NCBI GenBank assembly: GCA_002716585.1
Contig: PBBL01000056.1
Coordinates: forward strand, 1-39,987
Reading direction: 5' to 3'
Origin: Myxococcales bacterium
Lineage (GTDB): Bacteria > Myxococcota_A > Bradymonadia > Bradymonadales > GCA-2716585
Length of the DNA stretch: 39,987 nucleotides
The first letter of the stretch is position 1, and every line of letters begins with the position of its first letter. Shown in pieces: positions 1 through 39,987 of this stretch. Both the position numbers and the translations under genes were made by a program. The notes under the pieces were generated by a model that was not told where the DNA came from, did no database searches, and was given only the letters and a program-made list of their open reading frames with translations.

Positions 1-1
1 G

Positions 2-1051
2 CTGCGGCTTCAGCTGGCCGAGCCGAGCGTGCGGCAGGGGTGGTGGGAGCAGGCGCTCAAGCCGCTCCTGGGTGAGGCGACGCGGCAGGCGTCGTTCGCG
101 GCGCGGGCGTACCCGTTCGGGCGCGACGAGATCGACAGCGTGGTGGCGTTGGCGAAGATCCAGGCCAGCCAGCGGCAGCGGTCGGAGGTGACGCCGTCGG
201 ACGTCGAGTCGGCCTGTCAGGTGCTGGCGGGTCAGAACATGGGCGAGCTGGCGCAGCGGGTGCGGGTGGCGCTGGGCTGGGACGACGTCGTGCTGGCGAA
301 GGAGACCCAGGAGGTGATCGACGAGATGCTGACGTACGGCAGGTTCCAGCACACCGTGTTTCAGGAGCACGGCTACGCGGCGAAGATGGCGTACGGGCAG
401 GGGCTGACGGCGCTGTTCTGGGGGCCGCCGGGGACGGGCAAGACGCTGATCAGCGGCCTGCTGGCGCGGGAGCTGGGGCTGGAGCTGTACAAGATCGAGC
501 TGTCGCAGGTGGTCAGCAAGTACATCGGCGAGACCGAGCAGCGGCTCGCCCAGATCTTCGACGAGGCGGTCGCCAGCGGCATGGCGCTCTTGTTCGACGA
601 GGCCGACGCCTTGTTCGCCAAGCGGACCGAGGTCAAGTCCTCGAACGACCGCTACGCCAACCTGGAGGTCAACTTCCTGCTGCAGCGGGTGGAGCACCAC
701 GAGGGGGTCGTGATCCTGACGACCAACTTCCCGAACTCCATTGACGAGGCGTTCATGCGGCGGATTCGCTTCAAGGCGGAGTTCCCGGCGCCCGAGGCGC
801 CGGAGCGGGCGCGGCTGTGGAAGACGATGATCCCGCGGGGGGCGCCGCGGGAGCGGCACATCGAGTTCGAGGAGCTGGGCGAGATCTACGAGCTGACCGG
901 CGGCGAGATCCGCAACGCCGTGCTGCGCGCCGCCTTCTACGCCGCGGAGGAGCGCAGGCCGCTCGGGACGTCGCACCTCAACCGCGCCGCCCAGCACGAG
1001 TACCGCGAGGCCGGGCGGCTGCTCCCCGGCGAGGCGTTTGAGTTCGACTGA
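2..1051 (+). CDS. AAA+ ATPase, contractile-injection-system type (5' partial)
   Basis: The frame is open from base 2, so the N-terminus lies outside the window; the GTG at 29 is only the first start-like codon. Counting from that GTG, Walker A GPPGTGKT is at 132-139, Walker B ALLFDEAD at 186-193, a sensor-1 TTN at 231-233 and the paired arginines expected for the finger at 244-245. The first ~75 residues look like the helical lid of a preceding, probably degenerate AAA domain. The spacing and wording (SQVVSKYIGETE, FDEADALFAKR, DRYANLEVNFLLQR) match my recollection of the ATPases encoded in extracellular contractile injection system clusters (Afp15/PVC15 type), which are thought to act in particle assembly. 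That assignment is by memory of the family; other stand-alone AAA+ proteins share these motifs. The rest of any such cluster would lie to the left. Confidence 0.85.
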   Translation: MRLQLAEPSVRQGWWEQALKPLLGEATRQASFAARAYPFGRDEIDSVVALAKIQASQRQRSEVTPSDVESACQVLAGQNMGELAQRVRVALGWDDVVLAKETQEVIDEMLTYGRFQHTVFQEHGYAAKMAYGQGLTALFWGPPGTGKTLISGLLARELGLELYKIELSQVVSKYIGETEQRLAQIFDEAVASGMALLFDEADALFAKRTEVKSSNDRYANLEVNFLLQRVEHHEGVVILTTNFPNSIDEAFMRRIRFKAEFPAPEAPERARLWKTMIPRGAPRERHIEFEELGEIYELTGGEIRNAVLRAAFYAAEERRPLGTSHLNRAAQHEYREAGRLLPGEAFEFD

Positions 1052-1222
1052 GGCGGTCCGCTTGCTGCCGCGTGGTTCCTGCACCCTCGCCGAACCCGCC
1101 TACGATACGCCCGCGCGACCGCCGCGACGCCTCCATCGACCCCCGACGACGCCCCACCCCTCCTGCGCCTTCGCCCATCCGCCAGGCTCCCGCCCCGTCG
1201 TCGCGGCGTTCATAAATAAGTC

Positions 1223-1251
1223 TTGATTCTGTTACGGTTTTGTAACATAAC
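1223..1251 (+). promoter_or_regulatory. candidate promoter with inverted repeat
   Basis: In an AT-rich pocket within GC-rich DNA, TTGATT (1223-1228) is separated by 17 bp from CATAAC (1246-1251), a weak sigma70-like pair. A 6-bp inverted repeat, TGTTAC (1230-1235) and GTAACA (1242-1247), lies between and over these elements, where a repressor could bind. It is about 90 bp upstream of the lipoprotein start at 1340. Confidence 0.4.
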
Positions 1252-1339
1252 GACCGACCCTTACGGGCGGGCTCTGTTCAGCACTGAACGGCTCACCCGG
1301 TTCGACTGTCACGCACGTCGCTCGTCACGGGGTCACGCC

Positions 1340-4000
1340 ATGCGCTCTCCACTCCACTTCATTGTATGTGTGCTCGCCCTGCTGGCGTTGTTTGGCTGCG
1401 GGGGTGACGGCTCGGGTGGGGGCGGCTCCCCCGCCGACGCTGGGACTGACGCCGTGGCGATGGACAGCGGCGGAGGCGGTTCGGACGCTGCGGCGGACGC
1501 CGAGGCGGACACCGCCGTGGAGGCGGACACCGCCGATTTGCCTGACAGCGACGGTGTGGACACGGGCGCAGGCGATACCGGCGCCGACGACACGGGCATT
1601 GAAGACACGGGCGCCGACGACACGGGCGCCGACGACACGGGCGCCGACGACACAGGCATCGAGGACACGGGCGCCGACGACACGGGCGCGCCGGATAGCT
1701 CGATGGATACAGGCATCGAAGACACGGGCGTTGAAGACACCGACACCATGGACACGGGCGCCGACGACACGGGCGCCGACGACACCGGCACGCCAGACAG
1801 CGCCATGGACACCGGAGGAGACGACGTCGGTGACACCTCGATGGGCGGCGAGGAGCTGGTGGGCCAGCTCAACGTGACGTGGTGGCAGGAGGACGCGTTG
1901 TTCGCCTACCCGGAGGTGTTCGGGCATGCGGCGTTCTCGCGGTCGCTGGCGGAGCTGGGGGTGGAGGACGCGGTGGGGCTGCTGGCCCAGACGGAGGGGT
2001 GGGACGTGTTCCTGCCGTTCGGCTACGCGTTGGTCCCGGCGCTGGGCGAGTGGGAGATGTTGGAGGAGGCGCCGCGGCCGGACGAGCTGGGGTTGATGGA
2101 CGCCGGGCTGTTCGTGAACGCCGGGGAGCACATCACGGCCAACGTGGACGGGATTTTGTTGGAGGAGGAGGGCGCCCGGATCTACGACATGCTGCTGGAG
2201 CTGGGCGCGGAGGCGGCGGCGCAGCAGGACCCTGCGGCGCCGATGGACCTCGTGATCGACGGCGGCGACGACATCGCGGGCGGCGTGTTCCCGGGCGGGG
2301 TGACGCTGCCGCCGCTGGTGGAGGTGACCAGCCACGACCCGATGTTCCCGGTGCCGCTGCGCTACGGGCGCCCGCTCGTGCTGGAGTGGGTCCCGTCGGA
2401 GGAGGCGGGCGACAGCATGCTCATCACCGTCGAGGGCGAGGAGCAGGAGGTGCTCTGGCACACCGAGGACGACGGCGTGGCGGACCTCAGCGGGCTGCTT
2501 GAGGAGAGCGGGGTGGTGTTGGGCGAGCGACCGGCGATCGTGCTGACGCGGCTGCGGCAGCGCGAGGTGCAGCTCCCCGAGGGGCGCCTGAAGGTCGTGA
2601 CGACCGCCCGGCAGTGGCTCTACCCGAACCCGGTCGGCCCCTACACGGTCGAGCCGAGGCTGTGGCCGACCGGCGCGACCACGGTGGTCGAGATCGCGTC
2701 CTGGGACGCCCCGTTTGAGGTCGGCGAGGCGCCGCGGGTCGATCTGGGCGAGGGGATCGAGGTGGAGTCGGCGCGGGTGCTCGACGAGGAGGGTCACCGG
2801 CTGGAGCTGACGCTGCGGATCCCGCTGGACACGCCGTCGGGACCACGGGGCGTGTCGCTGGGCGGGACGCCGGAGGCGCCGGTGCTGGAGATCGAGGAGG
2901 CGGCCTGGGTGGTGGCGTCGTTGGCGCAGGCGGGCGACTGCCAGAGCGCGCTGGACGAGGGGCCGGTCGCGGACGGGGCCTACACGGCGACGACCGACGG
3001 CCTCGGGCCGAGCGCGTTCGAGGCGGGCGTGTGCGAGCTGGGCAACCCGAACGGGAGTGAGCAGGCGATCCCGGTGAGCCTGGTGGCGGGGCAGACGCTC
3101 ACGGCGCGGCTGAGCACGACCGAGCTGTTCGGCGTCATGTACCTGGCGGACAGCTGCGAGGCGCTGGACTCGCCGTTCGTGTGTGAGCACGCGTTGACGA
3201 CGCGCTGGCCGCTGGAGCTGGTCTACACGGCGGAGGCGGACGAGGAGGTGCTGCTGGTGGTCGATCACTACGCGGAGGACGACTCGTCGGGGGAGTACGC
3301 CATCGACATCCAGCGCTCCGAGCCCGCGCCGTTCACGATCTACCCACCGCTGGTGACCTCCTCGGGGAGCGAGGAGCTGGAGCTGCTGTCGCTGTCGGGG
3401 CCGTTCGACCCGGAGACCTTCACCGTGGACTTCGGCGAGGGGATCACGGTGGTGGGCGTGGAGGTCGATGAGTTCGAGCCGGAGTTCGCGTTCGCGACCA
3501 TCGAGGTGGACAACGACGCCGCGGCTGGGCTGCGCGACGTGACCGCCCAGGTGGGCGACCAGAGCCTGACGGCGCCGGAGGCGTTTGAGGTGCAGCCGTT
3601 CCTCAACAGCCCGGGCACCTGCGAGGGGGCGGACAGCAATCGGGTGCTGACGCCGGGCTTCTACGAGGGGCTCACGCTGCTGGGCGGCCGAGACACGGTG
3701 TCGCCCGAGGACTGCCTCGGGCAGACCGCCGACGGGATGGAGTCGATCTTCCGCGTGGACCTGGAGGCGGGCGAGACGCTGCGCGCCGCCGCCCGGATGC
3801 GCGACGGCGACGTGGTCCTCTACGCCGTCGAGGCGTGCGGCGAGCCGACGCGGGTGGGCGCCGACAACACCGGCCCCGGGCAGGCCGAGGTCGTGGAGTG
3901 GGTCGGCCCCGACCGGCCAAGCACCGTCTACCTCGTGGTGGACGGCTTCAACTTCGACGACGGCGGGATCTTCGACCTGCAGATTGAGATTTTCTACTGA
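1340..4000 (+). CDS. Large surface lipoprotein with Asp-Thr-Gly repeat linker and PPC-like domains
   Basis: An 886-residue predicted lipoprotein. I place the start at ATG 1340 because it gives a compact signal peptide ending in the lipobox LFGC (Cys20); the open frame extends upstream to 1223 without a credible signal. A Gly/Ser/Asp-rich tether follows, then about 90 residues of D-T-G-based repeats, then a large acidic extracellular region. Two segments near the C-terminus (roughly residues 535-665 and 755-886) look like bacterial pre-peptidase C-terminal (PPC) beta-sandwich domains: each has a Cys pair and a GxTL..L/A...VY/LVVD pattern. No catalytic motif is visible. Probably exposed on the outer membrane as a binding or adhesion protein (inference). 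The next gene begins 49 bp downstream on the same strand, so the two may be co-transcribed. Confidence 0.85.
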   Translation: MRSPLHFIVCVLALLALFGCGGDGSGGGGSPADAGTDAVAMDSGGGGSDAAADAEADTAVEADTADLPDSDGVDTGAGDTGADDTGIEDTGADDTGADDTGADDTGIEDTGADDTGAPDSSMDTGIEDTGVEDTDTMDTGADDTGADDTGTPDSAMDTGGDDVGDTSMGGEELVGQLNVTWWQEDALFAYPEVFGHAAFSRSLAELGVEDAVGLLAQTEGWDVFLPFGYALVPALGEWEMLEEAPRPDELGLMDAGLFVNAGEHITANVDGILLEEEGARIYDMLLELGAEAAAQQDPAAPMDLVIDGGDDIAGGVFPGGVTLPPLVEVTSHDPMFPVPLRYGRPLVLEWVPSEEAGDSMLITVEGEEQEVLWHTEDDGVADLSGLLEESGVVLGERPAIVLTRLRQREVQLPEGRLKVVTTARQWLYPNPVGPYTVEPRLWPTGATTVVEIASWDAPFEVGEAPRVDLGEGIEVESARVLDEEGHRLELTLRIPLDTPSGPRGVSLGGTPEAPVLEIEEAAWVVASLAQAGDCQSALDEGPVADGAYTATTDGLGPSAFEAGVCELGNPNGSEQAIPVSLVAGQTLTARLSTTELFGVMYLADSCEALDSPFVCEHALTTRWPLELVYTAEADEEVLLVVDHYAEDDSSGEYAIDIQRSEPAPFTIYPPLVTSSGSEELELLSLSGPFDPETFTVDFGEGITVVGVEVDEFEPEFAFATIEVDNDAAAGLRDVTAQVGDQSLTAPEAFEVQPFLNSPGTCEGADSNRVLTPGFYEGLTLLGGRDTVSPEDCLGQTADGMESIFRVDLEAGETLRAAARMRDGDVVLYAVEACGEPTRVGADNTGPGQAEVVEWVGPDRPSTVYLVVDGFNFDDGGIFDLQIEIFY
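1559..1830 (+). repeat. Asp-Thr-Gly coding repeat
   Basis: Degenerate in-frame repetition of GACACGGGCGCCGAC-like units encoding DTGADDTG, DTGIEDTG and DTGAPDSSMDTG variants. It forms the stalk of the lipoprotein at 1340-4000. Runs of identical units near 1600-1660 make this a likely site of copy-number change. Confidence 0.85.
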
Positions 4001-4048
4001 GAACAACGCGTGTTGAGCGAAAATCAACAGCAAGGGAGGCGCGAGACG

Positions 4049-6700
4049 ATGCGCAGACAAGGACGTTTGGAGGTCGCTCCGCTGATGTGGGGAGCGGCGT
4101 ACGTGGTGCTCGTGGTCGTGGCGGCGGGGACGCTCGGCGGCTGCGTCGCCGGTGAGCCGATCGGCCCGGCGGAGCAGGGCGGCGCCGCGCCGCACGGTCA
4201 GATCTCGGGTGAGCCCATAGGGGACGAGCCCGCGGCCTGGCAGACCGCCCGCTACCCGTCGATCGCCGCGGACGGCGCGGCGCAGATCTACCTCACCCGC
4301 CCGGGCTTCGAGCGCGGCGAGGAGGAGGACCCGGAGATCGACGACGCGGTGATCGCGGCGATTGAGAACGCCGAGTCCACCGTTGATCTGTGCCTGTTCG
4401 AGTTCAACCGCGGCAACATCGCCGACGCGGTCGTCGCGGCGGCGAACCGAGGGGTCCAGGTGCGCTTCGCGGGCGACGGCGACGAGCTGCACGACCCCGG
4501 CTATGAGGCGCTGGCGGCGGCGGGCGTCGATCTCGTGGTGCGCAAGCCGGGCGACCGGATCATGCACAACAAGTTCGTGATCGTGGATGAGCGGATCGTC
4601 TTCATGGGGTCGATGAACTACTCCGAGAACGGCATCATGCTCAACAACAACAACACGATCCGGATCGAGAGCGCCGATCTGGCGGCCGCCTACAAGCTGG
4701 AGTTCGACCAGATGTACGAGGAGCTGAAGTTCGGCCGCAGCAAGGAGCCGAACGACATCACGCGCCCCCTGCCGGTCGGCGACACCCCGGCGGAGGTCTA
4801 CTTCAGCCCCGAGGACGACGCCGCGCAGCGCCTGCGCGAGGTGCTGGCGTCGGCGGAGCACAACGCCCTGTTCCTGATCTTCAGCTACACCCGCGACGAC
4901 ATCGGCGCGGACATGAAGGCGCTGCACGACAGCGGCGTCCAGGTGGTCGGGATCTTCGACGAGAGCCAGGCGCGCTCACGCTACAGCCAGGTCGGGCCGC
5001 TCGCCCAGCACGGGGTGCCGGTCTACATCGACGGCAACCACAACGCGATCGGCTTCGCCGGGGGCAAGCTGCACCACAAGGTGCTGATCGTGGACGCCGG
5101 GACGGACTCCGACCCGACGCTGGTGACCGGCTCCTTCAACTGGTCCAACAACGCCAACGACTACAACGACGAGAACATGCTCATCCTGCACGGCGCCGAC
5201 TTCGTCGCGCCCTTCGTCGAGGAGTTCTGCGCCCTCCTTGAGCGCGCCGCCCCGCACCCCGACCTCGCCAACGCCCCGCCGGACCCCTGCGCCAACCTGC
5301 TCACGCCGCTGCGCATCAACGAGATCATGCCCAACCCCGACGGGTCGGACGCGGACAACGAGTACGTCGAGATCGTCAACGTCGGCGGCGCCCCGGTCGA
5401 TCTCGGCGGCTGGATGCTCGGCGACGCCTCGGTCGCCGACCGCCACGTCTTCCCCGCGGGCCAGGTGCTCGCCCCCCGCGACGCCGTGGTGATCTACTCC
5501 GGCGCCACCGAGGAGGACCCGCTCCGGGTGGTCGCCTCCACCGGCTACCTCGGGCTCGCCAACACCTCCGACGAGGTCGTCCTGCGCGACGACCAGGGCG
5601 TGGTCGTCGATCGCGCCGCCTGGCGCGGCGCCCCCTCGGGGGTCAGCTTCAACCGGGTCATCGACGGCGGCACCTCCGGCCCGTTCGAGCTGCACGATCA
5701 GCTCCCCGGCGGGCTCAACAGCTCCCCCGGCATGATGGCCGACGGCTCCCGCTGGGAGGGCGCCCCCCACGTCATCATCAACGAGCTGCTCCCCAACCCC
5801 GACAGCACCGACCTCGGTCAGGAGTACATCGAGCTGGTCAACGTCGGCGCCTTCCCCGTCGATCTCCACCACTGGGGGATCACCGACGCGACCGGCGAGG
5901 TCCACCACCGCTTCGAGAACTACGTCCTGGCGCCCGGAGAGGCGGTCGTGGTGTTCGACCGCGGCGACCACAGCGCCATCCCCAACGCCATCAACTCCTC
6001 CACCGAGCGCCTCTCGCTCAACAACAGCGACGAGGTCATCTCTCTGCTCGACTCCGGCGGCCAGGTCCACGATCAGGTCGCCTGGGCCTCCTGCGACTCC
6101 GGCGTCAGCCTCAACCGCGCCCCCGACGGCACCCCCGACGCCGACCTCGTCAACCACGACACCCTCGAAGGCTCCACGGGCGTCATCTCGCCGGGCGTCC
6201 AGGCCAACGGCGATCTGTGGAGCAACGAGCCGCCGCCCATCGCCCTGGTCATCAACGAGATCATGCCCAACCCCGACGGGTCGGACTCGGGCAACGAGTA
6301 CGTCGAGATCGTCAACGTCGGCGCCGGGGTCGCGGACCTGACCGGCTGGCTCATCGGCGACGCCGTCTCCCCCGACCGCCACCGCTTCGAGCCCGGCGCC
6401 ACGCTGGAGCCCGGGCAGGCGCTGGTCATCTACGACAGCGGCGACCACAGCGCCATCCCCAACGCCATCAACTCCTCGTCGGGCTTCCTCTCGCTCAACA
6501 ACACGACCGACGTCGTCACCCTCACCGACCCGCTCGGCGAGGTGCACGACGCCGTCCACTACAGCGGCCCGCCCGCCGGGGAGAGCCTCAACCGCAGCGA
6601 AGACGCCGCCAAGGGCGCCGAGGTGATCCCCCACAGCGCCGTGCCCGACTCCGCTGGCCCCTCCTCGCCGGGCATGCGGGTGAGCGGCGCGGCGTTCTGA
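4049..6700 (+). CDS. Phospholipase D-like lipoprotein with three lamin-tail domains
   Basis: An 883-residue predicted lipoprotein. ATG 4049 is preferred over GTG 4010 because AAGGGAGG (4032-4039) sits 9 bp before it and the resulting signal peptide ends in LGGC (Cys32). Residues ~75-400 form a two-lobed phospholipase D-type catalytic domain with two complete HxKxxxxD motifs: H173/K175/D180 and H342/K344/D349, the latter followed by GSFNWS. It could act on phosphodiesters of lipids or nucleic acids; the substrate cannot be read from sequence. Three lamin-tail (LTD) beta-domains follow, starting near residues 421, 574 and 732, each opening with an INE[IL][ML]PNPD.. EY[VI]E[IL]VNVG signature. 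LTDs are commonly appended to secreted nucleases and may bind DNA or surfaces. All PLD catalytic residues are present, so an active secreted enzyme is likely. Confidence 0.9.
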   Translation: MRRQGRLEVAPLMWGAAYVVLVVVAAGTLGGCVAGEPIGPAEQGGAAPHGQISGEPIGDEPAAWQTARYPSIAADGAAQIYLTRPGFERGEEEDPEIDDAVIAAIENAESTVDLCLFEFNRGNIADAVVAAANRGVQVRFAGDGDELHDPGYEALAAAGVDLVVRKPGDRIMHNKFVIVDERIVFMGSMNYSENGIMLNNNNTIRIESADLAAAYKLEFDQMYEELKFGRSKEPNDITRPLPVGDTPAEVYFSPEDDAAQRLREVLASAEHNALFLIFSYTRDDIGADMKALHDSGVQVVGIFDESQARSRYSQVGPLAQHGVPVYIDGNHNAIGFAGGKLHHKVLIVDAGTDSDPTLVTGSFNWSNNANDYNDENMLILHGADFVAPFVEEFCALLERAAPHPDLANAPPDPCANLLTPLRINEIMPNPDGSDADNEYVEIVNVGGAPVDLGGWMLGDASVADRHVFPAGQVLAPRDAVVIYSGATEEDPLRVVASTGYLGLANTSDEVVLRDDQGVVVDRAAWRGAPSGVSFNRVIDGGTSGPFELHDQLPGGLNSSPGMMADGSRWEGAPHVIINELLPNPDSTDLGQEYIELVNVGAFPVDLHHWGITDATGEVHHRFENYVLAPGEAVVVFDRGDHSAIPNAINSSTERLSLNNSDEVISLLDSGGQVHDQVAWASCDSGVSLNRAPDGTPDADLVNHDTLEGSTGVISPGVQANGDLWSNEPPPIALVINEIMPNPDGSDSGNEYVEIVNVGAGVADLTGWLIGDAVSPDRHRFEPGATLEPGQALVIYDSGDHSAIPNAINSSSGFLSLNNTTDVVTLTDPLGEVHDAVHYSGPPAGESLNRSEDAAKGAEVIPHSAVPDSAGPSSPGMRVSGAAF

Positions 6701-6754
6701 TACCAACGGGTGTAGACGGTGAGCAAGGTCGCGCTGGCGGGGGCGGTTCGCTGG

Positions 6755-7267
6755 TCAGCGCTTCTTGCGGTTCTTCTTGCGGATTGCCCGCTTCGCCTTG
6801 CGCTTGTCCTTCCGATTGCGATGACCGCGGGTGCTGCTGTCGCGCTGCAAGCTGTCCTTGAACAGGCGATAATGTCTCTTGACGCGCTCGGTGTAGGTGT
6901 CATCGAGCACCACCGAGATGAACTTGTCGAACAGGACCTCAGAGTATTCACTCTGTTTGTTCATGGGGAGGAGGGCGGGGCCTTTCATGTCGCTGACCAT
7001 CGGATCCGAAAGGGAACAGCTCATCCAATCGGCGTAGAACTCCAGGCTCTCCCACCCGAAGCTGATGGTGGCCAGCACCTCGTTGTTGGCCTGAGGTGAC
7101 GTCACCGCGATGTGGGATCTGCGGCAGTCACAGCCTCGCTTGTTGCAGAAGTACTCCAGGAAGTTGTACTCGCCTGTCGGCAGCCTGTCGTCGTTCAAGA
7201 CGTGGAGTGTTCGGGTCTCTGCAGCAGCTATATCTGGAAAACGGCTGTAGAATGCTTCCATGAACAT
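6755..7267 (-). CDS. Conserved-looking hypothetical protein with CDCRR motif and basic tail
   Basis: 170 residues, not assigned to a named family. It has a compact N-terminal domain beginning FYSRFPDIAAAETR, then LPTGEYNFLEYFCNKRGCDCRR with three clustered cysteines that could bind a metal, then a TISFGWESLEFY segment. I recall small proteins of unknown function with this GxYxFLE(x)YCxxxGCDCRR layout in several phyla. The last ~25 residues are almost all Arg/Lys, suggesting nucleic-acid or ribosome contact (inference). Two Met codons (7267 and 7261) are possible starts. It converges on the PLD gene (54 bp between stop codons) and lies 88 bp downstream of the lipoprotein gene on the same strand. 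Base composition is visibly less GC-rich than the flanks. Confidence 0.7.
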   Translation of the reverse strand: MFMEAFYSRFPDIAAAETRTLHVLNDDRLPTGEYNFLEYFCNKRGCDCRRSHIAVTSPQANNEVLATISFGWESLEFYADWMSCSLSDPMVSDMKGPALLPMNKQSEYSEVLFDKFISVVLDDTYTERVKRHYRLFKDSLQRDSSTRGHRNRKDKRKAKRAIRKKNRKKR

Positions 7268-7355
7268 GGTTCGGGTTCCATTGCTTGAGCTGAACGGTCA
7301 GCCTGGCCTGTTTGAGGATGCGGTCATCGCCTCCTCTTGTCCTGGGCATTCTACC

Positions 7356-8099
7356 TCACCTGGACCCTCCATGGCTCCTGTTGCACGAGAGGACGCTTTG
7401 TATGCAGCGATCCATGTTGTGTTGGCTGGGGATGGGGTCCCCGCAGGAGTCGGGTTGACCGACGTACTGCGCTGCTTCGCTCGATAGGCTCTCGATGGTG
7501 TACAGCGTCGGGTAGACCTGCCCAACGCACTCTCGCCGGTCTGGTGTCATCAAGGCCGGGACCTCGTGTTCCTCGGCGTAGAGTAGATTGAAGCAGCTCG
7601 TGACGGCCCAGACGTCGCCAACCTGACGCAGCATGAGCAGGCGCTCGCTTTGGCCCGTCATGCAGTGAATCCCAGCCCACCCCCGATAAACCCACAATGT
7701 CTCATCCACGGGCTGACCTGCGAGGATGGAGGTGACCTCAACGCGTTCAAGGGTCGCCTGTTCGGGGATCATGTAGGCGCACGATGGCTCAACGCCCTCC
7801 AAACACTCAGGCTCAAGGTTCAACGGTGCAGGAGCTTCTGGGGTTGCTTTGACGACCGCCAGGGTGTCGGCGTAATTCAGCCGCCTGCACAGGTCGAGGA
7901 CACCGCTGTACTGGCAAGCGCCGCAGTCGCTGCAATTGATCTTGTCGCTGAGGAGGAAGGTCGAACCCGCTTCGGCAAACGCTGATGTCGTGTTGGATTG
8001 GCTTGTTTCTTCGTGCCCTTGCTCTGAAACATCCCCACATCCGAAGCATGTTGCGAGGATCGAACACGTGATGAGTGTTTGTTGCTTTCGCGAGAACAA
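7356..8099 (-). CDS. Cysteine-rich lipoprotein of unknown function
   Basis: Predicted lipoprotein of 247 residues if translation starts at TTG 8099, where GGAGAT lies about 6 bp upstream and the signal peptide becomes a standard ~22 residues ending CFGC. The frame stays open to another TTG at 8135, next to the preceding stop codon, which would put a long Arg-rich stretch before the signal. The mature protein has many cysteines (CSDCGAC, CRR, CLEG, CAYM, CMTG, CFNL, CVGQ, CGD, CIQSVLSC) that could form disulfides in the periplasm. Much of it (VEVTSILAG, LWVYRGW, ERLLMLRQVGDVWAVT) resembles a small beta-domain. No family recognised. It sits directly downstream of another Cys-rich lipoprotein, so the two are probably co-expressed. 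Confidence 0.65.
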   Translation of the reverse strand: MFSRKQQTLITCSILATCFGCGDVSEQGHEETSQSNTTSAFAEAGSTFLLSDKINCSDCGACQYSGVLDLCRRLNYADTLAVVKATPEAPAPLNLEPECLEGVEPSCAYMIPEQATLERVEVTSILAGQPVDETLWVYRGWAGIHCMTGQSERLLMLRQVGDVWAVTSCFNLLYAEEHEVPALMTPDRRECVGQVYPTLYTIESLSSEAAQYVGQPDSCGDPIPSQHNMDRCIQSVLSCNRSHGGSR

Positions 8100-8136
8100 T
8101 CTGGATCTCCGTCTTCGTCTCAACAGCGTGATCAAC

Positions 8137-8529
8137 TCAAGGCGTGACCAGGGACGAGCATCGGCAGGCGGCTTGTATCTCGGTATCGTCGGTCTGACAG
8201 CTCACCCACCCGTCCAGCGCCACAGGCGTCGTGGGGTAAACCGCGTGCCATATGACTCCGTCAGGCTCTCTGCGCGCGATGAGGGTGACGGCGTTGCTCG
8301 CCGATGTGCCGCTGTGTGGGACGACACAGACCCCCGTGTCCGCGATGGAGCACGCGCCCATGTCGTAGATGTAGTAGGTGGAGAGGTAGTGGCAGCCCTC
8401 CTCGCGGCAGGGCGCCTCCTCCGAGTGACGGAAGCAGTCTTCTGGGGTGGGGGGCTCCTCCTCATCAAGCCAGCCGCAGCCGATCAGCAACAGGGCAAAG
8501 AGGAGGTAACGAGGCCGTGTACCGAGCAT
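8137..8529 (-). CDS. Small Cys-rich lipoprotein
   Basis: 130 residues from ATG 8529, chosen over ATG 8550 because AGGTG lies 5-6 bp before it and the signal peptide MLGTRPRYLLFALLLIGC is then of normal length. The mature part is acidic at first (DEEEPPTPED) and has paired cysteines (CFRHSEEAPC, CHYL, CSIADTGVCVV, CQTDD, CRC). No family recognised; probably an envelope protein. The following gene begins immediately downstream, which supports a two-gene unit. Composition is lower in GC than the surrounding 30 kb. Confidence 0.65.
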   Translation of the reverse strand: MLGTRPRYLLFALLLIGCGWLDEEEPPTPEDCFRHSEEAPCREEGCHYLSTYYIYDMGACSIADTGVCVVPHSGTSASNAVTLIARREPDGVIWHAVYPTTPVALDGWVSCQTDDTEIQAACRCSSLVTP

Positions 8530-8654
8530 GAAGCACCTGGTGTTGGTCATTCAACAGCGCGCACACTGAGGGAGTGGACGGGGGACCATCGTGTGACACG
8601 GGTGGGCGTTTTGGTGAGGCGTCAGCGATCGGCCTGTGCTGGAGTGGCCTTGGG

Positions 8655-9307
8655 CGTGACGATTTCGGCGAGGCCCGTGGACCGGATCCCACGCCCTTGG
8701 TGCTCTCAGCGCAGATCAGCACTTGAAAGCGACGTGTTGAGCGGTGCCCGTGACCGACCCCACCCCCTCGGGCTGCGCCCTCGGCGCCCTCCCCGAAATT
8801 TCAGGGAGGGCTCAACGGAGATGAGGTGTAGGGGGCTTACTCAATGTGTTTCTTCTTGGGGAGAGTCGCCCAGGAGCCCCGATACATAGGGGTGCGAACC
8901 CAAGCAGAGCGTACGGCGTGGCACCCAGCGAGGAGAGGTTACCCGCGGAGCGGGGGCCCGTGCTGGGGCCACTCGTGGAAGCAGATTTGGCAAGGGGAAC
9001 CACACCCCAGCGCGTTGGCCCTCTCCGAGCGGTACCAGATGTCCAGGTTCCGACATGCAGAGACCTTCATGACCAGGGCCTCTCATCAGCAGAGCCCCAC
9101 ACGATCGGGGTTTCACATCAAGCAAGTCCCTGGATCTCAACTCCGTGTAGCCCTCCCCGAAATTTCGGGGAGGGCGCCGAGGGCGCAGCCCGAGGGGGTG
9201 GGGTCGGTCACGGACACCGCTCAACACGTCGCTTTCAGGTGCTGGTCTGCGCTGAGGGCAACAAGGGCGTGGGATCCGGTCCACGGGCACTGCCCAAAGT
9301 CGTCACG
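8655..9307. repeat. Foldback repeat element, copy 1
   Basis: Non-coding stretch of about 650 bp. A left arm (8655-8820) and a right arm (9141-9307) are inverted copies of each other with roughly 90% identity by eye, separated by 320 bp. The inner part of each arm contains the sequence CCCTCCCCGAAATTTC and its complement: a perfect 24-bp palindrome at 9151-9174 and an imperfect one at 8787-8810. The central part (from ~8867) is clearly homologous to 25548-25824, so this is one copy of a dispersed family. No transposase is encoded. A MITE-like or foldback element is the simplest reading. The flanks 8530-8654 and 9308-9347 show nothing else. Confidence 0.75.
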
Positions 9308-9347
9308 TTCAGCGCTGATGTGGGAGGCTGAGGGGAGGGAGCGGGGG

Positions 9348-10505
9348 TCAGTCGGCCGAGGTGCCGTCGCGGAGGGTGAAGTCGGTCGGGTCACAGCCGG
9401 GGCCGAAGTCGTCCGCGGCGAAGTCGTAGGTCAGGTCGCCGCGGTTGCCCTCGACCTCCAGCGCCAGGGTGTGCTCCCCAGCCCGCTTCGGGGAGCAGTA
9501 GCCGAGGACGTAGTACTTCTGGCTCTCGGCCTGGAGGCGCTCGGCGACCCGGTTGAAGGCGTCCACGATGTCCTCGGTCGCCGCGAACTCGGCGCCGTCC
9601 TTGCCAATCGCGCCCAGGTGCTCGGGGTCCACCTCCTCGCCGAGGCCGACCGCGAAGACGGTGTGCGGGGTCTTGTCGATGGCGTCGAGGATCGCCTCAT
9701 CGCTGACCCGGCTGGCCTGGTCGGTGCCGTCGGTGAACAGGATCAGGGAGCCGCCGTTGATCTTGTCGAGCGACAGCCGCGCCTCGCGGTCGAGCATGGA
9801 GAGCGCCGCTTCGACCGCGCCGTTGAGGTTGGTCGAGGGATCGACCGGCTCGTAGTCACTCAAGGAGTCGATGCCGTCGTAGAGGACCTGCGGGTCGTCG
9901 GTGAAGTCCACCAGGGTCTCCAGCTCACGCCGCCCATCGAACAGCACGATCGCCACCCGCTGGTCCACCACCACCTGATCGATGAACGTCCGCGCCGCGT
10001 TCTGCACCAGCGGGATGCTGCCCGAGCCGATGATCGAGCCCGACATGTCGAGCAGCACGATCGAGTAGAGGTCGAAGCCGACGCTCCTCGGGAGGATCGT
10101 CTGGCGGCTCTCGAACGCCGAGATCGTGGCGTCGTCCTCGGTGATGGTGAAGTCGTCCGCCTTCAGCCCGGGGCGCGGGTCGCCGTCGCAGGTCTTGACC
10201 GAAAAAAGCAGGGTGATGTTGCTCGGCACCTTGGCGCTGGCCTCCAGCAGATCGAAGTCGAGGCAGCCGCGGCTCGGCGAGCTGGTCCCGTCGCCCCCGG
10301 TCGGGGTGTTGTCGCCGGTCGTGGCGCCGCCATCGCCGCTTGTGTTGGGCTGGGCGCTCTCGCCCGTCCCGCCGCCCCCGCCGTCGTCGCCGCAGCTCGC
10401 CAGCGGCAGCGGGAGCCCGAGCAGCGCCGCGAGCAGGAGGACGCGGAGCGTGTTGAGGTTGCTTTGAGGAGCGGTCTGGACCATCTTGAACATGTCTCGC
10501 ACCAT
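9348..10505 (-). CDS. von Willebrand factor A (VWA) lipoprotein
   Basis: About 385 residues from ATG 10505; ATGs at 10493 and 10484 are equally possible starts. The signal peptide ends LASC (Cys38 from 10505) and is followed by a Gly/Ser/Thr-rich tether. An N-terminal immunoglobulin-like segment (CDGDPRPGLKADDFTITED) precedes a VWA domain with a complete MIDAS: DMSGS, a later Thr in the NLNGAVEAAL region, and LFTDGTD. This pattern is common in secreted VWA proteins with an 'FxVxED' domain that bind ligands through a divalent metal. The C-terminal ~80 residues look like a small beta-domain (KYYVLGYCSPKRAG). Likely a periplasmic or surface adhesion or scaffold protein. It is divergent from the oxidase at 10684. 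Confidence 0.85.
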   Translation of the reverse strand: MVRDMFKMVQTAPQSNLNTLRVLLLAALLGLPLPLASCGDDGGGGGTGESAQPNTSGDGGATTGDNTPTGGDGTSSPSRGCLDFDLLEASAKVPSNITLLFSVKTCDGDPRPGLKADDFTITEDDATISAFESRQTILPRSVGFDLYSIVLLDMSGSIIGSGSIPLVQNAARTFIDQVVVDQRVAIVLFDGRRELETLVDFTDDPQVLYDGIDSLSDYEPVDPSTNLNGAVEAALSMLDREARLSLDKINGGSLILFTDGTDQASRVSDEAILDAIDKTPHTVFAVGLGEEVDPEHLGAIGKDGAEFAATEDIVDAFNRVAERLQAESQKYYVLGYCSPKRAGEHTLALEVEGNRGDLTYDFAADDFGPGCDPTDFTLRDGTSAD

Positions 10506-10624
10506 TCGATGAAGCCGAGCGGTATGGCTTGACGTTGCGACCAGGGGCCTGGACGTCGACACGACCCCAGCCTGACCCCCCCAACCTAGCATCGCGGGCG
10601 GCGATGTCAGGAAATATGTCGTAT

Positions 10625-10647
10625 GATGTAGGATGTTCGGTTACATC
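10625..10647. promoter_or_regulatory. inverted repeat in divergent intergenic region
   Basis: GATGTA (10625-10630) and TACATC (10642-10647) form a 6-bp inverted repeat with 11 bp between them, in the AT-richer gap between the divergent VWA and oxidase genes. A possible shared operator; no clear -35/-10 pair was found. Confidence 0.25.
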
Positions 10648-10683
10648 TTGATGGGGTCGGCATGAACACGCAGGAGCGGCAGG

Positions 10684-12036
10684 ATGAAGGAGTTCGCGAA
10701 CTGGTCCGGGGTGCACCGCCGGAGGGTTGAGGGGTGGCACCAGCCCAGCTCGGAGGAGGAGGTGGCGACGATCCTCGATCGGGCGCGGCGCTCCGGGCAG
10801 GTGGTCAAGGTGGTGGGCGCGGGCCACTCGTGGTCGGCGGCGGCGTGCACGCAGGGGCATGCGATCAACCTCGACCGGATGGATCGGGTGCTGGAGGTGG
10901 ACCGGGCGCGGTGCCGGGTGCGGGTGGAGGCGGGGATGCGCCTTCGGGACCTCAACGCGCGGCTGGCGCGCGAGGGGCTGGCGATGCGCAACCTCGGGTC
11001 GATCTCGGAGCAGAGCGTGGCCGGGGCGATCTCGACCGGGACGCACGGGACGGGGGCGAGCTTCGGGTGCCTGTCGACGTTGGTGCGGGGGTTGACGCTC
11101 ATGACCGCGGCCGGGGAGCGGCTGGAGATCACGGCGCGCGACGAGGAGCTGTTCGCGGCGGCGCGGCTGGGGCTCGGGGCGCTCGGCGTGGTGACCGAGG
11201 TGGAGCTGGAGTGCGAGCCCGCGTTCCAGCTCGCCGAGGAGGCGGTCGGGTTGCCCTTTGAGGAGGCGGCCGACGCGCTGCTGGACAAGGTGGAGCGCCA
11301 CGAGCACGTCAAGCTGTGGTGGCTGCCGCACACCGACCGGGCGATGATCTACGCGTGGGACCGCACCGACGCGCCCGCGACGGCGGGGCCAGGGCAGGGC
11401 GGGGCGCTGCGCGGCCTGGTCGAGCGGGCCGTGGGCGGCGGCGAGGGGGTGGATCTGGGGCGGGTGGCGGACACCTGGATCAACGCCAACGTGTTTGATG
11501 GGCTGTTGCGGTTGGGGGCGCGGACGCCCGCGCTGATCCCGCGCATCAACCAGATGATCTCGGAGGTCTACTTCGTGGATCGGCGCCGGGTGGGGCGGAG
11601 CGACGCCGTCTTCAACCTGGCGATGCCGCCCGTGCACCGGGAGCTGGAGTATGGGATCCCGCTGGAGGCGGCCCCCGAGGCGCTGCGGCGCCTCAAGGCG
11701 CTGATCGACCGCCGCGGGCTGCGGGTGAACTTCATCGTGGAGGTGCGCTTCATGGCCGCCGACGACCTGTGGCTGAGCCCAGGGTACGGGCGGGCGAGCT
11801 GCCAGCTCGGCGCCTACATGGCCGAGGCGCCCGACCTGCTCGCCTACTTCACGCTCACCGAGTCCCTGTTCCTCGAATACGGCGGCCGCCCCCACTGGGG
11901 CAAGGAGTTCTTCGCCTCCCACCCCGTCCTCCGCCAGGCGCTCCCTCGCCTGGACGACTTCGCCGCGCTGCGGCGGCGCCTCGACCCACACGGGCGCTTC
12001 AACAACGCGTTCTTGAGGCGCGTCTTTGGCGCGTGA
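10684..12036 (+). CDS. FAD-linked aldonolactone oxidase-like protein
   Basis: 450 residues, the usual size for the gulonolactone/arabinonolactone oxidase branch of the VAO flavoprotein family. The N-terminal FAD-binding (PCMH) domain spans ~10-180 with GAGHSW at 45-50, where His48 is at the position that carries covalent FAD in related alditol and aldonolactone oxidases, and GAISTGTHGTG further on. The C-terminal substrate domain (ALO) ends with the diagnostic HWGK (404-407). Related enzymes oxidise sugar alcohols or aldono-1,4-lactones with O2, forming peroxide. No signal peptide, so cytoplasmic. The exact substrate cannot be deduced. Downstream is a TVP38-like membrane protein 73 bp away on the same strand. 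Confidence 0.9.
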   Translation: MKEFANWSGVHRRRVEGWHQPSSEEEVATILDRARRSGQVVKVVGAGHSWSAAACTQGHAINLDRMDRVLEVDRARCRVRVEAGMRLRDLNARLAREGLAMRNLGSISEQSVAGAISTGTHGTGASFGCLSTLVRGLTLMTAAGERLEITARDEELFAAARLGLGALGVVTEVELECEPAFQLAEEAVGLPFEEAADALLDKVERHEHVKLWWLPHTDRAMIYAWDRTDAPATAGPGQGGALRGLVERAVGGGEGVDLGRVADTWINANVFDGLLRLGARTPALIPRINQMISEVYFVDRRRVGRSDAVFNLAMPPVHRELEYGIPLEAAPEALRRLKALIDRRGLRVNFIVEVRFMAADDLWLSPGYGRASCQLGAYMAEAPDLLAYFTLTESLFLEYGGRPHWGKEFFASHPVLRQALPRLDDFAALRRRLDPHGRFNNAFLRRVFGA

Positions 12037-12109
12037 GCCTGCCGCGCCGACCGGCAGCGGGCCGCGTCGGCCGGGGGAGTCACCGCCGACCGAGCAGCAG
12101 GAGCAGCCC

Positions 12110-12979
12110 ATGTCCATCGCCTCGACCTTCAACCGCTGCGCCGCGCCGCTGCGGTGGGCGTCGATCGCGCTGCTCGCGGTGGCGTTCGTCGTCGCGATCC
12201 GGGCGCTCCCGCTCCAGGGGCTGATGGCGCAGCTCTCCGCCTGGGTGGAGGGGCTGGGCTGGGCGGGGTACGTGGTGTTCTTCGTGGCGTATGTGCTGGC
12301 GACCCTGCTGTTCATCCCCGGGTCGCTGCTGACCCTGGGGGCGGCGCCGCTGTTCGGGCTGCTCAAGGGGACGATCGTGGTCTCGGTCAGCTCGGTGACC
12401 GGGGCGGCGCTGGCGTTCCTGGTCGCGCGCTACCTGGCGTCGCGCCGCGTCGCGCAGCTCAAGGCGGACCACCCGAGGTTCGCCGCCGTGGACAAGGCGA
12501 TCGCCCGCGAGGGGTGGAAGATCGTCGCCCTCGTGCGCCTGTCGCCCGCCTTCCCCTTCAACCTCCAGAACTACCTCTACGGGCTGACCTCGATCGGCTT
12601 CGTCCCCTACGTGCTGGCGAGCTGGATCGCGATGCTGCCCGGGACGTTCATGTACGTCTACCTCGGCTACATCGGCGCGGCGGGGCTGGAGGAGGCGTCG
12701 GGCGCGGGCACGGCGACCGTCGGGCAGTGGGCGCTGCGGCTCGTCGGGCTGCTCGCCACCCTCGCCGTCACCATCTACGTCACCCGGATCGCGCGCCGCG
12801 CACTCGCCGAACACACGGAGGAGGAGGCGCCCGCGCCGAAGGCCCCACCGACCGACCCCGAGCGGACGCCCTGGGGGCTGGTCGCGCTCCTGAGCGCGGC
12901 GATCGTGGCGCTGGCCGCGGCGGGGCTCCTCACCGCCTACCAGGCGCAGGTCGCGCAGGCGCTCGGGCTCGGCGGCTGA
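12110..12979 (+). CDS. TVP38/TMEM64 (DedA-like, SNARE-associated) membrane protein
   Basis: 289 residues from ATG 12110, preceded by CAGGAG; the open frame reaches back to 12026 but overlaps the oxidase and lacks a signal. It has an N-terminal membrane helix, then the VTT-type core: GSLLTLGAAPLFG, the glycine-rich GAALAFLVARYLASRR, and PFNLQNYLYGLTSI, the hallmark of TVP38/TMEM64. Another helix lies at MLPGTFMYVYLGYIGAAG, with two more after it. A charged Glu/Pro loop precedes an extra C-terminal helix (LVALLSAAIVALAAAGLL), beyond the usual family length. Members of the wider DedA/VTT superfamily act as lipid scramblases or transporters; the role here is inferred from family only. Confidence 0.9.
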   Translation: MSIASTFNRCAAPLRWASIALLAVAFVVAIRALPLQGLMAQLSAWVEGLGWAGYVVFFVAYVLATLLFIPGSLLTLGAAPLFGLLKGTIVVSVSSVTGAALAFLVARYLASRRVAQLKADHPRFAAVDKAIAREGWKIVALVRLSPAFPFNLQNYLYGLTSIGFVPYVLASWIAMLPGTFMYVYLGYIGAAGLEEASGAGTATVGQWALRLVGLLATLAVTIYVTRIARRALAEHTEEEAPAPKAPPTDPERTPWGLVALLSAAIVALAAAGLLTAYQAQVAQALGLGG

Positions 12980-13099
12980 CCTCAGCTCACGCCAGGAACC
13001 CTCCGCCTCCCTCAACCCACAGCGACTCCCGCTGAGCTTTGAGCCATCACAGGACGAACGTTGTGTGAACCCCTTGCGCGACGCGCTGCGTGCTGATAT

Positions 13100-13166
13100 T
13101 TAGTCTTGACTAATTTTTGATTGAGCTTTGACTCAATCACGGGTGAGGGCTGACTTATCCTATAGT
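13100..13166 (+). promoter_or_regulatory. two operator-like inverted repeats before TonB receptor
   Basis: This AT-rich segment lies 37-103 bp before the receptor start. It contains TTAGTC-TT-GACTAA (13100-13113) and TGATTGAG (13118-13125) paired with CTCAATCA (13132-13139) across 6 bp. TATAGT (13161-13166) is a good -10 match, but no -35 lies at the right distance, so an activator or alternative sigma factor may be needed. The position suits metal- or substrate-controlled regulation of the receptor (inference). Confidence 0.45.
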
Positions 13167-13202
13167 TTGGCCCGGCTGAACAGTGATCAGGTGGAGCAGG
13201 TG

Positions 13203-15425
13203 ATGGTGCGTTGGTGGTGTGTGGTGGCCCTGGTCCTGGGTTACGGCGGTTCGGTAGGGGCGCAGCCGCGCGACGAGGCGCCACCAGAGGGGCCTGTCGA
13301 GGAGGGGCCTGTGGAAGGTCCGCTCGAAGAAGGTCCTGTTGAAGGAGAGGCGAGCGGCGACGACCTGGAGGACGGCGAGCCAGGAGAGGAGCCGGAGGAG
13401 CGGGTCATTGTCGTGACGGGGACACGGTTCGAGAAGCCCCTCGACGACACGCCTGTCCGCACTCAGGTGGTGGATCGCGAGGCGATCGAGGTCCGCAACG
13501 CCCGCAGCCTGGCCGACGTCATGAAGCACACGTCGGGGGTGCGCCTGGAGACCAACTGTCAGAACTGCGGGTTCACGCAGCTGCGCCTCAACGGGTTGGA
13601 TGGGGTCTACACCCAGATCCTCATCGACGGCCTCCCGATCTACTCGGGGCTCGCGGGCGTGTACGGGCTGGAGCAGATCCCAACCGAGATGATCGAGCGG
13701 GTCGAGGTGGTGAAGGGCGGCGGCTCCGCGCTGTACGGCCCCAGCGCCGTGGCGGGCGTGGTGAACGTCATCACCCGACGGCCGTCGCGGCCGTTCTCCC
13801 ACCTCCACGTCGCCCACGAGGCGCTCCCCGGTGGAGCCACCGGGCTGCGGATCAACGCCGACGCTGCGATCATGAACGAGGCCCAGACCGCGGGCATGTT
13901 CCTGTTCGCCTCCTCCTACCGGCGCGACGAGCTTGATCTGAACCACGACGGGTTCACGGAGCTGGTGCGGCTGCGGCAGGTGGCGGGCGGCGCCAGCGGG
14001 TATTGGTCGCCGGTGGAGGGGGTGGACGTCGAAGCCCGATTTCACGCGATTCAGGAGTATCGACGCGGCGGAGACCGCCTCGACTCGCCGCCACACGACG
14101 CCGACATCGCCGAGGAGCTTCAGACCGAGCGCCTGCAAGGTGAGCTGCGCCTCAAGCACCGGGTCGGGCCGCAGCTCGACTACCAGCTCGCCTACGCCGT
14201 CTCCCACACCGACCGCCGCTCCTATTATGGTGGCGGCGGCCTCAACAACCCCACGCTCCCCGACGACCCGAGCGACCCGGAGGCCTACCAGGCGTTCGTG
14301 GACGCGTGGGAGGCGAAGCAGGCCGCGCTTGGGGGGTATGGGCGGACCCTCAACCCGGCCCACACCGGGGACCTGAACGTCAACACCTACTTCGGCGTGG
14401 AGCGGCCGATGGTGCTCACCCTCGGCGGGCAGGTCCAGGTGGACGACGTCGATGATCGTTACCTCGGCTACGAGCGTCGCATCGACGAGGCCTACACCAT
14501 CGCCGGGGCCTACCTCCAACACGACTGGTTGTTTGCCGACTGGGGGGAGTCGTTGATCGGGGCGCGGATCGACAAGCACAGCGAGCTGGACGACCCGATC
14601 CTCAGCCCCCGGGCAGCGCTCATGCTGACCCCGACCGATCAGCTGCGGCTTCGCTCGTCGGCCGCCGCGGGCTTTCGCGCCCCGCAGCCGTTCAACGAGG
14701 ACCTCCACATCGACCTCGTCGGCGGCAGCGCGCAGATCATCGAGAACGACCCCGGGCTGAAGCCCGAGCGCTCGTGGAGCTTCGCGCAGCAGGTCGAGTT
14801 CACCGCCGCGCCTGCCCCGCGTTGGTCGCTCCGCGTGGGGCTCAACGGCTACCTGACCTTCATCACCGACGCCTTCGTCCTCAACGAGCGCGACGACCTC
14901 GCCACCCCCGAGGAGGAGGTGATCCGCGAGAACCGCGCCACCACCCGGGTCATCGGCGCCGAGCTGGAGGCCAGCGTCACGTACGGGCGCGTCTGGAGCC
15001 TGCGCGCCGGGTGGACCCTGGAGAACACCGAGAACGGCGACCCGGATGAGGACTTCGGCGAGACCCGCATCTTCCGCACGCCCAACAACTACGGCTACGC
15101 CGAGACCACCGTCGCCCTCGTCGATGGGCTCCTCCGCCTCCAGAGCGGCCTCGACGTCACCGGCCCCATGCGCGTCTCTCGCTTCGACGGCGACGGCGAC
15201 CCCCTCACCGTCATCGACTCACCATGGTTCTTCGACTGGTCGATCAACGTCAGCGGGACGGTCGATCTGGACGACGGGGTCTTCGTCGAGCCCTTCATCG
15301 GGGTTCAGAACCTCCTCGACAGCCGCCAGACCGACTTCGACACCGGCCCGGACCGAGACGCCAGCTACATCTACGGCCCGCCGCTCCCGCGCACCGCCCT
15401 CGTGGGCGTGGGCGCGGGTTTTTAG
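13203..15425 (+). CDS. TonB-dependent outer-membrane receptor with Cys-containing plug
   Basis: 740 residues from ATG 13203, preceded by a purine-rich AGGTGGAGCAGG; the frame is open to 13128 but only this start gives a signal peptide (cleavage near GAQ). A Pro/Glu/Gly-rich acidic spacer with EGPVEGP repeats (28-64) precedes a TonB-box-like ERVIVVTGTRF and the plug domain (~75-215) with ILIDGLPIYSGLAGVYG and VEVVKGGGSALYGP. The plug carries NCQNCGFTQLRLNG (118-131), an NCxNC motif I recall in a subset of TonB receptors; it could bind a metal or form a redox disulfide. The rest is a 22-strand-type barrel ending in Phe. It imports a siderophore, metal complex or cofactor; the substrate is unknown. 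The next gene's ribosome-binding site overlaps this stop codon. Confidence 0.92.
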   Translation: MVRWWCVVALVLGYGGSVGAQPRDEAPPEGPVEEGPVEGPLEEGPVEGEASGDDLEDGEPGEEPEERVIVVTGTRFEKPLDDTPVRTQVVDREAIEVRNARSLADVMKHTSGVRLETNCQNCGFTQLRLNGLDGVYTQILIDGLPIYSGLAGVYGLEQIPTEMIERVEVVKGGGSALYGPSAVAGVVNVITRRPSRPFSHLHVAHEALPGGATGLRINADAAIMNEAQTAGMFLFASSYRRDELDLNHDGFTELVRLRQVAGGASGYWSPVEGVDVEARFHAIQEYRRGGDRLDSPPHDADIAEELQTERLQGELRLKHRVGPQLDYQLAYAVSHTDRRSYYGGGGLNNPTLPDDPSDPEAYQAFVDAWEAKQAALGGYGRTLNPAHTGDLNVNTYFGVERPMVLTLGGQVQVDDVDDRYLGYERRIDEAYTIAGAYLQHDWLFADWGESLIGARIDKHSELDDPILSPRAALMLTPTDQLRLRSSAAAGFRAPQPFNEDLHIDLVGGSAQIIENDPGLKPERSWSFAQQVEFTAAPAPRWSLRVGLNGYLTFITDAFVLNERDDLATPEEEVIRENRATTRVIGAELEASVTYGRVWSLRAGWTLENTENGDPDEDFGETRIFRTPNNYGYAETTVALVDGLLRLQSGLDVTGPMRVSRFDGDGDPLTVIDSPWFFDWSINVSGTVDLDDGVFVEPFIGVQNLLDSRQTDFDTGPDRDASYIYGPPLPRTALVGVGAGF

Positions 15426-15436
15426 GAGGTGACCAC

Positions 15437-15958
15437 GTGACACGCGCGACGCGAGCAGGCCTGGCGCTCCTCATGGTGGGCGTGGGCCTGACGGGTGACC
15501 TGGCCGCCGAGCCCGAGCACCTGCTTCAGGCGACGAACGCCCCCGCCCCAACCTCCCCAGCGGCGTGCTTCGACGCGCCCTCCGACGCCGAGCGCCCGAT
15601 CACCTGGATGGTCTTCACCGCGCCGGGGTGCGCGCCCTGCCATCGTTGGCTCAAGGCGCTCGACGAGGGCGGCGCGGAGCTGGCGCGGCGAGGGGTTGGG
15701 GTGCGCCACTATGTGACGGGGGTGGACACCTGCCTGGACGCGGCGCGGGTCGCGGGTCGTTACCGCGGCCGCTTCCCGTTGGGGGTCAGCGACGCTCGGA
15801 GCAGCGCCCGCTGGGGGGTCCACTCGACGCCCACCACGGTCATCGTCCGCGACGGCCGAGCCGTCGGGGTCGTCGTCGGCGTTGTCCCGCTCTCCAGGGC
15901 GCTGTCGCTCTCGGAGCGGGGCGTCACCCGAGCGCCTCCGCCCAGGCCTCGGCCTTGA
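15437..15958 (+). CDS. Periplasmic thioredoxin-like protein coupled to TonB receptor
   Basis: 173 residues from GTG 15437, chosen because AGGAGGT (15424-15430) lies 6 bp upstream, overlapping the stop codon of the receptor gene and indicating coupled translation. A signal-peptide-like N-terminus (LALLMVGVGLTGDLAAE) leads to a thioredoxin fold with APGCAPC (active-site cysteines 65 and 68) and the cis-proline loop STPTTVIV. Cys44 and the Cys of DTCLDA may form a further pair. It probably acts on disulfides in the periplasm. Its pairing with a receptor that has an NCxNC motif in the plug suggests it keeps that motif reduced or handles a thiol-bound cargo (inference). Its 3' end overlaps the convergent ArsC-like gene by 35 bp. 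Confidence 0.8.
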   Translation: MTRATRAGLALLMVGVGLTGDLAAEPEHLLQATNAPAPTSPAACFDAPSDAERPITWMVFTAPGCAPCHRWLKALDEGGAELARRGVGVRHYVTGVDTCLDAARVAGRYRGRFPLGVSDARSSARWGVHSTPTTVIVRDGRAVGVVVGVVPLSRALSLSERGVTRAPPPRPRP

Positions 15959-16286
15959 AGCCGACGAGCACCGCCGCGCCGGTGTCGAGGATCGGGCGCT
16001 TGATCAGCATCCCGTCGGCGGCGAGCGCCGCGTACTGGTCGGCGTCGCTCATCCCGTCGAGGCGCTCCTTGAAGTTCCCCGAGCGATACGACCGCCCCGA
16101 GGTGTTGAAGAAGCGCTTGAGCGCCAGCCCCGAGCGCTCATGGAGGTCGCGCAGGGTGTCGGCCGAGGGGGTCTGCTCCACGAGGTGCACCCAGGCGGCG
16201 TCTCCCTCGCGGCCCTGCTCGGCGAGCCACTTGCGGGCTTTCTTGCACGTGCCGCAGTTCGGGTAGTGGTAGATGGTGATGCTCAT
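15924..16286 (-). CDS. ArsC/Spx-family reductase-like protein
   Basis: 120 residues, the normal family length, with a thioredoxin-like fold. It opens ITIYHYPNCGTCKKARKWL with Cys11 and Cys14 (CxxC) and has RFFNTSGRSYR and a late RPILDTG, the three landmarks of the arsenate reductase/Spx/YffB family. A GGAGG lies 6 bp before the ATG. Members reduce arsenate with glutathione or act as transcription-modulating redox proteins; the CxxC form here is closer to the YffB/Spx group than to classical ArsC. It lies 31 bp downstream of the MOSC gene on the same strand, so they are likely one transcript. Confidence 0.85.
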   Translation of the reverse strand: MSITIYHYPNCGTCKKARKWLAEQGREGDAAWVHLVEQTPSADTLRDLHERSGLALKRFFNTSGRSYRSGNFKERLDGMSDADQYAALAADGMLIKRPILDTGAAVLVGFKAEAWAEALG

Positions 16287-16317
16287 GGCGTGTCCTCCAG
16301 GTGAGGGGGTTGTTGCG

Positions 16318-16845
16318 TCAGTCGTCGAGGATCGAGAGCTGCGGCGGCGGGTCGGTCGGGATGTCGTCCAGCAGAGCGCGGACGGGGTCGCCGACTCGAA
16401 TCACGCCGCCGACCAGGATCCGGGCGGTGATCCCGCCGTGGCCGCGCATGGCGGCGAAGCCGCCAGGGCCGAGGCGGTCGTCGCGGTCCATCTTGCCGCA
16501 GGGGGCGCACAGGCCGCTGTACTCCAGCACCACCGCCTCCCCGATGGCGATCCGGTGGTGCTTCAGCGCGAGCAGGTTGACGCCCTCGATCACGAGGTTG
16601 CGGCGCGTGCGCTCAGGGGCGACGGGGCCGCGCCCGAGGAAGGCGCCGAGCGCGGGCAGGTGCTCGCCCTGGATGAGGGTGACCTGGCGCTTGCCGTCGC
16701 GCGTCGAGTGGTAGCGGTCGCCGCGCAGCCCGACGGTGGCGACCGCCTCGACCTCGTTCAGCGCGCGCATCGGGGCGCCGCGCTCCGGTCGCACCCCGAT
16801 CCACTGAACGTGGCCGGTGGTTGTAGGGGGAGGGAGGGTGCGCAT
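16318..16845 (-). CDS. MOSC-domain protein
   Basis: 175 residues with a good AGGAG 6 bp before the ATG. It matches the MOSC (molybdenum cofactor sulfurase C-terminal) fold: GLRGDRYH, QVTLIQGEHLPAL, RTRRNLVIEGVNLLALK and a conserved cysteine in LEYSGLCAPCGKM. Stand-alone MOSC proteins bind molybdenum cofactor or transfer sulfur, often giving resistance to N-hydroxylated bases (YiiM/YuaD type). No beta-barrel or ferredoxin extension is present. It appears to share an operon with the downstream ArsC-like gene. Confidence 0.88.
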   Translation of the reverse strand: MRTLPPPTTTGHVQWIGVRPERGAPMRALNEVEAVATVGLRGDRYHSTRDGKRQVTLIQGEHLPALGAFLGRGPVAPERTRRNLVIEGVNLLALKHHRIAIGEAVVLEYSGLCAPCGKMDRDDRLGPGGFAAMRGHGGITARILVGGVIRVGDPVRALLDDIPTDPPPQLSILDD

Positions 16846-16929
16846 GGGTGCTCCTGGTGTGCCCGTCGCGTCCAGGTAGGGTGATAGAGCAAGGTGGGGT
16901 GGGGTGGCAAGGGGTGTCTCGCCTCGGGG

Positions 16930-17199
16930 CTACCGAGGTGCGGGGAGTCGCGGCGTAGGCGGCGCTTCGAAGGAGGCGTCGGCGGTCTGGTCGCGGAGCG
17001 ACTCGGGGTCGATGGTGGGGCCTGCGTCGGGGACGGGGGGGCGGCTGGGGGTGTCGGAGCAGATCCCGTCGACGCACCAGGCGTCGGCGCCGCACTGGGC
17101 GTCGCGGTGGCAGGCGACGCCGTAGAGGGGGATCTGGCGCTCGACGCAGGCGGTCGTGCCAAGCGCGGTGAGCGTGAGCAGGAGGAGGAGGCGGCTCAC
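16930..17199 (-). CDS. Small Cys-rich lipoprotein downstream of kinase
   Basis: 89 residues with a hydrophobic N-terminus ending GTTAC (Cys18), a slightly poor lipobox. It then has a CHRDAQCGADAWCVDGIC cluster typical of small disulfide-stabilised 'DxxCGxxxxCVxGxC' modules in deltaproteobacterial envelope proteins, and a Pro-rich tail. Its ATG (17199-17197) overlaps the kinase stop codon (17198-17196) in an ATGA arrangement, so it is translated with the kinase. Function unknown. Confidence 0.7.
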   Translation of the reverse strand: MSRLLLLLTLTALGTTACVERQIPLYGVACHRDAQCGADAWCVDGICSDTPSRPPVPDAGPTIDPESLRDQTADASFEAPPTPRLPAPR

Positions 17200-18836
17200 A
17201 GGAGGTAGATGAGCACGAGGGCGAGGAGGGTGAGGGCGATGAGGCCGCCCGCGATGAAGGCGCCGACGAGGACGAGGGAGGTCGACGTGACGCCGGAGGC
17301 GCCCTGGGGGGGGATGGGCGGGTTGGAGGTGGTGGCGCGCGAGCGCTGCTGACCGCGGGGGGCGCGGACCGCGGGGCGGGCGACGGCGCTGGCCATGGAG
17401 TCGGGCTGGTGCGGTGGGGCGGCCATGGGCGGTGGAGGCGCCGAGGGGTTGTCCATGGCGGGGATGAGGATCCGGGTGGCCTCGTCGTCGCTGGGGGGCT
17501 CGGCGCTCAGCTCATCGAGGAGGTGGGACGAGAGCATGCGGGTGGCCTCGTCGGGCTCGATGTGCTGGGGGATGGGGACGGCCTGAGAGGCGTGGACGCC
17601 GTTGGAGGCGCGGCTCATGGGGCTGGTGTTGAGGCGGTGGGGGTCCGCGGAGGAGGGCACGTTGGGTGAGAGCGGCGGCGGCGGGGTGTAGGGGATCGCC
17701 TCGGCGATGAGGCTGGAGCGGCGGTTGGGGTTTTCGAGGGTGCGCCCGCCGCCGCGCGGTGGCCCCGTGGAGAGCATGGGCTGCGCGCCGGTGCCGTAGG
17801 GCGCGCCGGAGGAGGCGGGGATGCTGTTGTACTGGCCGGTGCGGACGGAGGCGAGTGGGCCGAGCACCTGTTGCAGCTCCTGCCGGAGGGCGGCGGCGGA
17901 GCGAGGGCGGTCGGCGGGGGCCTTGGCCATGCAGCGGGCGATGAGGTCGTCCAGCTCGGGGGGGATGTTGAGGTCGGGGCGGACCTGCCGGGCGTGAGGG
18001 GTCGGGTCCATGATGTGCTGGGTGGCGACGACCAGGGGGGTGCCGCCGGTGTAGGGGAGCTGCCCGGTGACGATGTGGTAGAGCATGACGCCGACGGCGT
18101 AGAGATCGGTCTGCGGGGTGATGTCGCCACCCTGGGCCTGCTCGGGGGCCATGTACTCGGGGGTGCCGCAGACGTTGCCCGCCTTGGTCAGGGTGCCCTC
18201 GTTGGGGCCGTCCTCGTCGTCGATGATCTTGACGATGCCGAAGTCGAGCACCTTGACGAAGTCGCGCTCGCCGCGGTTGTCGATCAGCATGACGTTTTCG
18301 AGCTTGAGGTCGCGGTGGACGATCCCCTGGGCGTGGGCCTCTTCGAGCGCCGAGCAGATCTGCTCGGCGATGCGGAGCAGGCGCGGCGCGGGCAGCGGGA
18401 AGTCGCGGCGGAGGACCTGGGCGAGGGTGTGGCCGGGGAGGTACTCGACGGCGATGAACAGCTCGCCGGTGTCGGCCTGGCCGAACTCGATGATCTGGAT
18501 GCAGTTGGGGTGGTTGAGGCGGCTGGTGGCGCGCGCCTCGCGGTGGAAGCGCCCGACGAGCGAGCGGTCGCCGAGCAGGTGCTTGTGCAGCACCTTGACC
18601 GCGACCTCCTTGCCGAGGCTGAGCTGCTCGCCGCGGTAGACCTTGCCCGCCGCGCCCTTGCCGATCACCTCCAGCAGCTTGAAGTTGCCGCCGATGGTGC
18701 GCCCGAGCAGGTGGTCGGCGCCGCTGTGGGGGAGCATGCCGTTGCACTTGCGGCACTTGACCTGACCGCCAGGGTTCGGGTGGCGGCAGTAGGGGCAGGT
18801 GATCGACTCGCTGTGCTGCTCGTTGCGCGCGTCCAA
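17196..18836 (-). CDS. Zinc-ribbon Ser/Thr protein kinase, C-terminally membrane-anchored
   Basis: 546 residues from TTG 18836; no ATG or GTG is available that keeps the N-terminal module, and the promoter at 18884-18912 lies just upstream. A zinc ribbon (Cys14, 17, 28, 31) precedes a Hanks-type kinase domain (~52-320) with all key residues: GKGAAGKV (59-66), Lys81, HRDLKLEN (His174, Asp176, Asn181), DFG (198-200) and GTPEYMAPEQ. A long Pro/Ser-rich linker with EPDEATRMLSSH and DDEATRILIPAM leads to one C-terminal helix (LVGAFIAGGLIALTLLALVLIYLL region), so the kinase faces the cytoplasm. The TRML and TRIL repeats could be phosphothreonine docking sites for the divergent FHA protein (inference). 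Confidence 0.92.
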   Translation of the reverse strand: MDARNEQHSESITCPYCRHPNPGGQVKCRKCNGMLPHSGADHLLGRTIGGNFKLLEVIGKGAAGKVYRGEQLSLGKEVAVKVLHKHLLGDRSLVGRFHREARATSRLNHPNCIQIIEFGQADTGELFIAVEYLPGHTLAQVLRRDFPLPAPRLLRIAEQICSALEEAHAQGIVHRDLKLENVMLIDNRGERDFVKVLDFGIVKIIDDEDGPNEGTLTKAGNVCGTPEYMAPEQAQGGDITPQTDLYAVGVMLYHIVTGQLPYTGGTPLVVATQHIMDPTPHARQVRPDLNIPPELDDLIARCMAKAPADRPRSAAALRQELQQVLGPLASVRTGQYNSIPASSGAPYGTGAQPMLSTGPPRGGGRTLENPNRRSSLIAEAIPYTPPPPLSPNVPSSADPHRLNTSPMSRASNGVHASQAVPIPQHIEPDEATRMLSSHLLDELSAEPPSDDEATRILIPAMDNPSAPPPPMAAPPHQPDSMASAVARPAVRAPRGQQRSRATTSNPPIPPQGASGVTSTSLVLVGAFIAGGLIALTLLALVLIYLL

Positions 18837-18883
18837 GGGTGCTGCTCGGCTTGCAGGTTGAACGTCATGTTGGACCCGACCTG

Positions 18884-18912
18884 ACTATAGGTGACGGTGA
18901 CATTCTTGACAA
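18884..18912 (-). promoter_or_regulatory. sigma70-type promoter for the kinase
   Basis: On the minus strand, TTGTCA (18912-18907) and TATAGT (18889-18884) are exactly 17 bp apart, each one base from consensus. Transcription would start near 18877, about 40 nt before the TTG start at 18836. This is the best promoter match in the window. Confidence 0.7.
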
Positions 18913-19003
18913 TCCGCCCGCTCATTTTCAAGCTGTCCCAACCGACGACCGGAGCGCCTGGTCCGTTGAGACGCCACGTTACCAACCCGAGGTCGATGAC
19001 GCG

Positions 19004-19906
19004 ATGATCACCTGCAAGAAGTGCGGACGAGCGAACGAGGACCACTACCGCTTCTGCCTCGGCTGTGGGGCCAGGCTGGCCGACCAGCAGGAGAAGAAGG
19101 CCACCGTGGTGGAAGACCCCGCGGTGCGGGTCTCCTCCACGAACATCCCGATCCCGGAGCGGATCTGCTCGAACTGCCGCTCGGTGGTCCCGGAGTCGTT
19201 CACCTTCTGCGGCAAGTGCGGCACCCGCTACATCACACCCGAGCCCGCCGAGCCAGGGAGCGGGCCAGCGCTCGCGGTGCTCGTCTCGATCCAGCCAGAC
19301 GGCAGCGAGGGGGAGCGCTTCGAGATGGCCCAGGGCGCCTTCGAGATCGGCCGCAGCGCCCCGGAGCCCTTCGCGGGCGACCCGTTCCTGTCGCCGAGCC
19401 ACGCCCGCTTCACGGTGGACGCCGAGGGGGACGTCACGGTCGAGGACCTCGGCAGCATCAACGGGGTCTTCATTCGGGTCGTGGACGAGGTCGAGCTGGG
19501 GCACGGCGCCCAGATCCGCATCGGGCAGGAGCTGCTCCAGTTCCACCACCTCTCGGAGCTGGAGCCGCTGCTCGACTCGCCGGACGACACCCGGGTGCTC
19601 GGCTCGCCGGACATCCGCGCCTGGGGGCGGGTGGAGCGCGTCGTCGGCCCGGGCCTCTCCTCCCACGCCTACCTGCTCGACAAGCCCGAGGTGCTCATCG
19701 GCCGCGAGACCGGCGACATCACCTTCAGCGAGGACGGCTTCGTCTCGGGGCGCCACGCCCAGCTCATGCACACCGCGGGCAAGTCCTACCTCAAGGACCT
19801 CAACTCCAGCAACGGCACCTACATCCGGCTCACCGCGCCGAGGCGGCTGCGCGAGGGGGATCTGCTCCTGCTCGGGCAGCAGGTCGTCCGCCTCAGCGCG
19901 GCCTGA
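19004..19906 (+). CDS. Zinc-ribbon protein with two FHA domains
   Basis: 300 residues from ATG 19004, where the protein begins directly with a zinc ribbon (MITCKKCG); upstream codons in frame cross the kinase promoter and do not resemble a protein. Two zinc ribbons (Cys4/7/18/21 and Cys55/58/69/72) are followed by two FHA domains (~85-190 and ~200-298). FHA2 is canonical (LIGRETGD, SGRHAQL, NSSNGTYIRL). FHA1 keeps GR, SPSHARF and SINGVFI. FHA domains bind phosphothreonine, so with the divergent kinase this makes a writer-reader pair. No membrane segment is visible. Confidence 0.9.
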   Translation: MITCKKCGRANEDHYRFCLGCGARLADQQEKKATVVEDPAVRVSSTNIPIPERICSNCRSVVPESFTFCGKCGTRYITPEPAEPGSGPALAVLVSIQPDGSEGERFEMAQGAFEIGRSAPEPFAGDPFLSPSHARFTVDAEGDVTVEDLGSINGVFIRVVDEVELGHGAQIRIGQELLQFHHLSELEPLLDSPDDTRVLGSPDIRAWGRVERVVGPGLSSHAYLLDKPEVLIGRETGDITFSEDGFVSGRHAQLMHTAGKSYLKDLNSSNGTYIRLTAPRRLREGDLLLLGQQVVRLSAA

Positions 19907-19909
19907 CGC

Positions 19910-20293
19910 TCAGTCCTCGTAGAACAGCGGGTCGCGGCGCTCCGCGCAGAACCGGTAGATCCGCATGACGTCCTCCCGGCTCATCCGCGTAAACTGCACC
20001 CCCATCCCCGGCGAGGTGTCCGGCGAGGCGGGGTTGTACTCGCGAACCCAGCGCACGAGGCCATAGGCGGTGATCGGCGGTTCGTCGTCGCCGAGCGCCA
20101 GGGAGATCTTGATCTCGCTGCCGACGGGCTGCACGTCGTAGGTGGCGATGAACAGGCCCCCCTCGGAGATGTTCATCGAGAAGCCCGCGTAGAAGTTGGA
20201 CTCGGACTCCAGGGTCACCTCAAGCTCCACGCCGATGCGGGTGTGTTGGCGAGTCTCGGCGCTCTCCGGTGCGGTGTTGATCGCGATCGTCAT
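19910..20293 (-). CDS. PilZ-domain c-di-GMP-binding-type protein
   Basis: 127 residues consisting of one PilZ domain. The c-di-GMP motif is complete: RxxxR at Arg15/Arg19 and NxSxxG at Asn41/Ser43/Gly46, followed by GLFIAT and, later, GLVRWVREYN and PGMGVQFTRM, as in the myxobacterial paralogue family I know as TIGR02266-like. It probably binds c-di-GMP and relays this to a partner. It converges on the FHA gene with only a few bases between stops and lies ~95 bp downstream of the hydrolase gene. Confidence 0.88.
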   Translation of the reverse strand: MTIAINTAPESAETRQHTRIGVELEVTLESESNFYAGFSMNISEGGLFIATYDVQPVGSEIKISLALGDDEPPITAYGLVRWVREYNPASPDTSPGMGVQFTRMSREDVMRIYRFCAERRDPLFYED

Positions 20294-20388
20294 GCTCAGG
20301 TCTCCGGTTGAGGGTCACCACGTTGGAGGCCTGCGGCGCACGCCCCCGATGGTCTATCGGCGCGCGCGAGGGAAGGTTGAGGCTGTAT

Positions 20389-21291
20389 TCAGGGGGCGTC
20401 GGACCAGAAGCCGTGCTGTTGGAGGAACGCCTGGAGGGCCTCGTTGAGCTGGGCCGGGTGTTCGAGGGGGGCGGTGTGGGTGCCGTCCTCGAAGACGAGC
20501 AGCTCGGCGCCGGGGATCTGCTCGGCCATGCGCTCGGAGAGGTAGACCGGGGTGAAGTTGTCGAGCGCCCCGGCGACGACCAGGGTCGGCGCCTTGACCT
20601 GGGGGAGGACGTCGGTGGCGTCGTGCTGGGCGGCGTCGGCGAGCGCGCGCAGGAAGACCTCGGGGCGGATGTTGCCCATGTGCTGCAGGTAGGGCATGAA
20701 GTCCCGCCTGCGGATCCGCTTGAGGTTGACCTCGCCGCGGCTCGCGACCCAGCCCAGCGGGCTGGAGAGGACGCCGCGCCACAGCGCGTTGACCAGCGCG
20801 GGGGCCTTGTCCACCGCCGCGAGCAGGGGGCGGAGGACGTTTCGGAAGCGGTCGGTGTCGCGGAAGGTGTCGAGGACGCGCCCCGGGGCGCCGCACAGCA
20901 GGACCATGGCGGCGACCTCGTCGGGGTAGTGGCGGGTGTACTCCAGGGCGATCTGGCAGCCCATGCTGTGGCCGACGAGGATCACGGGGCGGCGCGGGGT
21001 GAGCGGCTCGGAGCCGCCGCCGAGGTGGTCGAGGACGCCGTGCAGGTCGTGGGTGAACTGCTCGATGGTGATCGTCCCGGTGAGGTCCTGGGGCTCCTCG
21101 GAGTTGCCGTGGCCGCGGTAGTGCCAGCGGACGAGGGTGAAGCGCTCGTCGAGCAGGTCGATGATGTAGGGCCAGACGTAGCCATCGCAGCCGAGCCCGT
21201 CGCAGAGGACGACGGTCGGGCCGTCCCCGCCGTCGAGGCCGTACCAGACCGCGGTGCCGTCTGCGGCGTTCCAGAACCCGGTGCTGCGCAT
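20389..21291 (-). CDS. Alpha/beta hydrolase
   Basis: 300 residues with AGGAG 5 bp before the ATG. Alpha/beta-hydrolase landmarks are complete: HYRGHGNS, the nucleophile elbow GHSMG (Ser109), an acid in VVAGALDNFTP, and the terminal His in GTHTAPLEHP. No signal peptide. Likely a cytoplasmic esterase or lipase-like enzyme of unknown substrate. It lies 25 bp downstream of three bactofilin genes, so it is probably the last gene of that operon. Confidence 0.88.
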   Translation of the reverse strand: MRSTGFWNAADGTAVWYGLDGGDGPTVVLCDGLGCDGYVWPYIIDLLDERFTLVRWHYRGHGNSEEPQDLTGTITIEQFTHDLHGVLDHLGGGSEPLTPRRPVILVGHSMGCQIALEYTRHYPDEVAAMVLLCGAPGRVLDTFRDTDRFRNVLRPLLAAVDKAPALVNALWRGVLSSPLGWVASRGEVNLKRIRRRDFMPYLQHMGNIRPEVFLRALADAAQHDATDVLPQVKAPTLVVAGALDNFTPVYLSERMAEQIPGAELLVFEDGTHTAPLEHPAQLNEALQAFLQQHGFWSDAP

Positions 21292-21316
21292 GGGCGCTCC
21301 TGAGAGGGGGGAGGGG

Positions 21317-22285
21317 TTACGCCTTGAGCGAGCTGACGTGCGCGGTGTAGGCGGCGATCATCTCGTTGAGGTTGGAGTACTCGAGGTTGAGGTCTTCGCT
21401 CTTGAGGTAGGAGCGGCCCTTGTTCCAGCCGAGGTCGGCGAACTCCTCCGGGTCGAGGAGGCCGCTGGCGGCGGCCTGGCTCGGCTCGGGCTCGGGGGCG
21501 GGCTCCTCGACGACGACGGTGGTGGTCGTGGTGGCGCCGCGCGGCGCGGTGGCGCGGGCGAGCGAGGGGGCCGGGGAGGGCGCGCTCGGGCGCGGCGTCG
21601 GCGCAGGGCGCGCGGGGGCGCTCGTCGCAGGACGCGCCGGGGCGCTCGTCACGGCGGAGGCCGCCGGGGCGGTGGCCGTGACGGGGCTCGTCGAGGCGGT
21701 GGTGGGCCGCGCGGAGGGCCGGGCGATGGACGGGGTGGCGCGGCTGTAGCTGCTGGAGCGGCGCGACGAGGCCCGCGACGAGGCGCGGCTGCTGGTGGCG
21801 CGGCTGCGCGAGGAGCGGGCCTCGGTCGCCTCGGCGCGGGCGCCCTCGGGCATGGGCTCGTCTTCGAGGCCCGCCATGGCGACGCGCCCCTTGAGGGTGG
21901 CGCCGTCGGCCATGATGAGGCGGGCGGTGGAGACGTCCCCAAGGAGGCGCCCCTCGGCGGTGATCTCGAGGCGCTCGCGGGCGACGACGTCCCCGACCAC
22001 GGTGCCGCTGATGATCGCGGTGGTGGTCTGGACGGTGGCCTTGACCTGACCGCCGGGGTCCACCACGAGCGACTCGGAGAGCTGGAGGCTCCCCTGCACC
22101 GAGCCCGCGATGACCGCGCCGCGCGCCTCGACGGTGGCCTCGACCCGGCCGGAGGGCTCGACGTAGAGCACCTCCGTCAGGGAGACGCTCCCCTCGATGG
22201 CGCCCAGGACGCTCAGGTCCTCTTCACCTGCGACGTGCCCGGCGATCCGGGTCCCCTCGCCAATCTGTGTCACGATGTCTGCCAT
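21317..22285 (-). CDS. Bactofilin with long disordered linker
   Basis: 322 residues. The N-terminal ~145 form a right-handed beta-helix of the bactofilin type (repeating hydrophobic rungs such as VLGAIEGSVSLTEVLYVE and LIMADGATLKGRV). Next come ~120 residues of Ser/Ala/Arg/Pro-rich low complexity, and a C-terminal helical motif (LLDPEEFADLGWNKGRSYLKSEDLNLEYSNLNEM region). Bactofilins polymerise without nucleotide into membrane-associated filaments used in shape, motility and chromosome organisation. The long tail is unusual and may recruit clients such as the neighbouring hydrolase (inference). Confidence 0.88.
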   Translation of the reverse strand: MADIVTQIGEGTRIAGHVAGEEDLSVLGAIEGSVSLTEVLYVEPSGRVEATVEARGAVIAGSVQGSLQLSESLVVDPGGQVKATVQTTTAIISGTVVGDVVARERLEITAEGRLLGDVSTARLIMADGATLKGRVAMAGLEDEPMPEGARAEATEARSSRSRATSSRASSRASSRRSSSYSRATPSIARPSARPTTASTSPVTATAPAASAVTSAPARPATSAPARPAPTPRPSAPSPAPSLARATAPRGATTTTTVVVEEPAPEPEPSQAAASGLLDPEEFADLGWNKGRSYLKSEDLNLEYSNLNEMIAAYTAHVSSLKA

Positions 22286-22337
22286 GACGCTCTCTGCGGT
22301 GAGCCGGGCGGCGGCCTGTGGAAGGCCGCCACGCCCA

Positions 22338-22652
22338 TCAGACGTCCATGTCGATGTGGCCCTTGAAGTTGGCCCCGTCGGCGATCAAGATGCGCGGCGA
22401 GCGGATGTTGCCGCTCATGCGCGCCTCGGGCTTGAGCTCGACCCGCTCGCTGGCGGTGACGTCGCCGGTGAACTGGCCGCTGATCTCGACGCTCGGGGTC
22501 TGGATGTCGGCCTCGACGACGCCGGACTCGTCGATGTAGACGTTGTCCTCGAGGGCGATCCGCCCCTTGACGGTGCCCTGGACGATGACGGGGTCGGTCC
22601 CGGTGATCTCGCCGTCGATGGTGATGCTCGTTCCGATGATGGTGTTGGCCAT
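22338..22652 (-). CDS. Bactofilin (minimal)
   Basis: 104 residues, almost only the bactofilin beta-helix (IIGTSITIDGEITG, VIVQGTVKGRI, ILIADGANFKGHIDMDV). It lacks extensions, as minimal bactofilins do. It lies between two other bactofilin genes with short gaps, resembling the tandem bacN-bacO-bacP arrangement known from Myxococcus. Confidence 0.9.
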   Translation of the reverse strand: MANTIIGTSITIDGEITGTDPVIVQGTVKGRIALEDNVYIDESGVVEADIQTPSVEISGQFTGDVTASERVELKPEARMSGNIRSPRILIADGANFKGHIDMDV

Positions 22653-22684
22653 GTGGGTGCGCCTCCAGCGGCAGGGGGTTGTCG

Positions 22685-23026
22685 TCAGGCCTGAAGGCCG
22701 TCGGGCAGGGTGACGTCCATGTCGATGTCGCCTTTGAAGCGGGCGCCGTCCTCGATGATGATGCGGGGCGCCTTGAGGGTGCCGATGACGACGCAGTCCG
22801 GCTCCAGGGTGACCACCTCGGAGGCGACGACCTTCCCGCGGAGCTGCCCGCGGACCGTCACGGCGACGACGGCGACGTCGGCGGTGATGCGGCCGCTCGC
22901 CTCGACCAGCAGGTGGTTGTTCAGCTCGATGGTCCCCTCGACGCGCCCCTCAACGATGACCTCCTCGTCGCCGGTGAGGCGTCCGTTGATGACGGTTCCC
23001 GGGCCAATGATACAGGGTTCGGCCAT
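22685..23026 (-). CDS. Bactofilin (first gene of tandem)
   Basis: 113 residues from ATG 23026, preferred over ATG 23041 because GGAGCGAG precedes it. A typical bactofilin core (CIIGPGTVINGRLTG, VIVEGRVEGTIELNN, IIIEDGARFKGDIDMDV) with a short tail. It is probably the promoter-proximal gene of the bactofilin-bactofilin-bactofilin-hydrolase operon. It diverges from the lipoprotein at 23296; the 270-bp gap holds no clear promoter match that I can defend. Confidence 0.88.
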   Translation of the reverse strand: MAEPCIIGPGTVINGRLTGDEEVIVEGRVEGTIELNNHLLVEASGRITADVAVVAVTVRGQLRGKVVASEVVTLEPDCVVIGTLKAPRIIIEDGARFKGDIDMDVTLPDGLQA

Positions 23027-23295
23027 GCGCGCTCGCTCCATGATCTGGTTGGGTGGGGTCTCCCCCGTGGCCCTGACCGGGCCTGTCTGGGGTGCGATGC
23101 TCGCCAGCGCGGGCTTGACACCCCTCTGAACGACATCAAGCGAGCGCCGAACCTAACAGCCCGCGATCCGATCGTCAAGTCGCCCCTGCGCCCCCGTTGT
23201 TCTGGCGGCGCGCGGGGTCTTCTGATAGGTTGGTGGCGAGATTTGATGACCCGCGTCACCTCCATGAGGCGACGGTCCAGCTCGGAGACCAACCC

Positions 23296-23709
23296 ATGCC
23301 CACCTGCACCCCCCCGCGCCTGCTGTGGCTGGCGGTGGCCCTCTTGCTCGCCCTCACCGTGGCCTGCGGCCCGACCCAGTCCACCATCCTGATCAACGAG
23401 TCGGAGGTCGCCCTCGAAAAGGCTCGCCTCGTCGACGCCGAAGACCGAGCCCCCTTCGAGTACTTCAGCGCCTCCTCCTACCTTCATAAGGCCAAGGAGG
23501 AGTGGGGCTACTCCAACTTCGAGAAGTCCTCCGAGTTCGCCATCCTCGCCAAGAAGTTCTCCGAGGAGGCGCTCCGCAAGGCCAAGGGGATCCCCAGCGA
23601 CGAGAAGGCCAAACCCGTCCCCCCCGGCGCTCGCCCCAAGGAGCGCAAGGACCGCTCCAAAACCTTCTCCAGCGACCCCGAGGCCGACGCCCTTGAGGCG
23701 ATCGAGTAG
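23296..23709 (+). CDS. DUF4398-like helical lipoprotein
   Basis: 137 residues from ATG 23296; the signal peptide ends TVAC (Cys24). The mature part is helical with ASSYLHKAKEEWGYSNFEKSS and FAILAKKFSEEALRKA, matching the helical pattern of DUF4398-type envelope lipoproteins, often found with OmpA or TPR proteins. A basic, Pro-rich and then acidic tail ends the protein. Just downstream is a TPR/beta-barrel protein on the same strand, so both may belong to one envelope assembly. Confidence 0.8.
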   Translation: MPTCTPPRLLWLAVALLLALTVACGPTQSTILINESEVALEKARLVDAEDRAPFEYFSASSYLHKAKEEWGYSNFEKSSEFAILAKKFSEEALRKAKGIPSDEKAKPVPPGARPKERKDRSKTFSSDPEADALEAIE

Positions 23710-23754
23710 GGCAGGGCGCCGCCCCCCGACCACCTCCCCTCCGGGCGGTTCGAC

Positions 23755-23774
23755 CCCCGGCCCTCGCGCCGGGG
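23755..23774 (+). terminator. GC hairpin after lipoprotein gene
   Basis: CCCCGG (23755-23760) and CCGGGG (23769-23774) enclose 8 bases and are followed by TTGTATT rather than a clean T-run. It could be a weak intrinsic terminator or an RNA stability hairpin between the lipoprotein gene and the next gene. Confidence 0.3.
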
Positions 23775-23877
23775 TTGTATTCCGCGGCGATTGGGGGTAA
23801 ACCGTTTCGGTCGCTGTCTGGTGTCTGGCGCCGCCTGGCCCGCCAAGAACGCTGAATTTCAAGAATTTCAAGAGATG

Positions 23878-25209
23878 ATGAACCGGATGTTGAGACTCAC
23901 GCCACCCACTGCGCCTGTCGGCCTCAGGTCGCTGCTCGTCACCCTGCTGCTCGTCCTCACGGCGCTCTCCGCCGCCCCGGCCGCGGCCCAGGACATGGTC
24001 CGTCAGCTTGAGGAGGCGCACCAGGCGGCTCAGGACAACTACGACGTCCTCCAACTCGCCGACGCCGAGCGCGGCCTGGAGGAGGCGATCAGCAAGGCCG
24101 AGCGCTTCGGCGTCGATGACCCCGTCGTCGCCAAGCTGCACATCATGCTCGGGATCGTCCGCTTCGCCGTCACCCGCGACGAGGACGCCGCCTACGCCCA
24201 GTTCGTGCAAGCCCTCAACATCGATCGCAACGTCGCCATCCCCTCCGATTACCAGACCCCCTCGCTGAACACCATCTACGAGCGCGCGCTGGCGACCCTC
24301 CCCCCGGTGGACAACGGCCCCGAGGTCATCGGACCCGAGGCCTCCGTCAAGCACACCCCCATCGAGACCGCCGACGGCGGCAAGCCGATCGTCTTCTCCG
24401 TCGAGGTCCCCGAGAACATCCCCCTCTACCGCGTCGTCCTCAACTACCGCCGCTACGGCGAGCGGCAGTACAAGTCGCTGGAGATGGCCCCCTCCGGGCC
24501 GACCTCCTTCTCGGTGACGCTCCCCGGCGCCGAGGTCCGCTCCAGCCAGCTCGACTACTTCATCGAGGTCCTCAACCGCACCGGCGAGATCCTCGTCGCC
24601 GCCAGCAGCCCCACCTCGCCCTTCAACATCGTCATCTTCGACGGCGGCGGCGAGATCGTGGACAACCCGCCCACCGAAGACCCCACCGACTCCGAGCGGC
24701 AGTACGTCTTCCTCCAGGCGGGCGTCGGCACCGGCGGTGGCTTCGCCACCGCCGCGCCCTTCTACCACCCCGAGATCGAGATCACCCCGGGCCTCGCCCC
24801 GTCGCCGCTGCTCGCCATGGTCGAGGTCGGCTTCCTCATCACCCCCTCGCTGCACCTGAGCGGCTTCTACCGCGCCCAGATCCTGGAGCGGGACGACCTC
24901 GGCGGCGGCAAGCTCAAGTGGTGGTTCGACAACGAGGGCGACTGGAACCTCTACACCGGCGTCGGCGGCGGCTACGGCCGCGTTCGCCACACCGTGGACC
25001 TCGGCGACGCCACCTGCGACCTCCCCGAGTCCGGCTGCGGCTTCGTCGACACCACCCGCGAAGGCCCCTACCACGGCGGGCTCGCCTTCGGCGCCGCCTA
25101 CAACTTCAACAGCCACTTCGCCTTCGTCACCGACGTCTACACCATGTTCCTCTTCCCCGACATCTCCGCCCACCTCGACCTCGTGCTCGCGCTGCGCACC
25201 TCGTTCTAG
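23878..25209 (+). CDS. TPR-like plus outer-membrane beta-barrel protein
   Basis: About 443 residues; adjacent ATGs at 23875, 23878 and 23887 are all possible starts. Two tandem 9-bp copies of AATTTCAAG lie just upstream. The signal peptide ends around AAPAAAQD. Residues ~30-130 are a TPR-like helical repeat (DVLQLADAERGLEEAISKA, EDAAYAQFVQALNID). A beta-sandwich segment follows (VPLYRVVLNYRRYGERQYKSLEM-type strands), and the last ~180 residues are an eight-strand-type barrel (FLQAGVGTGGGFA, LYTGVGGGYGRV, AFGAAYNFN) ending in an aromatic residue. It is likely an outer-membrane protein of unknown role, an architecture frequent in deltaproteobacteria. Confidence 0.82.
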   Translation: MNRMLRLTPPTAPVGLRSLLVTLLLVLTALSAAPAAAQDMVRQLEEAHQAAQDNYDVLQLADAERGLEEAISKAERFGVDDPVVAKLHIMLGIVRFAVTRDEDAAYAQFVQALNIDRNVAIPSDYQTPSLNTIYERALATLPPVDNGPEVIGPEASVKHTPIETADGGKPIVFSVEVPENIPLYRVVLNYRRYGERQYKSLEMAPSGPTSFSVTLPGAEVRSSQLDYFIEVLNRTGEILVAASSPTSPFNIVIFDGGGEIVDNPPTEDPTDSERQYVFLQAGVGTGGGFATAAPFYHPEIEITPGLAPSPLLAMVEVGFLITPSLHLSGFYRAQILERDDLGGGKLKWWFDNEGDWNLYTGVGGGYGRVRHTVDLGDATCDLPESGCGFVDTTREGPYHGGLAFGAAYNFNSHFAFVTDVYTMFLFPDISAHLDLVLALRTSF

Positions 25210-25326
25210 AGCGGGTTTGTCCCGAACTCGACCTCTCCTCTCCTGCTCAAACGCCTACCGACCTGGCTCCTGGTCTACGTGCTGAAAGAGGCGGTTGTGG
25301 CTGGTGGCTGTCTTGGGGTCATGTCT

Positions 25327-25905
25327 TTGGCGTGGCCCGTGACCGACCCCACCCGTGTGGCTCTTGGAGGTGACGATTGTGGCAGTGCCCGTGGACCGGA
25401 CCCCACCCGCGCACGCCTTGCGGCGCGCACTGCCCTCCCCGCAAGCGGCGGAGGGCCGGAGGTGCTTAAACCGTGAGTCCCTTGCTTATGTTCTGGAGGT
25501 GACGCTTCTGGCAGAGCCCGTGGACCCCATCCCCTACCTGCTCGAACCGCCCAGCAGCCCCAACACAATGGGGTCCGACGCCAAGCAGAGCTTGCGGCGT
25601 GGCACCCAGTGAAGGGAGGTTCCCCGCGGAGCGGGGGCCCGTGCTGGAGCCACTCGTCGTGCCACGTTCAGCAAGGGGCATCGCACCCCAGCGCGTCGGC
25701 CCTCCCGAGAACGGTATAAGATATTTTGGTCCCGACATGCAGAGCCCTTCAACACCGGGTCTTCACATCGAGTAAGCCCCGACACCTCAACTCCGTTGAG
25801 CCCTCCCCGAAATTTCGGGGAGGGCACTCAGCGCGTAGCGCGAGGGGAGGCTATGATCGAGGCGAAGCCCGAAGGGGTGGGGTCTGGTCACGGGTACCAC
25901 CATCA
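25327..25905. repeat. Foldback repeat element, copy 2 (rearranged)
   Basis: The stretch 25548-25824 is homologous to the central part of the element at 8655-9307 and ends with the same perfect 24-bp palindrome (25801-25824), followed by the same GAAGGGGTGGGGTCTGGTCACG-like arm end in diverged form. On the left the arm is broken into pieces: two copies of a GTGAC...GCCCGTGGACC module at 25370-25408 and 25499-25534, and a CCCGTGACCGACCCCACC piece at 25337-25354. No coding potential is evident. The surrounding 25210-25326 and 25906-26075 contain nothing else I recognise. Confidence 0.7.
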
Positions 25906-26075
25906 ACCCCCGCCAATACGACCTCCTCCTCTTATCTCGGCGCCTATGCCCACACCGCACCGCCCAGCTCACGGGTTCGCTCCCTCATGTGATCATCAAC
26001 GAAATAAAACTGAATAAATCGAGCCCTTCAGGGAAACACAGGAGTGGCGCACGGCCACCACTTCCGACCAGGGAG

Positions 26076-26163
26076 CCGCTCATGACAAGACCCGAGCCCG
26101 ATGAAGAGGGCGTGGTGTGGACCTGCCACGTACCTTGCGAGACGCCCCAGGCCGCCAGGGCGA
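26076..26163 (+). repeat. 88-bp direct repeat, copy 1
   Basis: Identical to 27102-27189 except for one synonymous base (C at 26093, T at 27119). It covers 6 bp before the ATG and codons 1-27 of the membrane protein gene. The match ends abruptly on both sides. Confidence 0.95.
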
Positions 26164-27065
26164 GGCAGACTACGTCACCGACCTTCTTCATTATCCTGGC
26201 GGTGTTGACGCCTCTGCCGCTGGTGTTGGCTGAGTTGCTCTCACCTGAACATCTCTTCGGCCTCATTGAGTACTCCAGACTGCACACTGAGCCATTTCAT
26301 GAGATGCTCGACCTCATCTCCAAAACCGGCTCAATCGCACTTCTCACGTCACTAATTTTAATAACCATTCACCACTTCTTCTACTTCAAGACGGACCTCA
26401 CGGGCACTTCCCCAACGGGATGGATTGAGCTGACCTGCCACCTGACGTCCAACCACTTCACCGCCATCAACACCGCTCACGAGGTACGGCTTGAAAGTTC
26501 ATGGGATAAAGCCTGGCACTATCAGAAGACCAACTTCCAGTTCTTCGATCGAGGCGCTGAGCAAAATGCATTCCTCCTCTGCACCACCCTCACTCCCCCC
26601 GAACCTTCCAGTGAAGCTCCCCGGGATGTTGTGGCGTGCCCGGTTGATCAGGCCAACGAAGAGCGTGTCATCGCCTACCTGAACAGCGTTGGAGTAGACC
26701 GAAACGCTGCCTTTGAAAAAGAGCACCCTGATTGGCGGGTTCAAGCAACCGTGTGGCGCTCACCATTCAACTTCACCCCAGACACATACAAATCTATAGA
26801 AAAAACCCACTCAGCAACAACAATACTTACTTGTGTCACAGTTGGATTTATCGGCTACGCATCAACACCAGGTATTTTTATCGCCGTCTCGGCGATCGGG
26901 GGTGTGCTTGTGCACTACTGTAGAGCATTATTTGCGGCAACGCTTGTCGCACCAGGCACACCCAAAGACTACAGAAAGCTACACCAACACCTGACTTCAG
27001 GTTCATCACTGCTACCAGCATATATCATGGGGTTGATTATCACATATGGTTTAACATACCGATAA
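26082..27065 (+). CDS. Membrane protein, paralogue 1, YcxB-like core
   Basis: 327 residues from ATG 26082, preceded by AGGGAG; the longer frame to 25989 is not supported. A 27-residue N-terminal segment (MTRPEPDEEGVVWTCHVPC..) leads to two membrane helices (FFIILAVLTPLPLVLAELL; SIALLTSLILITIHHFFYF). A cytoplasmic domain follows (PTGWIELTCHLTSNHFTA.. SSWDKAWHYQKT.. FQFF) with the helix-strand pattern of YcxB-like domains, then two or three C-terminal helices. The last third is strikingly AT-rich compared with its surroundings, suggesting foreign origin. Function unknown. The N-terminus is shared at DNA level with the next gene. Confidence 0.7.
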   Translation: MTRPEPDEEGVVWTCHVPCETPQAARARQTTSPTFFIILAVLTPLPLVLAELLSPEHLFGLIEYSRLHTEPFHEMLDLISKTGSIALLTSLILITIHHFFYFKTDLTGTSPTGWIELTCHLTSNHFTAINTAHEVRLESSWDKAWHYQKTNFQFFDRGAEQNAFLLCTTLTPPEPSSEAPRDVVACPVDQANEERVIAYLNSVGVDRNAAFEKEHPDWRVQATVWRSPFNFTPDTYKSIEKTHSATTILTCVTVGFIGYASTPGIFIAVSAIGGVLVHYCRALFAATLVAPGTPKDYRKLHQHLTSGSSLLPAYIMGLIITYGLTYR

Positions 27066-27101
27066 AGCCGACTTCACCACATCTATCACACACCAAAAGA
27101 A

Positions 27102-27189
27102 CCGCTCATGACAAGACCTGAGCCCGATGAAGAGGGCGTGGTGTGGACCTGCCACGTACCTTGCGAGACGCCCCAGGCCGCCAGGGCGA
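27102..27189 (+). repeat. 88-bp direct repeat, copy 2
   Basis: Second copy of the 5' segment found at 26076-26163, with 87 of 88 bases identical, starting just before the ATG at 27108. Immediately upstream the two copies differ: copy 1 has a good ribosome-binding site and copy 2 has AAAAGAA instead. Confidence 0.95.
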
Positions 27190-28424
27190 AGTTCACGTGG
27201 CTGCTGTTCGCTTTCGCCACAGCGCTCGCTTTGATGCTGCTGCCCCTCGCCCTCGACGCGTGGGTTCCACCGGAGCGTGTATTCACTGCAATCCAATTTG
27301 CCTTGCCTGAATCGAATGCAGCTTCAATCCATGCATTCTTTTTGAAGCCGTTAATCGCGATCTTATTTTTACCCACGATGTTCATTGGTTTATTCGCAAT
27401 CCAGGTAAAGCTCGACGCTCGCCGCACCTCCCCGACGGGGTGGCTTGAGCTGACCTGTCACCTGACGCCCACCCACCTGACCGCGACCCGGGTGAATCAG
27501 AACGTGCTGTTCGAGCACTCCTGGGACAACATCGGGCACTACCAGAAGGTCAACGCGTGCTTCTACAACAAGAACGCTCGCACCCCTGCCCTCCTCCTCT
27601 GCGTCACGTGCTCCAACCGTCGCTCAACTGTCCGGTGTCCGGTCCCCAAAGAAGACGAGGCGCGGGTCATGGCGTACCTGGACGGCATCGGGGCGTACCG
27701 AAACCTCGAATGGGAGGCGTGCTCCAACGTGGTTCTTCAAAGAGAGGCGTGGCTTGGCAAATCGTCGCCTGCCAGATATTGGCGCAAGCTCAAATACGTG
27801 CTGCCTACGCCTGTTGTCCTTGGGTTCGTCTTGATCGGCCTGCATAGGGCATTCAATGCACCGAACGCCCAGCCAGGCGATGCGCTCATGCTGCTGCCGC
27901 TGCTGCTGATACCAGGAGGCGTGTGTTTCGCGCTCTTGAAGACCTACGCACCCAGGACGACCGCAACCGCGCCGCCTCAACCGGGCTCAGCTCAGCACGT
28001 GGTTCACCGGCTGGGCGGGCTCGGGCAGGTCGTCGTCGCCGAGGCGAGTGCGGCACTCGATCTCCAGCATGGTGGTGAAGGCGCCCAGGGAGAGGTCGTT
28101 GTCGTCGTACCCGAAGGGCTCCTCGATCTCGTCGCCGATGGCGTCGAGGGCGAAGAAGCTGTACGAGATGAACAGGACGACGATGGGGGTGAGCAGCCCG
28201 ACCGTGTCGTAGATGCCGAGCGGCAGGGCGAAGCAGTAGATCCCGACGATGCGGTGCATGAGGATGGTGTAGGCGAACGGGATCGGGGTCTTCTTGATCC
28301 GCTCGCAGCCGCCCTGGATGTCCGTGATGGTGGTCAACGACTGCTCCAGCATGCTGAGGTGGTAGACGTTGACCCAGCCGTCGAGCCAGGCGTCGTGGAG
28401 GCGCTCGCCCATCGCGTGCAGTAG
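27108..28424 (+). CDS. Membrane protein, paralogue 2, with 3' run into the bestrophin gene
   Basis: Homologous to the preceding gene along its length: the same 27-residue start, two helices, the PTGWLELTCHLTPTHLTA / HSWDNIGHYQKV core and C-terminal helices (LPTPVVLGFVLIGL; ALMLLPLLLIPGGVCFALL). Homologous sequence ends near 27960. The frame has no stop there and continues 438 bases antisense to the bestrophin gene, to 28424. The extra ~146 residues are Val/Glu/Asp/Gly-rich and look like antisense translation, so the natural stop may have been lost or lies elsewhere. The real product is probably about 290 residues. Function unknown. Confidence 0.6.
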   Translation: MTRPEPDEEGVVWTCHVPCETPQAARAKFTWLLFAFATALALMLLPLALDAWVPPERVFTAIQFALPESNAASIHAFFLKPLIAILFLPTMFIGLFAIQVKLDARRTSPTGWLELTCHLTPTHLTATRVNQNVLFEHSWDNIGHYQKVNACFYNKNARTPALLLCVTCSNRRSTVRCPVPKEDEARVMAYLDGIGAYRNLEWEACSNVVLQREAWLGKSSPARYWRKLKYVLPTPVVLGFVLIGLHRAFNAPNAQPGDALMLLPLLLIPGGVCFALLKTYAPRTTATAPPQPGSAQHVVHRLGGLGQVVVAEASAALDLQHGGEGAQGEVVVVVPEGLLDLVADGVEGEEAVRDEQDDDGGEQPDRVVDAERQGEAVDPDDAVHEDGVGERDRGLLDPLAAALDVRDGGQRLLQHAEVVDVDPAVEPGVVEALAHRVQ

Positions 28425-28988
28425 CCAGATCGGGCCATTGGGCTCGTCGCGGAGCTGGGCGTGGGTGGCCTCGGGCAGGAAGGGGGCGCTGTCGGGGAAG
28501 TCCTTCTCGTCGCGCAGGTGGTGGCGGAAGGCGTGGACGTAGGCGACGAGGTGGTAGACCAGCTCGCGGCGGATCCGCGCCTTGGTCTCCAGCGCCTCAT
28601 CGGGGTCGTCGATCGCCTGCGCGGGGTCGATCAAGGAGAAGATCTGGCGGGTGAGGGTGCGGGTGATGTTGATCATCCGACCCCAGAGCTTGCGCCCCTC
28701 CCAGAAGCGGTCGTAGCTGGAGTTGTTGCGGAAGCCGAGGAAGATCGACAGGGCGAGCCCGATGAGCTGGAACGGCAGCGGCGTCAGGGTGAGCTTGAGG
28801 TCCTGGTTGAGCCACTGCTGAAGCTCCTCGATCTCGTCGAACAGGTGGTAATGGAAGATCGCGGTGACGAGGCAGGCGAACAGCGTCGCCATCAGCACGC
28901 GCAGCCAGATCCTCGACAGGACGCCGCCGCGGCGCATCAGGAAGATCCGGATCCACGAGATCCGCTCGCTGCGGTCGAAGATGATCAT
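27987..28988 (-). CDS. Bestrophin-family anion channel
   Basis: 333 residues, typical for bacterial bestrophins (UPF0187/YneE). Landmarks: an N-terminal helix (VLMATLFACLVTAIFHY), the pore-region FLGFRNNSSYDRFWEGRKLWG, the conserved GCERIKKTPIPFAYTILMHR, and a C-terminal acidic stretch (DEIEEPFGYDDNDLSL). Members form pentameric channels for chloride or other ions in the inner membrane. Its ATG overlaps the stop codon of the upstream hydrolase by 4 bp, so they are translationally coupled. Confidence 0.93.
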   Translation of the reverse strand: MIIFDRSERISWIRIFLMRRGGVLSRIWLRVLMATLFACLVTAIFHYHLFDEIEELQQWLNQDLKLTLTPLPFQLIGLALSIFLGFRNNSSYDRFWEGRKLWGRMINITRTLTRQIFSLIDPAQAIDDPDEALETKARIRRELVYHLVAYVHAFRHHLRDEKDFPDSAPFLPEATHAQLRDEPNGPIWLLHAMGERLHDAWLDGWVNVYHLSMLEQSLTTITDIQGGCERIKKTPIPFAYTILMHRIVGIYCFALPLGIYDTVGLLTPIVVLFISYSFFALDAIGDEIEEPFGYDDNDLSLGAFTTMLEIECRTRLGDDDLPEPAQPVNHVLS

Positions 28989-29788
28989 GACGGGTCGGGC
29001 TCCTCAAGAAAGTCGGTCACGGCGGCGCGCCACACCTCGGGTTGCTCGATGGGGATGGTGTGCCCGCACCCTTCGACGAGCTGAAAGCGCCCGCGGGCGA
29101 TCGCCTCGGCCAGCGCCCGCGCCGAGTCGGCGTCCACGAGCGGGTCGTGCGGCGAGGCGAGGACGAGCGAGGGGGCCTGAACGCGGGCGGCGTCGTGGGC
29201 GGCGTCGGGGAAGTCGGGCATGATGTCCATGAGCGCCGTCAGCCCCTCGACCGAGTTGCGCTGCTTGGAGGCCTTGATCATGGACGGGATCATGCGCTCG
29301 TACTGCTCGATGAAGTCGGCGCCGAGGATGTAGGGCAGCGCGCACCAGGCCATCGCCTCCAGGCCACCGGTGCGGAGCACCTCGCGCCACGAGCGGAAGA
29401 TCATGCGGCGAGCGAAGCGCGGCTTGAGCCCGGCGCTGGTCAGGATGAGGCGCGCGACGCGCGACGGGTGGTGGGCGGCGAACATGAGCGCGATCCGGGC
29501 GCCGTAGCTGAAGCCGCAGACGTTCACCCGCTCCAGCCCGAGGTGTTCGAGCAGGGCGACGATGTCCTTCAAGAGCACCGCGGCGCTCAGCGGGGCGGCG
29601 CCGACCGGGGTCTTCCCCTGCCCGCGGGAGTCGAAGACGATCACCTGGAAGCGCTTGGCGAGCTGGCGCGACTGCGAGATCCAGTTGGCCGTGGACTGGC
29701 TCAGGCCGTTGAGCAGGAGCAACGGCTGGCCCTCACCACGGACCTCGTAGTAGAGCGCGACATCATCGGCGACGGACAACCTGGGCAT
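28985..29788 (-). CDS. Alpha/beta hydrolase coupled to bestrophin
   Basis: 267 residues. A standard alpha/beta hydrolase: LLLNGLSQS oxyanion region, VFDSRGQGKT, nucleophile motif GFSYG (Ser94), acid in LASPHDPLVD, and His in GCGHTIPIEQP. No signal peptide, so a cytoplasmic esterase or similar enzyme. It is the first gene of a two-gene unit with bestrophin (ATGA overlap at 28985-28988). Confidence 0.9.
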   Translation of the reverse strand: MPRLSVADDVALYYEVRGEGQPLLLLNGLSQSTANWISQSRQLAKRFQVIVFDSRGQGKTPVGAAPLSAAVLLKDIVALLEHLGLERVNVCGFSYGARIALMFAAHHPSRVARLILTSAGLKPRFARRMIFRSWREVLRTGGLEAMAWCALPYILGADFIEQYERMIPSMIKASKQRNSVEGLTALMDIMPDFPDAAHDAARVQAPSLVLASPHDPLVDADSARALAEAIARGRFQLVEGCGHTIPIEQPEVWRAAVTDFLEEPDPS

Positions 29789-29901
29789 GGGGCTCGCCTC
29801 TCAGGGGGGGCCATGGGGCGGCCTCCGCCCCGAACTCCCCGTGTGCTTACACGAACCCTGGCGTTGAGTTCAACTCCTGAGCGCGCCGCCCGCCGCTTCA
29901 G

Positions 29902-29917
29902 TAGCCCATATGGGCTA
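29902..29917. promoter_or_regulatory. palindrome TAGCCCATATGGGCTA
   Basis: Perfect 16-bp palindrome in the 840-bp gap between the divergent hydrolase and first signalling kinase. The identical core occurs at 33621-33636 before the second kinase. The string CCCATATGGGCTATGGCTG (29905-29923) is repeated as CCCACGTGGGCTATCGCTG (29933-29951), 28 bp further on. Confidence 0.55.
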
Positions 29918-29932
29918 TGGCTGACGCTGTGA

Positions 29933-29951
29933 CCCACGTGGGCTATCGCTG
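29933..29951. promoter_or_regulatory. second palindromic site CCCACGTGGG
   Basis: A 10-bp palindrome (29933-29942) inside a 19-bp segment that matches 29905-29923 at 16 positions. A looser relative, TCCATTCGGGCCA, occurs at 29990-30002. Together they look like spaced binding sites for one protein. Confidence 0.45.
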
Positions 29952-30116
29952 GGCCAGCGCCTCACCCAGGCGACGCGATGGCTCCGTGATCCATTCGGGC
30001 CACCCCGGGTGATCGCGTCGCCGCGCCAGGCCACCGCGCCGCCTATCTTCCCAAGCCTCGGAGCGCCTCCTCGGCGACTGCTCACCCCCTGAGAGACTCG
30101 AACACCTCACCGGGTG

Positions 30117-30276
30117 CCCCAGATCGGCCAGCCAAATACCCCAGATCGGTCAGCCAAACACCCCAGATCGGCCAGCCAAATACCCCAGATCGGCCATCCC
30201 AACACCCCAGATCGGCCCATCACATGACCCAGATGGGCCACCAACATAACCCAGGTCGGCCACTCAAATGACCCAT
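30117..30276 (+). repeat. 22-bp tandem array, seven units plus partial
   Basis: Units begin at 30117, 30139, 30161, 30183, 30205, 30227 and 30249, with a partial one at 30271, all exactly 22 bp apart. Each starts (C/A)CCCAGATCGGCCA with small changes and ends in an A-rich CCAAATA-like half. The core CCCAGATCGGCC is related to the palindrome core CCCATATGGGC nearby. Two-helical-turn spacing places every unit on one DNA face. The remaining gap, 30277-30629, is AT-rich with TGACACAATTGACAC near 30443-30457 and nothing else defined. Confidence 0.9.
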
Positions 30277-30629
30277 CAGCGGAAGAAAAACCGGCTTCAA
30301 AATCCAATTTGTATAAAAAATTCCGTCCTAGCTAGAACCCGCCACAGGCACCCAAAGTCGCCACGAACACCCTCCTGATCGACCTCTAGGCCACATCCCC
30401 CCCCTGAAGGCGAACCCAACAAACACTAAACAAAAAATCAGGTGACACAATTGACACTTAAACCGTCCGTAGCCTTCCACCATAATAACTCACGATGGCT
30501 ATCTAAGATGGCCTGAACAAGCTAAACCCAACCCCGCATACACAACCCAGGCCATGTCGTCGACGCGACATGGGTTCACAGCAAAGGATACCCGACGAGG
30601 TGTCCAACCCTGCCTCCTGAGGCAACACG

Positions 30630-32330
30630 ATGGGCCAGACACAGACACGGTTCAAGAGCCGAGAGCCAAGCCAGGCCAGACCCCTCATCGGACAGACCGT
30701 CCTGGGCGCGTTCAAGATCCTGGAGCTGCTCGGTGAGGGCGGCTTCGCCAAGGCATACCTCGCCAAGCAGCTGGGGACCGAGCGCAGGGCGGTCGTCAAG
30801 ATCGCCCACCCCCACCTGATCGCGGAGCACGGCGACATCATCCGCCAGTACTTCGCCAACGAGCTGAGGGCGTCGACGCGGGTCAAGCACCCCAACCTGG
30901 TCACCGTGTACACCGCAGGCTCAACGCGCGACGGGCTGCCCGCCATCGCCATGGAGTACGTCGACGGGCTGACGCTGGAGACGCTGCTCAAGACCCGCGC
31001 CCCGCTGCCGCCGTCGATGATGAGCGCGGTGTTTGGCCAGCTCCTCTCCGCGATCAAGGCGCTCCACCAGGTGGGCGTGATGCACTGCGATCTGTCCCCG
31101 GACAACATCGTCGTTCAGCTCAACGCCGATGGCCCGCGCGCGACCGTGCTGGACTTCGGCATCGCGCAGTTCGACGACGCCCGCTCCAGAACCGGCTGGG
31201 TCCTCGGGACGCCGGGCTACACGGCCAACGAGCAGATCAAGGGGAGCCCGCGGCTGGCGTCGGATCTGTTCAGCCTCGGCGCCATGATGTGGTGGGCGGT
31301 GACGGGGCGGGAGTTCCTTGAGGGCGCCCCCACCCTGCAACAGGCCTTCTTCATGCAACAGGAGGTGCCCGCGATCCCCAGGACCGTGCATGGCCGGGAG
31401 GTGCCGGAGTCGATCGCGCAGCTCCTGCGGAGGCTCCTTGAGCCGGACTGGAAGCGCCGCATCAGCGCCGAGGCGGTCCTCAACCTCTGGGACGACCTGA
31501 TGCGCGCCTACGCGACCTTCGCACGGCCCCGCGCGGCCCGCCCGGCGAAGCCGCGCAGGCAGGCGACCCGGTCGTCCCTGACGCACAGCGAGGTGAGGCC
31601 GCGCTCCAACGCGCCGTCGCGCGTGCTGGACCTGCTCATCGTCTGCGATGAGCCCGAGGAGTGGGACCTGCTGGAGAAGTACCTCCACGAGCGCTGCGCG
31701 GCGACCTTCTCCAGCACGCTCGCCTCGACCCTCTCGACGCTGGAGCGCCACGCCTTCGACGCCGTCGTGATCGCCTCCGGCCACCGGGGGATCGGGAGCT
31801 ACCTGATGGTCAAGCAGCTCCGCGCGCGCTGGGCGACCGTGCAGGGCAACCCGATGCTCTGCATGATCGCCGACGACAACGACGCGACGGATCGCTGGAA
31901 GCAGGCGGGCGCCGACCTGCGCCTTGAGAAGACGTGGCAGCTCCGGGCGCTGACCCAGCAGCTGTCGATCACCTTCGCGAGCATCCGCGCGTTCCAGACG
32001 CTGGACCACGCGACCTTCCGCGACGCCTTCATCCACGATCAGCACCAGCTCAGGGACGACATCAACGCCTTCATCGGCTGGACCCCGGAGGCGCTGATGA
32101 CGCTCGACGATCGGATCGCCGCCGATGAGCCGACCGAAGCGACCTGCGCGCAGCTGAGCGCGGTGTGCCGCGCCGTCGGCGCCAGCCACATGGAGCGGCT
32201 CGTCACGATGATCTGTCGCCTGAGCGCGCCCGACTTCCGCGAGCAGCGCCGCGGCCTCCTGGGCGAGCTGGAGACGCAGTACGCCGCAGCCGTTCAGGAG
32301 CTGCACCGCTTCCGCAAGGCTCACAAGTAG
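30630..32330 (+). CDS. Ser/Thr kinase fused to degenerate receiver and HPt-like domain
   Basis: 566 residues. Kinase domain (~20-290): GEGGFA loop (35-40), Lys57, catalytic loop HCDLSPDN (Asp154, Asn159; the usual Arg is Cys153), DFG (175-177), and TANEQ where APE/PEQ is normal. A basic linker (~295-330) leads to a receiver-like fold (~332-446) with acidic residues Asp340/Glu341 and Lys434, but Ala383 where the phospho-Asp belongs. The last ~100 residues are helical and align with HPt domains, with AQLSAVCRAVGA in the place of AHxLKGxxxxxGA: the phospho-His is Ala507. So it is an active-looking kinase attached to two non-phosphorylatable two-component modules, probably used for protein binding. 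No membrane segment. It is the first of four co-directional genes. Confidence 0.88.
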   Translation: MGQTQTRFKSREPSQARPLIGQTVLGAFKILELLGEGGFAKAYLAKQLGTERRAVVKIAHPHLIAEHGDIIRQYFANELRASTRVKHPNLVTVYTAGSTRDGLPAIAMEYVDGLTLETLLKTRAPLPPSMMSAVFGQLLSAIKALHQVGVMHCDLSPDNIVVQLNADGPRATVLDFGIAQFDDARSRTGWVLGTPGYTANEQIKGSPRLASDLFSLGAMMWWAVTGREFLEGAPTLQQAFFMQQEVPAIPRTVHGREVPESIAQLLRRLLEPDWKRRISAEAVLNLWDDLMRAYATFARPRAARPAKPRRQATRSSLTHSEVRPRSNAPSRVLDLLIVCDEPEEWDLLEKYLHERCAATFSSTLASTLSTLERHAFDAVVIASGHRGIGSYLMVKQLRARWATVQGNPMLCMIADDNDATDRWKQAGADLRLEKTWQLRALTQQLSITFASIRAFQTLDHATFRDAFIHDQHQLRDDINAFIGWTPEALMTLDDRIAADEPTEATCAQLSAVCRAVGASHMERLVTMICRLSAPDFREQRRGLLGELETQYAAAVQELHRFRKAHK

Positions 32331-32385
32331 AGATTCAGAAACACGCGGCGCGACATCGCCGCGACGACCACGCCAGGTGCCACCG

Positions 32386-33561
32386 ATGACCACCGCTTCA
32401 CAGACCATGCAGTTCGATTGGCGCGGCCTCTCCTGCCCGGAGCCCATCCTCAAGATCGCCCGCGTCGCCCGAGACCTCAAGGACAGCGGGGGGCTCCTCC
32501 AGATACTCGCCGACGACGAGGCTTTCCCCGCCGATCTGGAGAGCTGGTGCCGCAGCGCCGGGGCGTCGCTTCGCAAGCTGACGCGCACCTCCGACCACTT
32601 CGTCGCCCTCATCGCGCCGCCCGTGAAGATCGCCCCCAGCACCCCGCGCCCGAGCGCCCAGCCCTTCGCCTCGGCCCCGGCCGCCGCGCCCGAACTCGCC
32701 GCCACCCCCGAACTCGCCACCACGCCCGGCCCCCTCGTGGCCAGGAAGCCCGCGGCGGCCGGGGCCGATTCACCCGCGGCGGCCGCGGGCGCGACCTCAG
32801 CCAACACGATCACGCTCAACCTCAGCGGGCTCGACCCCGATGAGCGCTCCCTTCGGCTGGAGGCGTTCTCCCACTCCGGGTTCAACGGCGTCACGCTGGA
32901 GATCTCCGCCGACGCGCCGACCTTCTCCAACGAGCTGACCGCCTGGTGCCACACCCAGGGGCACAGCCTCCTGCGGCTCACGCAGGAGGCGGGCGTCACC
33001 CGCGCGTCGGTCGCCCTCAGCGCCAACGCCGCCGCGAGCAACCTCCCGGTGCCCATGGCCCAGGCCCAGGCCCACAAGCGATGCACGCTGCTCGTCCTCC
33101 ACAACGACCTGGAGGCCCTGCTCGCGGCCTTGATGGTCGCCAACGCGTCGGCCTCCATGGGGATGCGCGTGACGATCTTCTTCTCCTTCTGGGGCCTCAA
33201 CCTGCTCCGCGCCCAGCGCCGCGAGCTGCTCCCCGGCGATGAGCCGCCCTCGCTCATCCAACGGCTCATGGCCTGGATGATGCCCCGCGGGCCTCACAAC
33301 CAGAAGCTCGGCCGCATGAACATGGGCGGCGTCGGGACCGCGCTCATGGGCTCGCTCATGAAGCAGAAGTCCGTCATGGACCTCCAGCAGCTCATGGAGA
33401 GCGCCCTGGAGCAGGACGTCCGCTTCATGGTCTGCACCACCAGCATGTCCATCATGGGCATCACCCGCGGCGACCTGGCCTATCGCGATAAGCTCGAATA
33501 TGGCGGTGTCGCGGCGTTCTCACAGGAGGCTTCAACCTCCGACGTTCACCTGACATTTTGA
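32386..33561 (+). CDS. TusA-TusA-DsrE2 sulfur-carrier-like fusion protein
   Basis: 391 residues from ATG 32386 with AGGTG (32375-32379) upstream. GTG 32377 is an alternative. The N-terminal domain is TusA/SirA-like with the persulfide-carrying motif CPEP (17-20) in FDWRGLSCPEP. A second TusA-like domain (~141-210) has GLDPDE in that place and has lost the Cys. The C-terminal domain (~228-391) is of the DsrE/DsrE2 type: CTLLVLHNDLEALLAALMVANASASMGM, FFSFWGLNLLR, and the catalytic-type cysteine in VCTTSMSIMGI (Cys350). An Ala/Pro-rich linker joins the TusA parts. TusA-DsrE2 fusions take part in sulfur trafficking; being sandwiched between two Ser/Thr kinase genes is unusual. Confidence 0.85.
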   Translation: MTTASQTMQFDWRGLSCPEPILKIARVARDLKDSGGLLQILADDEAFPADLESWCRSAGASLRKLTRTSDHFVALIAPPVKIAPSTPRPSAQPFASAPAAAPELAATPELATTPGPLVARKPAAAGADSPAAAAGATSANTITLNLSGLDPDERSLRLEAFSHSGFNGVTLEISADAPTFSNELTAWCHTQGHSLLRLTQEAGVTRASVALSANAAASNLPVPMAQAQAHKRCTLLVLHNDLEALLAALMVANASASMGMRVTIFFSFWGLNLLRAQRRELLPGDEPPSLIQRLMAWMMPRGPHNQKLGRMNMGGVGTALMGSLMKQKSVMDLQQLMESALEQDVRFMVCTTSMSIMGITRGDLAYRDKLEYGGVAAFSQEASTSDVHLTF

Positions 33562-33614
33562 TCAACACAGCATAATAAACTGAATTTCAACACTCAATCC
33601 CAGAATAAAACTGG

Positions 33615-33642
33615 CCACCATAGCCCATATGGGCTATGGTGG
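33615..33642. promoter_or_regulatory. 28-bp perfect palindrome before second kinase
   Basis: Perfect two-fold symmetry about 33628/33629, with the core TAGCCCATATGGGCTA identical to that at 29902-29917. It lies in an AT-rich 140-bp gap between the DsrE2 gene and the second kinase. It could be an operator, or a hairpin in the transcript of the upstream gene. Confidence 0.65.
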
Positions 33643-33703
33643 TGACACAAGCGAGTCATGAATGAGTCTTCTAGCGCACCAACCATCATTCAGGGCAAGT
33701 CAT

Positions 33704-34795
33704 ATGTACCACGAGCGCTCAGGACGAGCGCTCCGATCCAAGCCAGGCAGGCACATTGAAAGCAAGCTGAACCGCCACAACATGAAGTCAGCCAACGCCC
33801 CATGCCCGCCCGATCTGATAGGACGCACCGCCCTCGGCGCGTTTGAGCTTCAACGCTCGATCGGGGAGGGCGGCTTCGCCACCGCCTACCTGGCGCGTCA
33901 GCTCTACGTGGAGCGTCAGGCGGTGGTCAAGATCGCCCACCCGGACCTGATGCACGGGGCGCGGGGTGAAGCGGTGCGCCGCGCCTTTCAGACCGAGGCG
34001 CGCGCGCTGGGTCGGCTCGCCCACCCCCACGTCGTCACGCTCTACCTCGTCGGCGAGGAGGGCGGGCTCCCGGCGATCGCCATGGAGTACGTCAACGGCA
34101 TGTCGCTGGGGCGGCTTTTTCACCACCACCCGACGTTGAACGTTCATTGGATGACGCAGCTGTTCGAGCAGCTCATCTCGGCGCTGGTGATGCTGCGGCG
34201 CGCGCGGATCGTGCACCGCGACATCACCCCGGACAACGTCCTGGTCGAGATCGACGCGGACACCCACCACCTGAACGTGAAGCTGTTCGACTTCGGGCTG
34301 GCGCTGCTCGACGGCGAGCAGCCCCGACGCTCCGGGGTGACCGGCACCCCGCGCTACATCGCCTACGAGCAGTTTCAAGGGGCCGCGTCCGACAAGACCG
34401 ACGTCTTCAACCTGGGCGCGTTGATGTGGTGGGCCTTCACGGGCGAGGAGTTTCTCGCGGAGGCCAACGATCTCTCCAGCACGCTGCTGCTCCAGCAGTG
34501 CCAACCGCGCAGGCCGCTGGGCCAGGACGGGCGCCTCCTGCCTCGGGAGATCGAGGAGCTGCTCGCCCAGATGCTCTCCCCCAACCCGGCGCGCCGCCCG
34601 GGGATCCACGACGTGCAGCGCCGCTGGCCGGAGCTGATGCGTCGCTGGGCCGAGCACCACCGCGAGGGGCGCCGCCGTCAGCAGCGCCGCTCCAGCGAGA
34701 TCCCCTGCATCGAGCCCACGCCGCCGACCCAGGAGGGGCCGACGACGACGCCTCCGTGCTCGGTGGAGCAGGCCCACCCCCACTCCGTGAGGTAA
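33704..34795 (+). CDS. Ser/Thr protein kinase, paralogue of 30630 kinase domain
   Basis: 363 residues from ATG 33704, chosen because AGGG (33692-33695) lies 8 bp before it; ATG 33662 and ATG 33782 remain possible. The kinase domain has GEGGFA, Lys76, HRDITPDN (Asp173, Asn178), DFG (196-198) and YIAYEQ where APEQ is usual, the same kind of change as in the upstream kinase. Sequence shared with that kinase (IG.T.LGAFEL, GGFA.AYLA.QL..ER.AVVKIAHP, LPAIAMEYV.G) shows common descent. The C-terminus is Arg-rich and then Pro/Thr-rich, without a membrane segment. The next gene begins 3 bp after the stop. Confidence 0.88.
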   Translation: MYHERSGRALRSKPGRHIESKLNRHNMKSANAPCPPDLIGRTALGAFELQRSIGEGGFATAYLARQLYVERQAVVKIAHPDLMHGARGEAVRRAFQTEARALGRLAHPHVVTLYLVGEEGGLPAIAMEYVNGMSLGRLFHHHPTLNVHWMTQLFEQLISALVMLRRARIVHRDITPDNVLVEIDADTHHLNVKLFDFGLALLDGEQPRRSGVTGTPRYIAYEQFQGAASDKTDVFNLGALMWWAFTGEEFLAEANDLSSTLLLQQCQPRRPLGQDGRLLPREIEELLAQMLSPNPARRPGIHDVQRRWPELMRRWAEHHREGRRRQQRRSSEIPCIEPTPPTQEGPTTTPPCSVEQAHPHSVR

Positions 34796-34798
34796 AGC

Positions 34799-36082
34799 GT
34801 GGAGCAGGACACCCCCATCCTCATCGTGGATCACGATCTCGACCGCGCCTACACGAGCGCCGACATGATCCGCCAGCGGCTCGACCTCGACGTCTTCGCG
34901 ATGCACGACCACGCGCAGGCCTGCGCGTGGATCCAGCGGAACGAGCCGCAGCTCGTGCTGCTGGAGGTGCCGTCGTCCCCGACGGAGCCGTTCGAGGTCC
35001 TGAGGCACCTGCACAACACCTGGCCCGGCACCCCGGCGATCCTGACGCTCAGCGAAGACTCGCCGCGCCTCAACCTGCTCAGCCTGCCGCAGCTCAGCCG
35101 CCCGTTCACCGAGCGCGAGCTGCTCCGCGAGGTCCACTACGTCATCCGCTCCGGCATCGGGGACACCCTGTTGACCGACCTGCTCATGAGCCACGCGCAG
35201 TTCGGCGCCTCGGGCAGCGTCCACATCCGCTCCCTCGACGACCACGGCGAGGTCGGGTTCGCGAGCGGCGAGCTGATCCACGCCGGGACGCGGGAGCTGA
35301 TCGGGCGCGACGCGCTCGCCTCCATCCTGTCGTGGCGGCAGACCCGGGTGTCGAAGCTCAACCCCCTCATCCCCAGGACGACCATGAACACCGAAGACGC
35401 GGAGGGGTTGCTCCGCTTCACCCTGAAGACCCATCACTCGCGACCGGTCCCGAGCCCGCAGACGCTCGCGGACACGACGCAAGACACCGAGAGCCCCTCA
35501 TCGCACCCGCTCCAGGCCCTGCTCGACACCCTGGACGACGACGATGAGCTGTTCTCCTATCCACCCATCACTCTGGACGAGGGCGCGTTGGACATCGACG
35601 TCATCGTCACGGGTGATGACATCGAGACGCTGGACGTGGGGGCCTTCCTCGGAGATCTGCCCTCCTTCAGCACCACCAACCCCGGGGTCGCCCCCCGCAC
35701 CAAGGAGAGTCCGTTCATGAGCAACAACATCAACGCGAGCCTCGACAAGTTCAAATCCCTCAACGGCTACGTCGGCGTCAGCCTGGTCGACTCGGAGAGC
35801 GGCATGATGCTCGGCAGCGACGGCGGCGGCAGCATCAACATGGAGGTCGCCGCGGCCGCCAACTCGGAGGTCATCAAGTCCAAGCGGCAGGCGATCAAGC
35901 GCCTGAAGCTCAAGGAGGACATCGACGACATCCTGATCACCCTCAACAACCAGTACCACCTGATCCGCCCCTTCAGGAAGCGCCCGGCGCTGTTCTTCTA
36001 CCTGGTCCTCGACCGCTCCCGCTCCAACCTGGCGCTCGCCCGCATGGAGCTGAGCGACGTCGAGGAGGATCTGGAGCTGTAA
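34799..36082 (+). CDS. Degenerate receiver - DUF4388/PATAN - Roadblock/LC7 protein
   Basis: 427 residues from GTG 34799, with GAGGT just upstream. Residues 1-118 are receiver-like (ILIVDHD), with Glu56 at the phospho-Asp position and Arg101 for the conserved Lys, so it may mimic a permanently phosphorylated state. Residues ~119-190 match DUF4388/PATAN domains (LLTDLLMSHAQFGASGSVHI, GEVGFASGELIHAGTRELIGRDALASILSW). A long acidic linker (~215-300, with DDDDELFSYPP) leads to a C-terminal Roadblock/LC7 domain (307-427: GYVGVSLVDSESGMMLGSDGG). LC7 proteins such as MglB regulate Ras-like GTPases. The architecture suggests an adaptor between signalling and a GTPase not present in this window. Confidence 0.86.
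   Translation: MEQDTPILIVDHDLDRAYTSADMIRQRLDLDVFAMHDHAQACAWIQRNEPQLVLLEVPSSPTEPFEVLRHLHNTWPGTPAILTLSEDSPRLNLLSLPQLSRPFTERELLREVHYVIRSGIGDTLLTDLLMSHAQFGASGSVHIRSLDDHGEVGFASGELIHAGTRELIGRDALASILSWRQTRVSKLNPLIPRTTMNTEDAEGLLRFTLKTHHSRPVPSPQTLADTTQDTESPSSHPLQALLDTLDDDDELFSYPPITLDEGALDIDVIVTGDDIETLDVGAFLGDLPSFSTTNPGVAPRTKESPFMSNNINASLDKFKSLNGYVGVSLVDSESGMMLGSDGGGSINMEVAAAANSEVIKSKRQAIKRLKLKEDIDDILITLNNQYHLIRPFRKRPALFFYLVLDRSRSNLALARMELSDVEEDLEL
35702..36082 (+). other. possible internal start giving stand-alone Roadblock protein
   Basis: AAGGAG (35702-35707) lies 9 bp before an in-frame ATG at 35717, exactly at the junction of the acidic linker and the LC7 domain. Translation from here would give a 121-residue protein, the usual size of free Roadblock/MglB-type proteins. 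It is a stronger initiation signal than that of the full-length GTG start. Confidence 0.45.
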
Positions 36083-36285
36083 GCACCCAGCCTCCCCCAC
36101 CGACGGCGATCCACGCCCTCCCCCACCCTCCCGCACAAGCCGCTCACAGGTTGCTTCTTCGACCCGAGGATGAACCACCACAGCCCAGGCGATCGCTGCA
36201 ACGGGGTGCTGGTCGTCCTCGGTGAGAGGTGCTCACGAAGCTACGAAGTCCCACCGTAGCCCCCCTACCTCCCTTCCCACTCTCC

Positions 36286-36650
36286 GGCCTTGTCCGCAAG
36301 GCAGCCATATGAACAAAAGTCACCACACCCACGGCTCATGCCTCAGCCAATCCCGTGACCACCGAGGTCCATCCAGCACGGTGGTAGGGCGGGGCCCTGT
36401 GCCTCGCCAATCCTCATACGACGCAACCGGTTCGCCTCGTCTCCAACAGGCGCCCCTCTCTTTGTCACCCATCCCGAACAGCGCGATGTCGGTCCATGGA
36501 GAAGGGGTCCACCCATCTTGCCCTGTGATGACAGGCGAGGCACAGGGCCCCGCCCTACCTCCGTGCTGGGTGGGTCCCGGTGGTCACGGGGTTGGCCGCT
36601 TCAAACCCGGGTCTTTCATCTGTTCTGGTGCCAACCTTACGGACAAGGCC
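36286..36650. repeat. long inverted repeat, probable foldback element
   Basis: Left arm 36286-36408 and right arm 36534-36650 are inverted copies. The inner 62 bases (36347-36408 with 36534-36595) match at 56 positions, the outer parts less well, with a fresh match at GGCCTTGTCCG at the outer ends. The 125-bp centre is unique in the window. No gene is convincing across it. The sequence differs from the foldback family at 8655 and 25327. Confidence 0.75.
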
Positions 36651-36677
36651 CTGAGGAGAATGACACCGCGTCTCGCA

Positions 36678-36797
36678 GGCCAACCCCACAAGGGGGATTG
36701 GCCCGCGCCACGCTGGCACCTTCGACAAGGGCCGCTGATCTACCTACCCCCAAACAGGCCAAGTGTGGGTATGCGCGTGCAGTGTGACACCTCACAC
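36678..36797 (+). other. two small hairpins in gene-free stretch
   Basis: GGCCAACCCC with GGGGATTGGCC (36678-36703) and GTGTGA-CACC-TCACAC (36782-36797) can form stems. The rest of 36651-37157 shows AT-rich stretches near 36990-37070 with a weak TTGATC-16 bp-TATCCA promoter-like pair (37046-37073) before the next gene; nothing else is recognised. Confidence 0.25.
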
Positions 36798-37157
36798 GCG
36801 GCATGTTGCCCAACCGGACAAACTTTGGTCACGGACAGTATCGCCCAACCCCCGTTGCAGCGAACTTGCGCAGCGCTGTGGTTCGTTTTGGCTACCGAGT
36901 CATCACTGGAGATTGCGCAGTTAGATCAAGAAGATGCGAGCGCCCTTGCACAAGTCGCTGAGTTAACCCGTTCGGCGGGCCCACCTGCGCACTTTTTTAC
37001 CAAGGGCTGTCGTCATGCTCATTCTGAAAACACGACCTCAAACCATTGATCTATTTTACAAAAACCGTATCCAAGAAGGAGAATGTGGCGGGAAGGGTTG
37101 GACGGGATGATCGGTTGAGTATACGTTCAGGTTGGAGCAACCAACGCCGGATGAGCC

Positions 37158-37505
37158 ATGTCTACCATCGAACTGACCACACACATCTCCCTCGAACAGC
37201 TCCTCGACGCTGTCGCCAAGCTGCCTGCTGACCAGCTCGATGCCTTCGTTTCTCGCGTCAATGCTCTCCAGCTCGCTCGTGCTGCCTCCAAGCCTGTCGA
37301 TTCCGCCACCGAGCGCCGCTACAAGGCTCTCGTTCTCAAGCGCCAGAACGAAACGCTGACCACCGAGGAGCACCAGGAGCTTATCGACCTGACCGATATC
37401 ATGGAGGAGAATCACGCCCGACGTCTCGAAGCCATGAGCCAACTTGCCCAACTTCAAGGCAAGTCCCTCGATGACGTCATCAGCCAGTTCGGCTCCCGTG
37501 GCTGA
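37158..37505 (+). CDS. Small helical hypothetical protein
   Basis: 115 residues with a mostly helical layout: LEQLLDAVAKLPADQLDAFVSRVNAL, ERRYKALVLKRQNETLTTEEHQELI, then RRLEAMSQLAQLQGKSLDDVISQFG. I recall small proteins of this pattern (RYxxLxxKRxxxxLTxxEHxELxxLxxxxE), usually encoded just before an HNH-endonuclease gene in cyanobacteria and others. No HNH gene follows here. A GGTTGGAGCAACC inverted repeat lies about 30 bp upstream. Function unknown. Confidence 0.65.
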   Translation: MSTIELTTHISLEQLLDAVAKLPADQLDAFVSRVNALQLARAASKPVDSATERRYKALVLKRQNETLTTEEHQELIDLTDIMEENHARRLEAMSQLAQLQGKSLDDVISQFGSRG

Positions 37506-37569
37506 CAACCTCACCAAAACCGAGCGTCGGCGCCTCATCATCCAACGAACCCAGGGTCGCAGGTTGCAC

Positions 37570-37887
37570 ATGACTGAACACATCACCTTTGACCATCAAC
37601 GCATTCGCAACATCATCCACCAGGCCCTCCTCAGCTCCGAGCATCACACCGACGACCAGTGCCGCGACATCGCCTTCCACATGACGGATTGGACCGACGA
37701 CCTTCAACAACTCGTCGCCTTCTTCCGCGACCCCGACGGCTACGATCACGACCTCATCATCGAGCTGTTGACCGGGTTCTTCTACCACGTCCCCAACCAC
37801 GTCGCCGCGGCTGGCAAGCTCCTCCATGATTCTCCCGTCTCCGACATCTTCCAGGTCGGCGCTGTCGATTCTTCCGAGCGACCATGA
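37570..37887 (+). CDS. Small hypothetical protein following the helical protein
   Basis: 105 residues from ATG 37570; GTG 37498 (overlapping the previous stop) is an alternative that adds a basic LTKTERRRLIIQRTQGRR segment. Compact and acidic, with DIAFHMTDWTDDLQQLVAFF and FFYHVPNHVAAAGKLLHDSPVSDIF, which look like a conserved helical domain; I cannot name the family. It lies on the same strand as the 115-residue protein and may be its partner. No motif gives a function. Confidence 0.6.
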   Translation: MTEHITFDHQRIRNIIHQALLSSEHHTDDQCRDIAFHMTDWTDDLQQLVAFFRDPDGYDHDLIIELLTGFFYHVPNHVAAAGKLLHDSPVSDIFQVGAVDSSERP

Positions 37888-38015
37888 CCCTTCCAATGAA
37901 GCAGGACACCCACGCCTCCCTCGGGCGCATCGCTGCCGGTTCGAGCTTGAGTCGAACCGCGCGCCAGGCCATTGAGGACCCGGCCAGCGCGAGGCCTTCG
38001 AGGAAGCCCTCAACC

Positions 38016-38894
38016 TCACAGCGAGACGAGCAGATCAAAGCGCACGTCGCCGAGCTGCCCTTTGATCTGGTAACCGGTGAAGGTCCATCGAGACGCAGGG
38101 GTGTCCTCGGGGGGGCTGGCGCTGGCGTCGATCGTGGTGGTTCCGCCAGGGGGCAAGGCGTTGAGGGGCCTCGGCAGGAAGTGGGGCATGGGCTTCCCTG
38201 ACCCGTCCTCGTAGTAGAGCGAGAACTGGATCGTGTCGACCAGCGGCGCGTTGAAGGGGTTGCTCACGACCAGCTCACGCACCACGTCGCCGTCTCGCCC
38301 GACTTGCACCATGGGGAGGGGGTAGACGGCCGCCGCTTCGATGTAGGGGGCCTCGGCGAGCCGCTCCCATGTGGTCTGCCCTCTCCCGATCAGCTCATCG
38401 GCGCTCCAGTCCGAGCGCATCTGAAACATCGACCCATCGTCCGCTGGTGGGCAGGGTCCAACCCGGGTGAGCTTGCGGTCCAGGCCAACGGCGCGGCGCC
38501 CATACACGATCACGGGGCGGTTGAGGTGCTCGGTCGGGATCGGCTGGGTCGTAAACAGGTTGACGCGCCCAAGTCGGTAGACCGCGCCCTTGTGGTATGT
38601 GTCGCCGACGCAGTAATGGGACGGCGCGAGGAGGTCCCCCTCGGCGTTGGGGATCAAGAGCCCGACGTGGGCCTCACCGGCCGTGGTCCTGAGGCGACCG
38701 CCTGCGGCCTTGTGAACCACAGGGGCCTCGGCGGTGGCGCGTGGGGGGAGCGCGGGCTTGTCCTGAGACCGACCGCAAGCCGCGAACGCCGCGACGAAGG
38801 CGACGAGGAGCCCCACCCGGGCGCATCTGGAGACAGGAGGTGCGTCAGGCATACGCCTGGCGGGAGCCTGGCGAGCGTCGTGTGTGTCGCTCAT
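38016..38894 (-). CDS. Lipoprotein of unknown function
   Basis: 292 residues from ATG 38894, whose start overlaps the stop of a small upstream frame (ATGA). A later ATG at 38852 gives a tidier 26-residue signal peptide ending AFAAC and may be the true start. The mature part is a beta-rich periplasmic or surface domain (VGLLIPNAEGDLLAPSHYC, RPVIVYGRRAVGLDRKLTRVGPC, then LVVSNPFNAPLVDTIQFSLYYEDG, which resembles an immunoglobulin-like strand pattern). No family recognised. Confidence 0.7.
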   Translation of the reverse strand: MSDTHDARQAPARRMPDAPPVSRCARVGLLVAFVAAFAACGRSQDKPALPPRATAEAPVVHKAAGGRLRTTAGEAHVGLLIPNAEGDLLAPSHYCVGDTYHKGAVYRLGRVNLFTTQPIPTEHLNRPVIVYGRRAVGLDRKLTRVGPCPPADDGSMFQMRSDWSADELIGRGQTTWERLAEAPYIEAAAVYPLPMVQVGRDGDVVRELVVSNPFNAPLVDTIQFSLYYEDGSGKPMPHFLPRPLNALPPGGTTTIDASASPPEDTPASRWTFTGYQIKGQLGDVRFDLLVSL

Positions 38895-39037
38895 CGATGT
38901 GCCTGAAACCATGCCTTGACCTGGGCTCGCTGCGACCTGCTCAACTTCACACCTGACCGGGTTTCACGCAACATCTCCTCGGCCTCCTCCACCGTCTCCG
39001 CTTCTCCCACCGCCAACATCACCCCCACCGCCACCAT
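38891..39037 (-). pseudogene. 48-codon frame, possible phosphatase C-terminal remnant
   Basis: An uninterrupted frame from ATG 39037 to TGA 38891, overlapping the lipoprotein's ATG by 4 bp. The product (MVAVGVMLAVGEAETVEEAEE.., SGVKLSRSQRAQVKAWFQ) resembles the last helices of bacterial dual-specificity phosphatases, where a GMSxEEAxxxVRxxRPxVxxNxxQ pattern follows the active site. The catalytic CxxxxxR part is missing; open frame upstream reads SASSHRAM without it. Either a decayed gene or a small leader-type protein. Confidence 0.35.
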
Positions 39038-39106
39038 GGCGCGGTGAGAAGACGCAGAGGGCGACGCGTAGGAGGGCGAGCAGGGGTCGTGGGCGGTTCA
39101 GCGGCA

Positions 39107-39987
39107 TCAGAACTGCTCGGGGCCGGGCTGCGGGGCGTCTTCGACCCGGGTCAGCTCGCGGGTGACCATCTCGAGGTAGGCGGCGGTGGCCGGGTCGGGG
39201 TCGCCGTCGAGGTGGGCGAGGCGCTGGAAGTCGTCGAGGAGGCGTCGGTCCTCGGCCTCCTGGTCGAGGAGCTGGCGGGCGCGGGCGAGGTCGTCGGCGA
39301 TGAGGAGGGCGCTGCTGGGGCGCTGGGCGGGGTCTTCGGCGAGCAGGTGGCGCAGGGGCCGGTCGAGGAGCTGGCGGGCGCGCGAGGGGAGGAGGCTGAT
39401 GAGGAGGTCGGGGTCGTGGACGGCCATGGCGGGTGCGGGGGGGAGGACCCCGGCGATCATCTCGACGAGGACGAGGCCGACGCTGTAGAGGTCGACGCGG
39501 CGGTCGGGGGTGTGGTCGGGGAGCGGGCGCTTGAGCTCGGGGGCCATGTAGGCGACCGTCCCGGCGGGGCGGGTCTCAAGGAGGCGGTCGTCGTCTTCGA
39601 GGATGGCGGTGCCGAAGTCGCCGAGGACGGCGCTGTTGTCGCTGCGAAAGAGGATGTTCTCGGGCTTGAGGTCGCGGTGGATGAGCCCCGCGTCGTGGAT
39701 GCGCCCGAGGGTGGTGAGCAGCGCGTGGGCGACGCGCAGCGCGGCCTGGAGCGACAGCGGGCGGCCGCTGGCGAGCCGGTCGCGCAGGGTGCCGCGGGTG
39801 AGGTACTCCATGATGATCACCCGGTCGTCCGGGGCGAGGTCGTAGATGCGGACCACGCCGGGGAGGGCGAGCCGGGCGACGAGGCGGGCCTCGTCGAAGA
39901 AGGCGTCCACGCGGCGGCTGTCCTGGGTGAGGTGGGGGTGCAGGAACTTGATCGCGACGTCCCGGTGGAGGCGGGCGTCGCGGGCGA
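39107..39987 (-). CDS. Ser/Thr protein kinase (5' partial at window edge)
   Basis: The frame is open to the right edge and begins within the kinase N-lobe (VAIKFLHPHL near 39950), so the glycine loop is outside. Visible motifs: IHRDLKPEN, DFG in LGDFGTAI, YMAPEL, and a C-lobe with RRVDLYSVGLVLVEMIAG. All catalytic residues are present. After the kinase domain there are about 50 helical residues (LLDQEAEDRRLLDDFQRLAHL) and no membrane helix before the stop. It has a normal APE motif, unlike the two kinases at 30-35 kb. Confidence 0.9.
   Translation of the reverse strand, partial: ARDARLHRDVAIKFLHPHLTQDSRRVDAFFDEARLVARLALPGVVRIYDLAPDDRVIIMEYLTRGTLRDRLASGRPLSLQAALRVAHALLTTLGRIHDAGLIHRDLKPENILFRSDNSAVLGDFGTAILEDDDRLLETRPAGTVAYMAPELKRPLPDHTPDRRVDLYSVGLVLVEMIAGVLPPAPAMAVHDPDLLISLLPSRARQLLDRPLRHLLAEDPAQRPSSALLIADDLARARQLLDQEAEDRRLLDDFQRLAHLDGDPDPATAAYLEMVTRELTRVEDAPQPGPEQF

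Follow-up and report, generated by a model that had tools for sequence, protein, structure and literature searches.

Ser/Thr kinases paired with TusA-DsrE2 fusion proteins: a conserved gene module and candidate sulfane-sulfur switch in one bacterial phylum

Introduction

The known role of TusA and DsrE2 is to carry sulfur and pass it to enzymes, and the DsrC/TusE family is an acceptor on the TusA side. The closest described arrangement is the rhd-tusA-dsrE2 sulfur-trafficking cluster of Allochromatium, Acidithiobacillus and Metallosphaera, which is linked to Dsr or Hdr sulfur-oxidation enzymes (PMC4175335, PMC6335251). The module presented here resembles the cluster in its three protein families, the TusA CPxP cysteine and the DsrE2 cysteine; a rhodanese neighbour is present at 10 of 18 loci, though not in the window. 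It differs in having a Ser/Thr kinase as the constant partner, in that TusA and DsrE2 are fused, usually as one to three cysteine-bearing TusA units plus a pseudo-TusA, and in that dsrA is found above cut-off in 0 of 19 carrier genomes. Oxidoreductase-rhodanese-TusA-DsrE2 fusions (P0101-P0103), which we take to be CoA-disulfide-reductase-like, also hold TusA and DsrE2 in one polypeptide and have a rhodanese domain. However, they carry FAD/NAD oxidoreductase domains, which domain annotation does not find in the fusion studied here, and eight such loci have no kinase directly upstream. In the tree, the outgroup DsrE2 domains, three of the oxidoreductase-fusion type, split from the kinase-linked DsrE2 domains at 100/100.

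The kinases are distinct from the PASTA-containing PknB family, whose model NF033483 gives 153.1 and 148.4 bits for the two kinases described below (cut-off 450), and from PknB-type Ser/Thr kinases in their tails, which are REC/HPt-like or unnamed. The fourth protein, D, resembles MglB and the Roadblock-LC7 GTPase regulators in the fold of its last 120 residues, but its Roadblock domain is fused to a degenerate receiver and a PATAN domain. None of the parts is of a new family, and the novelty lies in the system formed by them. No description of a coupling between sulfur supply and phosphorylation was found in full-text searches of open-access papers, a scope outside which most subscription papers lie.

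Organization of the locus

The window (the whole analysed stretch of DNA, 39,987 nucleotides) carries four co-directional genes on the plus strand (30630-36082). Domain and gene annotation confirmed an earlier note, made from the sequence alone, that two kinases, a TusA-DsrE2 fusion and a REC-PATAN-Roadblock protein are encoded here in one direction. KinA (30630..32330) consists of a PknB-like Ser/Thr kinase domain (about 30714-31484), a degenerate REC-like region (about 31635-31964) and an HPt-like helical tail without the histidine (about 32007-32324). The Tus gene (32386..33561) encodes a TusA unit with its cysteine (about 32410-32613), a cysteine-less pseudo-TusA unit (about 32884-33033) and a DsrE2 unit with the conserved cysteine (about 33076-33552). 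KinB (33782..34795; alternative start 33662) is related to KinA and has no tail domain. After a gap of 3 nt follows D (34799..36082), with a degenerate receiver (about 34799-35152), a PATAN/DUF4388 domain (about 35168-35440) and an MglB-like Roadblock/LC7 domain (about 35711-36070). The metagenome-assembled genome containing the window is 65.6% complete, and several other fusion carriers are incomplete too.

Kinase pairing across the phylum

Among 377 sampled genomes of the same bacterial phylum, the Tus fusion class is present in 19, the window genome included; the class is bounded by A3 matches at about 1e-70 or stronger, with a fragment in G197 added, and because A3 was built from kinase-linked fusions, the search is biased toward kinase-linked relatives. 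This boundary was set after a gap in the A3 search results was seen, and it was checked afterwards by looking for in-frame TusA at the control loci. In 18 of the 19 carriers (17 genera, 9 families) the gene immediately upstream, in the same orientation, encodes a kinase, and in 8 of these 18 the kinase and fusion genes overlap. In the 19th carrier the fusion begins at a contig end, so that the upstream gene is not assessable. As a control, other DsrE2 relatives of the phylum were analysed at 22 loci, drawn from 21 of the 22 remaining genomes (G039 was left out), and a kinase is directly upstream in only one. Eight of the control loci encode oxidoreductase-type proteins of 814-890 amino acids; apart from these, no control locus has a CPxP TusA in frame with DsrE2. 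The control locus L146 carries a kinase gene on its downstream side and none upstream. At TusA/DsrE2 loci of other phyla, the kinase queries were unmatched in the flanks examined (10/10).

The gene arrangement varies. One genome (G350) has an unfused version, in which the kinase gene is followed by tusA with an ATGA overlap and then by dsrE2. In another (G005) the locus is spread over two contigs, one with the kinase and TusA, the other with DsrE2 and a rhodanese. A fusion is also known from the culturable Enhygromyxa salina (P0082). A kinase followed by a multi-TusA-DsrE2 fusion, often with a rhodanese gene after it, is a conserved two-gene core module. The earlier idea that a system is present is thus borne out by the kinase-fusion pair, which recurs widely (18 genomes, 9 families), while the proposed four-gene set was found nowhere else in the sampled genomes, which for the set of four is the outcome that the earlier note had named as refuting it.

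The kinases and their tails

The catalytic Lys, Glu, HRD-Asp, Asn and DFG-Asp are retained in KinA and KinB, and this set is complete in 19 of the 20 Tus-linked kinases. The exception, L121, has lost HRD-Asp and DFG-Asp, and kinase activity is therefore not always the output. The earlier note had pointed out that both window kinases share a non-APE end of the activation segment; among the Tus-linked kinases compared, the proline is lost only in the window kinases, and it was rejected as a hallmark of the system. KinA and KinB both fall among the type I kinases, which group as a single clade (support 100/99). KinB is nearest to KinA (sisters at 87/88, a branch that is not starred), and is probably a local duplicate. 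Forcing the 20 Tus-linked kinases into one group, apart from 11 control rows, was marginally rejected (AU p 0.046), while the well-supported branches by themselves are compatible with a single kinase origin. Recruitment of the Tus-linked kinases from more than one lineage thus appears probable but marginal.

As had been noticed before, both regulatory proteins carry receiver-like regions without the phospho-acceptor Asp. By eye, AVVIAS stands at this site in KinA (alignments A5/A7), and D has LLEV where LLD is usual. Among the seven type I tails, the REC Asp is retained in L127 alone (by eye), and the HPt phospho-His is present at the aligned position in none (by eye, A7). A phosphorelay via REC and HPt was rejected because these Asp and His residues are missing, the Asp of L127 being the exception. 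Fold searches with the KinA model listed kinases, and the fold prediction of its REC region is not confident. The KinA tail is poorly conserved: a search with the tail alone retrieved only KinA, and the tail families were therefore assembled from genome loci. The type II tail is an unnamed 'GDMHV' domain. Its assignment as a receiver was likewise rejected, since profile comparison with REC gave a probability of 2% and Pfam reported nothing of the REC kind.

Sulfur chemistry and proposed mechanism

Persulfide-type cysteines are widely retained in the fusions. The DsrE2 cysteine is kept in all 20 aligned DsrE2 domains, and at least one CPxP TusA is found in 17 of the 18 complete or nearly complete fusions; in the window the TusA motif reads RGLSCPEPIL, with the CPxP cysteine present. 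A rhodanese gene lies directly downstream at 10 of 18 assessable loci, and all 10 rhodaneses have the active-loop cysteine (3 of the 10 by eye). No rhodanese match was found at the window locus or at the other seven of the 18 loci. Dsr-type sulfur oxidation was rejected as the role of the fusion, as dsrA was above cut-off in none of the 19 carriers; four weak matches lie below the cut-off, and the same model gives below-cut-off matches in 8 of 14 control genomes.

We propose, with a probability of about 0.5, that the module is a sulfane-sulfur switch: how much sulfur the TusA-DsrE2 protein carries would set the activity of the partner kinase. A rhodanese, encoded either at the locus or elsewhere, would charge the TusA cysteine. 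Sulfur would then move from TusA to the DsrE2 cysteine, with docking possibly provided by the cysteine-less pseudo-TusA. The kinase tail, be it REC/HPt-like and mostly devoid of phosphosites or the 'GDMHV' domain, would sense Tus through binding rather than phosphotransfer, and kinase output would follow this reading. In the window genome the kinase was probably duplicated and the REC-PATAN-Roadblock adaptor added. More tentatively, the module may represent a persulfide-gated Ser/Thr kinase: sulfane sulfur itself, carried on a TusA-DsrE2 relay, would be the signal, and its reader would be a kinase whose two-component modules are dead or replaced by an unnamed domain. Sulfur transfer and phosphorylation would then meet in a single co-translated complex, probably with more than one origin in the phylum.

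The main rival is the reverse direction, in which the kinase would phosphorylate Tus or its rhodanese and thereby control whether sulfur reaches a biosynthetic or oxidative acceptor. The order of the genes and the conserved cysteines speak for this as well, and the DsrC/TusE family, as TusA-side acceptor, was found in 6 of the 19 carriers. On the other hand, the remaining 13 gave no such match, and dsrA is above cut-off in none. Furthermore, at two loci (L118 and L120) only a kinase-tail-type domain, without a kinase, adjoins Tus, which suggests that contact between tail and Tus is possible without phosphorylation; these lone domains are all of type II, none of the KinA type. We consider the reverse direction rather unlikely. 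Less likely still is a non-catalytic reuse, with the TusA and DsrE2 folds serving the kinase as a scaffold or ligand sensor and no sulfur being transferred. The unit before DsrE2 is indeed TusA-like and cysteine-less in 16 of 18 fusions (weakly matched in 4 of these), and in one fusion (G025) both TusA units lack the cysteine. The retained DsrE2 and CPxP cysteines, together with the active-loop cysteine of the downstream rhodaneses, argue against it.

If the sulfane-sulfur switch is correct, TusA and DsrE2 would become signalling parts through a phylum-wide pairing with Ser/Thr kinases. To our knowledge, most kinases of this phylum have no known input, and a testable one would be gained. The pairing also points to the unnamed 'GDMHV' domain as a tail that travels with the TusA-DsrE2 relay.

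Protein D and the operator-like sites

The earlier note had joined the four window genes in one pathway with a Roadblock-regulated small GTPase as output. The GTPase idea derives from D and would concern this genome. The close spacing of KinB and D, the MglB-like domain at the end of D, the operator core shared by both transcription units and a second STK-LC7-PATAN neighbourhood in the window genome speak for such a pathway. However, D has no homologue beside Tus in any other fetched locus, its best matches in relatives lie on other contigs, and a kinase match is absent from 5 of the 6 loci fetched for relatives of D. D is a local accessory outside the conserved core; the four-gene set was rejected as a unit because D is local, and the GTPase pathway is improbable. 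The window genome is rich in kinases, with 82 matches in 4.25 Mb, and we estimate that roughly 2% of random neighbours would be kinases. Adjacency by chance is contradicted by the 18/18 assessable genomes against 1/22 control loci and can practically be dismissed.

Upstream of KinA lie a palindromic operator-like site, TAGCCCATATGGGCTA (29902..29917), a second site, TGACCCACGTGGGCTA (29930..29945), and an array of seven sites with a CCCAGATCGGCCA-type core at an exact spacing of 22 nt (30117..30274). Between Tus and KinB, a 28-nt perfect palindrome, CCACCATAGCCCATATGGGCTATGGTGG (33615..33642), contains the same core. Related palindromes had been reported before both kinase genes, and the shared core agrees with this. 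Both transcription units are probably under one putative operator-binding regulator. No sigma-70-like promoter was found. The palindrome at 33615 also scores as a terminator-like stem on the minus strand, which is a rival reading of it. Three other matches of the operator motif in the genome (C20, C57 and C85) seem to fall within open reading frames.

Kinase genes stand directly upstream of multi-TusA-DsrE2 fusions

Four genes are encoded on the plus strand between 30630 and 36082, co-directional as the earlier note had described them. In KinA the kinase is followed by a REC-like region that is degenerate and stays below the Pfam cut-off (0.004), and by a helical tail. In Tus (ATG at 32386), TusA and a cysteine-less TusA-like unit precede DsrE2; KinB (start at 33782) is a kinase without a tail, and D (34799-36082) is a REC-PATAN-Roadblock protein. 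Gaps of 55 nt, 220 nt and 3 nt separate KinA from Tus, Tus from KinB and KinB from D, respectively. The window is one entire contig (G000:C56) of a metagenome-assembled genome (MAG), which is 65.6% complete and consists of 91 contigs.

Tus was used as query in a class search over 57 genomes and a phylum search over 377 genomes. In the latter, 41 genomes gave matches to alignment A3 at an E value of 1e-20 or better, and 19 of them carry the fusion class. A kinase gene lies directly upstream on the same strand in 18 of 21 fusion loci, representing 18 genomes, 17 genera and 9 families (counted by taxonomy codes of the search tool). The distance from kinase stop to Tus start ranges from -32 to +83 nt with starts estimated by script, and eight of these pairs overlap. 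At loci L118 and L120 a gene for a kinase-tail-type domain stands alone at the fusion, and both genomes also hold a kinase-Tus locus; fusion locus L123 starts at a contig end.

As controls, 22 loci of other DsrE2 relatives were taken; they cover all but one of the 22 remaining genomes. A kinase was found directly upstream in one, that of genome G350 (L134:7970-12995), where a kinase ORF (1369 aa) overlaps an unfused tusA at ATGA and dsrE2 follows as a gene of its own. Eight controls are oxidoreductase-type proteins of 814-890 aa; among the others, no CPxP TusA was found in frame with DsrE2, which supports the boundary of the fusion class. Of 17 loci in named genomes, 7 fall into the fusion class, all in MAGs titled Myxococcota, Myxococcales, Pseudomonadota or proteobacterium; two of the 7 share a MAG, and another is a part of the split G005 locus. 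Kinase queries gave no match in the examined flank of the other 10, which come from Chloroflexota and Dehalococcoidia, Clostridia, Gastranaerophilales and Symbiobacteriaceae. In the protein collection, 103 clusters matched at 1e-30 among the 7,992 best-sharing candidates scored: 98 with TusA and DsrE2, 2 with DsrE2 only and 3 also with oxidoreductase domains. Organism names, where given, were Nannocystaceae, Polyangiaceae, Myxococcales, Myxococcota, Deltaproteobacteria and Enhygromyxa salina.

Conserved residues of Tus and its partner kinase

The DsrE2 cysteine is kept in 20/20 sequences, and the CPxP TusA cysteine in 17 of 18 complete or nearly complete fusions, with one to three such units per fusion. 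A cysteine-less unit precedes DsrE2 in 16/18 (exceptions L122 and L127), as a weak match in 4 of the 16 (L034, L118, L119, L120). A rhodanese gene follows directly downstream in 10 of 18 assessable loci; Pfam called Rhodanese in all four downstream proteins tested. Kinase-linked DsrE2 domains separate from seven outgroup rows with 100/100 support, L043 forming a very long branch.

Catalytic residues are complete in 19 of 20 Tus-linked kinases. A pseudokinase (L121:1641-3464) has lost the HRD and DFG aspartates, and its Tus retains the cysteines. The tails are REC plus HPt-like (type I), HPt-like alone, or an unnamed domain with FGDMHV and LVSTHxN motifs (type II; alignment A8). With E values up to 10 allowed, Response_reg was called in 3/7 and Hpt in 4/7 members with REC plus HPt-like tails (best 2.8e-7 and 1.7e-5), and the profile of these tails matched the REC of alignment A5 with 93% probability.

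In the kinase tree, type I kinases make up a single clade (100/99); those of type II lie outside it and form two groups. More than one recruitment of kinases to Tus is only probable, since the starred branches alone are compatible with one origin and an AU test of a single Tus-linked clade against 11 control rows gave p 0.046. KinA and KinB have 44% identity across the kinase domain, and the best tree places them as sisters (87/88, branch not starred); their duplication is probably separate from that in G022 (100/100). Genome G024 keeps an N-lobe remnant of a Tus-linked kinase (L035:6911-7306) just 5' of the intact one, and two Tus-linked proteins (L128:6122-8419, L129:9466-11814) have two kinase domains each, the second scoring lower.

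A proposed link between sulfur state and kinase activity

From the retained cysteines and the rhodanese we would say that sulfur chemistry matters. The short or overlapping gene spacing suggests that kinase and Tus act in proportion. Tail-type domains that stand beside Tus without a kinase, all of type II, point to the kinase tail as the contact to Tus, and the missing phosphosites suggest that it acts by binding. Taken together, these features lead us to propose that the sulfur state of Tus would set the activity of its partner kinase; beyond the gene order, we infer every step. The reverse direction, in which the kinase would control the sulfur relay of Tus, seems less probable and is the main rival. 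Control of the kinase by Tus, in direction and mechanism, is proposed independently of repeated recruitment.

Two papers describe rhd-tusA-dsrE2 clusters together with Dsr or Hdr (PMC4175335, PMC6335251). In contrast, searches of the 19 genomes with the fusion class for dsrA and DsrC/TusE found dsrA above cut-off in none and the DsrC/TusE family in six. No kinase-TusA pairing was met in the portion of the literature surveyed, mostly open-access full text.

D and the control region

The earlier note had proposed a four-gene system. Its kinase-Tus core is conserved; the membership of D is not supported, as only its place in the operon and the operator tie D to the core in this genome. D is a member of a REC-DUF4388-Roadblock family represented in Polyangiaceae, Sandaracinus and others. 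Its receiver is degenerate, as had been noted: the usual Asp is absent, as judged by eye, and so it is in the nearest full-length relatives (P0105-P0108). The Roadblock domain of D, with its YHLIRP motif, matches hypothetical proteins of ~280 aa (Acidovorax, Diaphorobacter) and one of 335 aa (Comamonas). Six D-kind Roadblock domains stand in tandem on a single G022 contig (L085:1-7119), and in the window's genome a second kinase adjoins Roadblock and PATAN matches away from the window locus (L046:6968-10707).

Related palindromes do precede both kinase genes, at 29902 and 29930 5' of KinA and, lengthened to 28 nt, before KinB. The two palindromes 5' of KinA are followed by an array of seven 22-nt units (30117-30274); palindromes and units share a CCCA-NN-T-S-GG-Y-Y-A-like core. 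A whole-genome search with CCCANATSGGCYA gave 11 matches, 8 of them in the control region at 6 places, as two palindromes match on both strands; the reversed control gave none. These sites may represent a putative operator array through which one regulator would serve two transcription units. Further upstream (25989-28424), two ORFs have MTRPEPDEEGVVWTCHVPCETPQAARA in common, with similarity further on, and are likely a tandem duplicate; the first has low GC3, and the one scanned gave no confident Pfam domain.
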